From contig NZ_CP081844.1 in assembly GCF_019803445.1 (NCBI RefSeq), forward strand, positions 632,501-696,500: a stretch of 64,000 nucleotides of DNA, in the 5' to 3' direction. The stretch comes from Caenibius sp. WL. Lineage in GTDB: Bacteria > Pseudomonadota > Alphaproteobacteria > Sphingomonadales > Sphingomonadaceae. The notes under the pieces were generated by a model that ran no database searches, was not told where the DNA came from, and saw nothing but the letters and a program-made list of their open reading frames with translations. Both the position numbers and the translations under genes were made by a program. Shown here one piece after another: positions 1 through 64,000 of this stretch (the stretch's first letter is position 1; every line of letters starts with the position of its first letter).

Positions 1-816
1 GGCGGGGGAGGCATCCGCTCGCCGCTTGAGCATTTCGGCCATAGGGCCCCCGCCAACCAGCAGCAGCCGCGCATCCGCGTGGCTGGCGAGAATCAGCGGC
101 ATGGCATCGATCAGATCGTCGATCCCCTCATAATCGTAGAAGCTGCCGATGAAGCCGATCACCGGCCCTTCGCCAAGGCCCAGTTCGCGGGCCAGTGCGG
201 CGTCGCGCGGGGCGGGGGTGCCGAACAGATCGAGATCGACGCCGTTGGGCATGATCCCGATCCGCCCCGGTTCGAACCCGCGCGCGATCAGATCGTCGCG
301 CAGGCCATGGCAGATGGTCATCACGCAATCGGCCCCTGCAACCACGCGGTTTTCCAGTGCCCGGGTCAGGCGATACTTGATCGAACCTTCGCGCCCGGTG
401 CCGTTGCCCACGGCGGCGTCTTCCCAGAAGGCGCGGATCTCGTAAACCAGTGGGATGCCGCGCTTGCGCGCAATCCGCAGCGCAGCCATGCCGTCGAGCG
501 CGGGGGAATGGGCGTGGAGGATATCGGGTTGCCAGCTATCGCACAGCCTATCGATCGCGGCGGCCAGCAGGGTGATCTCGTTCCATTCCCGCAGCCCCGC
601 GGGACCTCGCGCCGTGCCCGCCGTCCGATGGAAAGTCAGCCCCTCCACCGTCTCGGGCGCTCCGGCGGCAGGCCGGGGCGCGATATGGCGCAGACCGGTG
701 ATGCCCCGCACCTCCAGTCCGGCGGCCTGCTGTGCCTTCATGATGGCGCGGGTGCGGAAGGTATAGCCGCTATGCAGCGGGAGCGAGTGATCCAGGATAT
801 GAAGAATACGCGTCAT
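1..816 (-). CDS. Glycosyltransferase, exosortase A system-associated (partial, 3' end outside window)
   Basis: Transfers a sugar to a lipid- or polymer-linked acceptor during exopolysaccharide or glycoprotein assembly at the inner membrane. The visible 272 codons read from an ATG and begin ILHILDHSLPLHSGYTF, the hallmark N-terminus of the exosortase-A-associated GT4 family (TIGR04063 type). They continue with a GT-B N-terminal domain (ILHAHSPALDG, then YEIRAFWEDAAVGNGT) and the start of the nucleotide-sugar domain (IMPNGVDLDLF, GFIGSFYDYEG). The C-terminal donor-binding region runs off the left edge. The genes to its right are transcribed divergently and include an exosortase-associated O-ligase, which supports the assignment. 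The donor sugar cannot be told from sequence. Confidence 0.88.
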   Translation of the reverse strand, partial: MTRILHILDHSLPLHSGYTFRTRAIMKAQQAAGLEVRGITGLRHIAPRPAAGAPETVEGLTFHRTAGTARGPAGLREWNEITLLAAAIDRLCDSWQPDILHAHSPALDGMAALRIARKRGIPLVYEIRAFWEDAAVGNGTGREGSIKYRLTRALENRVVAGADCVMTICHGLRDDLIARGFEPGRIGIMPNGVDLDLFGTPAPRDAALARELGLGEGPVIGFIGSFYDYEGIDDLIDAMPLILASHADARLLLVGGGPMAEMLKRRADASPA

Positions 817-908
817 GGCGTGGCCGGTCTTCTCATGATAACCTTAACGTGCCGTCAACCAGAGGTTGCTAGGCGGTGTCTTCCTGCTGGATACCGGGGA
901 ATACCCGC

Positions 909-1076
909 TTGATCGACTATTTCACCATCGGATTGACGCATGCCCTGCTGGCGCTCGCTGCCTGGCGGCTTATGCTGCGCGGCGATCTGGATAATCCAAT
1001 CGCGCGGCGCAAGCGGCCGGCGCGCCCTGACGGGATAGCGGAAAGCGGCGGCCAGACGGGGCAGGGCGATGCTTGA
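909..1076 (+). CDS. Small membrane protein upstream of the O-ligase
   Basis: A 55-residue protein with one N-terminal hydrophobic segment (IDYFTIGLTHALLALAAWRL) and a charged tail. I chose the TTG start because a GGGGA ribosome-binding sequence sits about 8 nt upstream; a GTG at 876 in the same frame would add 11 residues. The stop overlaps the start of the next gene by 8 bp (ATGCTTGA), so translation is probably coupled. Function is unknown; position suggests an accessory role with the exosortase-linked O-ligase. Confidence 0.55.
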   Translation: MIDYFTIGLTHALLALAAWRLMLRGDLDNPIARRKRPARPDGIAESGGQTGQGDA

Positions 1077-2457
1077 ACTGGCCTTGCTCGGCTTCTGGGC
1101 CGGGCTGATCGTGCTCGGTTTCAAACGGCCGTTCCTGTGGGTGGTGGCCTATATCTACGTCGACCTGTTCGCGCCGCAGCGGCTCGGTTGGGCTCTGTTG
1201 CCCTCGATTCCCCTGTCGCTGCTAACGTTCGCCGCCGTTTTCGGCGGATGGATCGCGCTGGACAACAAGGTGGGCAGCCGCTTCGGCGCCCGGCAGGGGC
1301 TGTTGCTCGCGCTGCTGCTCTATTGCGCGCTGTCTCTGACCTGGGCCGATTTTCCCGACGCCGCACACGACAAATGGTCCTGGGTATGGAAAGCGATGGT
1401 CTTCGCCATTTTCCTGCCCTTGACGCTGACCACCCGCCTGCGGCTGGAAGCGGTTGCGCTGACGATGGTGCTGACAGTGGGCGCGATCGCGATCAACGGC
1501 GGGATCAAAACACTGGGCGGCGGCGGCGGCTATGGCACGCTCTCGATCTTTTCGGTCAGCGATGACAGCGGGCTTTACGAAGGATCGATTCTGTCCACCG
1601 CGGCGATCTGCATCATTCCGCTGATTCTCTGGCTCAGCCGCAACGGCACGATCTTTCCGCCGGACTGGCGCGTGCGCCTGTTCGCCGGGGCGCTGATTTT
1701 CGCTTGCCTGCTGATACCGGTGGGCACGCAGGCGCGCACCGGGCTGTTGTGTGTTGGCGCGCTGGCGATTTTGCTGCTGCGCAGCGTACGCAACCGGTTT
1801 TTCTATTTCGCTGCTGCCGGGATCGCGCTGATGGTGGCGGTGCCGTTCCTGCCCGACAGCTTCACCGCGCGCATGGAAACGATCAAGGACCATAAAGCCG
1901 ATCAGTCCGCCTCGACCCGGATCGCGGTGTGGAAATGGACGCTGGGTTATGTGAAGGATCACCCTCTGGGCGGCGGATTCGATGCTTATCGCGGGAGCAG
2001 TGTCGATTACCAAACCAGTTCAACCGTCAGCGATGGTAACACCACCGTGGTGGAGAAGCAGGAAGTGACGGAGCAGGGCCGCGCCTACCATTCGAGCTAT
2101 TTCGAAATGCTGGGTGAGCAGGGCTGGCCGGGCTTTTTCCTCTGGATTACGCTCCATGCGCTGGGCCTGTTGCAGATGGAACGGATCTGGCGGCGCTGGA
2201 AAGGCAGTGAGGACGAGCGGCTGCGCTGGTATGCCACACTGGCCGGGGCGCTGCAGCAAAGCCAGATCATCTATCTGGTGGGGGCGCTGTTCGTGGGGAT
2301 CGCGTTCCAGCCATTCATGTTCGTGATCGTCGGCCTGCAATGCGGCCTGTGGGCCCAATGTCGCGGCGATTTGCGGCGCACGGCTATCCGCAACGGGCGT
2401 GACCGGCGGGAACGGGCGCTTTCGCGCACCGTCGTGCTTCCGCAGGATAGTCCTTGA
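1069..2457 (+). CDS. Putative O-glycosylation ligase, exosortase A system-associated (Wzy_C/O-antigen ligase family)
   Basis: A polytopic inner-membrane protein of 462 residues, predicted to transfer a lipid-linked glycan to an acceptor on the periplasmic side. The N-terminus (LIVLGFKRPFLWVVAYIYVDLFAP) matches the exosortase-associated ligase family (TIGR03097 type). About ten hydrophobic segments follow. The C-terminal half has the Wzy_C-like loop, including YHSSYFEMLGEQGWPGFF near residue 345, where WaaL/Wzy enzymes carry a conserved His and Gly-rich turn. The gene overlaps the preceding small ORF and lies head-to-head with the exosortase-associated glycosyltransferase. Whether the acceptor is protein or polysaccharide is not resolvable here. 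Confidence 0.82.
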   Translation: MLELALLGFWAGLIVLGFKRPFLWVVAYIYVDLFAPQRLGWALLPSIPLSLLTFAAVFGGWIALDNKVGSRFGARQGLLLALLLYCALSLTWADFPDAAHDKWSWVWKAMVFAIFLPLTLTTRLRLEAVALTMVLTVGAIAINGGIKTLGGGGGYGTLSIFSVSDDSGLYEGSILSTAAICIIPLILWLSRNGTIFPPDWRVRLFAGALIFACLLIPVGTQARTGLLCVGALAILLLRSVRNRFFYFAAAGIALMVAVPFLPDSFTARMETIKDHKADQSASTRIAVWKWTLGYVKDHPLGGGFDAYRGSSVDYQTSSTVSDGNTTVVEKQEVTEQGRAYHSSYFEMLGEQGWPGFFLWITLHALGLLQMERIWRRWKGSEDERLRWYATLAGALQQSQIIYLVGALFVGIAFQPFMFVIVGLQCGLWAQCRGDLRRTAIRNGRDRRERALSRTVVLPQDSP

Positions 2458-2487
2458 AGACCAACCGCTAAAGGCAACGGGGAATAG

Positions 2488-2519
2488 CGGGCCGGGAAAC
2501 GAAACGCTTCCCCGGCCCG
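2488..2519. terminator. Hairpin between convergent genes
   Basis: A perfect 9-bp stem (CGGGCCGGG / CCCGGCCCG) with a 14-nt loop lies between the O-ligase stop and the phaZ stop. It could stop transcription from both sides. There is no U-tract on either strand, so intrinsic termination is plausible rather than certain. Confidence 0.5.
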
Positions 2520-2529
2520 AAGCAGGCGT

Positions 2530-3792
2530 TCAGGCGACGGCTTTCAGCGCCCGCTGTGCATGCGTCTGCATCCAGTCTTCGACAATCGGGGCGATCTGAT
2601 TGCGCCAGCGGCTGCCGTTGAAAATGCCGTAATGGCCCACTGTCTTGGCCATGTGGTATTTCTTCCTGGCGGCGGGCAGATTGACCGCCAGATCGAGCGC
2701 AGCCCTGGTCTGGCCGAGCCCGGAAATATCGTCACGTTCCCCCTCGACCGCGAGGATCGCCGTGTGGGTGATCTTGCCGAGGTCGATCTTTTTGCCCCGA
2801 TGGTACAGTTCGCCCTTGGGCAGCGAATGACGCTGGAACACATGCTCCACAGTCTGGAGGTAGAATTCCGCGGTCATGTCGCAGACCGAACGGTATTCGT
2901 CGTAGAAAGTCTTGGTCGCGGCGGCGCTTTCCGCTTCCCCGGCCACGAGATGCTTGAACATCTCGTAATGGCTCATCAGATGGTTGCCGAGATTCATCGA
3001 CATGAAACTGGCAAGCTGGAGGAAGCCGGGATAGACCCGCCGCCCGCCGCCCGGGTAATGCACCGGCACGGTGGCGATCACGTTGTTGCGGAACCACGCC
3101 AGCGGGCGTTCCTTGGCCAGCGTGTTGACCACGGTCGGCGAAGCGCGGGTGTCGATCGGGCCGCCCATCATCGTCAAGCTGGCGGGGCGGCAGGGGTTAC
3201 CGTCCGCACCCATGATCGCTGTGGCGGCCAGAGCGGGAACGGAAGGCTGGCACACCGCCATCATGTGGGTGCCGGGCCCGAGGAATTCGAGGAATTCGAT
3301 CACATAGTCGATGTAGTCGTCGAGATCGAACCGGCCTTCGGACAGCGGCACCGTGCGGGCATCGGCCCAGTCGGTGATATAGACTTCCGCTCGTTCGAGC
3401 ATCCGTTCGACAGTGCCGCGCAGGAGCGTGGCGTAATGCCCGCTCATCGGGGCGACGATCAGCAGCTTCTGGGCGTTGGCCGGCAGGCCCGGATGGCGGA
3501 AGCGGAGCAACGATCCGAACGGCTTGGTATGCACCACCTGTTCGCTGACCGGATATTCCTGGCCATCCACGGTGACATGGTGAATGCCGAACGCCGGTTT
3601 GCCGCGCGGCGCGGCCGCGTGGGCGAACACATCCAGCGCCGCCGCCGCCACGCGCCCTACCCCGACATAGCCCAGCGGATTGGAAGGATTGGTGAGCAGT
3701 TCGGCCCCGATCGAGGCGATCGCACTGGCGCCGTTGAAATACGCGCGCTGCAGTTCGTAGAGGTTATAGAGCAAAAGCTGATTCCCCTGCAT
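2530..3792 (-). CDS. phaZ: Intracellular polyhydroxyalkanoate depolymerase
   Basis: Mobilises stored polyhydroxybutyrate granules in the cytoplasm by thiolysis or hydrolysis of the polyester. The 420-residue length fits the intracellular PhaZ family (TIGR01849). The nucleophile is a cysteine in VCQPSVP (C181), as in Ralstonia PhaZ1, rather than the Ser of extracellular enzymes. The Asp region (GERDDISGLGQT) and the His region (TVGHYGIFNGSRWR) complete the triad. The N-terminus MQGNQLLLYNLYELQRAYF is typical. It is divergent from an ABC exporter gene. A TGC-type palindrome 50 bp upstream may bind PhaR. Confidence 0.95.
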   Translation of the reverse strand: MQGNQLLLYNLYELQRAYFNGASAIASIGAELLTNPSNPLGYVGVGRVAAAALDVFAHAAAPRGKPAFGIHHVTVDGQEYPVSEQVVHTKPFGSLLRFRHPGLPANAQKLLIVAPMSGHYATLLRGTVERMLERAEVYITDWADARTVPLSEGRFDLDDYIDYVIEFLEFLGPGTHMMAVCQPSVPALAATAIMGADGNPCRPASLTMMGGPIDTRASPTVVNTLAKERPLAWFRNNVIATVPVHYPGGGRRVYPGFLQLASFMSMNLGNHLMSHYEMFKHLVAGEAESAAATKTFYDEYRSVCDMTAEFYLQTVEHVFQRHSLPKGELYHRGKKIDLGKITHTAILAVEGERDDISGLGQTRAALDLAVNLPAARKKYHMAKTVGHYGIFNGSRWRNQIAPIVEDWMQTHAQRALKAVA

Positions 3793-3841
3793 GATCCGGT
3801 CGTTGCCAGATTCGTGACATTCTGCATTGAATTTGCCGGTG

Positions 3842-3852
3842 TTGCAATGCAG
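3842..3852. promoter_or_regulatory. PhaR-like operator candidate
   Basis: TTGCAATGCAG fits a (C/T)TGC-N3-GCAG arrangement and is followed by further TGC/GCA triplets, about 50 bp upstream of phaZ. The PHA regulator PhaR is reported to bind paired TGC/GCAG motifs of this type in related bacteria. The assignment rests on one short match and position. Confidence 0.3.
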
Positions 3853-3958
3853 CAGAATGCGATTTCTGTCCCCAGGTCCGATTTTTCTGTGCCTGAAACG
3901 GTCCCGGCCACGCTTAGGGCGTTGCCTATCGGGGCGCGCGGCCTTACTGGCGCCTACG

Positions 3959-5830
3959 ATGGATTCAGCGCGAAATCTGCCTAAAACGCCACGTCGCGGG
4001 CTTTTCGCCCGGACCCGGCGCGATCCTGCGGTGGAAAACCCCGCGGCAGAAGGGGACGCGGTGGCCGCACCCCCGCCATCGCGCGATCTCGGGCCCCTGA
4101 AAATGGTGTGGCAGGCGGCGCTGGCCTATCCGGGGAAACTGGCGCTGGCGGGCGTGGCCTTGTGCATCACCGCCGCCGCGACGCTGGCCATTCCTTCCGG
4201 CTTTCGCCTGATCATTGACCGGGGCTTCGGTGCCGGGGGCGATCCGGCGGATATCTGGCGCTGGTTCCAGTACCTGCTGATCATCGTGGCGGTCCTGGCC
4301 ATCGGCACGGCCTGCCGGTTCTATTTCGTATCGTGGCTGGGCGAACGGGTGGTGGCCGATATCCGGCTCAAGGTGCAGGCCAATCTGCTCCGCCTTGCCC
4401 CCGCCTTCTTCGAGGAAAACAGCCCCAGCGAAATCGCCTCGCGGATGACGGCGGACACCACGCTGATCGAACAGGTGGTGGGCACCACCGTTTCGGTGGC
4501 GTTGCGCAATCTGATCATCGCCATCGGGGGCACGGCCTATCTGTTCGTGCTTCTGCCGCAACTGGCCGCCGGGCTGCTGATTCTGATCCCGCTGGTGGTG
4601 GTGCCGCTGCGCCTGTTCGGCAGCCGATTGCGATCCGTCGCCCGCACCAGCCAGGACCGGGTGGCCGATATCGGCGCGATCGTGTCGGAATTGCTGGGGG
4701 CGATGAAGATCGTCCAGGCCTTCAACCAGGAAGCGCGCGAGAGCGAACGGTTCGCGGGTGCGGTGGAGCGAACTTTCGCCACCGCCCGGCGGCGCATCCT
4801 GATTCGTGCGGTGATGACCGCGATCATCATTTTCATGGTCTTCGGGGCAATCACCCTGCTGATGTGGCGCGGCGCCGTGGGGGTTGCCGAAGGAACGATC
4901 ACCGGCGGCACGATTGCCGCGTTCGTGATTACCGGCGGCCTCGTGGCGGGCGCGTTTGGCGCGCTGACCGAAGTGTGGGGCGATCTGCTGCGCGGGGCAG
5001 GGGCGGCCAGCCGGTTGAGCGAACTGCTGCACATGAAGCCCGATATCGCGCCGCCCGCCCGGCCGCAGGATCTGCCGGTGCCGCCGCGCGGCAGCCTGGC
5101 GTTCCAGAATGTCACGTTCCGCTATCCCACGCGGCTGGAAACCGCCGCGCTCAAGGATTTCTCGCTGGTGATCGAACCGGGGGAAACGGTGGCCATCGTC
5201 GGCCCATCGGGCGCGGGCAAATCCACGCTGTTCCAGCTTGCCGAACGGTTCTACGATCCGCAGGGTGGCACGGTGCGGCTGGACGGGGTGCCCCTGACCA
5301 GCGCCGATCCGGCCGAAATCCGCCGCCGCATCGCCTATGTTCCGCAGGAAGGGGTGCTGTTCGCCGCCAGCGCACGCGACAATCTGCGCTACGGAAACTG
5401 GGATGCGAGCGACGATGCGATCTGGGACGCGGCGCACGCGGCCAATGCCGAAAGCTTCCTCAGGGCTCTGCCGCAAGGGCTCGACACATTCCTTGGTGAA
5501 GGTGGCGCGCGCCTTTCGGGCGGCCAGCGCCAGCGTATCGCCATTGCCCGCGCGCTGCTGCGCGATGCCCCGGTGCTGCTGCTGGACGAGGCGACCAGCG
5601 CGCTCGACGCGGAAAGCGAGCGGCTGGTGCAGCAGGCGCTCGACCGCCTGATGCGCGATCGCACCACGCTGGTCATCGCGCACCGCCTGGCCACCGTGCG
5701 CGCCGCCGACCGGATCGTGGTGATGGAAGGCGGCCAGATCGTCGAGCAAGGGCGTCACGGCGAACTGATCGCCGCAAATGGGCTTTACGCGCGGCTGGCC
5801 AATCTGCAGTTTCAGGGAATACCGGCGTGA
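3959..5830 (+). CDS. ABC transporter, fused permease/ATPase (MsbA-related)
   Basis: A half-transporter of 624 residues with an N-terminal six-helix exporter domain (about residues 60-350) and a C-terminal ATPase. Visible ATPase motifs are Walker A GPSGAGKST (about 413-421), signature LSGGQRQRIAIARALL (about 517), Walker B VLLLDEATSALD (about 540) and H-loop VIAHRLATV (about 573). It resembles the MsbA-related family found in alphaproteobacteria (TIGR02204 type), likely flipping a lipid or other amphiphile. An upstream in-frame ATG at 3827 would add 44 residues with no family likeness and would run into the phaZ promoter, so the later ATG was chosen. The substrate is unknown. Confidence 0.88.
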   Translation: MDSARNLPKTPRRGLFARTRRDPAVENPAAEGDAVAAPPPSRDLGPLKMVWQAALAYPGKLALAGVALCITAAATLAIPSGFRLIIDRGFGAGGDPADIWRWFQYLLIIVAVLAIGTACRFYFVSWLGERVVADIRLKVQANLLRLAPAFFEENSPSEIASRMTADTTLIEQVVGTTVSVALRNLIIAIGGTAYLFVLLPQLAAGLLILIPLVVVPLRLFGSRLRSVARTSQDRVADIGAIVSELLGAMKIVQAFNQEARESERFAGAVERTFATARRRILIRAVMTAIIIFMVFGAITLLMWRGAVGVAEGTITGGTIAAFVITGGLVAGAFGALTEVWGDLLRGAGAASRLSELLHMKPDIAPPARPQDLPVPPRGSLAFQNVTFRYPTRLETAALKDFSLVIEPGETVAIVGPSGAGKSTLFQLAERFYDPQGGTVRLDGVPLTSADPAEIRRRIAYVPQEGVLFAASARDNLRYGNWDASDDAIWDAAHAANAESFLRALPQGLDTFLGEGGARLSGGQRQRIAIARALLRDAPVLLLDEATSALDAESERLVQQALDRLMRDRTTLVIAHRLATVRAADRIVVMEGGQIVEQGRHGELIAANGLYARLANLQFQGIPA

Positions 5831-5893
5831 AAGCCGGGCCGCGCATCCGGCTTCATGCGCGGTTCAGCGTTTCCTTTGGATGAGGGGCCCGTC

Positions 5894-8077
5894 ATGATCC
5901 AGAATGCCTTGCTCAGGGCTTGTTGCACCGCGCTTGTCCTCGTTTCGCTTGTCCCCGCCGCCGCCTCTGCCGCCCAGGAAGGGGCCGCTGCGAAAACTTC
6001 GGGAAGCGGCAAATCCGATCCGAACAAGGCGGAAGCGAACAAGGACGCCGTTCCGCGGATGACATTCGGCACCTGGGGCATCGATCTGACCCAGATCGAT
6101 CCGGCGATCCGCCCGGGGGACGATTTCTTCGGCCACGTCAACGCGAAATGGATCGCGAACAATCCGATTCCGGCGGAATTCAGCCGTTACGGCGCCTTCA
6201 CCATGCTGGGCGAGAAATCGCAGCACGATGTCCGCGCCCTGGTGGATGAACTGGTCGCCAAAAAGCACAAGCCGGGCTCGCTCGACCGGAAAATCGTCGA
6301 CGCCTATAACGCGTATCTCAATCAGGATGCGATCGATGCGGCGGGGCTTGCCCCGGCGCGGCCCTATCTTGCACAAATCGCCGCCGCGGACAGTCTGGCC
6401 AAGCTGGCCGAACTGTTCGGCAAGCCGGGTTTCCCGTCCCCCCTGGGGGCATGGATCGAAGTCGACGAGAAAAAGCCCGACAGCTATGCGGTGGGGCTCG
6501 GTGCCGGCGGGCTCGGGCTGCCTGATCGGGATTACTATCTCAAGACCGATCCCAAATCGCGCGAGATTCAGGACAAATACCGCACGTTCCTCGCCTTTCT
6601 GCTCGGCAAGGCGGGCTATCAGAAGCCCGAGGAAGCGGCCGCGGCGGTCTACGCGCTGGAATACCGGTTCGCCGAACTGGCTTGGGACCGGGCGGTTTCG
6701 CGCAATCGCGATCTGACTTATCACAAGCTGGCCCGGGCCGAAGTCGATGCGATGACCGGCGGTTTCCCGTTGCAGACGATGCTGGATGCGGCGGGCCTCG
6801 GCAAAGTGCAGGAATTTCTTGTCCCGCAACTGCCGCCGACGGCGGAAGAAGCGAAACGGCTGGGTCTCGACGCCGCGACGCTGGGCAAGATCGGCGGCGG
6901 ATTGCCCGCGATGCTCAAGCTGCTGCCGGAAACGCCGGTAGCGACGCTACAGGCGTGGAGCGCGGCCCGTTTCCTGTCCGGCAGCGCGGATGTGCTGCCG
7001 CGCGATATCGATCAGGCTTCGTTCGAATTCTACGGCAAGACCCTGCGCGGGCAGGAAGAACAGCGCCCGCGTTGGAAACGGGCCATCAGCGCGACCGAGG
7101 GCCAGTTGGGCGAAGCCTTGGGCCGCGAATATGTCGCGCGCTATTTCCCGCCGGAGAACAAGGCGGAAATGGATGCGCTGGTCGGCAATCTGCGCAAGGC
7201 GCTGGCGCAGAGCCTGGCCGACAACGACTGGATGAGCGCGGAAACCAAGAAGGAAGCGCAGGCGAAGCTCGATCTGTTCACCACCAAGATCGGATATCCC
7301 GACAAGTTCAAGACTTATGACGGGCTCACGATCAGCCCGGTCAATCCGCTGGAAAACGGCGTCGCGGCGTCGGCGTGGAGCTGGCAATACGATCTTTCGC
7401 GGCTGGGCGGCCCGGTGGATCGCAGCGAATGGTTCATGCTGCCGCAGACGGTCAACGCCTACTACAACCCCTCGGTCAACGAGATCGTGTTCCCGGCGGC
7501 GATCCTCCAACCGCCGTTCTTCAACGCATCGGCCGATCCGGCGGTCAACTATGGCGCGATCGGGGCGGTCATCGGCCACGAAATCGGCCATGGTTTCGAC
7601 GATCAGGGTGCCAAGTCCGATGGCACGGGGATGCTGCGTGACTGGTGGACGCCCAAGGATATGGCTGCGTTCAAGGAACTGGGGCAGAAGCTTGTCAAGC
7701 AATATGCGGGCTATTGCCCGATCGATGATGGCAAGATGTGCGTCAACGGCGAACTGACATTGGGCGAGAACATTGGCGATCTCGGCGGGCTCAGCCTTGC
7801 CTATCGCGCCTATCGTATGTCGCTGAACGGCAAGGAGGCCCCGGTGATTGACGGGTTGACCGGCGATCAGCGCTTCTTCCTCGCCTGGGCACAGGTCTGG
7901 CGTTCGACCAGCCGGCCCGATGCGCTGCGTCAGCAGTTGATGACCGATCCCCATTCGCCGGAGCAATATCGCGTCAACGGCGTCGTGCGGAACATGGATG
8001 CCTGGTACAAGGCATTCAACGTCCAGCCGGGCGATGCGCTCTATCTCCCGCCCGAACAGCGCGTGCATATCTGGTAA
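5894..8077 (+). CDS. M13 family zinc metallopeptidase (neprilysin/PepO-like), secreted
   Basis: A 727-residue zinc endopeptidase, probably periplasmic, that cleaves short peptides. A signal peptide is clear (MIQNALLRACCTALVLVSLV, then AAASA-AQ). The M13 N-terminal domain spans the middle. The catalytic HExxH appears in VIGHEIGHGFDD near residue 561. The third ligand is in GENIGDLGGLS near residue 623, and the substrate-binding NAYYNPSVNEIVFPA precedes it. The chosen ATG gives a proper signal peptide; an ATG 39 nt upstream would bury it. The gene stands alone between the ABC exporter and uppP, with a hairpin at its stop. Confidence 0.93.
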   Translation: MIQNALLRACCTALVLVSLVPAAASAAQEGAAAKTSGSGKSDPNKAEANKDAVPRMTFGTWGIDLTQIDPAIRPGDDFFGHVNAKWIANNPIPAEFSRYGAFTMLGEKSQHDVRALVDELVAKKHKPGSLDRKIVDAYNAYLNQDAIDAAGLAPARPYLAQIAAADSLAKLAELFGKPGFPSPLGAWIEVDEKKPDSYAVGLGAGGLGLPDRDYYLKTDPKSREIQDKYRTFLAFLLGKAGYQKPEEAAAAVYALEYRFAELAWDRAVSRNRDLTYHKLARAEVDAMTGGFPLQTMLDAAGLGKVQEFLVPQLPPTAEEAKRLGLDAATLGKIGGGLPAMLKLLPETPVATLQAWSAARFLSGSADVLPRDIDQASFEFYGKTLRGQEEQRPRWKRAISATEGQLGEALGREYVARYFPPENKAEMDALVGNLRKALAQSLADNDWMSAETKKEAQAKLDLFTTKIGYPDKFKTYDGLTISPVNPLENGVAASAWSWQYDLSRLGGPVDRSEWFMLPQTVNAYYNPSVNEIVFPAAILQPPFFNASADPAVNYGAIGAVIGHEIGHGFDDQGAKSDGTGMLRDWWTPKDMAAFKELGQKLVKQYAGYCPIDDGKMCVNGELTLGENIGDLGGLSLAYRAYRMSLNGKEAPVIDGLTGDQRFFLAWAQVWRSTSRPDALRQQLMTDPHSPEQYRVNGVVRNMDAWYKAFNVQPGDALYLPPEQRVHIW

Positions 8078-8105
8078 CGGGCCTGTCCCTCTTTCCGGGC
8101 CCGTT
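8076..8105 (+). terminator. Hairpin after the M13 peptidase gene
   Basis: An 8-bp stem (AACGGGCC / GGCCCGTT) starts within the stop codon of the peptidase gene and has a 14-nt loop. No U-run follows, so it may attenuate rather than end transcription before uppP. Confidence 0.4.
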
Positions 8106-8153
8106 CCCCGCATGCCTTACCCGCACCTATTCCCCTCCAATATTGGCTGATTC

Positions 8154-8963
8154 ATGGACACCACGCTTACCGCTATCCTGCTTGGCATCGTCGAAGGGCT
8201 GACGGAATTCGTTCCGGTGTCTTCCACCGGGCACCTGATTCTAGCCACCGAACTGTTCGGTTACGACGCCAAGCAATGGGCGATGTTCAACGTGGTGATC
8301 CAGCTCGGCGCAATCCTGGCGGTCGTGGTGCAGTATTGGGGCACATTCTGGCGGGCCGGGATGGGGGTGCTCCGGCTCGAAGCGCAGGGCCTGGCTTTCC
8401 TGCGCAATATCCTGCTGGCGTTCCTGCCCTCGGCGGTATTGGGGCTGGCGCTGAAGGACTATATCGACATCATGCTGGGCAGCCCGTCGGTGGTGGCCTG
8501 GGCGCTGATCGCGGGTGGGATCGCGATCCTCGCCATCGAAAAGGTCGCCAAGACGGGCGATTATGTCGAAGTGGCCGACTTGCCGATGCGGCAGGCGCTG
8601 GGCGTGGGTCTGGCGCAGTGTTGTGCGATGATCCCTGGGGTCAGCCGTTCGGGCGCGACGATCATGGGCGCGCTGGCCATGGGCATCAACCGCAAGACGG
8701 CGGCGGAATTTTCTTTCTTTCTCGCCGTGCCGACGATGATCGGCGCCTCCACGCTCGAACTGCTCGACAAGGGGCACCAGCTTACCAGCGGCGAAGGTGT
8801 GGGCTGGAGCGAACTGGGCATCGGCTTCACCGTGTCGTTCTTCGTCGCGCTGGCGGTGATCCGTGCGTTCGTCGCCTATGTCAGCCGCTCGGGCTTCGCG
8901 CCTTTCGCCTGGTATCGCATCGTGCTGGGTATTTTTGCGGTGGGTTGGCTGACCCTGCGGTAA
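8154..8963 (+). CDS. uppP: Undecaprenyl-diphosphatase
   Basis: Dephosphorylates undecaprenyl pyrophosphate to recycle the lipid carrier for peptidoglycan and polysaccharide synthesis; an integral membrane enzyme. At 269 residues it has the usual BacA/UppP length. The two family signatures are present: GLTEFVPVSSTGHLIL (residues 15-30) and the phosphate-contacting PGVSRSGATIMGALAMG (about 161). Several hydrophobic helices fill the remainder. It is a single gene with its own ATG. The carrier-lipid function fits the glycan genes at the left of the window, although such a gene is housekeeping. Confidence 0.96.
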   Translation: MDTTLTAILLGIVEGLTEFVPVSSTGHLILATELFGYDAKQWAMFNVVIQLGAILAVVVQYWGTFWRAGMGVLRLEAQGLAFLRNILLAFLPSAVLGLALKDYIDIMLGSPSVVAWALIAGGIAILAIEKVAKTGDYVEVADLPMRQALGVGLAQCCAMIPGVSRSGATIMGALAMGINRKTAAEFSFFLAVPTMIGASTLELLDKGHQLTSGEGVGWSELGIGFTVSFFVALAVIRAFVAYVSRSGFAPFAWYRIVLGIFAVGWLTLR

Positions 8964-9045
8964 AAACGCAACATATCCTATGTTATGCGCCCTTGGCGCG
9001 GAACTTTTGACGCCACCGTGTTTTTCCGAAGCAAGGAGAATGCGA

Positions 9046-9321
9046 ATGGCGATGGCCGTGATACTGCTGGTGGTGACGGGGGCGGCCCTCGGGTGGCTGG
9101 TATCCGTCGTCCGGCAGGTCGACGACTCTTATGAAATCGCCACCAACCTTGCCGTGGGCATGGTTGGGGCCGTGGTGGGCGGCATGATCCTGTGCCCGAT
9201 GATCGGCGGTGCCAATCCCCTGCTCGGCATGTACGGCATGGCCACGCTAGTGCTTTCGTTCGGCACGGCCTGCGGTGCGCTGGCAGTGTTCCATATCGCG
9301 AGCACCCGGGCGATCCGGTAA
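9046..9321 (+). CDS. Small membrane protein, possibly transglycosylase-associated (GlsB/YeaQ-like)
   Basis: A 91-residue protein with three hydrophobic helices rich in Gly and Ala (AVILLVVTGAALGWLVSVV, VGMVGAVVGGMILCP, ATLVLSFGTACGALAVFHI). AAGGAG sits 7 nt before the chosen ATG; the ATG six bases earlier is too close to it. The Gly-rich membrane pattern recalls the GlsB/YeaQ/YmgE stress-envelope family, but the match is weak. No partner gene is evident. Confidence 0.6.
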   Translation: MAMAVILLVVTGAALGWLVSVVRQVDDSYEIATNLAVGMVGAVVGGMILCPMIGGANPLLGMYGMATLVLSFGTACGALAVFHIASTRAIR

Positions 9322-9396
9322 AAGGCGCCGGGCACTGTTCCTGTCTTCAATCTCGAAGCGCTTCCGGTAATCCTCCGGAATATCGTGTGATCGCAG

Positions 9397-9630
9397 CTAT
9401 TGCGGTGTCGCGGGTTTTTCCGTGTCATCCCGCTTTTGATCCGCAGTGGTGGCGGGTTTGGCGGGCGGATAGCGGCTTTCGATCATTTTCGCCGCTTCAT
9501 CCAGCGCCCGCGCTTCCCCGATGCTTACTCCGCCCGGACCGGGCTCGTTGTCGGCATCGCCGCAGGCTGCGGTCAGCGCGGTGGTGAGAATGGCAAAAGC
9601 GATAAGGGCGGTAGGGTGGCGGTGTTGCAT
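9397..9630 (-). CDS. Small lipoprotein, function unknown
   Basis: A 77-residue precursor with a lipoprotein signal peptide ending in LTTALTAAC, so Cys is the predicted lipidation site. The mature chain is short, charged and Pro-rich near its end (YPPAKPATTADQKRDDTEKP). The ATG chosen places the hydrophobic stretch at the N-terminus; an earlier in-frame start would add 19 residues in front of it. It lies just downstream of another small lipoprotein on the same strand, with a terminator between, so they are probably separate transcripts. Confidence 0.6.
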   Translation of the reverse strand: MQHRHPTALIAFAILTTALTAACGDADNEPGPGGVSIGEARALDEAAKMIESRYPPAKPATTADQKRDDTEKPATPQ

Positions 9631-9662
9631 CGGCCCATCATAGTCTACGTGGCGCACAAGAA

Positions 9663-9693
9663 AAGCGGGCGAACCCGAAGGTTGCACCCGCTT
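9663..9693 (-). terminator. Intrinsic terminator of the Ala-rich lipoprotein gene
   Basis: A 7-bp GC-rich stem (AAGCGGG / CCCGCTT) is followed on the minus strand by TTTTCTT. It lies 43 bp past the stop of the upstream lipoprotein gene. Confidence 0.6.
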
Positions 9694-9735
9694 CCTGTTT
9701 CCGTGCCCGGCCGAGGGCCAAACCGGAAAAACGCC

Positions 9736-10050
9736 TTATTCGGCAGCAGCGCCAGCAGCGGCGGCGTCGGCGGCCGCAGCTGCGGCTGCGGCGCCGGCGG
9801 CTTCCGTCGGATCGGTGGCTTCGGCGGTTTCGTCCGTCTTTTCGGCGGTTGCATCTGCCGGTGCCTGTGCGGCGTCGGTGGTCGCATTCGGGTCAGCCGC
9901 CGGTTCCTGGACGTTTTCGGTCATCGCTTCGTCCGCCGGCATTTCGACCGTGTCGGCCTGTGCATCTTCCGAGGCCTTGTCCGAGCTGCCGCACGCGGAC
10001 AGCGCCAGAACGGTGACGGAAGCGAGCGCGGCATAAACGATCTTTTTCAT
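9736..10050 (-). CDS. Ala-rich small lipoprotein
   Basis: A 104-residue precursor with a lipobox (VTVLALSAC), giving a mature acidic, low-complexity chain of Ala, Glu, Asp and Thr that ends in an almost pure Ala tract (residues about 84-103). It is likely an outer- or inner-membrane lipoprotein with a disordered tail. No catalytic domain is visible. It is transcribed away from the methionine operon regulator, with a 130-bp divergent region between them that holds a hairpin and the regulator's operator. Confidence 0.65.
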   Translation of the reverse strand: MKKIVYAALASVTVLALSACGSSDKASEDAQADTVEMPADEAMTENVQEPAADPNATTDAAQAPADATAEKTDETAEATDPTEAAGAAAAAAAADAAAAGAAAE

Positions 10051-10098
10051 CAGTATCCCTCTTCAATGGCATCATGGCCGCCTCTCGGACGGCAAGGC

Positions 10099-10130
10099 GC
10101 GCGATGCTAACGCAGGGATTCGCATCGCGC
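10099..10130. repeat. Inverted repeat in the divergent lipoprotein/sahR-like promoter region
   Basis: A perfect 9-bp inverted repeat (GCGCGATGC / GCATCGCGC) with a 14-nt loop lies between the two divergent genes. It could be a DNA hairpin or protein site, or a fragment of the GATGC-ended repeat seen near 19.4 kb. Confidence 0.4.
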
Positions 10131-10144
10131 AAACTCAATTCGAC

Positions 10145-10175
10145 TTGCAGATATAAAGTTATCTTTATATATAAT
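10145..10175 (+). promoter_or_regulatory. Promoter and palindromic operator of the methionine operon
   Basis: A perfect TATAAT (-10) lies 5 nt upstream of the regulator's ATG, and TTGCAG is the best -35, with a long 19-bp spacer. Exactly within this spacer is the palindrome ATATAAAG-TTAT-CTTTATAT (10151-10170). No Shine-Dalgarno sequence is present, so transcription may start at or beside the ATG (leaderless). Placement between -35 and -10 suits repression by the ArsR-type product of this gene. The AT-rich half-site resembles SahR-type operators, but this was not computed. Confidence 0.6.
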
Positions 10176-10180
10176 CGCCA

Positions 10181-11197
10181 ATGCAGATTGAATCGCTCCT
10201 CCGCGCTCTTTCCGATCCCAGCCGCCTGCGGATCATGCGTCTGCTTGCCAGTATGGAACTGGCGGTGGGGGAGATCGTGCAGGTCTTGGGGCAAAGCCAG
10301 CCGCGCATTTCCCGCCATGTGAAGATTCTCTGCGATGCCGGGCTGGCCGAACGGCACCGCGAAGGAAGCTGGGTCTATGTGCGCAGCCGGTTGAATGGGC
10401 ACGGCTCCGCGCCGGGCAGCGCATTGGCCGCCACCACTGCCGCGCTGCTGTCCGCCGCCGAACAGGATGACAGCGCGTTTGCCGCCCAGTGCGCGGCGGA
10501 CCGGGCGCGGCTGGCAGCCATCCGCGCGGCGCGTGCGGCGCGTGCGGCAGACTATTTCGCGGCGCGTGCGGTGGAATGGGACCAGTTGCGCGATCTGCTG
10601 TGCGATCCGGTGCGGGTGGAACAGGAACTGTGCCTGGCGCTGGGCGGCGATCTCGGCGTACTGCTCGATATCGGCACGGGCACGGGCCGGATTGCCGAAC
10701 TGCTGTTCGCCCGCGCGGCCCATGTCACCGCGCTCGACCGCAGCCATGACATGCTGGCTCTGGCCCGGGCGCGCCTGCAGGATTTCCCGCCCGAACGGGT
10801 GGAACTGGTGCAGGGCGATTTCACCGCTCTGCCGTTTGCCGATGCCGTGTTCGACACGGTGACGCTGCATCAGGTGCTGCATTATGCGCAGATGCCCGAA
10901 CGCGCGCTGGACGAGGCCGCCCGGGTGACGCGCCCCGGTGGGCGCATCGCGATCGTCGATCTTGCCCCCCACGGGCGGGAGGAACTGCGCGATGTCCATG
11001 CCCATGCCCGGCTTGGTTTCGCGGACGAAGCGATGGCCCACATGCTGGCCGAAGCGGGCTTCGCGCCGCATGTGCCGCGCACGCTGGATGGCGGCGACCT
11101 GACAATCAAGGTCTGGACTGCTACGCGCGGCGCGCTATCGGCGCGCAAGCAACCCATGCCATCCGGCTCTGCCCAAATTCCCTCGCTGTCCTTATAA
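10181..11197 (+). CDS. ArsR-family regulator fused to a SAM-dependent methyltransferase domain (SahR-like)
   Basis: A 338-residue protein with an N-terminal winged helix of the ArsR/SmtB type (MQIESLLRALSDPSRLRIMR; recognition region GQSQPRISRHVKILCDAG, residues about 42-60). A class I methyltransferase domain follows (motif I LLDIGTGTGRIAEL near 160-173, then GDFTALPFADAVFDTVTLHQ). There are no obvious ArsR metal-binding Cys pairs. It heads an operon with metF and metH, so the effector is probably S-adenosylhomocysteine or SAM rather than a metal. This architecture and context match SahR-like regulators of the methionine cycle. The methyltransferase fold may act only as a ligand sensor. A self-binding palindrome precedes the gene. 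Confidence 0.8.
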   Translation: MQIESLLRALSDPSRLRIMRLLASMELAVGEIVQVLGQSQPRISRHVKILCDAGLAERHREGSWVYVRSRLNGHGSAPGSALAATTAALLSAAEQDDSAFAAQCAADRARLAAIRAARAARAADYFAARAVEWDQLRDLLCDPVRVEQELCLALGGDLGVLLDIGTGTGRIAELLFARAAHVTALDRSHDMLALARARLQDFPPERVELVQGDFTALPFADAVFDTVTLHQVLHYAQMPERALDEAARVTRPGGRIAIVDLAPHGREELRDVHAHARLGFADEAMAHMLAEAGFAPHVPRTLDGGDLTIKVWTATRGALSARKQPMPSGSAQIPSLSL

Positions 11198-11226
11198 TCG
11201 ATCCACCCGTGAAAGACGCTGTTTCC

Positions 11227-12150
11227 ATGTCCTCAAGCCACCCGCTGCCCGAAGCGCCACTGTTTGCCGATCTGCCGGGCGATATCGCTGTGTCTTTCGA
11301 ATTCTTCCCGCCCAAGAGCGAGAAGATGGAAGCGCAGCTGTGGGATGCGATCACCCAACTGGCCCCATTGGACCCGAGCTTCGTTTCGGTGACGTATGGC
11401 GCGGGCGGATCGACGCGCGAACGCACGCATGCCACGGTCAGCCGGATCGTGCAGGAAACCGCTCTCGTGCCCGCCGCGCATCTCACCTGCGTCGCCGCCA
11501 GCAAGGACGAGATCGCCGAAATCGCCGATCAATACTGGGATGCGGGCGTGCGCCATATCGTCGCCTTGCGGGGCGATCCACCGCCGGGCGATGGCGGGCG
11601 TTTCGTGCCCCACCCGCAGGGCTATACCGGCGCGGCGGATCTCGTTGCCGGTCTGCGCGCGCGCCACGATTTCGAGATTTCGGTTGCCGCCTATCCCGAA
11701 ATGCACCCCGAAGCGGTGAGCGCCGAAGCCGATCTCGACAATCTCAGGCGCAAGCTCGATGCCGGGGCGACCCGCGCGATCACGCAGTTCTTTTTTGAGA
11801 ACGACGCCTATTTCCGCTTCCTCGACAAAGCGCTGGCGGCGGGGATCACTGCGCCGATCCTGCCCGGGATCATGCCGGTGACCAATTTCGACGCGATCCG
11901 CCGGATGTCGGCCAACACCGAAATCCCCGCGTGGATGGAAGCGATGTTCGCCGGGCTCGACGATCGCCCCGGCCCGCGCGCGTTGGTCTCGGCGGTGGTG
12001 GCCGCCGAACAGTGCCGCCGCCTCTATGCGGGCGGGGTGCGCGATTTTCATTTCTACACGCTCAACCGGGCGGAACAGGCTTATGCCATCTGCCAGCTTC
12101 TGGGCCTTAGACCTGGCCCCGTTCCGGCTGTACAGGAGAATGCCGCATGA
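11227..12150 (+). CDS. metF: Methylenetetrahydrofolate reductase
   Basis: Reduces 5,10-methylene-THF to 5-methyl-THF, the methyl donor for methionine synthase; a cytoplasmic flavoenzyme. At 307 residues it has the bacterial MetF TIM-barrel length. Family motifs are SFEFFPPKSEKME near the N-terminus, SVTYGAGGSTRE, HLTCVAAS and ALRGDPPPGDGG. A GTG at 11209 in frame would add six residues; neither start has a strong ribosome-binding site. Its stop overlaps the next gene by 4 bp (ATGA), placing it directly before the homocysteine-binding part of methionine synthase. Confidence 0.95.
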   Translation: MSSSHPLPEAPLFADLPGDIAVSFEFFPPKSEKMEAQLWDAITQLAPLDPSFVSVTYGAGGSTRERTHATVSRIVQETALVPAAHLTCVAASKDEIAEIADQYWDAGVRHIVALRGDPPPGDGGRFVPHPQGYTGAADLVAGLRARHDFEISVAAYPEMHPEAVSAEADLDNLRRKLDAGATRAITQFFFENDAYFRFLDKALAAGITAPILPGIMPVTNFDAIRRMSANTEIPAWMEAMFAGLDDRPGPRALVSAVVAAEQCRRLYAGGVRDFHFYTLNRAEQAYAICQLLGLRPGPVPAVQENAA

Positions 12151-13214
12151 CCATTGCCGGACCGACCAGCGACGCCGAACAGGCGTTTCGCGCTGCCGCT
12201 GCCGAACGGATTCTCGTGTTCGATGGCGGTTATGGCACCGCGATTCAGAAATATGGGCTGACCGAGGCGGATTATCGCGGCGGGCTCGATCTGGCGAAGG
12301 ACCAGAAGGGCAACAACGATCTGCTGTGTCTCACCCGGCCCGATGTAATCGCCGCGATCCATACCGCCTATTGCGATGCGGGCGCGGACATGATCGAGAC
12401 CAACACGTTCAGTTCCACCCGGATCGCCATGGCCGATTACGGCTGCGAACATCTGGTGCGCGAGATCAATCTGGCCGCCGCGAAGCTGGCGCGTGAGGCG
12501 TGCGATGCGGCGACTGCGAGGGATGGCAAGCGCCGTTTCGTCACCGGTTCGATCGGGCCGACGAACAAGACGCTTTCGCTCTCGCCCGATGTGAACGACC
12601 CCGGCTTCCGAGAAGTGACGTTCGATGAATTGAAAGCGACCTACCGCGAACAGTGCGATGCGCTGATCGAAGGCGGGGTGGATTTCCTGCTGGTCGAAAC
12701 CTGCTTCGACACGTTGAACGCCAAGGTCGCCGGGCTGGCCGCGCGCGAAGCGGCGGAAGCCGCCGGGCGCGAGGTGCCGCTGATGATGAGCTTCACCATC
12801 ACCGATATGAGCGGGCGCAATCTGTCCGGCCATACCGTCACCGCATTCTGGTATGCCCTGCGCCATCTGAAGCCGCTGACGATCGGCATCAACTGCGCTT
12901 TCGGGGCGGACAAGATGCGGCCTTATCTTACCGAATTGGCCAAGGATTGCGATGCGCTGATCCTCGCCTATCCCAACGCGGGCCTGCCCAATGAACTGGG
13001 CCAGTATGACGAACTGCCCGAACGCACGGCGGAACTGATCCGCGAATGGGTGGGTGAAGGGCTGGTCAACATGGTGGGGGGGTGCTGCGGCACCACGCCG
13101 GCGCATATCGGCGCCATCGCGAAAATGGTGGCGGGCGAAGCGGGCCGCGCAGTGCCGCAAACCACGGTCAAGACGCGCCTGGCCGGGCTGGAGCCCTTCA
13201 TCATGGCGGCCTGA
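12147..13214 (+). CDS. metH: Methionine synthase, homocysteine-binding subunit (split MetH N-terminal part)
   Basis: Binds and activates homocysteine through zinc, supplying the N-terminal module of cobalamin-dependent methionine synthase. At 355 residues it covers only this domain. Visible zinc-site segments are GINCAFG (about residue 250) and GGCCGTTPAHI (about 309). ETNTFSSTRIAMADYG and VETCFDTLNAK are typical of the family. The other modules are encoded by the next gene, starting 57 bp downstream, so the enzyme works as two chains. The split is seen in several alphaproteobacteria and is not a sequencing frameshift, since each half has its own start and stop. Confidence 0.92.
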   Translation: MTIAGPTSDAEQAFRAAAAERILVFDGGYGTAIQKYGLTEADYRGGLDLAKDQKGNNDLLCLTRPDVIAAIHTAYCDAGADMIETNTFSSTRIAMADYGCEHLVREINLAAAKLAREACDAATARDGKRRFVTGSIGPTNKTLSLSPDVNDPGFREVTFDELKATYREQCDALIEGGVDFLLVETCFDTLNAKVAGLAAREAAEAAGREVPLMMSFTITDMSGRNLSGHTVTAFWYALRHLKPLTIGINCAFGADKMRPYLTELAKDCDALILAYPNAGLPNELGQYDELPERTAELIREWVGEGLVNMVGGCCGTTPAHIGAIAKMVAGEAGRAVPQTTVKTRLAGLEPFIMAA

Positions 13215-13271
13215 GCCGCCGCGCTTTCCTGCTGCCTGCGGCGTATGGCCGCTGATCCAACGAGAAAATCC

Positions 13272-15878
13272 ATGTCCTCGACTCTTTCCTCCTCCCGCTT
13301 CGTCAATATCGGCGAACGCACCAACGTCACCGGATCGGCCAGGTTCAAGAAGCTGATCATGGCGGGCGACTATACCGCTGCGGTCGAAGTCGCCCGGCAG
13401 CAGGTCGAGAACGGCGCGCAGATTATCGACGTCAACATGGACGAAGGGCTGCTCGATGCGGTCGAGGCGATGACCACGTTCCTCAAGCTGATCGCGGCGG
13501 AGCCCGATATCGCCCGGGTGCCGGTGATGATCGACAGTTCTAAGTGGGAAGTGATCGAAGCCGGGCTCAAATGCGTTTCGGGCAAGCCGATCGTGAACTC
13601 GATCAGCATGAAGGAAGGCGAAGGTCCGTTCCTCGAACAGGCGCGCAAGTGCATGGCCTATGGCGCGGCGGTGGTGGTCATGGCGTTCGACGAGACCGGC
13701 CAGGCCGACACCAAGGAGCGCAAGGTCGAAATCTGCAACCGCGCCTACAAGTTGCTGACGGGTATCGGCTTCCCGCCCGAGGATATTATTTTCGATCCCA
13801 ACGTCTTCGCCGTGGCAACGGGGATCGAGGAGCACGATCGGTACGCGCTCGATTTCATCGAAGCGGTCAAGGAAATCCGCGAAGCCTGCCCGCATGTGCA
13901 CTTTTCGGGCGGCCTGTCGAATCTGTCCTTCAGCTTCCGGGGGAACGAGCCGGTGCGCCGGGCGATGCACTCGGTGTTCCTCTACTACGCCATTCCCGCC
14001 GGGCTCGACATGGCGATTGTCAATGCCGGGCAGCTCGACGTTTACGACACCATCGATCCCGCGCTGCGCGATGCGTGCGAGGACGTGATCCTGATGCGCC
14101 GCCCCGATGCGACCGAGCGGCTGATCGAACTCGCCGAAAGCTTCAAGGGGCAGGACAAGGCGGCCGAGAAAGCCGCCGAGGAATGGCGCGGCTGGGATGT
14201 TGTGCGGCGGCTGGAGCATGCGCTGGTCAAGGGCATCGACCTCCATATCGTCGACGATACCGAAGAAGCGCGGCAGGATATCGCGGCCAGGGGCGGCCGC
14301 CCCATCGAAGTGATCGAAGGCCCGTTGATGGGCGGGATGAACACGGTGGGCGATCTGTTCGGCAGCGGCAAGATGTTCCTGCCGCAAGTCGTCAAATCCG
14401 CGCGCGTGATGAAGAAGGCGGTGGCCCACCTGATCCCCTTCATCGAAGCGGAAAAGGAAGAAGGCGCCAAGGCCAAGGGCCGGATCGTGATGGCGACCGT
14501 GAAAGGCGACGTGCACGATATCGGCAAGAACATCGTCGGCGTGGTGTTGCAGTGCAACGGCTACGAAGTGATCGATCTGGGCGTCATGGTGCCGTGGTCG
14601 ACGATTCTCGATGCCGCGAACGAGAACGATGCCGACATCATCGGCCTGTCCGGCCTCATCACCCCTTCGCTCGATGAGATGGTGACTGTGGGCGAGGAAA
14701 TGCAGCGCGCCGGGATGGATATCCCGCTGCTGATCGGCGGGGCGACCACCAGCAAGGTCCACACCGCGCTGCGGATCGATCCGGCCTATACCGGGCCGGT
14801 GATCCATGTGCTCGACGCCAGCCGCGCGGTGGGCGTGGCCTCGCAGCTTCTCTCGGATACGCAGCGCGACGGCATCGTTGAAAACACGGCGGCGGAATAT
14901 GCGAAGATCCGCGAAGCGCGCGAAGGCAAGGGGCAGACCAAGCTGCTCACGCTGGCCGAAGCGCGGGCCAACGCTTTCACGCCAGATTTTGCCGACAAGC
15001 CCGCCGCGCCCGCGCAGCCGGGGCTGCACCGGTTCGACGACTGGGACCTTACCGATCTGGTCGAATGCTTCGACTGGACGCCGTTCTTCCGCGCATGGGA
15101 ACTGGCGGGCACGTACCCCGCGATCCTTCAGGACGAGGTGGTGGGCGAAAGCGCGCGCAGCCTCTATGCCGATGCGCAGGCGATGCTGGCCCGCATCGTC
15201 GAGGAAAAGTGGCTGACCGCGCGCGGTGTCGCCGCGTTCTGGCCGTGCCGCCGGGACGGGGATGACGTGATTCTCACCGATGGCGATGTCCGCCTGCCGT
15301 TCCTCCGCCAGCAGTTCCCCAAAAGCCGGGGCCGGGCCAATTTCTGTCTGGCCGATTTCATCGATCCGGCGGGCGACTGGCTGGGCGGGTTCGCTGTCGG
15401 CATCCACGGGATCGAGCCGCATCTCGCCCGGTTCAAGGAAAACCACGACGACTATTCGGATATCCTACTGAAAGCGCTGGCCGACCGGTTCGCCGAAGCG
15501 TTCGCCGAACGGCTGCATCAGCATGTCCGCATGGTGCTGTGGGGCTATGCGCCGGACGAGCAGTTCACCAACGAGGCGCTGATCCGCGAAGAATATCGCG
15601 GCATCCGCCCCGCGCCGGGCTATCCCGCCTGCCCCGATCACAGCTTGAAGCCGATCCTGTTCGATCTGCTGGACGCGGGGACCAATGCGGGGATCACGCT
15701 GACCGAAAGCCAGGCGATGTTGCCGACCTCGGCCGTCTCGGGCTTCTATTTCGGCCATCCCGAAAGCCAGTATTTCGGTGTGGCGCGGATCGGGCACGAT
15801 CAGTTGGAAGATTATGCCGGGCGGCGCGGTATCGATCTGGCGGCGGCGGAACGCTGGCTGAGGCCGAATCTCGACTGA
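13272..15878 (+). CDS. metH: Methionine synthase, folate/cobalamin/activation subunit (split MetH C-terminal part)
   Basis: Carries methyl-THF binding, cobalamin binding and reactivation functions of methionine synthase in 868 residues. The N-terminal pterin-binding barrel starts [18 protein letters not shown]. The cobalamin domain has the DxHxxG signature in [14 protein letters not shown] near residue 411, with the His that ligates cobalt, and [13 protein letters not shown] follows. The C-terminal AdoMet activation domain shows [23 protein letters not shown] and [16 protein letters not shown] 13272 is preferred, with a weak GAGA element before it; an in-frame ATG at 13245 is possible. No B12 riboswitch is apparent upstream. 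Confidence 0.94.
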
Positions 15879-15928
15879 GGCGGTCCGCGCGCCGCTATGC
15901 CGCGCCGTGCGGGATGAGGCGTTCCGGC

Positions 15929-16099
15929 CTAGAGTCTCAGGCTGAGCGTCTGCCGGGTGCGGTATTTGCGCGCCAGTTCGCCATAGGCGCTGACCAGCTT
16001 CTCGTGCATCGCACGCTGTTCCGTGCTGGCGGCGCCCTGCGCCAGATCGCGGTGTTCGCGGGCCCGGCGGCGATAGTAATCGTAGCGGGTGGGAATCAT
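15929..16099 (-). CDS. Small conserved-type hypothetical protein
   Basis: A 56-residue, strongly basic, soluble-looking helix protein (MIPTRYDYYRRRAREHRDLA, then EKLVSAYGELARKYRTRQ). The start is fixed by a strong GGAGGAGAGG ribosome-binding sequence about 4 nt before the ATG; a longer reading frame upstream lacks one. The fold is probably a helical hairpin. Function unknown. It is convergent with the metH subunit gene. Confidence 0.6.
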   Translation of the reverse strand: MIPTRYDYYRRRAREHRDLAQGAASTEQRAMHEKLVSAYGELARKYRTRQTLSLRL

Positions 16100-16280
16100 T
16101 CGCCTCTCCTCCAAGCGGAGAGATAAAGCCAGGACGGGGCCAGAAAAATTGATTGCGGTCAAAATGGTCCGCCGCATGGTGAAATATCCGCCCGAACGGG
16201 CGGCCGGAGGATGTGCCACTGTGGGATTCCGGCCCGGAATTGGGCCATGCGTGCCGCAATTTGCGTGATACTATCGCGCC

Positions 16281-17291
16281 ATGATGACGCCCGATCCCGT
16301 TTCTCCGCCCCGCCGTTCGGTCTGGCCCCATCGTCCGGCGCGCCTCGCTCTGCTGGCCCCTTGCCTGGCGGCCGTGGCCGTGGCGGCGATTCCCGCGCAG
16401 GAACTGATCGCGCAGACGCGCGGCGATCCCTACACCGTCAAGGAAACGGGGCGCGGCTTTGCCCGGTTGCAGGATGCGGTGAACGCCATCGGCGGCGGCA
16501 CCGGAACGATCACGATTGCGCCGGGCCGCTATGCCGATTGCGCGGTGCAGACAGCGGGCGATGTCACCTATTCCGCCGCGCAGCCGGGGCAGGTGATTTT
16601 CGATGGCACGGTGTGCGAAGACAAGGCGGCGCTGGTGCTGCGCGGCTATAATGCCGCCGTATCGGGCATCACGTTCCAGAATATGAAATCGTCCGATGGC
16701 AACGGCGCGGGCATCCGGCTGGAAAAGGGTCATCTCACTGTCGCGCAAAGCTGGTTCAAGGACAGCCAGGAAGGCATTCTCACCGCGGCGGACCCTAGGG
16801 GCCGGATCGTGATCGACAAATCGACGTTCACCAATCTCGGCACCTGCGCCTATTCGGGCGGCTGTTCGCACGCGATCTATGTCGGCGAATACGGTTCGCT
16901 GCGGGTAACCCGCAGCCGGTTCGAGCGCGGGGCGGGGGGCCACTACCTCAAGAGCCGTGCGGCGCGGGTGGAAATCGCCAGCAACAGCTTCGACGATTCG
17001 CAGGGGCGGTGGAGCAATTACCTGATCGATCTGCCGATGGGTTCCACCGGGCAGATCACCAACAACTGGTTCGTGCAGGGCCCCGATCACGAGAACCATT
17101 CGGCGCTCATCGCTGTGGCCGCAGAGGAGCGCAAGAACAGCTCCGACGGGTTGGTGATCGCGGGCAACGATGCCCGTCTCGCGCCCAAAGTGCCGTGGAG
17201 CACGGTTTTCGTCGCCGACTGGTCGGGCAACCGGCTGGAGATCGGCCAGAACACGCTGGGGCCGGGCATCAAGCGGTTCGAAAAGCGCTGA
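16281..17291 (+). CDS. Secreted right-handed parallel beta-helix protein
   Basis: A 336-residue protein with an N-terminal signal/anchor (ALLAPCLAAVAVAAIPAQ, about residues 28-45) followed by a region beginning GRGFARLQDAVNAIGGGTGT. That region marks pectate-lyase-like repeat proteins, in which short strands wind into a coil. Later coils contain Asn and Gly at turn positions (GITFQNMKSS, NSFDDSQ, NNWFVQGP). Such proteins bind or cleave polysaccharides, but no catalytic Arg/Asp set can be assigned here. It has no operon partner. Two adjacent ATGs at the start are equally possible. Confidence 0.75.
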   Translation: MMTPDPVSPPRRSVWPHRPARLALLAPCLAAVAVAAIPAQELIAQTRGDPYTVKETGRGFARLQDAVNAIGGGTGTITIAPGRYADCAVQTAGDVTYSAAQPGQVIFDGTVCEDKAALVLRGYNAAVSGITFQNMKSSDGNGAGIRLEKGHLTVAQSWFKDSQEGILTAADPRGRIVIDKSTFTNLGTCAYSGGCSHAIYVGEYGSLRVTRSRFERGAGGHYLKSRAARVEIASNSFDDSQGRWSNYLIDLPMGSTGQITNNWFVQGPDHENHSALIAVAAEERKNSSDGLVIAGNDARLAPKVPWSTVFVADWSGNRLEIGQNTLGPGIKRFEKR

Positions 17292-17544
17292 TTCCGGCCC
17301 TTGCAGGTTGACGCAGAACGCGGTTGGGATTCCGGGATTTTCTTTTTAATTGAAAGAGTTGTGCCTATTCGGTGTGACTTTTCGCGGGTCTCCCCTTCTA
17401 GATGGGCAATGGCGTTGATCGATGATTGGCAGGCGACCCCGCACCGGCCCTGCATGGCAGATTGCAGCCGTGTAGGAAAACGAAGGTAGGAGAGAGGGCA
17501 ACCGGTTGGCGGCCGCCAGCGTGGCGGGGTCGCCTGATCGCGCC

Positions 17545-18615
17545 TTATTTCAGCAAGTGCCCCGAACGGTCGCGCTTGGTCGCCAGATAGTGGGCGTTGT
17601 GCGGATTGGGCGGCAACTCGTGGGGAACGCGTTCGGCAATCGCCACCCCTTCGGCCGCCAGCGCATCGACTTTGGCCGGATTGTTCGTCATCAGCCGGAT
17701 GGCATTGACCCCCAGCAGCGCGAGCATCCGCGCCGCGACGGGGAAATCGCGCGCTTCATCGGGCAGGCCCAGCCGGCGGTTGGCGTCCACCGTGTCGAAG
17801 CCCTGATCCTGCAGGCGATAGGCGCGCAGCTTGTTGATCAGCCCGATCCCGCGCCCTTCCTGCCGCAAGTACAGCAGCACGCCCCAGCCGCCCTGCTCCG
17901 CCTCTGCCGCCATGGCGCGCAGCGCGGCATCGAGTTGCGGCCCGCAATCGCATTTCAGACTGCCGAGGATATCCCCCGTCAGGCATTCGGAATGAAGCCG
18001 GACCAGCGGCGCACGGTCGGCCGATTGCTGCCCGATGACCAGCGCGACATGTTCGCGCAGATCGTCGGCGCTGCGGAAAGCGACGATTTCGGCCGATTCG
18101 CAGGCCGCCACCGGCAGGCGCGCACGGGTGGCGATAGTGAGGCGGGCGGTATCCTTCCACGCGGCGAGATCGCCGGCGGCCACCGGCTGCGCTTCGCCCG
18201 CACCGGCCGGATCGACCAGGAACGCGGGCAGCACCCCGGCCAGCCGGGCCAGTTCCATCGCCGCCGTCGCCGTGTCTCGCCAGGCGAGCGTTTCGGCCAG
18301 GAACGGCCCTTTGAGCGGATTGCCGAGATCGAGCGCCGGGTCCGCGATCGGCCGCGCGCTGGCCAGCGTGAACGGTTCCGCGCCCCGGATCAGCACCGGG
18401 GCATGGAGCTCTGCCGCCTCGCGCTGGTTGGCGAGCTTGAGCGTGGCCGCGCGGGCGGCGGAAATCAGCATTTCGCCCGCTTCGGCCCCGGTGGCGATAG
18501 CGGTTTCCACCGGCAGCAGCACCGGGCCCTGTTCCATGGCCAGCGGCCAGCCGTGGCGCAGCGCATCGATCGCCTGCGCCACGCGGCGGGCGCCGCTGGG
18601 CGGCGTGATGCTCAC
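17545..18615 (-). CDS. ribA: GTP cyclohydrolase II, with a degenerate RibB-like N-terminal domain
   Basis: Opens GTP to 2,5-diamino-6-ribosylamino-pyrimidinone phosphate, the first riboflavin step. In this 356-residue protein the C-terminal ~200 residues are the GCH II domain. They hold the zinc cysteines in SECLTGDILGSLKCDCGPQ and the catalytic LRQEGRGIGLINKLRAY. The first ~150 residues (RRVAQAIDALRHGWPLAM) align by eye with the start of DHBP synthase (RibB), but the acidic DxEDRENEGD catalytic loop is absent, so that half is likely inactive. The start is a GTG overlapping the xthA stop (GTGA), so the two genes are cotranscribed. Confidence 0.9.
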   Translation of the reverse strand: MSITPPSGARRVAQAIDALRHGWPLAMEQGPVLLPVETAIATGAEAGEMLISAARAATLKLANQREAAELHAPVLIRGAEPFTLASARPIADPALDLGNPLKGPFLAETLAWRDTATAAMELARLAGVLPAFLVDPAGAGEAQPVAAGDLAAWKDTARLTIATRARLPVAACESAEIVAFRSADDLREHVALVIGQQSADRAPLVRLHSECLTGDILGSLKCDCGPQLDAALRAMAAEAEQGGWGVLLYLRQEGRGIGLINKLRAYRLQDQGFDTVDANRRLGLPDEARDFPVAARMLALLGVNAIRLMTNNPAKVDALAAEGVAIAERVPHELPPNPHNAHYLATKRDRSGHLLK

Positions 18616-19403
18616 AGAGTGAAATCCGTGATCAACGGTATGTGGTCGCTCGGCTGGTCCCACCGCCGGGTTTCCTCGACGAAGCGGTGGGCGATGGACT
18701 GCGCGGCGAGATCGGGCGAGGCCCACATATGGTCGAGCCTGCGGCCCTGATCCTTCTGCCGCCAGTAGGAGCGATAGCTCCACCACGAGTAATTCCGTTC
18801 CGGCGCGGGGATATGCTTGCGCCCGAGATCGACCCAGCCGTGCGCATCGGCGAGGCGGCCCAGCGTTTCGACTTCGACCGGAGTGTGGCTGACGACTTTG
18901 AGCAGCGCCTTGTGGCTGTAGACGTCGCATTCCAGCGGGGCGATGTTGAAATCGCCGACCAGCAGCGTCGGCCGATCTAGCTTTTCGGACCACCGCGTCA
19001 TCCGTTCGATGAAATCCAGCTTCTGCCCGAACTTGGGATTGACCGTGCGATCGGGAATGTCGCCGCCCGCCGGGATATAGACGTTTTCCAGCACCATCCC
19101 CTGCCCGGGGCCGAGCAGTTCGACACCCACATGGCGGGCTTCGCCGTTGTCCTGCCAGTCGTTGCGGCTGTATTCGCGCAAGGGGATGCGGCTGACCGTG
19201 GCCACGCCGTGATAGCCCTTCTGCCCGTGCACGGCGCGATGGGTGTAGCCCAGCCGTTCGAACATATCGTGCGGGAACAGGGTCTCCGCGACCTTGATTT
19301 CCTGCAGGCACAACACATCGGGCGCCTGTTCGGTGAGAAAGCGTTCGACCTGATCGATCCGCAACCGGACCGAATTGATATTCCAAGTGGCAATGGTGAC
19401 CAT
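18612..19403 (-). CDS. xthA: Exodeoxyribonuclease III
   Basis: An AP endonuclease and 3'-phosphatase/exonuclease for base-excision repair. At 263 residues it is full length. Motifs of the exonuclease III fold are all present: IATWNINSVR at the start, LCLQEIKV with the metal-binding Glu, GDFNIAPLECDVYS, and the C-terminal SDHIPLITDF catalytic Asp-His. The ATG follows a non-coding stretch that includes a palindromic repeat. It overlaps ribA by 4 bp downstream. Confidence 0.95.
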   Translation of the reverse strand: MVTIATWNINSVRLRIDQVERFLTEQAPDVLCLQEIKVAETLFPHDMFERLGYTHRAVHGQKGYHGVATVSRIPLREYSRNDWQDNGEARHVGVELLGPGQGMVLENVYIPAGGDIPDRTVNPKFGQKLDFIERMTRWSEKLDRPTLLVGDFNIAPLECDVYSHKALLKVVSHTPVEVETLGRLADAHGWVDLGRKHIPAPERNYSWWSYRSYWRQKDQGRRLDHMWASPDLAAQSIAHRFVEETRRWDQPSDHIPLITDFTL

Positions 19404-19418
19404 GGACAGGGCTTTAGA

Positions 19419-19464
19419 GCATCGCGCGCAAAAGTGGGAACCGGTTTTGCGCAAAAAGCGATGC
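19419..19464. repeat. REP-like palindromic repeat, full copy
   Basis: Nested inverted repeats: GCATCGC / GCGATGC as outer arms and GCGCAAAA / TTTTGCGC as inner arms around GTGGGAACCG. The core AAAAGTGGGAACCGGTTTT is of a kind I recall being scattered between genes in sphingomonads. It would fold as a hairpin in single-stranded DNA or RNA. Confidence 0.65.
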
Positions 19465-19477
19465 GGCGAGAGAACGA

Positions 19478-19509
19478 GCATCGGACGCAAAAGTGGGAAC
19501 TGGGCGATG
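19478..19509. repeat. REP-like palindromic repeat, partial copy
   Basis: The shared core GACGCAAAAGTGGGAACTGGG is flanked by GCATCG and CGATGG. It looks like a shortened or decayed second copy of the neighbouring 46-bp element, 13 bp away. Confidence 0.55.
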
Positions 19510-19601
19510 GCTGCTGGCAGCAGGTCGGCCGAACTCCGGCTTCCACCGCCCGGCACGCGTTCGACAAGCTGGAGAGGAGCGGAGAGCGGGGCAATCCCCG
19601 A

Positions 19602-19730
19602 AAAACGTAAACCCTCGCCCCGGGGGCAAATAGGGGCGAGGGTTCGTTCGAGCGTTCGTCACGCTACCAAGGCGGTCTTGGGGAAGAGGCTAGGGCAACA
19701 GGGGGGAAACCCGCCTCGATCCGCCTTGTG
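19602..19730 (-). ncRNA. Candidate structured small RNA ending in a terminator
   Basis: On the minus strand three hairpins follow one another. The first is a long two-part stem (CAAGGCGG/CCGCCTTG enclosing GAGGC/GCCTC), the second is AGCGT/ACGCT, and the third is a 10-bp CCCTCGCCCC/GGGGCGAGGG stem followed by TTTACGTTTTT. The spacing after lolA (about 90 bp) allows either an independent RNA or a long lolA 3' end. No good -35 is visible, and I could not match it to 6S, SRP or RNase P RNA. Confidence 0.35.
19612..19642 (-). terminator. Intrinsic terminator
   Basis: A perfect 10-bp stem (CCCTCGCCCC / GGGGCGAGGG) with an 11-nt loop, followed on the minus strand by GTTTACGTTTTT. It would end transcripts coming from lolA or from a small RNA in the gap. 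Confidence 0.7.
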
Positions 19731-19819
19731 GGACTATAGATAGGGTAAGGAGGCTTGCTCTTCTATGAACAGGCATTCACGTTTTGCCGTATCGCCTGCA
19801 CATTGCCGCGACCGCCCGT

Positions 19820-20488
19820 TTACCCTGTGCGACGACCCGTGCGGCGGGGATCGCGATAGGTAAACGTGCTGTCCGCCACCGCCATGCCGTAGCGCTGATT
19901 CGAAAGGCGGATCGTGGTGCGCTTGTTCTGCGAATCGAGCGCGACCCAGCTGACCAGTTCCATGCCGCCCGGCGCGCTGCCATCGCGCATGAAAATCAGC
20001 GTGATGCGGCCGTATTCGGGGCGCTTGGGATCGCGCACTTCGATGCTGACGACGCCCGGATTGCCGGTGGGAACCAGCTTGCCATAGCGGGCGACATCGC
20101 GGCTGGGATCGAGCAGCGCGCCCAGCGGGCTGTTCTTGATCGGCCAGCGCTGGACCTGCCGGACTTCGTAATCGATCATGGTCAGAGCCTTGCCGTCGCT
20201 GACGATCAGCATCGGCACGCTCTTTTCATATTCGAATCGAATCTTGCCCGGCCGCTTCAGCGTCAGCACGCCCGAAATGCTCTGCCCGCTGCGATCGGTC
20301 TGGACGAAATTGGCCTGCATGGTGGAAATGGCGCGCAAGGCGCTCACCGCGCGGTCGAGATCGCCGCTTTGCGCCGTCTGCGCGGCCAGCGGCGGCGCGA
20401 CAAGCGTTGCAGCGGGAACGGCCACGGCGGTCAGTGCCGCCATGGCCCAGCGAATCAGCCTGTTCGAAGATGTCATCAAGTCGTTCAT
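19820..20488 (-). CDS. lolA: Outer-membrane lipoprotein carrier protein LolA
   Basis: A periplasmic chaperone that takes lipoproteins from the inner-membrane LolCDE complex to the outer membrane. The 222-residue precursor has a signal peptide (LIRWAMAALTAVAVPAATLV ... PLAAQ). The LolA half-barrel follows, with TMQANFVQTDRSGQSISGVL and LKRPGKIRFEYE, the region that defines the family. ATG 20488 was chosen for the AAAGGG three bases before it. Several predicted lipoproteins in the window would be its cargo. Confidence 0.92.
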   Translation of the reverse strand: MNDLMTSSNRLIRWAMAALTAVAVPAATLVAPPLAAQTAQSGDLDRAVSALRAISTMQANFVQTDRSGQSISGVLTLKRPGKIRFEYEKSVPMLIVSDGKALTMIDYEVRQVQRWPIKNSPLGALLDPSRDVARYGKLVPTGNPGVVSIEVRDPKRPEYGRITLIFMRDGSAPGGMELVSWVALDSQNKRTTIRLSNQRYGMAVADSTFTYRDPRRTGRRTG

Positions 20489-20561
20489 GCCCTTTGCGCT
20501 ACGAATGCGGAAAAGCACTAATGTAGCGGGCTTGAACTTGGTGTGAACCCGGTGAAGGTCC

Positions 20562-20729
20562 TTACTTGATCTTGGCTTCCTTGAATTCCACGTGCTTGCG
20601 CGCAACCGGATCGTACTTACGGAAAGTGAGCTTTTCCGTGATGTTGCGCGGATTTTTCTTGGTCACGTAGAAGAAGCCGGTGTCGGCGGTGGAGACCAGC
20701 TTGATCTTGACGGTTGCGGGCTTCGCCAT
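20562..20729 (-). CDS. rpmG: Ribosomal protein bL33
   Basis: A 55-residue protein of the large ribosomal subunit. The reading frame [20 protein letters not shown] continues with [20 protein letters not shown] and ends in VEFKEAKIK. Length and sequence match the Cys-less alphaproteobacterial form, which lacks the CxxC zinc pairs of other L33 proteins and so does not need zinc. It lies upstream of lolA on the same strand, 73 bp apart. Confidence 0.95.
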
Positions 20730-20888
20730 GGCGTATTCCTAAATTCCTGTAAGGCCGGTCTGTGGCCGAAAAAATATGAAAGCGGCGCACGCGGCACCGC
20801 CCCTACAGGGCCGGGCCATTGCGACAGGCCGGGGGAAAAGTCAAGCGAGGGTGACCCTGATCGCAGTTTCGTCTGCGGCCCTGCGGCT

Positions 20889-21299
20889 CTACCAGTCCAC
20901 TTTGCCGCGATTGGCTTTCACCGTGCCGCGGATTTTCTTGCCGTCGAGCCGTTTCTGCTTGCCCACACGGTTCAATTGCGACTTCTTGCGCTTGGCGGGC
21001 GTGATTTCCGCCTTGGCGATCAGATCGGCCAGGCGCGCGCGGGCTTCGGCCCGATTCGCTTCCTGCGTGCGGTGGGTGCGCGCGGTCAGCACGATTTCGC
21101 CCCGCGCGGTCATCCTGCTGCCCGCCAGCGCTTTCAACCGGTGGAACACCGGCGGCGGCAGGCGCAGCGCGAAGACATCCAGCCGCAATTGCACGGCGGT
21201 GGCCACCTTGTTGACGTTCTGCCCGCCGGGGCCGGAAGAGGCGATGAAGCTTTCTTCCGCCAGCGCCAGCGCGCGGGGCACGGCGCTGTTCTCGCTCAC
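20889..21299 (-). CDS. arfB: Alternative ribosome-rescue peptidyl-tRNA hydrolase ArfB
   Basis: Releases nascent chains from ribosomes stalled without a stop codon. The 136-residue protein has the catalytic GGQ in SSGPGGQNVNKVATAVQLR near residue 26. A basic C-terminal tail (AKRKKSQLNRVGKQKR, then KKIRG) enters the empty mRNA channel in this family. The short length separates it from true release factors. The start is a GTG with GAGGCAGGC before it. It is the last gene of a run that begins with pabBC. Confidence 0.92.
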   Translation of the reverse strand: MSENSAVPRALALAEESFIASSGPGGQNVNKVATAVQLRLDVFALRLPPPVFHRLKALAGSRMTARGEIVLTARTHRTQEANRAEARARLADLIAKAEITPAKRKKSQLNRVGKQKRLDGKKIRGTVKANRGKVDW

Positions 21300-21318
21300 G
21301 CCTGCCTCATTTCCGGCC

Positions 21319-21990
21319 TCATGCCGGGGCGTCGGCCCCGTCCAGCGCGATTCCCAGCGCAAGGAAATCGGCGGGCAGGGGTGCCACGGCGGTAATCGGC
21401 GGCTTGCCGTCGCGGGGAAGGGACAGCGCGCGGGCGTGGAGCATGGTGCGCCCGGCGCGCGGATCGGCCCGGCCATAGACCGGATCACCCAGCAGCGCGT
21501 GGCCGAGGCCCGCCGCCGCATGGACGCGAATCTGGTGGGTGCGCCCGGTCAGCGGGCGGAACTCCACAGCTGTCAGCCCCCGGTGCACCGCCAGCCGCCG
21601 CCAGTGGGTGATGGAAGGCTTGCCCTTCTTCGCCGGGATCATTTTCCAGCCCCCGCTGGCCGAACTGATCTTGGAAAGGGACAATTCGATCGTCCCTTCC
21701 TCCGATGCCACTTCACCCGCGACGAGGCCGATATAGACCTTTTCCACCTGCCGCGCTTCGAACGCGGCGGCAAAGCGTTTCAGCGCGCGCGGATTGCGGG
21801 CCAGCAGCAGGCAGCCGGACGTGTCGGTGTCGATCCGGTGTGCGGGGGCAGGCGGGCGCTGGAAGCCGAGCTTGAGCGCTTCCAGATGGTCTTCCAGACT
21901 GGCGCCGCCCTTGCGCGGGCGTTCGATGGGCAGGCCGCCCGGTTTGTCGATCACCAGCGCTTCGCCGTCTTCGAACAGGATGCGGGACAT
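21319..21990 (-). CDS. RluA-family pseudouridine synthase
   Basis: Converts specific uridines of rRNA or tRNA to pseudouridine. In this 223-residue protein the catalytic Asp is in HRIDTDTSGCLLLARN, the RluA signature. Later motifs are EKVYIGLVAGEV and PLTGRTHQIRVHAAAGLGHALLGDPVYG. There is no S4 domain. I chose the ATG preceded by GGTGGA; a GTG at 22011 overlapping the previous stop (GTGA) is an alternative that adds seven residues. The target uridine is not deducible. Confidence 0.88.
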   Translation of the reverse strand: MSRILFEDGEALVIDKPGGLPIERPRKGGASLEDHLEALKLGFQRPPAPAHRIDTDTSGCLLLARNPRALKRFAAAFEARQVEKVYIGLVAGEVASEEGTIELSLSKISSASGGWKMIPAKKGKPSITHWRRLAVHRGLTAVEFRPLTGRTHQIRVHAAAGLGHALLGDPVYGRADPRAGRTMLHARALSLPRDGKPPITAVAPLPADFLALGIALDGADAPA

Positions 21991-22007
21991 AAGGTCCACC
22001 GGGCCGC

Positions 22008-23183
22008 TCACGCCAGCGCCCCGGCGATTCGGGCCAGGGCTTCGTCCAGCACCGCATCGTCGGCGGCGAAGCTGATCCGGAAGCCGTCCTTCCCGCCGAA
22101 AGCCGAAGCGGCGACCACGGCGACCCCGTGATCGAGCAGATGCAGCGCCAGTTGCCCGTCATCGCCGAACCGCTCCATCAACGGCGCGGCGTCGATATAG
22201 CAGTAGAACGCGCCATCGGGCGTGGGGGTGGAAAGGCCGGGCACCGCGTTGATCGCGGCCACCACCTTGTCGCGCCGCGTGCGGAACCGTTCGCGCCAGT
22301 CGGCGAGGAAATCCTGCGGCCCTTCGAACGCCGCCGCCGCCGCCGCCTGGCTGATCGAACAGGGATTGCCGGTGGAATTGGATTGCAGCCGCACCATGCC
22401 GTCGATCAGCCATTGCGGCCCGGTGGCGACGCCGATGCGGAAGCCGGTCATCGCGTGGCTCTTGGAAACGCCGGAGACGGTGCAGATCCGGTCCGCCAGA
22501 TCGGGGCACAGCGTGGCCAGCGTGGCATGCGGGGCATCGGTGTAATTGAGCGGGGCGTAGATATCGTCGGACAGCACCATGACTTGCGGATGGCGGCGCA
22601 GCACGGCGCCGATCGCCTGGAGCATCGCGGCGGGATAGACCGCGCCGGTCGGATTGCCGGGGCTGTTGAGCAGCAGCCACCGGGTCGACGGGGTGATGAG
22701 CGCTTCGAAATCGGCGGCATCGAAGCGGAAATTGTCCCGCGCATGGGTGATCAGCGGCACGGCCTTGCCGCCCGCGAAACGGACGATCTGCGGATAGCTG
22801 ACCCACCATGGCACCGGCACGATCACTTCCTCGCCTGCGTTGATCGTGGCCAGCAGCGCGTTGAAGATCGCCTGCTTGCCCCCGTTGCAGACGATCACCC
22901 GCTCTGCTTCGGTGGCGATGCCGAGATCGCGCCGGAAGTGGTGCGCGGCCGCTTCGCGCAGGCGCGCGGTGCCCGCAACCGGGGTGTAGCGCGTCTGCCC
23001 TTCGTCAAGCGCCTGCTTGGCCGCTGCGATCACATGCGGCGGCGTGGCGAAATCGGGTTCGCCGACGGAGAGCGAAATGATGTCGCGCCCCTGTTCGCGC
23101 AGAGCGGTGGCGCGGTCGGTCATCGCATTGGTGCCGGACACCGCGATCCGTTGCAGCGACTGGGACAGACGGGGGAGAGTCAT
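22008..23183 (-). CDS. Pyridoxal-phosphate aminotransferase class I (aspartate aminotransferase-like)
   Basis: A fold-type I transaminase of 391 residues. Motifs are ISLSVGEPDFATPPHV, LLNSPGNPTGAVY, the DDIY segment, and the PLP-binding lysine in SGVSKSHAMTGFRIG. The subfamily resembles AspC/AatA aspartate or aromatic aminotransferases. It overlaps the pabBC stop by 4 bp (ATGA), so it is cotranscribed with the folate gene, but this does not fix the substrate. Aspartate:oxoglutarate transfer is the likeliest role. Confidence 0.87.
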   Translation of the reverse strand: MTLPRLSQSLQRIAVSGTNAMTDRATALREQGRDIISLSVGEPDFATPPHVIAAAKQALDEGQTRYTPVAGTARLREAAAHHFRRDLGIATEAERVIVCNGGKQAIFNALLATINAGEEVIVPVPWWVSYPQIVRFAGGKAVPLITHARDNFRFDAADFEALITPSTRWLLLNSPGNPTGAVYPAAMLQAIGAVLRRHPQVMVLSDDIYAPLNYTDAPHATLATLCPDLADRICTVSGVSKSHAMTGFRIGVATGPQWLIDGMVRLQSNSTGNPCSISQAAAAAAFEGPQDFLADWRERFRTRRDKVVAAINAVPGLSTPTPDGAFYCYIDAAPLMERFGDDGQLALHLLDHGVAVVAASAFGGKDGFRISFAADDAVLDEALARIAGALA

Positions 23184-25015
23184 GACAGCAATTCCGCTTT
23201 CATCAGCCCGCGCAGGGCATTGCCGATCAGGAAACCATCGGCGAGATCGTCGAGAGTGAGGTCCGCCTCGCGCGCCTGGCCCGCTTCGATCAGCGAGCGG
23301 CGCAGCACGCCAGGCAGCAGGCCGAGCGCGGCGGGCGGGGTGCGCAGCACGCCATCGTCTCCGGGGACGAAAATCGTGGTGAAGCTACCTTCGGTCAGCA
23401 GCCCGTCATCGCGCAGGAACAGCGCTTCGGCCGCACCCGCCCCGCGCGCGGTGGTGAGCGCGAGATCGTAGAGCGCGCGGTCGCTGGTCTTGTGGCGCAG
23501 CCGGGTGTCGGCCGGATCGAGCGGCAACGGCAGCAGCGCGCAGCGGACGGGTTCGCCCAGCGGCGCGGGCAAAGGCCCGGCTTCCAGCGCGGTGGCCCCG
23601 CTGCGGGCGAGCATGAGACGGATGCGGGCCGGATGCTCCAGCTCGAAACAGGTGGCATGGATCTGGTTGCGCGCGGCGTGGCGATCGAACGCGAAGCCCA
23701 GCGTGGCCGCGCTCTGCTTGATGCGCTCCAGATGCAGTTCGAGCAATGCGATGCCCTGTTCCGGATCGAAGCGCATGGTTTCGATCAGGTCGCAGGCGGC
23801 GGCGGCAGACTGACGCACGAAATCTCCCTTAATCAGACACTCGCGCCATTCCGGCAGGCATTGCGAATCCGCGACCACCGCCGAGCCCACGCCGAGCACC
23901 GCGCGCCCCGTCCCATTTTCCCCGGGGGAGAGGCGCAATGTGCGGATTGCCACATTGAAGGCCGCACGGCTAGGTCCCTCTGCCGCATCGCCGGTCACGG
24001 GCCGTTCGATCCAGCCGATTGCCCCGCAATAGGGGCCGCGCGGCCGGCTTTCTACCGCATCGATCAGTTCCATCGCGCGAATCTTGGGCGCACCGGTGAT
24101 CGATCCGCAGGGAAACAGCGCGCGGACCACGTCCATCGCCCCTTTGCCGGGCTGCAGCGTGGCGTTGATCGTCGACACCATCTGATGCACGGTGGGATAG
24201 GTTTCGACGGTGAAAGGCGCTTCCACCCGCACGCTGCCCGGTTCGCACACGCGCGACAGGTCGTTGCGCATCAGGTCCACGATCATCAGGTTTTCCGCCC
24301 GGTCCTTCACCGAACGGGCCAGTTCCTCGCGGTGGCTCTCGTCCTGCGCCGTGTCGCGCCCGCGCGGGCGGGTGCCTTTCATCGGCTTGGCCTTGGCCGA
24401 AGCATCGCGCAGCGAAACGAACAGTTCGGGCGAAAAGCTCAGCAGCCAGTGCGATCCGTCGAACACCACCCCGCCATACCCCGCCGCCGCCACCGGGCGG
24501 ATCGTGGCATAGAGCGCCAGCGGATCACCACGATAGCCGCCCGCCAGTGGGAACGTCAGATTGGCCTGATAGATATCGCCCGCTTCGATCGCCGCGCGCA
24601 GCGTGTCGAACATGCTGGCGTAGGCGCCGGGGGACACTTGCGGATCGAGCGGGCCGATCGCGGGCGGAGGATCGCCCTGCGCGCGGGCGGCCAGCCACTG
24701 CGGCATCTGCCCGGCGGGAATGGTTTCGTAGCTATCGAACAGGCCGAGCCACACCAACGGGCCATCGGCGCCGGTGCGGCGTGCGGCGCGTTCGGCCAGC
24801 CGGGGTTCCAGCGCCAGCCCCGCTTCGTAGGCGACATAGCCCGCCAGCGCGCCGCCGCGTTCGGTCAGCGCGGCATCGGCGGCGGCCAGCACGGGGGCGA
24901 CTTCCGCGGGCCTGCGGGCGATGAACAGGGCGCGCGGATCGGTGAACAGGCGCGCATCGCTGGCCCGCTGGGCGCGGGCATCGTCGAGCAGGACAAAGGG
25001 TCGCGGCGCGGACAT
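23180..25015 (-). CDS. pabB-pabC: Fused aminodeoxychorismate synthase component I / 4-amino-4-deoxychorismate lyase
   Basis: Makes p-aminobenzoate for folate from chorismate with a single 611-residue chain. Residues about 1-370 are the chorismate-binding PabB part, with EAGDIYQANLTF, KPMKGTRPRG, LMIVDLMRNDLSR and CGSITGAPKIRAMELID. Residues about 390-611 form a fold-type IV PLP lyase (PabC): LLELHLERIKQSAATLGF, the probable PLP lysine in RHKTSDRALYDLA, and LLTEGSFTTIFV. The glutaminase partner (PabA) is not in the window. The ATG chosen is the first one after the divergent HerA-like gene; a much longer open frame upstream is antisense to that gene. Confidence 0.92.
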   Translation of the reverse strand: MSAPRPFVLLDDARAQRASDARLFTDPRALFIARRPAEVAPVLAAADAALTERGGALAGYVAYEAGLALEPRLAERAARRTGADGPLVWLGLFDSYETIPAGQMPQWLAARAQGDPPPAIGPLDPQVSPGAYASMFDTLRAAIEAGDIYQANLTFPLAGGYRGDPLALYATIRPVAAAGYGGVVFDGSHWLLSFSPELFVSLRDASAKAKPMKGTRPRGRDTAQDESHREELARSVKDRAENLMIVDLMRNDLSRVCEPGSVRVEAPFTVETYPTVHQMVSTINATLQPGKGAMDVVRALFPCGSITGAPKIRAMELIDAVESRPRGPYCGAIGWIERPVTGDAAEGPSRAAFNVAIRTLRLSPGENGTGRAVLGVGSAVVADSQCLPEWRECLIKGDFVRQSAAAACDLIETMRFDPEQGIALLELHLERIKQSAATLGFAFDRHAARNQIHATCFELEHPARIRLMLARSGATALEAGPLPAPLGEPVRCALLPLPLDPADTRLRHKTSDRALYDLALTTARGAGAAEALFLRDDGLLTEGSFTTIFVPGDDGVLRTPPAALGLLPGVLRRSLIEAGQAREADLTLDDLADGFLIGNALRGLMKAELLS

Positions 25016-25165
25016 TCCTGCCGCCTTACCGTGCCGCCGCCGAAAGAAAACCCGTTGCGTGGTTTCGGCGGCGCTGGCCGCTATCCATGCAAGCGTGCTT
25101 GACGGCCATTTGCGCGCGTTCCACACATTGGCCAGCCAATCCGGCAGGGCATGGGACAGGGACGC

Positions 25166-26764
25166 ATGAGCGATATTTTCATTGGGCTGGGCGCGAACGG
25201 CGAACGGCAGGTGCTCAATCTCAAGCGGGCCAACCGCCACGGGCTGGTCGCCGGGGCGACGGGCACCGGCAAGACGGTCACTCTGCAAGGCATCGCCGAA
25301 AGCTTTTCGGCCGTGGGCGTGCCGGTATTCCTGGCCGATGTGAAAGGCGATCTGTCGGGGATTTCGATGCCCGGCTCGCACGATCTCAAGAATGCCGCTT
25401 CGCTGGAGGCGCGGGCGAAGGAACTGGGCATGGACGACTATGCCTATGCCGACAATCCCGCGATCTTCTGGGATCTGTTTGGCGAGCAGGGCCACCCGAT
25501 CCGCACCACGGTGTCGGAAATGGGGCCGCTGCTGCTGGCGCGTCTGCTCGATCTCAACGAAACGCAGGAAGGGGTGCTCAATATCGTCTTCCGCTATGCC
25601 GACGAACAGGGGTTGCTCCTGCTCGATATGGCCGATTTGCGGGCGATGCTGGCCTACACCGCCGACAATGCGGCGGACCTGACCACCAAATACGGCAATG
25701 TCACCAAACAGAGCATCGGCGCGATCCAGCGCCAGTTGCTCTCGTTCGAAAGCCAGGGGGCGGACAAGTTCTTTGGCGAACCGGCGCTGGAGATCGAGGA
25801 TTTCCTCAAAGTGGACGAGAAAGGGCGCGGCTATATCAACGTGCTCGCCGCCGACCGGCTGATGCAGAGCCCCAAGCTCTATGCCACGTTCCTGCTCTGG
25901 CTGCTGGCTGAGCTGTTCGAAGTGCTGCCCGAAGTGGGCGATCCGGAACAGCCCAAGCTGGTGTTCTTCTTCGACGAGGCGCACTTGCTGTTCGACGATG
26001 CGCCCAAGGCGCTGCTGGACAAGATCGAGCAGGTCGTGCGGCTGATCCGGTCGAAAGGCGTGGGCGTCTATTTCGTGACGCAGAACCCGATCGATGTGCC
26101 GGAAACGGTGGCCGGGCAACTGGGCAACCGGGTGCAGCACGCGCTGCGCGCGTTCACCCCGCGCGACAAGAAGGCGATCAAGGCGGCGGCGGACACGTTT
26201 CGCATCAATCCCGATCTCGATGTCGAAACCGCGATCACCGAACTGAAAGTGGGCGAAGCGCTGGTGTCGACGCTGATGGAAGACGGCGCGCCGTCCATCG
26301 TCCAGCGCACGCTGATCAAGCCGCCGCGTTCGCGCCTCGGCCCGATCGATGCCAAGGAGCGGGCGATTATCCAGTCGGTCAGCCCGGTTCAGGGCAAGTA
26401 CGATACCGCGGTCAACCGCGAAAGCGCGGAGGAAGTGCTGGCGCAGAAAGCCGCAGATGCCGCTGCCACCGCGCAGGAAGTGGCGCAGCAGGGCGCGGAG
26501 GAAGTGGGCAAGCGCGAGCGCAAGTCGCCCGCGCTATGGGATGGACTTGCCGGCAAAGTGGCCAAGGCTGCCGCCGGGGCCGCCGCCGCCAGCGCCGGTT
26601 CGATCCTCGCCAGCACGCTGCAGGGCAAGACCAGCCGCGCCAATCCTAAGGCCAGCGCGGCCAGCGCGGCTGCGGGAACAGCGGCGACGGAAATCGGCAA
26701 GGCATTCGGCATTCCCGGCCTTGGCCGGTTCGCCCGCAATCTGATCGGCGGGCTGATGCGCTGA
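25166..26764 (+). CDS. HerA/YjgR-like P-loop ATPase (DUF853)
   Basis: A 532-residue hexameric-type ATPase. Walker A is [12 protein letters not shown] near residue 32, and Walker B is [14 protein letters not shown] near 275. The region [20 protein letters not shown] contains the sensor-like TQNP. The C-terminus is Ala-rich ([12 protein letters not shown]) with Gly at the end (RNLIGGLMR). It resembles E. coli YjgR. HerA homologues move DNA, but the role of this branch is not established. No NurA-like nuclease is adjacent. Confidence 0.85.
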
Positions 26765-26798
26765 GATCAGCGCCTCACGCCTGGCGCGAAGCCATACC

Positions 26799-28202
26799 CT
26801 AACCCAGCGGCAGGCGCAGTTCCGCCGCCAGCCCGCCTTCGGGCCGGTTGGCCAGCGTCAGCCGCCCGCCGTGCTGTTCGGCAATCGCGCGGGCCAGCGT
26901 CAGGCCGAGGCCGGCCCCACCGGTGGCGCGGTTGCGCGAGGGTTCGCCCCGGGCGAAGGGTTCGAACAGCCCGTCGATCTGGGCCGCGGGAATGCCCGCG
27001 CCGTTATCGGTGATGCGGATCACCGCCTCGTTGCCTTCGCGGTGCAGCGAAACCCAGGCATTGCCGCCATAGCGCAGCGCGTTGTCGATCAGATTGCGCA
27101 CCGCGCGGCGCAGCCAGGTTTCGCGGATCGGCATCACGATCCGGTCTGTCTCGCCCAGTTCGGCGTTTTCGCCCAGATCCTCGTATCCTTCGACGATCGC
27201 GGCGATCAGCGCGGAAAGTTCCGTCTTCTGCAACGGATCGCTCGGCCGCCCGACACGCGCGAGCGAGAGGATATCGTCCAGCGTGCGGGTGATATCCTCC
27301 ACCGTGGCGGCCATTTTGGCCCGTTCGGTTTCGCTTTCCACGCTTTCGATGCGGATGCGCAGGCCCGCCAGCGGGGTTTTCAGATCGTGCCCGATCGCGC
27401 CGAGCATGACATCCTTTTCCGCCAGCAGCGCGGCGATCCGGTCTTCCATCGCGTTGTGCGCGGCGATCAGTCGCCTGACGTCTTCCGGCCCGTGCGGCTG
27501 GAGCTGGCCAGCGGCTTCGCGGGTGCGGGCGAAATGTTCGACCCGGCCGGTCAACAGCGCCAGCGGGCGGGTGATCCGCCGCAGCAGGAAAGCGAGCAGG
27601 CCGACGAGGATGATATAGAGCAGCACCGTCTGCACCAGCAGCGACTGGAGCCCGCGCGGCGAACCTTCGGGCAGCGAAACGCGGGCAACGATCCAGTCCT
27701 TGCCCGGCGCTTCGCGCATTGCCGCCAGCAGCAGCTTGCGGTTGCGGATATCGCCGCCTTCGCGCGCGTTCTGCCACCGCCGGGCCCGTTCGAGCAGGAA
27801 CGGGTCCTCCGCCAGCGGGCGTTCGACCACCACCAGATCGGACAGTTGTTCGCCCTGATCGGCCAGAATCGCGGCCAGCGCCTTTTCCCGCCCGGTCTGG
27901 CGGACTTCGTTCGCCCTGATCGGCAGAGTGGGGCTGCGTTCCAGTCGGATTCGCCGCGATCCGCCGCGATGGGCGCGCTCCGGCGGCTCGGCGCGGCGGG
28001 CATGGTCGTGTCCATGCGCGGTGTTCGCCCCGCTGCCGCCGATCACACGGAAAGCAATGGCATTGAGAATCGAGGTTTCGCGCCGCTGCTCCTCCGCGCG
28101 CCACAGCAGCACGGCGGAAATCCCCTGCGCGATCAGCAGCGCGCCGGCCACCGACAGCAGCATCTGCCCCAGCAGGCTACGCGGCCAGAGACGCACGGTC
28201 AT
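26799..28202 (-). CDS. Sensor histidine kinase of a two-component system
   Basis: An inner-membrane kinase of 467 residues. TM1 is at about 12-34, followed by a periplasmic loop of about 150 residues, TM2 at about 188-208, and a HAMP-like linker. The phosphoacceptor H272 is in GAIGHDLKTPLAG, and the ATPase domain shows NLIDNALRYGG, DNGAGIP and GGAGLGLTLARAIAEQHGG. The loop holds a His-rich patch (TAHGHDHARRAEPPERAHRG, about 61-80), which may bind a metal ion. The start overlaps the response-regulator stop (ATGA). Inference: it senses an envelope signal linked to the EF-hand protein at the head of the operon. Confidence 0.92.
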   Translation of the reverse strand: MTVRLWPRSLLGQMLLSVAGALLIAQGISAVLLWRAEEQRRETSILNAIAFRVIGGSGANTAHGHDHARRAEPPERAHRGGSRRIRLERSPTLPIRANEVRQTGREKALAAILADQGEQLSDLVVVERPLAEDPFLLERARRWQNAREGGDIRNRKLLLAAMREAPGKDWIVARVSLPEGSPRGLQSLLVQTVLLYIILVGLLAFLLRRITRPLALLTGRVEHFARTREAAGQLQPHGPEDVRRLIAAHNAMEDRIAALLAEKDVMLGAIGHDLKTPLAGLRIRIESVESETERAKMAATVEDITRTLDDILSLARVGRPSDPLQKTELSALIAAIVEGYEDLGENAELGETDRIVMPIRETWLRRAVRNLIDNALRYGGNAWVSLHREGNEAVIRITDNGAGIPAAQIDGLFEPFARGEPSRNRATGGAGLGLTLARAIAEQHGGRLTLANRPEGGLAAELRLPLG

Positions 28203-28999
28203 GCCCTGTCCGGGCGGGAAGTGTCCGAACGGGAAGTGTCGGGGCGGGAACTGTCGGGCAGCACGCGGCGCACATCGGCGGCAAAGCGATAGCCGCCGCC
28301 CCACACCGTCTGGATCAGGCGCGGTTCGTCGCGCCCGGCTTCGATCTTGCGGCGCAGGCGGCTCACCTGGTTGTCCACCGCGCGGTCGAACAGATGGGCT
28401 TCGCGGCCCTGCACCATGTCGAGCAGCCGATCACGGTCGAGCACTTGGCGCGGATGATCGAGAAACGCTTTGAGCAACCGGAATTCCGCCGAGGAAATGG
28501 CGATGGCCGCACCTTCGGGATCGCTCAGCTGGTGCTTCAGCGGATCGAGCCGCCAGCCTTCGAATTCGTACCATGCGTCTTCTTCGGGCAGAGCGGCGGG
28601 CCGGGTGGCGCGGCGCAGCACGCTGCGGATGCGGGCGACCAGTTCGCGCGGTTCGAATGGCTTGGTCACGTAATCATCGGCGCCGATTTCCAGCCCGATG
28701 ATGCGATCGGTCGCTTCGCCGCGCGCGGTCAGCAGAATCACCGGCAGGCTCTTGGTTTCGACCAGATGGCGGCACAGAGAAAGCCCGTCTTCCCCCGGCA
28801 TCATGATGTCCAGCAGCACGATATCGGGCTTGTCCTGCAACAGCAGGCTGCGGGCATCGGCTGCGCTTTCGGCCTGCAGCACGGCAAACCCCTGGCCGGA
28901 CAGATAGTCCGCCAGGGGTTCGCGCAGGCCCGGTTCGTCATCGACGATCAGGACGCGGGCGCCCGCATGTCCGGCATTGGCGGTAGGGGCGCCCGTCAT
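28199..28999 (-). CDS. OmpR-family response regulator
   Basis: A DNA-binding partner of the downstream kinase, 266 residues. The receiver domain (about 15-130) has the acidic pair in VLIVDDEPG, phosphoacceptor D64 in VLLDIMMPGEDG and the conserved Lys in DDYVTKPFEP. The C-terminal winged helix (about 150-245) ends in RRKIEAG ... VWGGGYRF. The protein extends past the usual end with a short repeated tail (SRPDTSRSDTSRPDRA) encoded by three 15-bp units. It starts 3 bp after the EF-hand gene and overlaps the kinase gene. Confidence 0.94.
   Translation of the reverse strand: MTGAPTANAGHAGARVLIVDDEPGLREPLADYLSGQGFAVLQAESAADARSLLLQDKPDIVLLDIMMPGEDGLSLCRHLVETKSLPVILLTARGEATDRIIGLEIGADDYVTKPFEPRELVARIRSVLRRATRPAALPEEDAWYEFEGWRLDPLKHQLSDPEGAAIAISSAEFRLLKAFLDHPRQVLDRDRLLDMVQGREAHLFDRAVDNQVSRLRRKIEAGRDEPRLIQTVWGGGYRFAADVRRVLPDSSRPDTSRSDTSRPDRA
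28211..28255. repeat. Three 15-bp tandem repeats inside the response-regulator gene
   Basis: Units CGGGCGGGAAGTGTC, CGAACGGGAAGTGTC and GGGGCGGGAACTGTC lie head-to-tail and encode repeated five-residue SRPDT-like units at the C-terminus. The period is a multiple of three, so copy-number change would keep the frame. Confidence 0.7.
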
Positions 29000-29002
29000 C
29001 GT

Positions 29003-29581
29003 TTACTGGGCCTTCTGCTGCTGTTGGGTGGCGCGCTTGGCCTGCCATTCGGCGCGCATCTTTTCACGCTGCGCCTGGCGTTCCTGCGTTGTCAGCACGC
29101 CGTTCCTGTCGGTATCGGCGGCATCGAAGCGGGCGAGATGCGCCGCGACGAATTCGGCCCGGGTGACGGGGCCGGCGCCCTGCTTCATCATGCCCATGCC
29201 GCCGTGGCCGCCGCGATGCCAGCCGCCGTGATGGCGTCCGCCAAAGCGCCTGCCATCGGCCTTCTGGCCATCGGGCGCGGTGCGGGTGCGATCCCGGCGG
29301 GCGGCAAATTCCTCGCGGCTGATGCTGCCGTCCTTGTTGGTGTCGAGCCGGTCGAACCGGGCCTGCTGGCGCGCTTCGCGATCGGCCGCATCGAGCTTGC
29401 CATCCTTGTTGGCGTCCATGCGGTCGAACATCTTGCCGGCCCGTTCTTCGGCCTGCGCGCGGGTGATGTCGGGGCGGGCCTTGCCGGCACCGTCCTGGCC
29501 GGGGGCGGCATAGGCGATGCCTGCGGTGGCAACGCTGGCGGCCGCAGCCGTGCCCAGCAGAATTTTCGAGATCATACGCAT
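29003..29581 (-). CDS. Secreted EF-hand protein heading a two-component operon
   Basis: A periplasmic calcium-binding-type protein of 192 residues. A signal peptide (ISKILLGTAAAASVATAGIA, cleavage near AYA-AP) is followed by three EF-hand loops: DANKDGKLDAAD (56-67), DTNKDGSISREE (80-91) and DTDRNGVLTTQE (156-167). Between loops 2 and 3 is a His/Gly/Met stretch (GGRHHGGWHRGGHGGMGMM, about 114-132) suited to transition metals. AGGAG lies 8 nt before the ATG. It is followed after 3 bp by the response regulator, so it is likely part of the signalling unit, or its main target. Confidence 0.9.
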   Translation of the reverse strand: MRMISKILLGTAAAASVATAGIAYAAPGQDGAGKARPDITRAQAEERAGKMFDRMDANKDGKLDAADREARQQARFDRLDTNKDGSISREEFAARRDRTRTAPDGQKADGRRFGGRHHGGWHRGGHGGMGMMKQGAGPVTRAEFVAAHLARFDAADTDRNGVLTTQERQAQREKMRAEWQAKRATQQQQKAQ

Positions 29582-29686
29582 TACCGTGGCTCCTTCGCAA
29601 ATTCGGTTGAGTTGCGGAAGGCCGATCCAAGGGGAGGGGGATTGGGATGGCCCTCCGCAACTCTCGAAGCTGCTTTTACGTGCCGC

Positions 29687-29735
29687 TTGTCGCGCAACTT
29701 TGTCGCCAAACCGCAAAATTGTCGCAAATTGTCGC
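29687..29735 (-). promoter_or_regulatory. TTGTCGC direct repeats upstream of the EF-hand/two-component operon
   Basis: TTGTCGC occurs four times, starting at 29687, 29700, 29719 and 29729. The last two copies are 10 bp apart, one helical turn, which is typical of tandem OmpR-type sites. They lie 105-155 bp upstream of the first gene of the operon, where autoregulation by its own response regulator would act. Confidence 0.4.
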
Positions 29736-29751
29736 GGATCGGCGGGCCGGT

Positions 29752-30162
29752 TCATTCGGGCGCAAGACGCGGGCGATGTTCGGTGCCGAGCCCGGCGGTG
29801 ATGAACAGCGCCTCCACCGGGCCCGTGGCATCGGCGGTGTGCCACACGCCGGGCGGATTGATCGCATATTCGCCGGGTTCCAGTCGGGTGGCGACATGGC
29901 CCTGTCCGGGAATGTCCTGAATCAGCGTGATTGAGCCCCGGGTGCAGACGACCACTTCGGCCCCGTGCGGGTGCATTTCCCATGAATCCCACGGGGCGGA
30001 AAAGGCGTGCAGGGCAACCAGCCGCCCCTCCGCCCCGTCGCCATCGGTCCGCGCGGCATAGTCGGCGTACCAGTCGATCCCGGTATAGGGCGGCTGCGCC
30101 TCAGCCGTCGCGCCGAGGCCGAGATGCACGAAGCGTTCGTGCAGATTCTTCGCCCCGGTCAT
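29752..30162 (-). CDS. Cupin-domain protein
   Basis: A 136-residue beta-barrel of the cupin type. Motif 1 is read in WEMHPHGAEVVVCTRGSITL and motif 2 in LEPGEYAINPPGVWHTADA, giving His residues for a metal site. Such single-domain cupins are enzymes or ligand-binding proteins; no specific reaction can be named. Its ATG overlaps the stop of the aminopeptidase P gene (ATGA), suggesting cotranslation with peptide turnover. Confidence 0.8.
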   Translation of the reverse strand: MTGAKNLHERFVHLGLGATAEAQPPYTGIDWYADYAARTDGDGAEGRLVALHAFSAPWDSWEMHPHGAEVVVCTRGSITLIQDIPGQGHVATRLEPGEYAINPPGVWHTADATGPVEALFITAGLGTEHRPRLAPE

Positions 30163-31970
30163 GCGGGCAACGGCGCGCACGCCGCCTCCAGCCACCGGCG
30201 CGCTTCGCCATCGAGCTGCGGGCCGATCCGCTCCACGATTCCCGCGTGATAGGCATCGAGCCAGGCCCGTTCGCCCGCGTCGAGCAGCGCGGTGTCGATC
30301 AGCGCGCGGTCGATGGGGACATGCGTCAGCGTTTCGAAACCCAGCCATTCGCCTTCCGCGCCCGCGATCTCGCGGCGTTCCACCAGCACGAGATTTTCGA
30401 TCCGGATGCCGTAAGCGCCGGTCTTGTAATAACCCGGCTCGTTCGAGACGATCATGCCGGGCAGCAGTTCCTGATTGCCGCCGGCCTTGCTGATCCGCTG
30501 TGGCCCTTCGTGGACGGAGAGGAAACTGCCCACGCCGTGCCCGGTGCCGTGGGCATAATCGAGCCCGGCCTGCCACAGGAACTGCCGCGCCAGCGTGTCG
30601 AGTTGCGAACCGTTGGTCCCTTTGGGAAAGACCGCCCGGGCAAGGGCGATATGCCCCTTGAGCACGCGGGTGAAGCGGTCTTTCACTTCGGCGGGCGCGG
30701 CATCGGGCCCGATCCACACGGTGCGGGTGATATCGGTGGTGCCGTCGGGATATTGCCCGCCCGAATCGACCAGATAGACGCTATTGGGCTCAAGCGGCCG
30801 GTTGGTTTCTGCGCTGACCCGATAATGGACGATGGCCCCGTTGGCCCCGCTGCCCGAAATCGTGTCGAACGACAGATCGCGCAGCGACCCCGTCTCCTCG
30901 CGGAAAGCCTGCAGGCGCGCGGCGGCGCTGAGTTCGTCCACCGCGCCTTGCGGCGCTGCGCGCGAAAGCCAGTGGAGGAAGCGGGAAACGGCCGCGCCGT
31001 CGCGCGCCTGCGCGGCGCGGTGCCCGGCCTGTTCGGCGGCATTCTTCACCGCCTTGGGCAGAATGCAGGGATCGGGCGCGGCGATCACGGCCGCGCCCGC
31101 GCTGTCCAGCGTGGTGAAAATCGCCGCCACCGCATGATCGGGATCGACCGCCACCCGCTTGCCCGTCAGCGCCTGCAAGGCGGGCACGAACTGGCTGACG
31201 GGGGCCGTGCGCACCGCATTGCCCAGATGTGCGGTCAGGTCCGCCGTCACTTTTTCAGGCGGGATGAACAGGTCCGCGGTGCCATCGGCATGGGCGATGA
31301 CGAAACTCAGCGCCACCGGCGTGCGGTCCACGTCGGAACCCCGGATGTTGAGCAGCCAGGCGATGGAATCGAGCGCGGGGATCACCACCGCGTCGCAGTG
31401 TTCCTGCGCCAGCCATTGCGCCACCGCCGCCCGCTTTTCCGCGCTGGACTGGCCAGCCAGATCGTCCGCATGGGGCAGCGCGGGGGCGAGCGAGGGTGCG
31501 GGATGATCCTGCCACACCGCGTCCACCGGGTTGCTTTCCACCGCCACGGCCGCCGCGCCGCGTTTCGCCAGCGCGGTTTCCAGCGCATCGGCCCAGGCGC
31601 GCGAATGGAGCCAGGGATCGAACCCGATCCGCGCCCCTTCGGGCGCATGTTCGCCCAGCCATTTGACCGGGCTGGTTTCGGGGACGGAGGCATAGTCCCA
31701 CTGTGCGCCATCCACCTGATCGCGCACTTGCAGTGTGTATCGGCCATCGACGAAAATCACCGCGCCTTTACCGGCGGTGCCGTTGGCCAGAACCACCGCG
31801 GTCCCCGCGGACCCGTTGAACCCGGTCAGCCATTGCAGCCGCTGGGCATAGGCGCCGACATATTCGCTCATATGCTCGTCGGAAATCGGGATGACGAAAC
31901 CGTCCAGATCGCGCCGGGCGAGTTCCTTTCTCAGGGCATCCAACCGTGCTTCGTGACTGGACATCAGCAT
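30159..31970 (-). CDS. pepP: Xaa-Pro aminopeptidase (M24B)
   Basis: Removes N-terminal residues that precede proline. This is the three-domain, roughly 600-residue type (603 here), with two creatinase-like N-terminal domains and the pita-bread catalytic domain. The dinuclear metal ligands are in LVDSGGQYPDGTTDITRT (about 397-414), HGTGHGVGSFLSVHEGP (about 472), and the Glu residues of NEPGYYKTGAYGIRIEN and ETLTHVPID. ATG 31970 has GGAGGAG about 9 nt upstream; an in-frame ATG at 32039 lacks it. It is divergent from a prolyl oligopeptidase, with about 85 bp between. Confidence 0.92.
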   Translation of the reverse strand: MLMSSHEARLDALRKELARRDLDGFVIPISDEHMSEYVGAYAQRLQWLTGFNGSAGTAVVLANGTAGKGAVIFVDGRYTLQVRDQVDGAQWDYASVPETSPVKWLGEHAPEGARIGFDPWLHSRAWADALETALAKRGAAAVAVESNPVDAVWQDHPAPSLAPALPHADDLAGQSSAEKRAAVAQWLAQEHCDAVVIPALDSIAWLLNIRGSDVDRTPVALSFVIAHADGTADLFIPPEKVTADLTAHLGNAVRTAPVSQFVPALQALTGKRVAVDPDHAVAAIFTTLDSAGAAVIAAPDPCILPKAVKNAAEQAGHRAAQARDGAAVSRFLHWLSRAAPQGAVDELSAAARLQAFREETGSLRDLSFDTISGSGANGAIVHYRVSAETNRPLEPNSVYLVDSGGQYPDGTTDITRTVWIGPDAAPAEVKDRFTRVLKGHIALARAVFPKGTNGSQLDTLARQFLWQAGLDYAHGTGHGVGSFLSVHEGPQRISKAGGNQELLPGMIVSNEPGYYKTGAYGIRIENLVLVERREIAGAEGEWLGFETLTHVPIDRALIDTALLDAGERAWLDAYHAGIVERIGPQLDGEARRWLEAACAPLPA

Positions 31971-32055
31971 TGCGGCGTGCTCCTCCGGGTAATAGTGCTG
32001 CACCCCAACATAGGGCCGTGAACGTGTTTCGCCAGCCATGAGCCAGGATTTGCGA

Positions 32056-34200
32056 ATGAGAAAAGCCATCGCCTTCGCAGCCCTTGCCCTTCTGGCAAGC
32101 GGCCAATCCCTATTCGCCAAGGACACTATGACCAAGACGCCCGCTTCCCCGCCCGTTACCGAACAGCGCCCGCACGAAGCCGCCTATCACGGAATAACGA
32201 TCAGCGATCCTTATGCCTGGCTGCGCGATCCCGGCTATCCCGAAGTCAAGGACACAGCGATCCTGGCCCATCTGGAAGCGGAAAACGCCTGGTTCGAAAC
32301 CCGCATGGCCGGGCAAAAGGCGCGGACCGATGCGCTGTTCAGGGAAATGCGCGCGCGGATCAAGGAAGCGGACAAGTCCGTGCCGCAGAAGGACGGCAAT
32401 TTCCTCTACTGGATCGAATACGAAGAAGGCGCGGAATACAAGAAATGGTTCCGCCGCCCGGTGGGGGCCCCCACCGATGGCAGCGCGGATGAATTGATTC
32501 TCGACGAAGTGGCGCTGGCCAAGGGCAAGGAATACTTCCGCCTCGGCGCGCTGTCGGTCAGCAACGATGGCCGGCTGCTCGCCTATTCGGTGGACGACAA
32601 CGGCTCGGAACGCTTCACCGCGCGGATCAAAAATCTCGCCACCGGCGAAGTGCTGCCCGATGAAATCCCCGGCACGCTGTCCAGCCTCGTCTGGGCGGCG
32701 GGGGACACGGCGCTGGTCTATTCGCTGGCGAATGAGAACTGGCGCACCGACAACGCCCGGCTGCACTGGCTGGGCAAGCCGCTCAGCGAGGATGTCGAGC
32801 TGTATCACGAGGATGACGAAGGTTTCCGCGTCGGCAGCGGGCTGTCTTCCAACGAAAAGTGGATCGTGATTTCATCCGGTGACCATGAAACCAGCGAAAC
32901 GCGCCTGATCCCGGCGGACGATCCGCTGGCCACCCCCTTGCTGGTCAAGGCGCGGCGCAAGGGCGTGGAGTACGACGTGGATGAGCGTGACGGCATCCTC
33001 TACATCCACACCAATGACGAGCATGAGAATTTCCGCCTCGCCACCGCGCCGCTGGCCACGCCGGGCGAATGGACCACGCTGATCGCGGGATCGGACGATT
33101 TCTATCTGACGGGCGTCAGCCTGTTCCGCGATTTCTACGTCACCGAGGGGCGTCTGCGCGGCCTCGATCACATCGATGTCCGTTCCTATACCGATCCGGC
33201 CAGGGTGGAACCGATCGTGTTCCCCGAAGCAAGCTATACCGCGGGGCTGGATGACAATCCCGAATGGGCGGTCGATAGGCTGCGTTTGTCCTATGCCAGC
33301 ATGATCAGCCCGAACACGGTGTACGATTACCATCTGGCGGACAAGCGGCTGGAAGTGCTGAAAGTTCAGGAGATCCCTTCGGGCTACGATGCGTCGCTCT
33401 ATGCCACCGAACGGCTGGAAATCCCCGCGCGCGATGGCACAAAAGTGCCTGTCAGCGTGATGTACCGCAAGGACCGCCAGCCTGGCGGGCCGCTCTATCT
33501 CTATGGCTACGGCGCGTATGGCATCGCCATCGATCCGGGCTTTTCGACCACGCGCCTGTCGCTGGTGGACCGGGGCTTCGCTTTCGCCATCGCGCATATC
33601 CGGGGCGGGGACGATCTGGGCCGCGCCTGGTACAAGGCGGGCAAGCTGGAGCGGCGGACCAACACGTTCAACGATTTCGTCGATGTGGCGAAAGGACTGG
33701 TGGAGCGCGGCTATACCCAGGCCGGCAGAATTGCCATTTCGGGCGGTTCGGCGGGCGGCGAACTGATGGGCGCGGTGATCAATTCCGATCCGGAGCTGTG
33801 GGGCGCGGTGGTAGCGCATGTGCCGTTCGTCGATGTGCTCAACACCATGCTCGATGCCTCGCTGCCGCTGACTCCGGGCGAATGGCCCGAATGGGGCAAC
33901 CCGATCGAGGACAAGGCGGCGTTCAAACTGATCCGCTCCTACAGCCCGTATGACAACGTGCGGGCGCAGGCCTATCCGCCGCTGCTGGTCACGGCGGGCC
34001 TCAACGATCCGCGCGTGACCTATTGGGAACCGGCCAAATGGGTCGCCCGGCTGCGCGAAATGAAGACCGACGGGAACGAACTGCTGCTCAAGACCAATAT
34101 GGGGGCGGGCCATGGCGGCAAGTCGGGCCGGTTCGAAAGCCTGAAGGAAACGGCGGAGGAATTCGCGTTCATCCTCTGGCAGATGGGCATCGCGGAGTGA
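32056..34200 (+). CDS. S9 family prolyl oligopeptidase/oligopeptidase B-like, secreted
   Basis: A serine peptidase of 714 residues that cuts short peptides. A signal peptide (RKAIAFAALALLASGQSLFA) indicates export to the periplasm. The beta-propeller covers about 60-420. The alpha/beta-hydrolase domain has the nucleophile in AISGGSAGGELMG (about 562-573), Asp in TAGLNDPRV (about 645) and His in GAGHGGKSGR (about 683). The ATG with AGGA seven bases before it was chosen; another lies 18 nt upstream. It overlaps the next gene by 4 bp (GTGA). Oligopeptidase B versus prolyl endopeptidase specificity is not settled here. Confidence 0.9.
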   Translation: MRKAIAFAALALLASGQSLFAKDTMTKTPASPPVTEQRPHEAAYHGITISDPYAWLRDPGYPEVKDTAILAHLEAENAWFETRMAGQKARTDALFREMRARIKEADKSVPQKDGNFLYWIEYEEGAEYKKWFRRPVGAPTDGSADELILDEVALAKGKEYFRLGALSVSNDGRLLAYSVDDNGSERFTARIKNLATGEVLPDEIPGTLSSLVWAAGDTALVYSLANENWRTDNARLHWLGKPLSEDVELYHEDDEGFRVGSGLSSNEKWIVISSGDHETSETRLIPADDPLATPLLVKARRKGVEYDVDERDGILYIHTNDEHENFRLATAPLATPGEWTTLIAGSDDFYLTGVSLFRDFYVTEGRLRGLDHIDVRSYTDPARVEPIVFPEASYTAGLDDNPEWAVDRLRLSYASMISPNTVYDYHLADKRLEVLKVQEIPSGYDASLYATERLEIPARDGTKVPVSVMYRKDRQPGGPLYLYGYGAYGIAIDPGFSTTRLSLVDRGFAFAIAHIRGGDDLGRAWYKAGKLERRTNTFNDFVDVAKGLVERGYTQAGRIAISGGSAGGELMGAVINSDPELWGAVVAHVPFVDVLNTMLDASLPLTPGEWPEWGNPIEDKAAFKLIRSYSPYDNVRAQAYPPLLVTAGLNDPRVTYWEPAKWVARLREMKTDGNELLLKTNMGAGHGGKSGRFESLKETAEEFAFILWQMGIAE

Positions 34201-34592
34201 GCGAAATCTACACCCGCCTGTTCACGGCGGGGCCGGAGCATATCGACAGCAACGGCCACGTGAACAACGCGGTGTGGGTGCAATGGGTGCAGGACACCGG
34301 CACCGCCCACTGGGAAGCGCGCGCCCGGCCGGAGGACAAGGCTGCTTATCTGTGGTTCGTCACCCGCCATGAAATCGATTATCGCGGCAATATCGGCGCG
34401 GGCGAAACCGTCACCGCGCGGACCTGGCTTCCCGGCCCGCCGCAGGGCGCGCGCTTCGTGCGCGAAGTGGAATTCGTCACCTCGGCGGGCAAGGCGATCG
34501 TCGCCGCCCGCTCCGTCTGGGCGATGATTGACAAGGCCAGCGGCCGCCCGACGCGGATTCCGCCTGAAGTGGCGGGGCCGTTTCTGGCCTGA
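34197..34592 (+). CDS. Hotdog-fold acyl-CoA thioesterase (4HBT family)
   Basis: A cytoplasmic thioesterase-like protein of 131 residues. The hallmark of the YbgC/4HBT group is seen: AGPEHIDSNGHVNNAVWVQW, with the Asp/Asn-His pair replacing the DxxGHVNN pattern, and VTRHEIDYRGNIGAGETV. It begins with a GTG that overlaps the peptidase stop. The acyl substrate is unknown. Confidence 0.85.
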   Translation: MSEIYTRLFTAGPEHIDSNGHVNNAVWVQWVQDTGTAHWEARARPEDKAAYLWFVTRHEIDYRGNIGAGETVTARTWLPGPPQGARFVREVEFVTSAGKAIVAARSVWAMIDKASGRPTRIPPEVAGPFLA

Positions 34593-34613
34593 ACGGGTGG
34601 GGGTGGCTTTCCG

Positions 34614-35729
34614 CTACCCGGCCAGCGCCTGTTCCACGGGCAGCAGGTCATAACCCAGTTCTTCCGCCACCGCGGGATAGGTCACCCGGCCTTCGCACAC
34701 GTTGAGCCCGGCGGCGAGATGCGGATCGCGGCGCAGGGCCTCTTTCCACCCCAGATCGGCGATACGCAGGGCATGGGGCAGCGTGACGTTGTTCAGCGCA
34801 TAGGTGGAAGTGCGCGCCACCGCGCCGGGCATATTGGCCACGCAGTAATGGACGATGCCATCGACCACGAAAGTCGGGTCCTGATGCGTGGTCGGATGGC
34901 TGGTTTCAAAGCAGCCGCCCTGATCGATGGCGACATCGACCAGCACCGCCCCGCGCTGCATGCAGGACAGCATGGCGCGGGTGACGAGCTTGGGCGCGGC
35001 CGCGCCCGGCACCAGCACCGCGCCGATCACCAGATCCGCCTCGCACACGCTGTCGGTCAGATTGGCCTGATTGGAAAACCGGGTCTTGGCGCGGCTTTCG
35101 AAATGGATGCCCAGCCGTTCCAGCACTTCGGGATCGCGGTCGAGAATGGTGACGTCCGCCCCCAGGCCCACTGCCATCTGCGCCGCGTTGAAGCCCACCG
35201 TGCCGCCGCCGATCACGGTGACTTTGCCGGGCATCACCCCCGGCACCCCACCGAGGAGAACCCCGCGCCCGCCGTGGACTTTTTCCAGCGCCGTCGCCCC
35301 GGCCTGGATCGCCATGCGCCCGGCCACCTGGCTCATCGGTTTGAGCAGCGGCAGCGAATGGCCCGGCCCGGTGACGGTTTCATAGGCGATGGCAACGACG
35401 CCCGACTGGACGAGATCGGCGGTCTGCTGCGGATCGGGGGCGAGGTGGAGATAGGTGTAGAGGATCTGCCCGGGGCGCAGCAGCGCCCGTTCGGCGGGCT
35501 GCGGTTCCTTGACTTTCACGATCATTTCGCATGCGGCGAAGATATCGGGCGCGGTGTGGATGGTGCAGCCCGCGGCGCTATAGGCATCGTCGCTGGCGCC
35601 GATGCCGAGGCCTGCCCCGCTTTCGATCCACACTTCATGCCCGCGCGCGGTCAGTTCCCGGGCGCTTTCGGGGGTCAGCCCGACGCGGTATTCGTGATTC
35701 TTGATTTCCCTGGGGCAACCGACGCGCAT
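34614..35729 (-). CDS. ald: Alanine dehydrogenase
   Basis: Interconverts L-alanine and pyruvate plus ammonia with NAD. The 371-residue chain starts [20 protein letters not shown], the standard N-terminus, including the Arg and Lys that bind pyruvate. The NAD fold is marked by [20 protein letters not shown] near residue 171, with the acidic residue that selects NAD in TILDRD. AGGAGA stands before the ATG. It is adjacent to but separated from ftsK by about 80 bp. Confidence 0.96.
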
Positions 35730-35808
35730 GCACTGTCTCCTGGCGGGGCTGGCCCGCCGCAGGCAGGCTCGCCAGCAGCCTGCCTGTCTGTTTGTCTGTC
35801 GCCCGGTC

Positions 35809-38160
35809 CTAGAGCGGGTTGCCGTCCTTGTCGCGATAGATATCGCGCCGCCCGACATGGTTGGCCGGGCCGACGAAGCCATCGGCTTCCATCCGTTCCA
35901 CCCATTTGGCGGCGGTGTTGTAGCCCACGCCCAATTGCCGTTGCAGCCAGCTTGCCGAAGCCTTCTGGCTTTCGAACACGATCTGGCAGGCCTGGCGGTA
36001 CTTGCGTTCGGCCGGATCGTCGCTCGCGGTCAGTTCGTCGTCGAAGCCGAAGCCGCCGTCGTCCGGTTCCTCGGTGACGGAATCGATATAGACCGGGCTG
36101 CCCTGCGCGCGCCAGTGATCGGCCACGCGTTCCACTTCCTCGTCCGCCACGAACGGGCCGTGCACGCGCACCAGCGCCCCGGTGTTGGGCTTGTAGAGCA
36201 TATCGCCCTTGCCCAGGAGTTGTTCCGCGCCCTGTTCGCCCAGAATGGTGCGGCTGTCGATGCGGCTGGTGACTTTGAAACTGATACGGGTGGGCAGGTT
36301 GGCCTTGATGACGCCGGTGATGACATCGACCGAGGGGCGCTGCGTCGCCATGATGAGGTGGATGCCCGCCGCGCGGCTTTTCTGCGAGAGACGCTGGATC
36401 AGGACTTCGATTTCCTTGCCCACCGTCACCATCAGGTCCGCCAGTTCGTCCACGATGAGGACGATCTGGGGCAGCGCTTCATAATCGAGCTGTTCTTCCT
36501 CGAACAGTTCCTCGCCCGTTTCTGGGTCGAACCCGATCTGCACCCGGCGGCCCAGCGGCTTGCCCTTGGCGGCGGCGGCGCGGACGCGTTCGTTGAAGCC
36601 CGACAGATTGCGCGCGCCGACGCTGGACATCATGCGATAGCGCCGTTCCATCTCTTCCACCGCCCATTTCAGCGCGCGGATCGCCTTGGCGGGCTCCGTC
36701 ACCACGGGGGACAGGAGGTGCGGGATATCGTCGTAGCTCTTGAGTTCCAGCACTTTGGGATCGATCAGGATCATGCGGCATTCGGCTGGCGTCAGGCGAT
36801 AGAGCAGCGACAGCAGAATGGCGTTGAGCCCGACCGATTTGCCCGAGCCGGTGGTGCCCGCGACGAGCAGGTGCGGCATCGCGGCCAGATCGGCCACCAC
36901 CGGTTCGCCCGCGATATCCTTGCCCAGGATGATCGGCAGCATGCCCTTGTGATGGGCGAAGGCTTCGCAGGCGGCCAGTTCCTTGAGCGAGACGGTCTGC
37001 CGGTCGGCATTGGGCAATTCGATGCCCATCACCGTCTTGCCGGGGATGGAGGATACGCGCGCGGAAATCGCGCTCATGTTCCGGGCGATGTCTTCGGCCA
37101 AGCCGATCACGCGGCTGGCCTTGATGCCGGGGGCCGGTTCCAGTTCGTACATGGTGACGACGGGGCCGGTGCGCACCGCCGTGATCTCGCCCTTGACGTT
37201 GAAATCGTCGAGCACGGTTTCGAGCAGGCGCGCGTTGCGTTCCAGCGCCATCTTGTCGATCTTGGGCGCGGCGGTGGGTGGCGGATCGTCCAGCAGGTCG
37301 AGGCTGGGCAGGGCGTGGCTGTCGAACAGGTCCTTCTGCCGGGCGTTGCCGCTGCTGATCCTGGCCGGTTTGGGCGGCGTGCTGGGGTCCGAAATCTCCG
37401 GCGCCGGGCGTGGCGTGGTGTCGGCCTCCACCGGCGGCGGGCGCCGTTCGGCGCGGGGCTTCTCCTCCCGCCGGGGGGTGGTGAAAGGCTCTTCGTGCGT
37501 ATCGCCGGCAGGCGCGGCGGCGCGGCTGCGGCGCAGGATATGCGGCAAAGTCAGCAGTTGCGCCCAGTCGAACGCAAAAACGCGCCCGGCCAGCAGCAGG
37601 CCGCCCCCAAGGCAGGCCAGCGCCAGCGCCAGGATCGTCCAACCGTGCGCCGCTTCGGGCAGGCGTTCGGCGACCGCGCGGATCGCCGCCGCGCCGAGCA
37701 GGCCGGTGATGCCCCCGGTGGAGGCGGGCAGCGAACCGCCCGGCCCACCAAACGCCAGCGCCATGACCGTGGCCAGCAGCACCATCGCCAGCAAAAGCAT
37801 CGCCACCGTGCGCCACCAGCGTATGCCGTGCGGGGTTTCCTCCTCGTCCGCGTCGCGCCACAGCTTGCGGGCAAAAGCGTAAAGCAGGGGCAGGATCAGG
37901 ACGGACACCAGCCCGAACAGGAACAGCACCCGTTCCGCGGCCCATGCCCCGGTGCGGCCCATCCAGTTGGCCACCTGATCGCCCGCCGCGGTGGAGGCGG
38001 AAGGATCGGTCTGGTGATAGCTGGCCAGCGCCAGAGCGAGGAAAATCATGGCCCCGATCAGCAGGATCGCCCCGCCCATCTGACAGGCGCGGCGCAGCGA
38101 ACGGCGAAAGGCCGCGCGCCAATCCAGCGCGGGCACAGTGCTCAATGCGCGTGAAGCCAT
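35809..38160 (-). CDS. ftsK: DNA translocase FtsK
   Basis: Moves chromosome DNA through the closing division septum and activates dimer resolution. It has 783 residues. Several N-terminal membrane helices (GGAILLIGAMIFLALALAS and others, to about 200) are followed by a short linker. The hexameric motor has Walker A LVAGTTGSGKSVGLNA (about 436) and Walker B VLIVDELADLMV (about 565). The C-terminal gamma domain (about 720-783) has YNTAAKWVERMEADGFVG, which reads KOPS sites. The linker is shorter than in E. coli FtsK, as usual for alphaproteobacteria. Confidence 0.95.
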   Translation of the reverse strand: MASRALSTVPALDWRAAFRRSLRRACQMGGAILLIGAMIFLALALASYHQTDPSASTAAGDQVANWMGRTGAWAAERVLFLFGLVSVLILPLLYAFARKLWRDADEEETPHGIRWWRTVAMLLLAMVLLATVMALAFGGPGGSLPASTGGITGLLGAAAIRAVAERLPEAAHGWTILALALACLGGGLLLAGRVFAFDWAQLLTLPHILRRSRAAAPAGDTHEEPFTTPRREEKPRAERRPPPVEADTTPRPAPEISDPSTPPKPARISSGNARQKDLFDSHALPSLDLLDDPPPTAAPKIDKMALERNARLLETVLDDFNVKGEITAVRTGPVVTMYELEPAPGIKASRVIGLAEDIARNMSAISARVSSIPGKTVMGIELPNADRQTVSLKELAACEAFAHHKGMLPIILGKDIAGEPVVADLAAMPHLLVAGTTGSGKSVGLNAILLSLLYRLTPAECRMILIDPKVLELKSYDDIPHLLSPVVTEPAKAIRALKWAVEEMERRYRMMSSVGARNLSGFNERVRAAAAKGKPLGRRVQIGFDPETGEELFEEEQLDYEALPQIVLIVDELADLMVTVGKEIEVLIQRLSQKSRAAGIHLIMATQRPSVDVITGVIKANLPTRISFKVTSRIDSRTILGEQGAEQLLGKGDMLYKPNTGALVRVHGPFVADEEVERVADHWRAQGSPVYIDSVTEEPDDGGFGFDDELTASDDPAERKYRQACQIVFESQKASASWLQRQLGVGYNTAAKWVERMEADGFVGPANHVGRRDIYRDKDGNPL

Positions 38161-38258
38161 GGTCGTCCCCTATGTCCTTGGGGGCGCATAATGCGCCGGG
38201 CGGCGAGTCCCCGTCAAGAATCCTTGGGATTCCCGCCTGCAGATTGGTTTACGTCGGT

Positions 38259-38834
38259 TTACGAAAGCCCGTCTATAGCCGCCCAGCGCGGCCAGGCCAG
38301 ACGCTTTGCGGCGATCCGGTTCATCCCGCCGAGCGCGATCACCGGCAGACGCCCCTGCGCCGCCAGCAGGCGGAAGCGCAGCGGCCCCAGCACCGCCCGG
38401 CCGGGATGGGAGCGGGTGGCGAAAACCGGGGAAAGCATCGCCGCATCGGCCCCGGCGCGCCGCGCCGCGCCCAGTTCCGCCAGATCGTGCGCGGTGGCCA
38501 CGCGCATCAGCCCGGGCGCGCGGCCCAGCCGGGCGGGCGGGCCGTAAATACCGTCTGCCCCGGCCCGGCGCGCTTCGGCGGCTGCGCCCGCCCACAGCAG
38601 GCGATGGCCATGGCGGCGGGCGATCCGGGCCAGATGGCGCCAGCGGGCACGGCGTTCGGCGGGCGGCAGGTGATAGTGGCGGAAAACGAAGCCGGACCCG
38701 CGCGGCAGGCGGGCCAGCGCGCGTTCGACCATGGGGTCGTTGCGCGCATCGCTGATCAGCCACAGGCACGGCAAGGGCGCGCGCTTCCGCGCCGGACACC
38801 GGGTTTGCCGTTTCAGGGTCTGGCGCTTGTGCAT
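38259..38834 (-). CDS. Thiamine-phosphate synthase-like protein (ThiE fold)
   Basis: A 191-residue TIM-barrel-type protein related to thiamine monophosphate synthase. LWLISDARNDPMVERAL, MRVATAHDLAELGAARRAGA, LSPVFATRSHPGR and PVIALGGMN match the family order. It is shorter than true ThiE and has an Arg-rich N-terminus, so it may be a TenI- or ThiE-like enzyme rather than the main synthase. It lies upstream of ftsK on the same strand and is divergent from yggS by 22 bp. Confidence 0.75.
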   Translation of the reverse strand: MHKRQTLKRQTRCPARKRAPLPCLWLISDARNDPMVERALARLPRGSGFVFRHYHLPPAERRARWRHLARIARRHGHRLLWAGAAAEARRAGADGIYGPPARLGRAPGLMRVATAHDLAELGAARRAGADAAMLSPVFATRSHPGRAVLGPLRFRLLAAQGRLPVIALGGMNRIAAKRLAWPRWAAIDGLS

Positions 38835-38856
38835 CCCGGCGCTATAGCGGCCTGCG

Positions 38857-39534
38857 ATGGAAAACGCAGCCACTCCGCTCGCCGATATTCGCGACCGCAT
38901 TGCCCGCACCGCGCAGATTGCGGGGCGCAAGGCGCAGGACATCACACTGATCGCGATCAGCAAGACTCATCCGGCCGCGGCCATCGCGCCGCTGATCGCT
39001 CAGGGACAGCGGGTGTTCGGTGAAAACCGGGTGCAGGAAGCGCAGGAGAAATGGCCCGCCCTGCTGGCGCGGGCGCGCGCGGAACACGGCGAGATCGCGC
39101 TGCATCTGGTCGGCCAGTTGCAATCCAACAAGGCGGACGATGCGGTGGCGTTGTTCGACTGCATCCATTCGCTCGATCGGCCTTCGCTCGTCACCGCGCT
39201 GGCCCGGGCGATGGACAAGGCCGGGCGGCAGGTGCCGTGCTTCGTGCAGGTCAATATCGGCGCGGAAGAGCAGAAGGGCGGCTGTGCGATTGCCGATCTG
39301 CCCGCTCTGCTGGCCGCAGCGCGCGCGGCGGATATCCCGCTGGCCGGCCTGATGTGCGTGCCGCCCGCCGCCATCGAACCGGCCCCGTTTTTCGCCTTCC
39401 TCGACAAGCTGGCGGCGGACAACGGATTGGCCGGACGCAGCATGGGGATGAGCGGCGATTTCGAAACCGCGATCATGCTGGGGGCCACGCATGTGCGGGT
39501 GGGCAGCGCGCTGTTCGGCGCGCGCGGGGCCTGA
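38857..39534 (+). CDS. YggS family pyridoxal-phosphate homeostasis protein
   Basis: A PLP-binding protein of 225 residues with a single alanine-racemase-like barrel that buffers cellular PLP. The cofactor lysine is in LIAISKTHPAAAI (about residue 36). Further markers are FGENRVQEAQEKW, LHLVGQLQSNKAD, VNIGAEEQKGGC and the phosphate-binding SMGMSGDFETAIMLGATHVRVG. Start is ATG. It is convergent with glnD, with only 10 bp between the stop codons. Confidence 0.95.
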   Translation: MENAATPLADIRDRIARTAQIAGRKAQDITLIAISKTHPAAAIAPLIAQGQRVFGENRVQEAQEKWPALLARARAEHGEIALHLVGQLQSNKADDAVALFDCIHSLDRPSLVTALARAMDKAGRQVPCFVQVNIGAEEQKGGCAIADLPALLAAARAADIPLAGLMCVPPAAIEPAPFFAFLDKLAADNGLAGRSMGMSGDFETAIMLGATHVRVGSALFGARGA

Positions 39535-39544
39535 CGGATCGCGC

Positions 39545-42325
39545 TCAGATCGCGATTTCGACCACCCCGGCGTTCGCGCCATCCGCCGGTTGCTCCACCG
39601 CGTTGGCGGCGGCCAGCAGCTTTTCCTCCACTGTCCGCAGGCGGTCTGCGCGGTCGACTTTGTGGCCGAACAGGTCGGTGACGTAGAACGTGTCGGCGGC
39701 GCGCTCGCCATAAGTGGCGATATGGGCGGAATGCACCACCAGTTGCGCTTCGAACAGGGCCCGGGCCAGGCGGTTGAGCAGGGCGGGCCGGTCGCGCGCG
39801 TTGACTTCGACCACGGTGAAGCGGTTCGAAGCCTTGTTGTCGAACAGCACCCGCGGCCGCACGCTGAACGCTTCGGAACGGATGCGCGGTGAAGGGCGCT
39901 TGGCCAGTTGCGGCACCAGTTCCACCCGGTTGGCCAGCGCATCGGCGATCGATCTGGTCAGCCGGGCAAGCTGGTCTTCTTCCATGAACGGGCGGCCGAG
40001 CGGGTCCTGCACCAGAAAATTGTCCACCGCCTTGCCGTTGCGGGCGGTGTGGATGCGGGCGTCGATGATATTGCCCCCGGCCAGGTGGATGCCCCCGGCG
40101 ATGCGGTAGAACAGCCCGGCATGGTCGGGCGAAATGACGGTGACGAGCGTGGCCCCGCGCGCCGGGTAGTATTCGCAATGGATCGAAAGCGTATCGTCCG
40201 CTTCCTGCGCCGCGTGGAACTGCCGCAGGTTCAGCGCGATGATATCTTCCGGTTCCGCGATCCAGTAAGCATCGCCCAGCAGCGGGCCGACGCTTGCGGC
40301 CAGTTCCGCCCCGTCTTCCACCAGCGCGCCGACAGCGGCTTTCTTCGCTTCAACCCGTTCGCGGCGGCCGAACTGCTTGTGGCCCAGCCGTAGCTGTTCC
40401 TGGGCCAGCTGGTAGAGATCGCCGATCAACTGGCGTTTCCAGCTGTTCCAGGTGCCGGGGCCGACCGCGCGGATATCGACCACCGTCAGCAGCATCAACT
40501 GGCGCAACCGGTCGAGCCCCTGAATCTGTCCGACGAAATCGGTGATCGTCTTGGGATCGGCAAGATCGCGCTTGAACGCGGTGGCGCTCATCAGCAGGTG
40601 ATGGCGCACCAGCCAGCTTGCCAGCTCGGTTTCGTCCTCGCTCAGGCCGAAGCGGGGGCACAGGCGGTCGGCGACTTCGGCGCCCAGCACCGAATGGTCC
40701 CCGCCGCGGCCCTTGGCGATATCGTGCAGCAGCACGGCGACATAGGTCACCCGGCGCGACACAACCTTGTGAATCATGTCGCAGGCCAGCGGGTGGTCCT
40801 CGCGCAGTTCGCCCCGCTCGATCCGTGAAAGCAGCCCGATCGCGCGGATGGTGTGCTCGTCCACGGTGTAATGGTGGTACATGTCGAACTGCATCTGCGC
40901 GTTGACGCGGCCGAAATCGGGAATGAAACGGCCGAGCACCTCGGCTTCGTTCATCCACCGCAGCACCGTTTCAGGGTCGTTGCGCCCGGTCAGCACGTCG
41001 AGGAAGAAGGCGTTGGCGCGCGGATCGCGCCGCACCCGGGCGTCGATCAACTTCACGTCGCGCGTGGCCATGCGCATGGTTTCGGCGTGGATTCCCAGCC
41101 CTTCCGTCTCGGCGATGGCGAAGATTTCGATCAGGCGCACCGGATCGGCTGTGAACCAGTCGTCCGAGGGCGCGCGCAGCTTGCCGCCGAAAACGGTGTA
41201 GCCTTTTAGCTTGCGGGCGCGGGCGCGGAAGCCCGCCAGAATGCCGCGCGGGGTCTTGGCGGTGAACTGTTCGTCCAACTGGGCGAGGAACATGGCGGTG
41301 AGATTGCCGACGCGCTTGGCCTGAAGGAAGAAGAACTGCATGAACCGTTCGACCGCGCTTTTGCCTGGCCGGTCGGCGAAATTCATCCGCCGGGCGACTT
41401 CGCGCTGGAGATCGAAAGTCAGCCGGTCTTCCTCGCGCCCGGTGATCGTGTGCAGGTGGCAGCGCACCGCCCAGAAGAAGTTTTCCGCCCGGCGGAAAGC
41501 GCGGTATTCATGCCGCGTCAGCAGCCCTACATCGACCAGTTCGGCGGGCGTGCGGACCTTGTGGATATATTTGCCGATCCAGTAGAGCGTGTGCAGATCG
41601 CGCAGGCCCCCCTTGCCTTCCTTGACATTGGGTTCGACGACATAGCGGCTGTCGCCCAGCCGCTTGTGCCGCGCGTCGCGCTCGGCCAGCTTTTCGACGA
41701 CGAACTGCCGTTCGGTGCCCGGCACCACTTCGGCGAAGAAGCGCTTGCTCGCTTCCTCGTAGAGCGGCAGATCGCCCCAGACATAGCGCCCTTCGAGCAT
41801 GGCCGTGCGGATCGTGAGATCGGCTTTGGCCAGCCGCACCATATCGTCGAGCGAGCGGCTGGAATGGCCCACTGTCAGCCCCAGATCCCACAGGAAATAG
41901 AGGATCGCCTCGATCACCTGTTCGCACCATGCGGTCTGCTTGCCCGGTGTGAGGAAAGCGATGTCGACATCTGAATGCGGCGCCATTTCGCCGCGCCCGT
42001 ATCCGCCCACGGCCATGAGCGCCAGCCGTTCACCGGTGGAGCGGTTGGCGGTGGGATAGACATCGCGCACCACGTGATCGTGAATCACCCGCACCAGTTG
42101 ATCGATCAGGAAAGCCTGCGCTTCGGCGCAATCGTGGCCGTTGGTGGGCTTGGCCGCCAGCCGCCGGGAAACTTCCTCCCGCCCCCGGGCCAGCGTTTCG
42201 CGCAGCACGGCCAGCACGCGAGGGCGCACCGGGCCATCGTCGGCAGCCACGATTTCGGCGATGGCTTCGCTCAGAGTGCGGCGGTCGATCACCGCGCGCT
42301 GATTGGGAATCCGCAGGATGCTCAC
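39545..42325 (-). CDS. glnD: Bifunctional [protein-PII] uridylyltransferase/uridylyl-removing enzyme
   Basis: Senses glutamine and adds or removes UMP on PII to control nitrogen assimilation. It has 926 residues in the usual order. The nucleotidyltransferase has GGYGRGEMAPHSDVDI (107-122), including the metal-binding Asp pair. The HD domain with HHYTVDEHTIRA (about 485) and LLHDIAKGRGGDHS (about 533) removes UMP. Two C-terminal ACT domains (about 735-810 and 845-920) bind glutamine. The start is a GTG with AAGGA before it. No PII or glutamine synthetase gene lies in the window. Confidence 0.96.
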   Translation of the reverse strand: MSILRIPNQRAVIDRRTLSEAIAEIVAADDGPVRPRVLAVLRETLARGREEVSRRLAAKPTNGHDCAEAQAFLIDQLVRVIHDHVVRDVYPTANRSTGERLALMAVGGYGRGEMAPHSDVDIAFLTPGKQTAWCEQVIEAILYFLWDLGLTVGHSSRSLDDMVRLAKADLTIRTAMLEGRYVWGDLPLYEEASKRFFAEVVPGTERQFVVEKLAERDARHKRLGDSRYVVEPNVKEGKGGLRDLHTLYWIGKYIHKVRTPAELVDVGLLTRHEYRAFRRAENFFWAVRCHLHTITGREEDRLTFDLQREVARRMNFADRPGKSAVERFMQFFFLQAKRVGNLTAMFLAQLDEQFTAKTPRGILAGFRARARKLKGYTVFGGKLRAPSDDWFTADPVRLIEIFAIAETEGLGIHAETMRMATRDVKLIDARVRRDPRANAFFLDVLTGRNDPETVLRWMNEAEVLGRFIPDFGRVNAQMQFDMYHHYTVDEHTIRAIGLLSRIERGELREDHPLACDMIHKVVSRRVTYVAVLLHDIAKGRGGDHSVLGAEVADRLCPRFGLSEDETELASWLVRHHLLMSATAFKRDLADPKTITDFVGQIQGLDRLRQLMLLTVVDIRAVGPGTWNSWKRQLIGDLYQLAQEQLRLGHKQFGRRERVEAKKAAVGALVEDGAELAASVGPLLGDAYWIAEPEDIIALNLRQFHAAQEADDTLSIHCEYYPARGATLVTVISPDHAGLFYRIAGGIHLAGGNIIDARIHTARNGKAVDNFLVQDPLGRPFMEEDQLARLTRSIADALANRVELVPQLAKRPSPRIRSEAFSVRPRVLFDNKASNRFTVVEVNARDRPALLNRLARALFEAQLVVHSAHIATYGERAADTFYVTDLFGHKVDRADRLRTVEEKLLAAANAVEQPADGANAGVVEIAI

Positions 42326-42490
42326 GCCGGTTCCTTGCCAAAGACCCGATGCGAATGAAGGCGCCGGGCCATATTCACCAAGATAGGATCGTCCGTTAGT
42401 CGTCGCAACGCACTGGGAATGGGCTTTCTCCCGCTGCCAGCCTATGCCAATAGCTGTCGCACAGGATTCACGCTCTAGGGGGTTCCCCGC

Positions 42491-43363
42491 TTGCTGTCAC
42501 TATTGGCCGACGCCGCGCACCATGCACCGCTGATGTGGGAAGATCTCGGGCTGCGCCCCGGGATCGATCTCGGTTTCTTCACTTTGCGGTTCTACTCGCT
42601 GGCTTATCTCGCGGGTATCCTGCTGGGCTACTGGCATCTCAGCCGGATGATCAAGGCCCCCGGCGCGCCGATGGCGCAGCGCCATGTCGATGATCTGTTC
42701 TTCTACTGCACGCTGGGCATCATCGCCGGCGGACGGCTGGGCTACGCCACGTTCTACCAGCCCGAACTGTGGGCCAATCCGATGAACCTGCTCAAGCTGT
42801 GGGAAGGCGGGATGAGCTTCCACGGCGGACTGATCGGCGTCCTGCTGGCGATGGTCTGGGTTAGTTGGCGCGGCGGGCTCAATTTCCTGCGCGTGGCCGA
42901 TTACATTGCGGTCAACGTGCCGTTCGGCATGCTGTTCGGGCGGATCGCCAATTTCATCAACGGCGAACTCTGGGGCCGTCCGAGCGATGTGCCCTGGGCG
43001 ATGGTGTTCCCTGGCGCGGGGCCGCTGCCGCGCCACCCGTCGCAACTTTACGAAGCGGCGCTGGAAGGCGCATTGCTGATGGTGATCCTGCTGCTGCTGT
43101 TCTGGAAGACGCGCGCGCGCTGGCGGCCCGGTTTCCTCGTCGGCGTGTTCACTGCCGGGATCGGCATCGGCCGCTTCACCGTGGAATTCTTCCGCGAACC
43201 CGATGCGCAACTGTCCGAATTCGCGCTGCGCACCGGGCTGTCGATGGGGCAGTGGCTGAGCCTGCCGCTAGTCGTCCTTGGCCTGATCGTGCTTGCCCGG
43301 GCGCTGACGCGCCCGGCGCTGGGCGCCACGGCCAGCTACAAGGACAGCGCTGAACCGGCATGA
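42491..43363 (+). CDS. lgt: Prolipoprotein diacylglyceryl transferase
   Basis: Attaches diacylglycerol to the lipobox cysteine of prolipoproteins in the inner membrane, the first step in lipoprotein maturation. It has 290 residues with seven membrane helices. The signature GRIANFINGELWGRPSDVPW (about residues 151-170) is complete, with the catalytic Arg and Asn. YSLAYLAGILLGYWHLSR and HPSQLYEAALEG are also typical. The start is a TTG with AGGGGG about 8 nt before it; the first ATG is 42 nt further in. Its stop overlaps the methyltransferase gene (ATGA). Confidence 0.95.
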   Translation: MLSLLADAAHHAPLMWEDLGLRPGIDLGFFTLRFYSLAYLAGILLGYWHLSRMIKAPGAPMAQRHVDDLFFYCTLGIIAGGRLGYATFYQPELWANPMNLLKLWEGGMSFHGGLIGVLLAMVWVSWRGGLNFLRVADYIAVNVPFGMLFGRIANFINGELWGRPSDVPWAMVFPGAGPLPRHPSQLYEAALEGALLMVILLLLFWKTRARWRPGFLVGVFTAGIGIGRFTVEFFREPDAQLSEFALRTGLSMGQWLSLPLVVLGLIVLARALTRPALGATASYKDSAEPA

Positions 43364-44415
43364 CCGATGCGCAAGGCGGCTCGCTCGCGGCAGCTTTCCG
43401 GCGGTTGATCGCCAACACCGGCCCGATCAGCGTGATGCATTACATGGGCGAAGCGAACGCCCGCTATTATGCCTCGCGCGATCCGCTGGGGGCGGCGGGC
43501 GATTTCGTCACCGCACCCGAAATCAGCCAGATGTTCGGCGAACTGATCGGGCTGTGGATGGCGGATATCTGGCTGCGCGCGGGCCAGCCCGATGCGGTGC
43601 ATTATGTCGAACTGGGTCCCGGGCGCGGCACGCTGGCACGCGATGCGTTGCGCGCGGCGAAGCGTTTCGGTTTCGCGCCGCAGGTGCATCTGGTCGAAGG
43701 CTCGCCCGTCCTGCGCGCGGTGCAGGCCGGGGCGGTGCCCGGCGCGATCTGGCATGACGATCTTTCCACGGTGCCCGCCAACGGCGCGATGCTGCTGATC
43801 GCCAACGAATTCCTCGATGCCTTGCCTGTGCGCCAGTCGGTGCTGACGGCCCAGGGCTGGCGCGAACGGATGGTCGGGCTGGACGAGGACCGTTTCGTGC
43901 CCATCGCCGGGGGGCGGCCGATGGATGCGGCGATCCCGGCGGAACGGCGCACCGCACCCGAAGGGGCGATTATCGAAAGCTGCCCCGGCGCGGCGGCCAC
44001 ATTGCACGAAGTGGCCGGACGGCTCACCGTGCAGGGCGGGGCGGCGCTGTTCATCGATTATGGCTATGACCGGGTGCAGTACGGATCGACTTTGCAGGCC
44101 GTGCAGGCGCATCGCAAAGTCGATCCGTTCACCGATCCGGGTACGGCCGATCTCACCGCGCTGGTCGATTTCGAAACTCTGGCGCAAGTGGCCGCATCAC
44201 ACGGCGCGCGCTGGCTGGGCACGGTGGAGCAGGGGGCATGGTTGCAGGCGATGGGGATCGATGCCCGCGCGCAGGCGCTATGCCGTTCCGCGCCCGAACA
44301 CGCCGATCTGATCCGCTCGGCCCGGGACAGGCTGGTGGAACCGGCCCAGATGGGGCGCCTGTTCAAAGTCATGGGTCTGGCCAGCCCGACATGGCCTGAT
44401 GGGGCGGGCTTCTGA
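43360..44415 (+). CDS. SAM-dependent methyltransferase of the MidA/NDUFAF7 family
   Basis: A protein-arginine-methyltransferase-type enzyme of 351 residues. In mitochondria NDUFAF7 methylates a complex I subunit; the bacterial role is inferred only. Family markers are GDFVTAPEISQMFGELIGLW, the SAM motif HYVELGPGRGTLARDALRA (about 84), and LIANEFLDALPVRQ. FIDYGYDRVQYGSTLQAVQ near 230 is the substrate-pocket segment. It is translationally coupled to lgt. That it sits with lgt is common in alphaproteobacteria but gives no functional link. Confidence 0.9.
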   Translation: MTDAQGGSLAAAFRRLIANTGPISVMHYMGEANARYYASRDPLGAAGDFVTAPEISQMFGELIGLWMADIWLRAGQPDAVHYVELGPGRGTLARDALRAAKRFGFAPQVHLVEGSPVLRAVQAGAVPGAIWHDDLSTVPANGAMLLIANEFLDALPVRQSVLTAQGWRERMVGLDEDRFVPIAGGRPMDAAIPAERRTAPEGAIIESCPGAAATLHEVAGRLTVQGGAALFIDYGYDRVQYGSTLQAVQAHRKVDPFTDPGTADLTALVDFETLAQVAASHGARWLGTVEQGAWLQAMGIDARAQALCRSAPEHADLIRSARDRLVEPAQMGRLFKVMGLASPTWPDGAGF

Positions 44416-44449
44416 CAGGAGCCTGTTGAAAAAGGGACCGGGTAGGCGT

Positions 44450-44896
44450 TTATGCGGCGCCGGTGTTCCTGGGCCGGAGCTTCTTGAGAATGCCGGAAAA
44501 GGCCATGACAGGCGCATCCCCGCGCGTGATCGTGCCGCGCAGGAAAATCATCGATCGGGTCTGGCGCACGATATCCCCCCGGCATTCCAGCCGATCCCCC
44601 AGTGCGGCCGGGCCGACATAATCGCAGGTCAGGGAAATGGTCACCGCGGCGGCATCGCCGGTCAGCCCGGCAAAGACGAACAGGCTGAAATCGGCGAATG
44701 TCGCCAATGCCCCGCCGTGCAGCCCGCCGCCGCCGTTGAGATGCTGCGGGGCGACCCGCATCCCGCAGACCGGAGCCCCATGCGCATCGGTGCGATGATA
44801 GAACGGCCCGGCATGATCGTTGAACGGATCGCCTTCGGACACGGACCAGCCCGCCCATTCGCTGGCGGGGTTCGGGGTATCTGCGAAATCAGCCAC
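44450..44896 (-). CDS. PaaI family hotdog thioesterase
   Basis: A 148-residue acyl-CoA thioesterase-like protein. The active-site region GMRVAPQHLNGGGGLHGGAL, with His and Gly-rich turn, is the PaaI pattern. Strand and helix order (LATFADFSLFVFAG, VTISLTCDYVGPAALGD) fit a hotdog fold. The start is GTG, with AAGGA about 8 nt upstream. It is convergent with the MidA-like gene. Physiological substrate unknown. Confidence 0.85.
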   Translation of the reverse strand: MADFADTPNPASEWAGWSVSEGDPFNDHAGPFYHRTDAHGAPVCGMRVAPQHLNGGGGLHGGALATFADFSLFVFAGLTGDAAAVTISLTCDYVGPAALGDRLECRGDIVRQTRSMIFLRGTITRGDAPVMAFSGILKKLRPRNTGAA

Positions 44897-45088
44897 TGGT
44901 GCGATCCTTGGTTAAATCCGGGCGCGCGCGCGCATTGCGGGCGCCCGATGACCGCTCAAGAGGCTTTCCTTCGCCATGGCAAGAGGCATTGGCTGTAAAG
45001 CGGCGGTGCACGATGATGGTTTCCGCCTGTCGGCCCCGGCGGCACTGGTGTAGGGCCGCCCGGAACAACGAAGGAAAGGCTGCGCCGC

Positions 45089-45421
45089 ATGAGCTCGGAC
45101 GAACTGGCACGGATCATCGCGGGAAGCATCGCACGGCATCAGACCCGGGGGCTGGTCGATGGGGCCACGGGTATGGAGGATGTGGTGATTCACGGGCGGG
45201 TCGATCTGCGCGCTGTGGCCGAGGATGTGTTCACCGCCGCGCTTCGGCAAGCCAGGCCCGCCCGGCGATCGTGGGCGCCGTGGTTCATTTGCGCCGCCGA
45301 TGCGAAACGGCAGGCGCGGCGGCAGGATCGCATACGCGAAAGGCTGCTCGAACAGGCCGAAAACGGGCCGACGCCAGCCGATGTCGCCATCGCCCGGATG
45401 CGCATGCGGGGCCGCGACTGA
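45089..45421 (+). CDS. Hypothetical protein
   Basis: A 110-residue soluble, Arg- and Ala-rich protein (ELARIIAGSIARHQTRGLVD, then RRQDRIRERLLEQAEN). No signal peptide, membrane segment or known motif can be seen. A GAAAGG sequence lies about 10 nt upstream of the ATG. It ends 22 bp from the convergent gyrB stop. The reading frame is consistent with coding but unsupported by recognised homology. Confidence 0.45.
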   Translation: MSSDELARIIAGSIARHQTRGLVDGATGMEDVVIHGRVDLRAVAEDVFTAALRQARPARRSWAPWFICAADAKRQARRQDRIRERLLEQAENGPTPADVAIARMRMRGRD

Positions 45422-45443
45422 CAGGCGGCCCGCGCAGCGGCTC

Positions 45444-48138
<2,695 letters not shown>

Positions 48139-48189
48139 CAGCCGTTGGGTTTGGGCATGGTTCCTGCCTGGATTAAGTTGCAATCCTGC

Positions 48190-48273
48190 TCAGATGAGCG
48201 TGGCAGTGAAGAGCACGCCGCTGGTCGAAGCCGCCACGAGGATGGGCAGGACGAACGAAGCGAGATGGCGCAT
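48190..48273 (-). CDS. Predicted 27-residue membrane microprotein
   Basis: The frame MRHLASFVLPILVAASTSGV continues with LFTATLI and stops. It is one hydrophobic helix with a small basic N-terminus, so inner-membrane insertion is likely. A GGAG lies 6 nt before the ATG, and the gene sits after a 5' leader with possible hairpins. A longer in-frame start upstream exists but has no ribosome-binding sequence. Function unknown; similar single-helix peptides are often regulators or toxins. Confidence 0.5.
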   Translation of the reverse strand: MRHLASFVLPILVAASTSGVLFTATLI

Positions 48274-48675
48274 GATATTCTCCGTCAGACCTTCGGTGCG
48301 GGGTGCCCCGAAGTGCTGGACGCCAATTGGGCGGACGGAGGTTATTTCGCAATCGCAAAAAAGTCGTCTTGTGTTGCGGGTTTTGCAACTAACCATTCAA
48401 GTATATGTAAGAAATATATAAATTGCATAATTCTTGAAGAGGCCAGGGCGAGATTGCGTGTGGTGCGATGCAATATATTCCGCGTTGCGGCATTGTCTGC
48501 GCGATTGCGACGGGCCGCCCTTCGCGCGGGGCGCCTGAAACGGATGCCTGTATCATGGAGATGGCATGGCAGTTTGCCATCCGAAACGGCATGGCCAGCT
48601 GGGCAAGCCTGGGATAGAATCGTGGCCGGGGTAAACGCGGCCTGTGCCGGGCGGCCCCATGCAAGGAGGTTGCCG
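48274..48675. other. AT-rich intergenic region with no large gene
   Basis: The interval is distinctly AT-rich in 48350-48480, unlike its surroundings. It includes runs such as ATATGTAAGAAATATATAAA and an inverted repeat GTTGC/GCAAC (about 48372-48390). It probably holds promoters for the leftward microprotein gene and the rightward lipoprotein gene. No complete protein gene was recognised. Confidence 0.5.
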
Positions 48676-49116
48676 ATGCCGATGCGCCTGTTCGCCCGCA
48701 TGACGCCCACCCGCATTCTGGCGCTGGCCGCCGCCGGGGCAATGGTGCCGCTGGCCGCGTGCGCGCCGATGCCCGCCCCGATCGAGGAGGAGCCCGTGCC
48801 CGCTTGTCCGCAAACCCGCAACTGGGTCGCCTGGGTCGATGCGATGCCAGGGCCCGGCAACGGGCCGCGACTGATCGTCGAAGGCGAAGTTGCTCTGCCG
48901 CCGGGCCGCCGGGCTGCGCTGCAGGCCGGGCCGACCGATCGTATGATGCCGCCGGGCCAGCGGTTCGCACTGGTGGTGGAGCCGGGTGCCGGGCCGGGCG
49001 GCTGGCAGAAGGTGCGCGGCGAGATCGCGCCTGCCCAGACGCAGTATCGCGCGGTCATCGTCGGGTGCGAAGGCCGGACCATCGCCGAAATCGGCAGCGT
49101 TACCACCGCTTACTGA
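48676..49116 (+). CDS. Lipoprotein of unknown function
   Basis: A 146-residue precursor with a lipoprotein signal peptide ending in VPLAAC. The mature part starts with a Pro-rich stretch (APMPAPIEEEPVPACP) and a compact C-terminal domain (RLIVEGEVALPPGRRAAL ... YRAVIVGCEGRTIAEIGSV). The start is fixed by AAGGAGGT, a full match to the anti-Shine-Dalgarno, 5 nt before the ATG. Two Cys in the mature chain may pair. Function unknown. Confidence 0.7.
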   Translation: MPMRLFARMTPTRILALAAAGAMVPLAACAPMPAPIEEEPVPACPQTRNWVAWVDAMPGPGNGPRLIVEGEVALPPGRRAALQAGPTDRMMPPGQRFALVVEPGAGPGGWQKVRGEIAPAQTQYRAVIVGCEGRTIAEIGSVTTAY

Positions 49117-49217
49117 CCGGCGCGTGCCATGGGTGGGTGCGTCCTGCGCGAAAGGCTTTCACCCTGCCCGTCCATGGGTTAGGCTGCGTTTCTCTTGGGT
49201 GTAGAAAGGCATATCGC

Positions 49218-49637
49218 ATGGCAGAGTTTGACGATCAGGGCCGCCCGATCCCGCCGCAGGGCGAACCCGTCCGCCAGAACACGCCGCCCCCGGCCGCGAC
49301 AGGGGCCAGTTTCGATTTCAACCGGCCGACCATTATCAGCCTGCTCTATCTCGCCGCCTGTGTGCTCGGCGTCACCGGGTTGATCGGGCTGGTGCTGGCC
49401 TATGTCTGGAAAGGGGAGCCGCACGAGGACTGGGAAGATAGCCACTACACCTATCTGATTCGGACCTTCTGGATCGGCCTGCTGGGGATCGTGGTCAGCA
49501 TGGTGCTGATGCTGGTCCTGATCGGTTTCCTGCTCGCCGTAGCTGTTGGCGTCTGGGTGCTGGTGCGCAGCGTGATGAGCCTCGTCAACGCGCAGAAGCG
49601 CCAGCCGATGCCCGATCCGGGCACCTGGCTGATCTGA
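49218..49637 (+). CDS. Membrane protein with acidic cytoplasmic N-terminus (DUF4870-like)
   Basis: A 139-residue protein with a Pro-rich soluble N-terminus (GRPIPPQGEPVRQNTPPPAA) followed by about three hydrophobic segments (IISLLYLAACVLGVTGLIGL, GLLGIVVSMVLMLVLIGFL and VAVGVWVLVRSVMSLV). Family resemblance is to small DUF4870-type proteins. AAAGG stands 9 nt before the ATG. Not in an obvious operon. Confidence 0.65.
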   Translation: MAEFDDQGRPIPPQGEPVRQNTPPPAATGASFDFNRPTIISLLYLAACVLGVTGLIGLVLAYVWKGEPHEDWEDSHYTYLIRTFWIGLLGIVVSMVLMLVLIGFLLAVAVGVWVLVRSVMSLVNAQKRQPMPDPGTWLI

Positions 49638-49821
49638 TTTCCGGCCCGCACCGGGGCGCTGCGGGACAGTCGCCCGGGTGCTTGTCATCGGTTCATCGCT
49701 CCTCTGCCACGCCGGCCGTGGCTTGCCCCGCCGCGTGCCCACCCGGTCGCAGCAGGGGGCGCATCCGTGCCTTTTGGCCGTTAGGGAGGCCTTCCCCCCA
49801 ACGACTTCAAGAGGATGACCG

Positions 49822-50049
49822 ATGCGAAAATTTGCAATCCCGGCCATGGGTGCCGCGGCCATGCTGGCGCTGAGTGCAGGCACGCTTGCCGCACAGGATA
49901 CGGCAGGGGCCCCGCCGCCGCCCGCCGATACGGCAACCGGCACCGCCGGAACCCAGGCCCCGGGCACTGCCGACAACACCGCCGCCGATACAGCGGCGGA
50001 GCCGAGCGCAGACACCTCCGCATCCGGCGCGGGCGCCAAGCAGCCCTAA
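49822..50049 (+). CDS. Small secreted Ala/Thr-rich protein
   Basis: A 75-residue precursor. The signal peptide (FAIPAMGAAAMLALSAGTLA) is followed by a disordered, Pro-, Ala- and Thr-rich mature chain (PPPPADTATGTAGTQAPG). No domain is recognisable. A GAGGATGA element precedes the ATG. It is followed by two strong hairpins, so it is monocistronic. Confidence 0.6.
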   Translation: MRKFAIPAMGAAAMLALSAGTLAAQDTAGAPPPPADTATGTAGTQAPGTADNTAADTAAEPSADTSASGAGAKQP

Positions 50050-50163
50050 GCCTTAGGGGCGCGGCGCCGAAGCTCCTCCGGCGCCGCCCTCTTACCTCCT
50101 GTTCGGGGAGTATCCCTTGCTCCTTGATCCGCACTTCAGGCCGGGCTCGCCCCGGCCTTTTTT
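50044..50163 (+). ncRNA. Candidate small RNA or structured 3' end with CUCCU loops
   Basis: Downstream of the secreted-protein gene lie a short palindrome (CCCTAAG-C-CTTAGGG), a 9-bp stem (GCGGCGCCG / CGGCGCCGC, loop AAGCTCCTC), single-stranded ACCTCCTG and GCTCCTTG, and a U-tailed terminator. Loops with CUCCU can pair with Shine-Dalgarno sequences, a feature of several alphaproteobacterial sRNAs. It could equally be the mRNA 3' end. Confidence 0.3.
50138..50163 (+). terminator. Strong intrinsic terminator
   Basis: AGGCCGGG / CCCGGCCT stem with a five-base loop, followed directly by TTTTTT. It clearly ends transcription from the left. Confidence 0.85.
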
Positions 50164-50276
50164 CGGAAGATGACAGCAGGGGCACTTCTTAGCCTCATTC
50201 CCCGCGGATGTGGACGAACCGCCCCCGCCGCCCCGCGCGGTATGTCGGGCGGTACATTCGTTTGATAGTGGGGGGC

Positions 50277-50888
50277 ATGAGCAAACGGATAGATTTCGAT
50301 CCGCGACGGCGGCAGCGCAGCGGGGGGTGGGCATCGCGCTACCCTTCGCGCGCGCCCTCACGCGTGATGCGCCGATCCTATCCGCGCAAGCGGACATGGC
50401 GGCAGACTTTGGCCGATGCGCGACCGATCGTTCTGCTGATCGTGATGCTGACGCTGGGCACCGTCCTTGGCGATGGCGCCGCGTTCGAACCGCCCGCGTT
50501 CCTCCAGACCGAGCCGGAGCCGGTCGCCGGGGCGTTCACCCGTTGCGGGCCGGGGCGCGGGACCTATTGCGTGATCGACGGCGACACGTTCAAGCTGGGC
50601 GAACGCAAAGTGCGCGTGGTCGGGATCGACACCGCCGAAATCAAGGCACGTTGCCCGGCCGAAGCGGCGCAGGCCGAACGCTCCACCGCCGCGCTGCAAG
50701 CCTGGCTCAATCGCGGCCCGTTCCAGATGACGGCCCGCCTCGACGAGCCGACCGACCGCTACGGTCGCGACTTGCGCATCGTGAAGCGCGTGGCGGCGGA
50801 CGGTAGCGAGGACCGCCTGGCTGCTTTCATGCAGGCCGAAGGCGGCGCGCGTAGCTATCTCGGCGGCTATCGCGGCGGGTGGTGCTGA
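50277..50888 (+). CDS. Thermonuclease family protein (SNase-like), membrane-anchored
   Basis: A 203-residue protein with a basic N-terminus, one hydrophobic segment (about 53-67, IVLLIVMLTLGTVLG) and a staphylococcal-nuclease-like OB fold. The active-site pattern is VIDGDTFKLGERKVRVVGID with metal Asp residues, then the later Arg in TDRYGRDLRIV. The length is short for full SNase because the last helix is abbreviated (GGYRGGWC). It would act at the outer face or in the periplasm. A GGGGGC sequence is just before the ATG. Confidence 0.82.
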   Translation: MSKRIDFDPRRRQRSGGWASRYPSRAPSRVMRRSYPRKRTWRQTLADARPIVLLIVMLTLGTVLGDGAAFEPPAFLQTEPEPVAGAFTRCGPGRGTYCVIDGDTFKLGERKVRVVGIDTAEIKARCPAEAAQAERSTAALQAWLNRGPFQMTARLDEPTDRYGRDLRIVKRVAADGSEDRLAAFMQAEGGARSYLGGYRGGWC

Positions 50889-50904
50889 CGGCTGCCGGGC
50901 GGCT

Positions 50905-51210
50905 TCAGGATTTGAACCCGAACCACCAGATCACTGCACCAAAGGCGAGCGCCTGCAGCGCCGCAATGGTGTGCAGATTGCGGCAAAACGGTTGCTTGCG
51001 CGTTTTGTGACGAAACAGATGGCGCGCGGCATAAGCTCCGGGCGTTCCCCCGATCAAAGCCCATGTCAGCAGAGTGGATTCGGCAATGCGCTTCCGCTGC
51101 GCTTCGGCCAGCCGCTTGTCGATCCCGAACGCGATGAAGGCCGCCAGATTGATGGCGAGAAGACAGCAACAGATGGTGAACGGTGCCGCCAACGCCGGAA
51201 AGTCATCCAT
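50905..51210 (-). CDS. DUF1294 membrane protein
   Basis: A 101-residue inner-membrane protein with about three helices. The DUF1294 core is seen as NLAAFIAFGIDKRLAEAQRK, then TLLTWALIGGTPGAYAARHL and HKTRKQPF. The WWFGFKS end gives a DNA stretch resembling a tRNA T-loop by chance. Function unknown. Downstream of nrdB on the same strand. Confidence 0.85.
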   Translation of the reverse strand: MDDFPALAAPFTICCCLLAINLAAFIAFGIDKRLAEAQRKRIAESTLLTWALIGGTPGAYAARHLFRHKTRKQPFCRNLHTIAALQALAFGAVIWWFGFKS

Positions 51211-51262
51211 CGGATGCGTTTCGGGCGTTGGAGATCGGGCAGGCAAGTGCGCGGCCGGAGAG

Positions 51263-52327
51263 TTACTCCGCCGCCACGCCTTTGCTGACATCGCCGAACA
51301 TATCCGGTTCGCCGCCTTCTTCTGGCACGCCGGGTTCGTTGGCGGCGCGGGCGTTGCGGCGCTGGTCGAAATTGGCCCAGACATCGTTCCAGTTGCCGCG
51401 CGTCGCGGCTTTGGAATATTCGGTGGCGCGGGTTTCGAAGAAGTTGGCGTGCTCCACCCCGTTGAGCAGGGGAGCGAGCCAGGGCAGGGGGTGTTCCTCG
51501 ATCATGTAGATCGGCTGGAACCCGAGCTGGCCGAGACGCCAGTCCGCGATGAAGCGGATGTACTTCTTGATTTCCTTCGCCGTCATCCCCGGCACCGGGC
51601 CCGCTTCGAAGGCGAGGTCGATGAAGGCGTCTTCCAGCCGCACCGTCTTCTGGCAGCAGTCGATGATGTCTTCCTTCACCGCCTTGGTCAGGCAGTCGCG
51701 TTCTTTCGTGAACGCGTGGAACAGGCGGGTGATTCCTTCGCAATGCAGCGATTCGTCACGCACCGACCAGCTCACGATCTGGCCCATGCCCTTCATCTTG
51801 TTGAAGCGCGGGAAGTTCATCAGCATGGCGAAGCTGGCGAAAAGCTGCAGCCCTTCGGTGAAGCCGCCAAACATGGCGAGCGTGCGGGCGATATCCTCGT
51901 CGCTATCGACGCCGAACTGCTGGAGGTAATCGTGCTTGTCGCGCATTTCCTGATATTCCAGGAACATGCCGTATTCGCTTTCGGGCATGCCGATGGTGTC
52001 GAGCAGATGCGAATAGGCCGCGATGTGAATCGTCTCCATGTTGGAGAACGCGGCCAGCATCATTTTGACTTCGGTCGGCTTGAACACGCGGCCGTATTTG
52101 TCGTGGTAGCAATCCTGCACTTCCACGTCCGCCTGCGTGAAGAAGCGGAAGATCTGCGTCAGCAGATTGCGTTCGTGATCGGAAAGCTTCTGCGCCCAGT
52201 CGCGGCAGTCTTCGCCCAGCGGCACTTCTTCCGGCATCCAGTGCACTTGCTGCTGCCGCTTCCAAAACTCGTAAGCCCACGGATATTCAAAGGGCTTGTA
52301 GGTCTTGCGGGCTTCAAGCAACGACAT
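51263..52327 (-). CDS. nrdB: Ribonucleoside-diphosphate reductase subunit beta
   Basis: The small R2 subunit that houses the diiron-tyrosyl radical of class I ribonucleotide reductase. It has 354 residues. Iron-ligand and radical context is seen in NMETIHIAAYSHLLDTIG, with the expected Glu, His and Tyr, and WSVRDESLHCEGITRLFHAF supplies the second set. The N-terminus KPFEYPWAYEFWKRQQQ is characteristic of the alphaproteobacterial form. GGAG is 8 nt before the ATG. It lies on the same strand as nrdA but separated by an esterase gene and two terminators, so it must have its own promoter. Confidence 0.95.
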   Translation of the reverse strand: MSLLEARKTYKPFEYPWAYEFWKRQQQVHWMPEEVPLGEDCRDWAQKLSDHERNLLTQIFRFFTQADVEVQDCYHDKYGRVFKPTEVKMMLAAFSNMETIHIAAYSHLLDTIGMPESEYGMFLEYQEMRDKHDYLQQFGVDSDEDIARTLAMFGGFTEGLQLFASFAMLMNFPRFNKMKGMGQIVSWSVRDESLHCEGITRLFHAFTKERDCLTKAVKEDIIDCCQKTVRLEDAFIDLAFEAGPVPGMTAKEIKKYIRFIADWRLGQLGFQPIYMIEEHPLPWLAPLLNGVEHANFFETRATEYSKAATRGNWNDVWANFDQRRNARAANEPGVPEEGGEPDMFGDVSKGVAAE

Positions 52328-52701
52328 GTTGTGTCTCCGTGGAGGTGGCCGAACCGCCAGTATAGCCGCAAACGGCCTGTGATGTGAATCCACAAATGGT
52401 CTTCGCCGGGGAAAAATATAGGTGCGCAAAACGCCTGTGCCAGACCTGGCGCGCGGCGGCGGGGCGGGCCCGCGGCAATCCCTGGCGCACTTCGCAAAAA
52501 GGGGCAGAAAAGCGCTTGCTCCCCTACCCCTTCCTCGCTGGAATTGGTTCGTCCGTGATGGCCTTAACCGCCCCCCGATGCAAGCATCCATTTCATGGTT
52601 GGCCCAGAGAATTTTGATGGAACCATGAGACTGGCCCGGCGAGGGGGCAAAGCGATGGCCGGCAGTGCGTATCCGGGCTTCGGAAGGCCCGGTGCATAAG
52701 G
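52328..52701. other. Intergenic region upstream of nrdB
   Basis: About 370 bp without a recognisable gene. It should hold the nrdB promoter. A GTG-AATC-CAC inverted repeat lies around 52386-52396, and a hairpin CCGGGCTT/AAGGCCCGG at about 52675-52693. I could not assign a definite -35/-10 or an NrdR box. Confidence 0.5.
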
Positions 52702-52739
52702 AAAAGGCCCCGATCCTCTGGCAAGGAGCGGGGCCTTTT
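52702..52739 (-). terminator. Intrinsic terminator of the esterase gene
   Basis: An 11-bp perfect stem (AAAAGGCCCCG / CGGGGCCTTTT) with a loop of 16 nt lies 24 bp past the esterase stop. The symmetric A/T ends make it work on both strands. Confidence 0.8.
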
Positions 52740-52762
52740 CCTTGGCTGCTATCGGTGCGGGA

Positions 52763-53713
52763 TCAGTCCGCAACGCCCAGGCCGCGTTTCAACGCGGCGG
52801 TGCGGGCGGCGCTGAAACGCTGGCCCGCGCCGCTGGCGGCGGCGAATCCGTCGAACCCGTGATAGGCGCCGGGCACCACATGGACTTCGGTCGGCACGCC
52901 GGCGGCGATCAGGCGGCTGGCGTAAGCGAGGTTTTCCTCGATGAAGAGGTCGAGCCCGCCGCAGCCGATCCATGCCGGGGGCAGGCCGGTCAGATCTTCC
53001 ACCCGGGCCGGAACCACCGCGCCTTGCGGCAGGCTGTCGCCGCCCGGTTCCGCGCCCAGCAGCGCCGACCAGCCGAACTTGTTGTGATCCGCTTTCCAGA
53101 CGAATTCGCCCAGATGCGCGGCGACGGCGCGGCTCGATCCGGTGCGGTCGTCGATCATCGGGTAAGTCAGCAGTTGGAACGCAATGGCCGGGCCACCGCG
53201 ATCGCGCGCGGTGATCGCCAGCATCGCGCTGTGCCCGCCGCCCGCGCTTTCACCCGCTACGGCGATGCGCGCCGGATCGACGCCCAGTTCCTTGCCGCCT
53301 TCACCGGCCAGCCACACCAGCGCGGCATAGTTGTCGGCCACACTGCCCGCGAACGTGGTTTCCGGGGCCAGGCGGTATTCGACCGAAACGAACACGATGC
53401 CCGCTGCCATCGCCGCGGCCTGCACGCCCGCGATCATCCCTTCGGCCGAACCGAAGACATAGCCGCCGCCGTGAATATGCAGCACGGCGGGGCGATTGGT
53501 CGCGCCGGGGGTGGGATCGACGATGAACACTTTCACATCGGGATTGCCATCGATGCCGGGAATCGTCCGTTCCACCGGTTGCGGGAACGGTGCTTCGAGC
53601 GGCGGCATCATCGGTTGCGAGCGGACCAGATCAAGCGGAATCTGGGTGAAATCGATATCGGGGAACTGGGCCAGCGCGTCGCGCAGTTCGGGATCGACCA
53701 TTTCGATGGGCAT
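52763..53713 (-). CDS. Alpha/beta hydrolase, HSL family (acetyl-hydrolase type)
   Basis: A 316-residue serine esterase. The oxyanion-hole HGGG is in LHIHGGGYVFGSAEG (about residue 83) and the nucleophile in AVAGESAGGGHSAM (about 157). The family then shows Asp in GGLDLFIEEN and His in PGAYHGFDGF. Such enzymes hydrolyse short acyl esters; the natural substrate is unknown. AGAGGA lies 6 nt before the ATG used. It sits between the two nrd genes, bounded by terminators, so it is an independent transcription unit. Confidence 0.9.
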   Translation of the reverse strand: MPIEMVDPELRDALAQFPDIDFTQIPLDLVRSQPMMPPLEAPFPQPVERTIPGIDGNPDVKVFIVDPTPGATNRPAVLHIHGGGYVFGSAEGMIAGVQAAAMAAGIVFVSVEYRLAPETTFAGSVADNYAALVWLAGEGGKELGVDPARIAVAGESAGGGHSAMLAITARDRGGPAIAFQLLTYPMIDDRTGSSRAVAAHLGEFVWKADHNKFGWSALLGAEPGGDSLPQGAVVPARVEDLTGLPPAWIGCGGLDLFIEENLAYASRLIAAGVPTEVHVVPGAYHGFDGFAAASGAGQRFSAARTAALKRGLGVAD

Positions 53714-53769
53714 CGGCATTCCTCTGTTGCTGTGAATGGCTGTTGTGAATTTCCGGAGGGCATAAACGA

Positions 53770-53798
53770 AAAAGGGCCGGTTCGTCACCGGCCCTTTT
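53770..53798 (-). terminator. Intrinsic terminator of nrdA
   Basis: An 11-bp perfect stem (AAAAGGGCCGG / CCGGCCCTTTT) around a seven-base loop, 38 bp after the nrdA stop. The U-run on the minus strand marks a strong terminator. Confidence 0.82.
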
Positions 53799-53836
53799 CA
53801 AGAAATGTATATGGACGGGCGGGCCACGCCGTGCGC

Positions 53837-55852
53837 TTATTGGCAGGAAAGACATTCCTCGTAATCGGTCTGTTCGCCCGCGCTCAGTTCGAACCTTGCG
53901 GCTTCGGCCGTGTTGTCGGCTTCCACCCCACCGGCGAACCCGGCCCGCTGCACCGATTTGCTGCGCAGGTAATAGAGCGATTTGATGCCCCGCTCCCACG
54001 CCTGGAAGTGCAGCATCATCAGGTCCCACTTGTCGACATCGGCCGGGATGAAGAGGTTGAGGCTCTGCGCCTGATCGATGAACGGGGCACGGTCGGCCGC
54101 GAATTCGAGCAGCCAGCGCTGATCGATCTCGAAGCTGGTCTTGTACACTGCCTTTTCCTCGGGGCTGAGGAAATCGAGATGCTGGACCGAGCCGCCGCGT
54201 TCGAGAATCGAATTCCACACATTGGTGGAATCCTTCGATTTTTCGGCCAGCAGCTTTTCCAGATAGGGGTTCTTCACCACGAAGCTGCCCGAGAGCGTCT
54301 TGTGCGTGTAGATGTTCGCCGGAATCGGTTCGATGCAGGCGCTGGTGCCGCCGCAGATGATGCTGATCGACGCGGTCGGCGCGATCGCCATCTTGCACGA
54401 GAAGCGTTCCATCACGCCCATTTCCTCGGCATCGGGGCAGGGGCCGCGCTCGTTGGCGAGCAGCATGGACGCTTCACCGACTTTGGCATGGATGTGCTTG
54501 AACATCTTCATGTTCCACGCCTTGGCCATTGCGCTTTCGAGAGCGATGCCCTTGAGCTGGAGGAACGAGTGGAAGCCCATCACGCCGAGCCCGACGGAGC
54601 GTTCGCGGCTGGCGGAATACTTGGCGCGGGCCATTTCATCGGGCGCGCGGTCGATATAATCCTGCAGCACGTTGTCGAGGAAGCGCATGACATCCTCGAT
54701 GAACTGCTTGTCGCCCTGCCACTGGTCCCAGTTTTCGAGATTGAGCGAGGACAGGCAGCACACCGCCGTGCGATCGTTGCCGAGGTGGTCGCGGCCGGTG
54801 GGCAGCGTGATTTCCGAACAGAGGTTGGACGTGGAAACCTTCAGCCCCAGATCGCGGTGATGCTTGGGCATCGTGCGATTCACGGTGTCGGAGAAGACGA
54901 TATAGGGCTCGCCCGTGGCGAGGCGGGTTTCCACCAGCTTCTGGAACAGCGAACGGGCATCGACCTTGCCGCGCACCGAACCGTCCTTGGGGCTCTTCAA
55001 TTCGAATTCGGCACCGTTGCGCACGGCTTCCATGAATTCGTCGGTCAGCAGCACGCCATGATGGAGATTGAGCGCCTTGCGGTTGAAATCGCCCGAAGGT
55101 TTGCGGATTTCGAGGAACTCCTCGATTTCCGGGTGCGACACGTCGAGATAGCAGGCGGCCGAACCCCGCCGCAGCGAACCCTGCGAAATGGCGAGCGTGA
55201 GGCTGTCCATCACCCGCACGAAGGGGATGATGCCGCTGGTCTTGCCGTTGAGGCCGACCGGTTCGCCGATGCCGCGCACCTGGCCCCAATAGGTGCCGAT
55301 GCCGCCGCCGCGCGATGCGAGCCAGACATTTTCGTTCCAGGTGTTGACGATGCCTTCGAGGCTGTCGTCGACCGAGTTCAGATAGCATGAAATCGGCAAC
55401 CCGCGCCCGGTGCCGCCGTTCGACAGCACGGGGGTGGCAGGCATGAACCACAGGCGCGAAATGTAATCGTAAAGGCGCTGGGCATGATCCTGATCGTCGG
55501 CATAGGCATCGGCCACGCGGGCGAAAAGATCCTGATAGCTTTCACCGGGCAGGAGATAGCGGTCGGTCAGCGTTTCCTTGCCGAACGCGGTCAGCAGCGC
55601 ATCGCGCGCCGGATCGGTTTCGATCGCGAAGCGGCGCGGATTGATGCCCTTGCTGTCCACCGGTTCGCTGGCGGCCTTCGCGGCTTCGGCCAATGCGCCC
55701 GCCATGGCGGCGCCGGCCTGCGCGGCAAGCTGATCGGCCTGCGCATCCGCCGGGGCCGGGTTGGCCGGGCTGTCCTTGGCCATGCTGAGCAGATCGTTTC
55801 CCATATCCGTGTCCAGGCTCATCGCCACACTGTCCCCAGTCCTGAAATCCAT
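53837..55852 (-). CDS. nrdA: Ribonucleoside-diphosphate reductase subunit alpha
   Basis: The large catalytic subunit of class I ribonucleotide reductase, making dNTP precursors. It has 671 residues. Active-site cysteines are in LPISCYLNSV (about 152), STSNLCSEITLP (about 342) and TAVCCLSSLNL (about 363), and the C-terminal thiol pair is in ECLSCQ at the very end. The first ~70 residues are Ala-rich and carry no ATP-cone, so allosteric on/off control by ATP/dATP through that domain is probably lost. The start is an ATG after GGGGG. Confidence 0.95.
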   Translation of the reverse strand: MDFRTGDSVAMSLDTDMGNDLLSMAKDSPANPAPADAQADQLAAQAGAAMAGALAEAAKAASEPVDSKGINPRRFAIETDPARDALLTAFGKETLTDRYLLPGESYQDLFARVADAYADDQDHAQRLYDYISRLWFMPATPVLSNGGTGRGLPISCYLNSVDDSLEGIVNTWNENVWLASRGGGIGTYWGQVRGIGEPVGLNGKTSGIIPFVRVMDSLTLAISQGSLRRGSAACYLDVSHPEIEEFLEIRKPSGDFNRKALNLHHGVLLTDEFMEAVRNGAEFELKSPKDGSVRGKVDARSLFQKLVETRLATGEPYIVFSDTVNRTMPKHHRDLGLKVSTSNLCSEITLPTGRDHLGNDRTAVCCLSSLNLENWDQWQGDKQFIEDVMRFLDNVLQDYIDRAPDEMARAKYSASRERSVGLGVMGFHSFLQLKGIALESAMAKAWNMKMFKHIHAKVGEASMLLANERGPCPDAEEMGVMERFSCKMAIAPTASISIICGGTSACIEPIPANIYTHKTLSGSFVVKNPYLEKLLAEKSKDSTNVWNSILERGGSVQHLDFLSPEEKAVYKTSFEIDQRWLLEFAADRAPFIDQAQSLNLFIPADVDKWDLMMLHFQAWERGIKSLYYLRSKSVQRAGFAGGVEADNTAEAARFELSAGEQTDYEECLSCQ

Positions 55853-56065
55853 CAAAACCCCCGTCCGCAACGCACAAAAACCAACGACGGCGCACCATCG
55901 TCGTTCCGCATTCGTTCGAATCAGCGGGCAAGTGCCCAGCCTAACCGTTTCCGGCCCGCACGAGGGAAAAACTTATCCCCCGATTGTCCTGCCTCTCCGC
56001 TTGCCCAAGGGGGCCACCATGTCCCGAATCCGCACGTTCGCGTGGCTTTCGCACACTTCCGGTTG

Positions 56066-56115
56066 AATCTAGGTCTTGTGGGTCCCCCGGGCATTCGAAC
56101 CACAATCCATAGTGC
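56066..56115 (-). promoter_or_regulatory. Pair of NrdR-box-like sequences upstream of nrdA
   Basis: AATCTAGGTCTTGTGG and CCACAATCCATAGTGC are 34 bp apart, offset by about three helical turns. NrdR usually binds two such boxes near ribonucleotide reductase promoters. The match to the consensus is loose. Confidence 0.25.
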
Positions 56116-56199
56116 CTTAAAGCGAATCTGGCGCAAGAGGATAAATGGGGAGCCGATCTTGGAATACCAGCCGTGCCATGCCATGCGGAGTCCGCGACG

Positions 56200-56272
56200 C
56201 GTGGACAAAGCTCCACTCACGCGGCACGCAAGAGTCGAAATTATTTTTTTGTCCACGGCCGTTTCGTCCACA
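56200..56272. repeat. Inverted TTTGTCCACG motifs
   Basis: CGTGGACAAA (56200-56209) and TTTGTCCACG (56248-56257) are exact inverted copies separated by 38 bp. TTCGTCCACA follows at 56263, 15 bp on. The form resembles, with two mismatches, the DnaA box TTATCCACA. They lie 36-109 bp upstream of the small membrane protein gene and about 350 bp from nrdA. Confidence 0.4.
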
Positions 56273-56308
56273 GGCGCAGGGCCGGATCAGGTGTGAAAGG
56301 GGGCCGGT

Positions 56309-56548
56309 GTGCTCAATATACTGGGGGCTGTCGTCTCGGGACTGATCGTCGGCGCACTGGCGCGCTGGTTCTATCCAGGCACGGTCGATCTGGGTTGGGT
56401 GCAGACGATCCTGCTGGGCATCGGCGGCTCGTTGCTGGCCGATCTCGTGATCACGCGCGGGCGCGGCGGCTTCAACCGCGCGGGATGCCTGTCGTCCCTG
56501 CTCGGCGCGCTGGCGCTGATTTTTCTCGGCCGCTGGCTTCTGGGGTAG
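56309..56548 (+). CDS. Small membrane protein, GlsB/YeaQ/YmgE-like
   Basis: A 79-residue protein with three hydrophobic helices (LNILGAVVSGLIVGALARWF, TILLGIGGSLLADLVI, SLLGALALIFLGRWLLG). The GlyxxxGAxxRWFYPG arrangement matches the transglycosylase-associated stress family. The GTG start follows AAAGGGGG. Family members are envelope-stress proteins of unknown biochemical action. Located upstream of the convergent nadB gene. Confidence 0.72.
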   Translation: MLNILGAVVSGLIVGALARWFYPGTVDLGWVQTILLGIGGSLLADLVITRGRGGFNRAGCLSSLLGALALIFLGRWLLG

Positions 56549-56576
56549 CGGCGAAAAGGGGCGGCTAAGAATCCGC

Positions 56577-58172
56577 TTAAGGCACCAGCACCGTATCCAC
56601 CGGCAGCGGATCGGTGCCCGGATAGTCCAGCGTGTAGTGCAAGCCGCGGCTTTCGTGGCGCTTCAGCGCGCTGCGCACGATCAGTTCGGCGCATTGCAGC
56701 AGATTGCGCAGTTCGATCAGATCGGTGCTGACGCGGAAATGGCCGTAATAGTCGCCCACTTCCTCCTGCAGCATCTTGATCCGGTGCGCCGCGCGTTCCA
56801 GCCGCTTGGTGGTGCGCACGATGCCGACATAGTTCCACATGAACCGGCGGATTTCGGTCCAGTTCTGCTTGATGATCACTTCCTCGTCGGAATCGGTGAC
56901 GCGGCTTTCGTCCCACGGGCGCACCGGCGGCGGCGCTTCGAAACTGTCCCACCGGGCGATGATGTCGCGCGCGGCGGCTTCGCCGAAGACGAAGCATTCG
57001 AGCAGAGAATTGGATGCCAGGCGATTGGCCCCGTGCAGCCCGCTTTCGGTGCATTCGCCCGCGGCATAAAGGCCGGGCAGATCGGTGCGGCCGTTGAGAT
57101 CGATCAGAATGCCGCCGCAGGTGTAATGCTGCGCAGGCACCACCGGGATCGGCTGCGTGGTCATGTCGATGCCCAGGCCCAGCAGCTTTTCGTGGATGTT
57201 GGGGAAATGCGCCCGCACGAAATCGGCGGGCATGTGGCTGATATCGAGATGGACGTAATCGAGCCCGAAGCGCTTGATCTCCGCATCGATGGCGCGGGCA
57301 ACCACGTCGCGCGGGGCCAGCTCCAGCCGTTCCGCATCGTAGAATTCCATGAACCGTTTGCCGGTGCGCGGATTGATCAGCCGTCCGCCTTCGCCCCGCA
57401 CCGCTTCGGTGATGAGGAAATTCTTGACCTCCAGATTGTAGAGGCAGGTCGGGTGGAACTGCATCATTTCCATGTTGGAAACCCGTGCGCCCGCGCGCCA
57501 TGCCATGGCGATCCCGTCACCCGTTGCGCCGCGCGGGGCGGTGGAGAAGAGATAGCAGCGCCCGGCTCCGCCGCTGGCCATCACCGTGGCGCGGGCGGTG
57601 TGCGCCTCCACATGCCCGGTTTCGGCATTGAGCGCATAGACCCCCCACACCCGGCCCGAACCGGAATAGCGTTCCTCGTGCCGCCCGGTGATCAGGTCCA
57701 CACAGCTGCGCCCCGGCAGCAGCGTGATATTGGGGTGTTCTTCAGCCGCCTTGAGCAGGGCGGCCTGCACCGCCCAGCCGGTGGCATCGTTCACATGCAC
57801 GATCCGGCGGTGCGAATGGCCGCCTTCGCGGGTGAGATGGAGATGGGCGCCATCGTTGTTGAAGGGCACGCCGAGATCGACCAGCCGTGCGATCGCGTGC
57901 GGCGCGCGTTCGATCACGAATTCCACAGTTTCGCGCCGGTTGAGCCCCGCGCCCGCCACCATGGTATCGCGGATATGTTCGTCGAACGTGTCGCCCGCAT
58001 CGAGCACGGCGGCGATCCCGCCCTGCGCCCATGCGGTGGAGCCCGATGTCAGTTCGCCCTTGGCCAGCACCAGGACGCTGGCATGTTCCGCCAGTGTCAA
58101 TGCCGCCGTCAGCCCGGCCGCGCCGGACCCGATTACCAGAACATCATGCACCGTTTGCGGGGTATGGCCCAT
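56577..58172 (-). CDS. nadB: L-aspartate oxidase
   Basis: Oxidises L-aspartate to iminoaspartate for de novo NAD synthesis. It has 531 residues. The FAD dinucleotide fold is VLVIGSGAAGLTAALTLAEH (about 12-31). The substrate region HLTREGGHSHRRIVHVNDAT and the conserved TCGGILIDLNGRTDLPGLYA (about 325-345) are typical of the succinate-dehydrogenase-like family. NadA and NadC partners are not in the window. The start is an ATG after GAGGCAAAAA. Confidence 0.94.
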   Translation of the reverse strand: MGHTPQTVHDVLVIGSGAAGLTAALTLAEHASVLVLAKGELTSGSTAWAQGGIAAVLDAGDTFDEHIRDTMVAGAGLNRRETVEFVIERAPHAIARLVDLGVPFNNDGAHLHLTREGGHSHRRIVHVNDATGWAVQAALLKAAEEHPNITLLPGRSCVDLITGRHEERYSGSGRVWGVYALNAETGHVEAHTARATVMASGGAGRCYLFSTAPRGATGDGIAMAWRAGARVSNMEMMQFHPTCLYNLEVKNFLITEAVRGEGGRLINPRTGKRFMEFYDAERLELAPRDVVARAIDAEIKRFGLDYVHLDISHMPADFVRAHFPNIHEKLLGLGIDMTTQPIPVVPAQHYTCGGILIDLNGRTDLPGLYAAGECTESGLHGANRLASNSLLECFVFGEAAARDIIARWDSFEAPPPVRPWDESRVTDSDEEVIIKQNWTEIRRFMWNYVGIVRTTKRLERAAHRIKMLQEEVGDYYGHFRVSTDLIELRNLLQCAELIVRSALKRHESRGLHYTLDYPGTDPLPVDTVLVP

Positions 58173-58276
58173 CGTGTTTTTGCCTCTTGTTCAGCCCGCT
58201 ATGCCGGTCGTGGCCCACGCCCGCAAGCAGCCAAACGATCAGCCCACGGTTCGGCTTCGCCTGTCAGGCCTCCGGT

Positions 58277-59233
58277 TCAGGCCAGCCCCACACCGTCCGC
58301 TGCCTCGCTGGTCAGCTTGACGAAGACATCTTCCAGATCGGCCTCCCGGGTGGTGACATCCTGGATCGTGCAGCCCTGTTGCTGAACGAGAGCGAGCACC
58401 TGGCCCGCGGTCGTCCGGTCGCGGTCGAACGTGATTTCCAGCGTGTGTTCGTCACGCAGCACGGATTTGAGGAACGCCGGATCGTGAGGCGCCCGGTCAA
58501 TTGCGCGATCCAGCGTCAGCACCATCACTTTCTCGCGCATCATCCCCACCAGTTCGCGCGTGGGCTTGTTGGTGATAAGCTGGCCATGATTGATGATGGC
58601 GATCCGGTCGCACAATTCCTCCGCTTCTTCGAGGTAATGCGTGGTCAGCACCACGGTCACCCCTTCGCGGTTGAGTTCGCCCACCAGTTCCCACAATTGC
58701 CGCCGCAGTTCCACGTCGACCCCAGCGGTCGGTTCGTCGAGCACCAGAATCGGCGGTGAATGGACCATCGCCTTGGCGATCAGCAGGCGGCGTTTCATCC
58801 CGCCCGACAGGCTGCGGGCATAGGCATCGCGCTTGTCGGCCAGATGGACGGCGCGCAGCAGTTCGTCCGACCGGCGCAGGGCCTTGGCGATGCCGTACAT
58901 CCCGCCCTGGATTTCCAGCACTTCGAACGGGGTGAAGAACGGGTCGAAGACGATTTCCTGCGGCACGATGCCGATGCTCGCCTTGGCGTTGCGGCGATCG
59001 CGGTCGATATTGTGGCCCCAGATGTCCACCGTGCCCGAAGTCTTGGTGACCAGCCCGGCGAGAATGTTGATCAGCGTGGATTTGCCTGCGCCATTGGGGC
59101 CCAGCAGGCCGAACACTTCGCCCTGCGGCACGTCGAAGCTGACCCCGCGCAGCGCCTGCTTGGGCGGGGCATTGCCTGCCCCGGCGTAAGTCTTGGTGAG
59201 ATCGCGGATGGTGATGGCGGCCGGTGTGCTCAT
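58277..59233 (-). CDS. ABC-2 type transporter ATP-binding protein
   Basis: A 318-residue ATPase with Walker A LLGPNGAGKSTLINIL (about 45), signature ARSLSGGMKRRLLIAKAM (about 140), Walker B PILVLDEPTAGVDVE and H-loop TTHYLEEAEELCD. A C-terminal ~80-residue extension (VMVLTLDRAIDR ... READLEDVFVKLT) is typical of ABC-2 exporters. The start chosen is the ATG of MSTPAAITIRD; an in-frame ATG lies five codons earlier. No permease gene is adjacent in the window, which is unusual for this type. Confidence 0.88.
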   Translation of the reverse strand: MSTPAAITIRDLTKTYAGAGNAPPKQALRGVSFDVPQGEVFGLLGPNGAGKSTLINILAGLVTKTSGTVDIWGHNIDRDRRNAKASIGIVPQEIVFDPFFTPFEVLEIQGGMYGIAKALRRSDELLRAVHLADKRDAYARSLSGGMKRRLLIAKAMVHSPPILVLDEPTAGVDVELRRQLWELVGELNREGVTVVLTTHYLEEAEELCDRIAIINHGQLITNKPTRELVGMMREKVMVLTLDRAIDRAPHDPAFLKSVLRDEHTLEITFDRDRTTAGQVLALVQQQGCTIQDVTTREADLEDVFVKLTSEAADGVGLA

Positions 59234-59290
59234 GATCCGCCGGTCCATGGGCTACTCGCGGGGCAAGGTAAAGAGGGAGGCTTTCCCGCG

Positions 59291-59329
59291 CCCGCGCGAT
59301 GGAGCCCGCGCGATGGCCCCGCGCGATGG
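59291..59329. repeat. Short tandem repeat of CCCGCGCGATGG
   Basis: Three exact copies of the 12-base unit start at 59291, 59305 and 59318, separated by 1-2 bases. They lie between the divergent ABC-ATPase and zf-CHCC genes and may have arisen by slippage. Confidence 0.7.
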
Positions 59330-59393
59330 GGGGTGTCCGCCAGTCCGCTCCAGACCGTTGCGAATCCCCGGCGGGCGCGATAGGGGAACGCGC

Positions 59394-59648
59394 ATGATCG
59401 AACCGCCCGAAACCATCCTGGTCGAAACCACCCGCGTGAGCTGCGACGGCGCGTCCGGCATCCGCGGTGGCGAAGGCTATCGCCCGGCCGCGCTCGGCCA
59501 TCCCCGCGTCTGGCTTGAAATCGACGAGCATGGCTATGTCGATTGCGGCTATTGCGACCGGCGCTTCGTGCTCAAGGGCGGCCCGGCCGATGGCGCCGAT
59601 CAGGCAGCTTTGCCCGATATTTCGGCAGGCGCTTCGCCCGCAGTGTGA
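59394..59648 (+). CDS. Zinc-finger protein (zf-CHCC, NDUFS6-like)
   Basis: An 84-residue protein related to the complex I accessory subunit NDUFS6. HPRVWLEIDEHGYVDCGYCD (about 40-59), together with an N-terminal Cys, provides the CHCC zinc site. AGGGGAA is before the ATG. In alphaproteobacteria this type of protein is a complex I accessory or assembly factor. A longer open frame upstream is unsupported. Confidence 0.88.
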   Translation: MIEPPETILVETTRVSCDGASGIRGGEGYRPAALGHPRVWLEIDEHGYVDCGYCDRRFVLKGGPADGADQAALPDISAGASPAV

Positions 59649-59726
59649 TCGCGGGCGGGCTGCGCGATTTTCGCGCTGGCCCGCTCCCGCCTTTCGCCCG
59701 GGCGCCGATGCCCCTATATCGGGGGC

Positions 59727-61151
59727 ATGAGCACACACGATCCGCGCCGGTTCCTCTATGCAGAGGGCAAGCTGACCCCCGAAGAAGCGCAGGCCATCGC
59801 CGCGCAAACGCTGGCCAAATGCGATGATGGGGAACTCTATCTCCAGTTCATCGCCAGCGAAAGTTTCACGTTCGACGACGGGCGGCTGAAAGCGGCCGAC
59901 TATTCGCGCGATTCCGGTTTCGGCCTGCGCGGTATCTCGGGCGAGATGACCGGGTTCGCCCATGCCAACGACATCAGCGCCAAGGCGATCCTGCGCGCGG
60001 GCGAAACGCTGCAACTGCTCGATCCGGCGAAAGGCCAGCCTGCCCCGCCGCCGCGCCGCAACAACCGCCATCTCTACACCGATGCCAGCCCGCTGGACGC
60101 GATCCCCTTCGCCGAAAAGGTCAGGCTGCTGGAAACGATCGACGCCGCCGCGCGCGCCCGCGATCCGCGCGTGGCGCAAGTCACCGCTTCGCTTTCGGGC
60201 AGCTGGAGCGTGGTGGAAATCGTTCGCGCCGATGGCTTCGTTGCGCAGGATATCCGGCCGCTGGTGCGGCTCAATGTCGGGATTGTGGCGGAACGCGACG
60301 GCCGCCGCGAAACCGGCAGCTTCGGCATGGGCGGGCGCTGGCTCTATGACGATCTGTTCCAGCCGGAAAACTGGAACCGGGCGATCGACACCGCGCTGGC
60401 CCAGGCGCTGACCAATCTCGACAGCGTGCCCGCGCCCGCAGGCGAAATGACCGTGCTGCTCGGCCCCGGCTGGCCGGGCGTGCTGCTGCACGAAGCGGTT
60501 GGACATGGCCTGGAAGGCGATTTCAACCGCAAAGGCACCAGCGCCTTTTCCGGCCGCATCGGCGAACGCGTCGGCGCGCCGGGCGTGACGGTGGTGGACG
60601 ACGGTTCGATCGGCGAGCGGCGCGGTTCGCTGTCCATCGACGATGAAGGCACGCCCACAGGCGAAACCGTGCTGATTGAGGACGGCATTCTCAAAGGCTA
60701 TATGCAGGACCGGCTGAATGCCCGGCTGATGGGGGTGGACCCCACCGGCAACGGCCGCCGTCAGGACTATGCCCACGCGCCGATGCCGCGCATGACCAAC
60801 ACCTTCATGCGCGCCGGGAACGACGATCCGGCCGAATTGCTGGCCCGTGTCAAGAACGGCATTTTCGCCAAGAGCTTCGGCGGCGGGCAGGTCGATATCG
60901 TGTCGGGCAAGTTCGTCTTCTCCTGCACCGAAGCGTACAAGGTCGAGAACGGCAAGCTCGGCGCGCCGATCAAGGGCGCGACGCTGATCGGCGATGGGCC
61001 CAGCGTCCTCACCCGCGTGACCGGTATCGGCAACGATATGGCGCTGGACGAAGGTGTGGGCGTGTGCGGCAAGGGCGGGCAGAGCGTGCCCGCCGGTGTC
61101 GGCCAGCCGACGCTGCTGGTCGAAGGGCTGACTGTGGGTGGGACGGGTTGA
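59727..61151 (+). CDS. tldD: Metalloprotease TldD
   Basis: One half of the TldD/TldE (PmbA) protease that trims unfolded peptides and peptide antibiotics. It has 474 residues. The zinc site is HExxxH in LLHEAVGHGLEGDFNRKG (about 254-271), and the third ligand Cys lies in KFVFSCTEAYKVENG (about 400). GSFGMGGRWLYDD and LIGDGPSVLTRVTGIGNDM match the family. TldE is not in the window. No close partner precedes it. Confidence 0.94.
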   Translation: MSTHDPRRFLYAEGKLTPEEAQAIAAQTLAKCDDGELYLQFIASESFTFDDGRLKAADYSRDSGFGLRGISGEMTGFAHANDISAKAILRAGETLQLLDPAKGQPAPPPRRNNRHLYTDASPLDAIPFAEKVRLLETIDAAARARDPRVAQVTASLSGSWSVVEIVRADGFVAQDIRPLVRLNVGIVAERDGRRETGSFGMGGRWLYDDLFQPENWNRAIDTALAQALTNLDSVPAPAGEMTVLLGPGWPGVLLHEAVGHGLEGDFNRKGTSAFSGRIGERVGAPGVTVVDDGSIGERRGSLSIDDEGTPTGETVLIEDGILKGYMQDRLNARLMGVDPTGNGRRQDYAHAPMPRMTNTFMRAGNDDPAELLARVKNGIFAKSFGGGQVDIVSGKFVFSCTEAYKVENGKLGAPIKGATLIGDGPSVLTRVTGIGNDMALDEGVGVCGKGGQSVPAGVGQPTLLVEGLTVGGTG

Positions 61152-61236
61152 TTCCGTCATTGATGGGGAACGGTGTCTTTCAGCGCCCATTCAGGCGGAA
61201 AGGCGCAGTTTCCGATCACAATCGGGAGTATGCTCC

Positions 61237-61647
61237 ATGCGTAAGATACTGATTGCTCTCGTCCTCTCCTCGCTTGCCCTGTCGGGCGGCGCGCTCAGCG
61301 CCAGGCAGAGCGTGCAGGAACGGGGCGAAGCCAAGCTCGCCAAGATGCTCGAAGGGCGCGAACCGGGGCAGCCCGTGTCGTGCATCTCGAACATGCGCAA
61401 TCTCGACCTGACCGTGATCGACCGCACCGCGCTGGTCTATGGTTCGGGCAGCACGATCTATGTCAACCGGACGAAAGACCCGCGCTGGATCGACCGGGAC
61501 GATATCCTCGTGACCAAGCCGACCAATGCCAGCCAGCTTTGCCGGTTGGACAGTGTCCACACGATGGACCGGTCCACGCATATGCGTGGCGGCGCGATCA
61601 TGCTGGATGATTTCGTGCCTTACACCAGAGTCCGGAACAAGGGCTAG
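61237..61647 (+). CDS. Secreted hypothetical protein
   Basis: A 136-residue precursor. The signal peptide is RKILIALVLSSLALSGGALS. The mature chain has two Cys (about 49 and 100) which may form a disulphide, in QPVSCISNMRNLDLTVIDRT and QLCRLDSVHTMDRS. It has no recognised domain. GGGAG lies about 9 nt before the ATG. It is followed after 3 bp by a DUF924 gene, probably in one transcript. Confidence 0.7.
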   Translation: MRKILIALVLSSLALSGGALSARQSVQERGEAKLAKMLEGREPGQPVSCISNMRNLDLTVIDRTALVYGSGSTIYVNRTKDPRWIDRDDILVTKPTNASQLCRLDSVHTMDRSTHMRGGAIMLDDFVPYTRVRNKG

Positions 61648-61650
61648 GCA

Positions 61651-62205
61651 ATGGCCGCTGCCCCGCGCCGCTGGGCGGCGGAATTGCTTCACTTCTGGTT
61701 TCACAAGCTCAAGCCGCGGGACTGGTTCGGCGGCGGTGAGGCGGTGGACAGGCAGTTGCAGGCCCGTTTCGGGCGCGATCTGGCCATGCTGTCCGCCTGC
61801 GATGCGCAAGCCTTCCTCAGCGATCCGCTGACCGCACGGGCGGCGATCCTGCTGTTCGATCAGGTGCCGCGCAATATCCATCGCGGCACGCCCGAAGCGT
61901 TCGCCTACGATCCGCTGGCGCGGCAGATCGCCTACGGCATGCTGTGGCGTGAATGGGATTTGCGTTTCCCCCCGGCGGCGCGGCAATTTATCGCCATGCC
62001 GCTGATGCACAGCGAAACGATTGCCGACCAACGCCATTCGCTCGCTTACTTCAGTATGCTGGGGCCGCGTTACGGCTGGCCCTATGCGCGCGATCACTAT
62101 CGCATGATCGCCCGCTTCGGCCGTTTCCCGCATCGCAATCCGGTGCTGGGGCGAGCCAGCACGCCAGCGGAAATCCGCGCGATGGAAGCGGGCCATAGCT
62201 GGTAG
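61651..62205 (+). CDS. DUF924 family protein
   Basis: A 184-residue soluble alpha-helical protein. DUF924 markers include ELLHFWFHKLKPRDWFGGG, ILLFDQVPRNIHRGTPEAFA and FIAMPLMHSETIADQRHSL. The fold is TPR-like in known structures, but the function is unknown. ATG start, with three bases between the preceding stop and the start. Confidence 0.9.
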   Translation: MAAAPRRWAAELLHFWFHKLKPRDWFGGGEAVDRQLQARFGRDLAMLSACDAQAFLSDPLTARAAILLFDQVPRNIHRGTPEAFAYDPLARQIAYGMLWREWDLRFPPAARQFIAMPLMHSETIADQRHSLAYFSMLGPRYGWPYARDHYRMIARFGRFPHRNPVLGRASTPAEIRAMEAGHSW

Positions 62206-62225
62206 AGCCAGACAGGGGGATAGAG

Positions 62226-62801
62226 ATGACGAATGGAGCCGACGACCGGCCACGCTGTAGCTGGTCCACCAAAACGGCGCAGGAATGCGCTTACCACGAT
62301 GCGGAATGGGGCGTGCCCGTGCGCGATTCCCGGATGCTGTGGGAAACGCTGATGCTGGAAGGCTTTCAGGCCGGGCTGGCGTGGTCAGTGATTCTCGCCA
62401 AGCGGGAGAATTTCCGCGCCGCTTTCGCCGGGTTCGATCCGCGCGCGGTGGCCACATTCGACGAGCGGGATATCGAACGGCTGCTCGGCGATGCCGGGAT
62501 CGTGCGTTCGCGCGCCAAGATCGAGGCGACCATTCGCGGCGCGCAGATCTACAATGCGATGGCCGATGCGGGGGAGGATTTCGCGGCGTTTTGCTGGTCC
62601 TTCACCGAGGGCAGGCCGTTGCAGGGCGAAGGTGTCCACGCGCAGACGCCCCTTTCCCAGGCGATTTCGAAGGAACTGAAGCGGCGCGGTTTCAAATTCA
62701 CCGGCCCGACGATCGTTTATGCCTGGATGCAGGCGGTGGGTATGGTCAACGACCACGCCCCCGAATGCTTCCGCCGCGCCGAAGTGGCTGCATTGGGCTA
62801 G
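62226..62801 (+). CDS. tag: DNA-3-methyladenine glycosylase I
   Basis: Removes 3-methyladenine from alkylated DNA in base-excision repair. It has 191 residues. Zinc ligands are seen in RCSW near the N-terminus, CAYHDAEWG (about 21), and HAPEC near the end. The family motif WETLMLEGFQAGLAWSVIL and AGIVRSRAKIEATIRGA surround the base-flipping pocket. The ATG is preceded by a GGGGGATAGAG sequence. Confidence 0.95.
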   Translation: MTNGADDRPRCSWSTKTAQECAYHDAEWGVPVRDSRMLWETLMLEGFQAGLAWSVILAKRENFRAAFAGFDPRAVATFDERDIERLLGDAGIVRSRAKIEATIRGAQIYNAMADAGEDFAAFCWSFTEGRPLQGEGVHAQTPLSQAISKELKRRGFKFTGPTIVYAWMQAVGMVNDHAPECFRRAEVAALG

Positions 62802-62829
62802 AAACTGCCGCGCGGGCGCACGGTCCGCT

Positions 62830-63471
62830 CTAACGGTCTGCCGCCGCGAAATGGGCCATCTGATCGGCATGGGCTTTCATGAAGGCCGGACGTTCAGTGG
62901 CGCGTGTGATATAGGCGCGGCAGGCGGGATGCTCCGTCAGCCGGTCGAACCGTTCGAGAAGGCGCAGCACGTCCGCCATCAGGATATCGGCGATGGAAAA
63001 CGCCCCCGCCAGCCACTCACGCGCCGCCAATACCGGTTCGAGATGGCGTAACCGGATGGAAACGAAGTCATCCAGCACTTTCCATTCCGGCGTTCCGCCC
63101 TTCAATCCGGAAAAGGCGAGGAGCGACCATGGCAGGCTTGCCATTTCGACGGAGTTGAGCGCGGCGAAGACCCATTCCACGACTTCGGCCCGGCCGCGCG
63201 GATCGCGGGGCATCAGCGCATCGCTGCGTTCGCCCAGATGGAGGAGAATTGCCCCGCTTTCGAACAGCGAAATGTCGCCATCGGTCAGCCATGGCACCTG
63301 GCCGAACGGCTGGTGGGTGAAATGCGCGCTGTCCCGGCCGCGGAACGGCACGCTTTCGACGCGATAGGGCAGGCCTGCCTCCTCCAGCGCCCAGCGCACC
63401 CGCAAATCGCGGACATAGCCGCGCGGCATGTCCGGCACCCAATCGAACGTGGTGAGAATCAGGTCGGCCAT
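62830..63471 (-). CDS. Glutathione S-transferase family protein
   Basis: A 213-residue two-domain GST. The N-terminal thioredoxin-like half has VRWALEEAGLPYRVE and FGQVPWLTDGDISLFESGAI with the cis-Pro (PW) and the Glu-Ser that bind glutathione. The helical C-terminal half contains LAGAFSIADILMADVLR, the N-capping-box region. Substrate unknown. It starts about 20 bp downstream of the Nth-like gene on the same strand. Confidence 0.9.
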   Translation of the reverse strand: MADLILTTFDWVPDMPRGYVRDLRVRWALEEAGLPYRVESVPFRGRDSAHFTHQPFGQVPWLTDGDISLFESGAILLHLGERSDALMPRDPRGRAEVVEWVFAALNSVEMASLPWSLLAFSGLKGGTPEWKVLDDFVSIRLRHLEPVLAAREWLAGAFSIADILMADVLRLLERFDRLTEHPACRAYITRATERPAFMKAHADQMAHFAAADR

Positions 63472-63492
63472 CTCATATCTCCGTGCGCCGGA

Positions 63493-64000
63493 TCATGGCC
63501 GTTTCCCGGCTGTTCCGGCCTGCCCTGTGCGGCAATGCGGCTGCAAGGGGCAGCGGGCGCAATCGTGGTGCGATGGGCGGCAGAACGTCTGGCCGACGCG
63601 TTTCATCAGCAGGTGATGTTCGTCGAAATCGCCCGCCGTCCATTCGGGCGGCCATGCCGGATCGAGCGCTTCGTAAGCGCGGGCGGTGTCCGCTTTGGCC
63701 GGGACGAGCCCCATGCGCTGAAGCACACGGCGGTGGTTGGTGTCGATCACCATCGCCTTGCGGTCGAGCGTGCTGGTGTTGACCACCCCAGCCGAAACCT
63801 TGCGCGCCACGCCGGGCAGCGTTTCCAGCCAGGCCATCGCCTGCGCGGTGTCCATCGCGGCGAGATGCGACAGATCGACTCTCCCGCACTGCTGCCGGAT
63901 GGTGAGGAGACAGGCTTTCAATCGCTGCGCCATCAATTCGGGGAATGTCGCGGTGGCGAGCTGTGCGGTCAGCGCATCGAGCGGCGCATCGGCCACCGCG
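63493..64000 (-). CDS. Endonuclease III-like DNA glycosylase (partial, 5' end outside window)
   Basis: An HhH-GPD iron-sulphur glycosylase, of which about 168 C-terminal residues are seen. The helix-hairpin-helix is WLETLPGVARKVSAGVVN, with the catalytic Lys in the expected place, and the Asp is in VIDTNHRRVLQRM. The [4Fe-4S] cysteines are in FCRPSHHDCARCPLQPHC, spaced C-x6-C-x2-C-x5-C. The segment VIDTNHRR has Asn where most Nth enzymes have His. The N-terminus and start are beyond the right edge. It precedes the GST gene in the same direction. Confidence 0.88.
   Translation of the reverse strand, partial: AVADAPLDALTAQLATATFPELMAQRLKACLLTIRQQCGRVDLSHLAAMDTAQAMAWLETLPGVARKVSAGVVNTSTLDRKAMVIDTNHRRVLQRMGLVPAKADTARAYEALDPAWPPEWTAGDFDEHHLLMKRVGQTFCRPSHHDCARCPLQPHCRTGQAGTAGKRP

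Follow-up and report, generated by a model that had tools for sequence, protein, structure and literature searches.

The question raised by this locus is whether an EF-hand protein, encoded directly ahead of a two-component system (TCS), presents a metal to the sensor kinase or is mainly an output of the system. The window examined is a stretch of 64,000 nucleotides, and in it the three genes are packed closely into one minus-strand operon, in the order EF-hand protein gene (29003..29581, 192 aa), OmpR/PhoB-family response regulator gene (28199..28999, 266 aa) and histidine kinase gene (26799..28202, 467 aa, with its ATG at 28202). The 3 bp gap between the EF-hand stop codon and the regulator, and the overlap of the regulator with the kinase (4 bp, ATGA), which had been pointed out in an initial annotation of this DNA, were both confirmed from the sequence; a Shine-Dalgarno (SD) sequence of the EF-hand gene, GGAG, is read at 29590..29593 on the same strand. 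The same annotation had suggested that the gene order be looked for in relatives, where it is indeed conserved. Among sphingomonad regulators of at least 57% identity, an EF-hand gene lies upstream in 15 of 16 cases, and likewise in all eight loci taken from named records (L101–L108); because L101 and L005 are one contig, this amounts to 22 of 23 distinct sphingomonad loci. As developed below, we regard it as probable that the operon belongs to an envelope response and is under positive autoregulation, that a conserved upstream block is the regulator's operator and that the EF-hand protein is mainly an output.

The EF-hand protein and the two-component system

The first protein matches Pfam EF-hand_5 above the cut-off (E 5.8e-15), is the sole match to this model in its own genome at E ≤0.001, and contains three canonical 12-residue loops, DANKDGKLDAAD, DTNKDGSISREE and DTDRNGVLTTQE. 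Its two EF-hand lobes are connected through a disordered linker rich in Gly, His, Met and Arg (RRFGGRHHGGWHRGGHGGMGMMKQ); in an AlphaFold2 model the pLDDT is 92–97 in the lobe cores and below 50 at residues 106–134. The N-terminus (MRMISKILLGTAAAASVATAGIAYAAPG) is signal-like as judged by eye, from which we infer that the protein is probably exported. The earlier count of three EF-hands calls for two corrections: 19 of the 21 relatives counted possess 4 to 6 loops, and the third loop of the window's protein is degenerate (QGAGPVTRAE). The number of His residues varies from 0 to 10 across 22 of these proteins, with none in L008 and L011, whereas the EF loops and the Gly/Arg/Met-rich character of the linker are kept.

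Lanmodulins (LanM) are also EF-hand proteins, in which the EF loops are closely spaced and carry a proline at position 2. The loops of the present protein start 24 residues apart, and LanM structures were top-ranked in a fold search, although the best Foldseek E value was 0.027 and none reached 0.001. A lanmodulin identity was rejected, as the protein scored 45.7 bits against a cut-off of 135 for NCBIfam NF053806 and its loops, beginning DA, DT and DT, lack the position-2 proline; its long Gly/Met/Arg linker is a further difference.

The regulator contains the Pfam domains Response_reg and Trans_reg_C and adjoins a HisKA/HATPase kinase, which places the pair among two-component systems of the OmpR/PhoB family. 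Its best NCBIfam model was OmpR (242.9 bits, the cut-off of 331 not being reached), with RstA at 149.4 bits, and it did not qualify as a heavy-metal regulator of the CzcR/SilR/CopR type (TIGR01387, 132.2 bits versus a cut-off of 279.2). The kinase has an EnvZ-like core with a HATPase_c domain and a HisKA score of 23.3, slightly below the 26.9 cut-off. The His patch GHDHARR that had been described in its periplasmic loop is present in the window, but this loop is poorly conserved among relatives, and the patch is absent from every other kinase in an alignment of 26 rows (of which L109 and L110 are cut short at the His-patch region and L101 repeats L005). As the patch is not conserved, kinase metal sensing through GHDHARR was rejected, and the earlier idea that the EF-hand protein presents a transition metal to the kinase is therefore unsupported, the His count of the EF-hand proteins being also so variable. 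The L002 kinase has other His residues in its periplasmic loop.

Conservation of the putative promoter/operator block

Upstream of the EF-hand gene, four copies of TTGTCGC (GCGACAA on the gene strand) had been noticed, two of them one helical turn apart, and this observation proved accurate: they start at 29687, 29700, 29719 and 29729, with spacings of 13, 19 and 10. The motif is not enriched window-wide (11 observed versus 12.3 expected); as to its clustering, three or more same-strand copies within 49 bp were seen in none of 150 first-order simulations, and four copies in a 49-bp span occur for only five 7-mers of the whole window, three of these being registers of one CGC repeat. On the minus strand, putative half-sites 1 (29729..29735) and 2 (29719..29725), 10 bp apart, are followed by half-site 3 (29700..29706), which is mostly degenerate in relatives (CGGCAAA, CGGCATA and similar), half-site 4 (29687..29693), which reads GCGACA in 21 of 23 loci, and a probable promoter element, the −10-like box GTAAAA (29674..29679). 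They are part of a conserved block of 82 bp (29674..29755, minus strand; alignment A1, without L099, whose block is out of register, and profile R1), which also includes a TGAAC box 19 bp upstream of half-site 1. In the window this box coincides with the stop codon of the upstream gene; that it is merely such a stop codon was rejected, since 14 of the 21 loci with the box have an open frame of less than 60 aa behind it.

Occurrence of the repeats in relatives, which had also been suggested as a check, was observed. In 14 of the 15 loci chosen by their regulator alone (L001–L015) the half-sites are spaced by 10 and 32 bp, the exception being L015 (10 and 33 bp), and the same spacings were found in 20 of 23 loci after the addition of eight that were picked by means of the repeat itself. 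The half-sites stand ahead of a CTAGAA-like box, which is CTAGAA in 14 of the 23 loci, four others having GTAGAA or TTAGAA; the GTAAAA of the window deviates from this consensus. Half-sites spaced in this way also stand before the regulator in the Bradyrhizobium records L109 (GCGACA at 2243, 2253 and 2285, with GGGACAA in between) and L110 (GCGACA at 2233 and 2275), the fetched stretches of which contain neither a CTAGAA box nor an EF-hand gene. Conversely, a Methylobrevis locus (L111) and a MAG (L112) have the EF-hand neighbour and no clear repeat.

A leader hairpin with a C-rich loop

Between this block and the EF-hand gene lies a 5' UTR stem-loop (29609..29663, minus strand), which, like the further candidate targets described below, is an addition to the initial annotation. 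It has an ungapped 15 bp stem, GAGTTGCGGAGGGCC/GGCCTTCCGCAACTC, and a C-rich loop with CCCCCTCCCC, and it is matched by the hairpin model R2 at E 1.6e-7. Covariation supports the stem: compensatory changes occur in 10 of the 13 pairs counted, and 55 double-change cells were observed compared with 20.3 in shuffles, none of 500 shuffles matching this number. In register, 95.0% of the cells were paired versus 34–55% when slid, a percentage favoured by the fact that the 22 leaders were picked for folding in this way and trimmed to the stem ends, with the structure taken from the same alignment. The hairpin was missing from 3 of the first 23 leaders; L085, L088 and L090, which have none, were left out of alignment A3, and L015, misaligned there, was counted against the stem. 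Among 20 loci there was no Rfam match at gathering score, and the best sub-threshold match over the window leader had 15.5 bits versus a gathering score of 83. A long leader stem around a C-rich loop that resembles an anti-SD sequence, with no match in Rfam, is new here, and as a well-supported structure it provides RNA studies of sphingomonads with a defined object.

This hairpin would begin the mRNA and probably tunes the stability or translation of the operon message. A stronger proposal, which we advance tentatively, is that the leader represents a new class of regulatory RNA, a 5'-terminal hairpin acting through its anti-SD-like loop. In cis, the hairpin would keep this loop and the 3' arm from reaching the GGAG of the EF-hand gene; in trans, an sRNA derived from the 5' UTR would use the loop to pair with G-rich leaders. 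If so, a protein response and an RNA response would both start from a single TCS promoter. For a cis switch based on pairing of the 3' arm or loop with the SD of the gene itself, the result was weak: over 20 leaders the mean unpaired probability of the SD fell from 0.51 to 0.20 without the 5' half of the hairpin, but a shuffled 3' arm gave 0.25 (mean rank 0.35), so that no specific pairing of arm and SD is shown. It is also conceivable, with a likelihood somewhat short of even, that the hairpin is a plain, non-regulatory stabiliser of the mRNA 5' end, which would agree with its start near the transcription start expected from the −10-like box and with a very stable stem whose sequence drifts while pairing is kept; however, such a stabiliser would have no need of the C/U-rich loop, with CCUCC or CUCCC in 36 of 43 leaders (counted over all 43, with or without hairpin, with mononucleotide shuffles).

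The proposed circuit, its targets and known systems

In the circuit that we favour, the kinase would sense an envelope signal and phosphorylate the regulator, which would bind the GCGACAATTTGCGACA direct repeat and the two other half-sites directly upstream of the −10-like box. Binding of this regulator to the block is a prediction, as are the sign of its effect (activation, not repression), the position of the transcript start, the ligand and the role of the hairpin. The regulator would thereby activate the EF-hand gene together with its own TCS genes, and the EF-hand protein, a two-lobed binder of divalent cations acting in the periplasm, would for this reason be mainly an output that may possibly feed back on the kinase. 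The initial annotation had offered a regulated output as its second option; this option is supported, as are the conserved gene order and conserved repeats of operator-like behaviour.

A few other envelope genes may belong to the same regulon. As the plain repeat was no more frequent in the genome itself than its reversed control (32 versus 47 matches with one mismatch; 2 versus 2 for the exact pair, compared with 111 versus 40 over 59 genomes), the profile was relied upon. Among the 150 of 1913 first-look candidates scored in the own genome, R1 matched the operon block at E 1.5e-16, with further matches at E 6.8e-5 and 5.5e-4, the latter spanning half-sites 1–2 only; the matches comprise the operon, an RcnB-family gene and, partially, an intergenic region of MATE/RND efflux pumps, which are thus candidate targets, the pumps more doubtfully. 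With 78 and 23 candidates scored per genome, respectively, matches were found in at least 36 of 59 family genomes (a single one in 27) and at least 89 of 196 order genomes (a single one in 68); weak sites may be missed in all these searches, since only part of the first-look candidates was scored. The genes downstream of 20 followed-up matches were EF-hand (9), RcnB-like (7), TonB-receptor-like (2), small secreted (1) and unclear (1), and in a further set an EF-hand gene was downstream in 20 of 20, numbers that are not independent of the block because these loci were picked for a profile or repeat match. In the accessible parts of the literature, work on rcnB in Acinetobacter yielded no link to a GCGACAA operator, and a study of the transcriptome of Sphingobium ba1 under nickel names a CopS-type TCS but no EF-hand protein.

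Alternatively, the EF-hand protein could be a sensor subunit in the periplasm: it would hand Ca2+ or another metal to the kinase, or keep the kinase inhibited until it is itself displaced, in the manner of CpxP-like partners. Its gene lies in the same operon directly upstream of the regulator, its N-terminus is signal-like, and in four other genomes (L221, L224, L225 and L227, i.e. four of the seven RcnB-like loci) the gene that replaces it before a regulator, RcnB-like, has a small, probably exported product. We nevertheless consider this unlikely, as the periplasmic loop of the kinase shows little conservation and relatives do not have its His patch, as the regulator and the repeat persist in both Bradyrhizobium loci while the fetched stretches contain no EF-hand gene, and as in genome G014 the EF-hand gene with its own block (contig C35, L223) is separate from the regulator, which is behind an RcnB-like gene on contig C19 (L224). 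That the repeats are owned by another regulator, with the TCS a mere passenger of the operon, is quite improbable: binding of the block is predicted from sequence, L111 and L112 have the TCS without a clear repeat, and G013 has the block with no regulator above 45% identity found, but the repeat precedes the regulator in sphingomonads and Bradyrhizobium with or without the EF-hand gene, occurs before RcnB–TCS operons as well, and has the 10-bp period usual for OmpR-family sites, as described in the accessible part of PMC9275681.

The favoured circuit, with its EF-hand output, would link an EF-hand protein, probably of the envelope, with one particular regulator, its operator and a small predicted regulon in many sphingomonads; what bacterial EF-hand proteins do thereby becomes testable with one promoter reporter. 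Among the papers listed in literature searches on the operon or circuit, none was evidently about either. The operon is a testable and in part new form of a stress circuit whose kind is known, the closest being BfmRS of Pseudomonas aeruginosa driving efhP. In the accessible text of PMC8025907, the BfmR site is TACAA-N3-GATACA, a form of 10-bp direct repeat, ChIP ranks its own operon, pa4103 and the EF-hand gene efhP as the three top regions, and efhP is the gene most activated by BfmR; efhP reportedly depends on CarSR too (PMC11559002, likewise seen in part). The putative operator here likewise has a repeat of 10-bp form, and it lies ahead of an EF-hand gene. However, the main half-site here is GCGACAA, with GATACA as a variant of half-site 1 in 3 of 23 loci (L005, L014 and L015), the EF-hand gene comes first in the operon of the TCS itself whereas efhP heads a separate one, and a leader hairpin is present that the accessible text of PMC8025907 does not mention for efhP. 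The regulator scored 98.9 bits against the BfmR receiver, the only domain compared (PDB 5hm6), and up to 111.8 bits against PhoB receivers.

Of other systems, described here as far as the accessible parts of the reports extend, CaBP–sigV of Caulobacter vibrioides also ties a periplasmic three-EF-hand protein to a regulator, but there the regulator is a sigma factor, SigV, and the gene is reported to be monocistronic (PMC13171946). Caulobacter UzcRS is an envelope- and metal-responsive TCS whose regulon resembles the one predicted here in including TonB receptors and efflux pumps (PMC8963506, PMC12864828). UzcR and CenR were rejected as owners of the motif, since their sites, CATTAC-N6-TTAA (PMC8963506) and, for CenKR, TGA-N8-TGA (PMC9275681), differ from the conserved pair GCGACA-N4-GCGACA. 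Lastly, the Caulobacter sRNA GsrN pairs through a C-rich loop at its 5' end with G-rich target mRNAs (PMC5869019); the hairpin described here shares the C-rich loop, presumably also at the 5' end, but it lies in an mRNA leader, whereas GsrN is a free sRNA.

Gene order and proteins of the EF-hand operon

The operon lies on the minus strand and is comprised of the genes for an EF-hand protein (29581-29003), an OmpR-family regulator (28999-28199), which follows after a gap of 3 bp, and a histidine kinase (28202-26799), which overlaps the regulator gene by 4 bp. It is flanked by a plus-strand frame, convergent with it, that stops at 26764 and is ATPase-like by eye, and by a minus-strand frame of the cupin type ending at 29752 (Cupin_2, E 1.5e-7). 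The EF-hand gene is the single match to Pfam EF-hand_5 in this genome. A regulator with at least 57% identity was detected in 16 of the 40 related genomes searched (the window's own included), and in 15 of these an EF-hand gene was found immediately upstream of it; in the 16th (G014) an RcnB-like gene takes its place. The same order was observed in all eight named-record loci (L101-L108, from Tsuneonella, Altererythrobacter, Sphingobium, Sphingomonas, and one uncultured organism; one shares a contig with L005), which are drawn from the best 80 of 594 relatives. Conservation of the gene order, which the initial annotation had proposed to check, holds in relatives. Outside the sphingomonads, an EF-hand gene is the divergent neighbour at the Methylobrevis locus L111 and at the MAG loci L112 and L113. 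No EF-hand gene was found within the stretch fetched for two Bradyrhizobium loci, nor in L114-L180, where open frames were scanned with a simple loop motif and which are also among the best 80 of 594 relatives.

An AlphaFold2 model of the EF-hand protein based upon 27 sequences (mean pLDDT 76.4) shows two predicted EF-hand lobes with a disordered linker between them. A Foldseek search of the PDB gave no match at 0.001 or better; lanmodulins headed the ranking at 0.027. Membership of the lanmodulins was rejected on the NCBIfam score (45.7 bits, against a cut-off of 135) and on the loop sequence. Among the kinase orthologues, similarity covers the first transmembrane segment and the sequence leading up to the HAMP region, with little of the periplasmic loop shared.

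The conserved block upstream of the operon

The four TTGTCGC copies reported upstream of the operon (GCGACAA on the gene strand; half-sites 1-4) are real, and their clustering exceeds chance. Their recurrence in relatives, also put forward for checking, was observed in 15 loci taken from the regulator search (L001-L015), where half-sites 1, 2, and 4 are spaced by 10 + 32 bp in all except L015 (10 + 33). With eight more loci obtained via the repeat pair itself (L085 to L099), this register is kept in 20 of 23, the exceptions being L015, L085 (10/33), and L099. The window and the relatives nearest to it have GCGACAA at half-site 3, which is mostly degenerate elsewhere. Half-site 1 reads GATACA in L005, L014, and L015. 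A CTAGAA box, 14 bp past the start of half-site 4, is present in 14 of the 23 loci, with GTAGAA or TTAGAA in four more, and most loci have a TGAAC box some 19 bp ahead of half-site 1 (29750-29754 in the window). The TGAAC box coincides with the stop codon of the upstream gene in some loci only, yet it is conserved in most.

A sequence profile of the 82-bp block (R1), built from 22 sequences, matched at least three places in this genome, viz. the EF-hand operon (the best, E 1.5e-16), an RcnB gene (E 6.8e-5; RcnB match of the gene, E 2.4e-15), and a MATE/RND-adaptor intergenic region (E 5.5e-4, half-sites 1-2 only). At E 0.01, R1 matched in at least 36 of the 59 genomes of the family (one match each in 27, among the matches listed), and at E 0.001 in at least 89 of the 196 genomes of the order (68 with one match and 88 from the same family, among the matches listed), these counts being lower bounds because only part of the candidates was scored. 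The bare exact repeat pair is a less telling marker than the profile, with two sites in this genome versus two for a reversed control, and 111 versus 40 over the 59 genomes. The sole other exact GCGACAN4GCGACA in this genome is located between the MATE transporter and RND adaptor genes (L051:7022-7037; G000:C1:2599021).

Downstream genes and comparison with known circuits

Two sets of 20 loci, both picked by the R1 profile, were examined for the gene following the block. In the first, this was an EF-hand gene in nine cases, an RcnB-like gene in seven (checked with Pfam for L184 and L221 only, the remainder called by resemblance), a TonB-receptor-like gene in two, a small secreted protein in one, and unclear in one; a regulator comes after the RcnB-like gene in four of the seven. 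The TonB-receptor-like genes are those of L214 (G040; weak Plug match) and L217 (G076; by resemblance to L214). In the second set, from stronger matches among the order genomes, an EF-hand gene is downstream in 20 of 20. At the MAG locus L113 the EF-hand and regulator genes are divergent, and elements of the block are found in the interval separating them. The Bradyrhizobium locus L109 has the 10 + 32 bp spacing ahead of its regulator gene and lacks the CTAGAA box. Based upon these observations, the block is best read as the putative operator of the regulator itself, with a small envelope regulon.

The closest experimental parallel, in site form and EF-hand target, is Pseudomonas aeruginosa BfmR, for which excerpts of the published account describe a site built as a direct repeat of 10 bp, with the EF-hand gene efhP as the most activated gene (PMC8025907). 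A P. syringae EfhP homologue is described as having four EF-hands, and genes for a histidine kinase and a response regulator are located upstream of it (PMC4053335). We therefore take the EF-hand protein as an output of an autoregulated envelope two-component system. A possible further neighbourhood of an EF-hand gene and a two-component system is that of Caulobacter, where portions of two reports place the EF-hand gene cabp within a few locus tags of the uzcRS genes (CCNA_02838, CCNA_02842, CCNA_02845; PMC8963506, PMC13171946).

A hairpin in the operon leader

The leader contains, after a -10-like box, a hairpin (29609-29663, minus strand in the window). In an alignment of 22 leaders (A3), which were selected for folding in this manner and from which the structure itself was derived, 95.0% of the cells of the 13-bp stem are paired, versus 34-55% for slid partners. 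The stronger evidence for the stem is provided by compensatory changes: both partners vary in 10 of its 13 pairs, and there are 55 double-change cells versus a shuffled mean of 20.3. None of the A3 stem measures was reached in 500 shuffles. An ungapped helix of at least 9 bp beginning near the 5' end is present in 38 of 43 leaders (it is shorter in L085, L088, L090, L253, and L267), 31 of the 43 outdo all 60 of their own shuffles, and CCUCC or CUCCC occurs in the loop of 36. The leaders of 20 loci had no Rfam match at the gathering score, and in a literature search, with most subscription papers beyond its coverage, none of the titles listed was evidently on such a hairpin. A model of the hairpin (R2) gave one strong match in this genome, the operon leader, among 150 of 2217 candidates scored; at E 0.1 it matched in 24 of 59 family genomes, with some matches outside the EF-hand operon. 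The role of this hairpin is probably post-transcriptional.

A second recurring hairpin, which has a C-rich loop and is of the GAG(R)CGCG(R)CC type, was noted outside the EF-hand operon in L237, L238, L242, and L244 (G007:C12:238410, G019:C1:407210, G018:C1:233452, G060:C1:905095) and is possibly an sRNA or a 3' element. Additionally, L241 (G018:C1:1334153-1334204) has a C-rich loop on a long stem, resembling the EF-hand leader in its architecture; it is followed after some 40 nt by a gene which by eye is NhaA-like (Na+/H+ antiporter).
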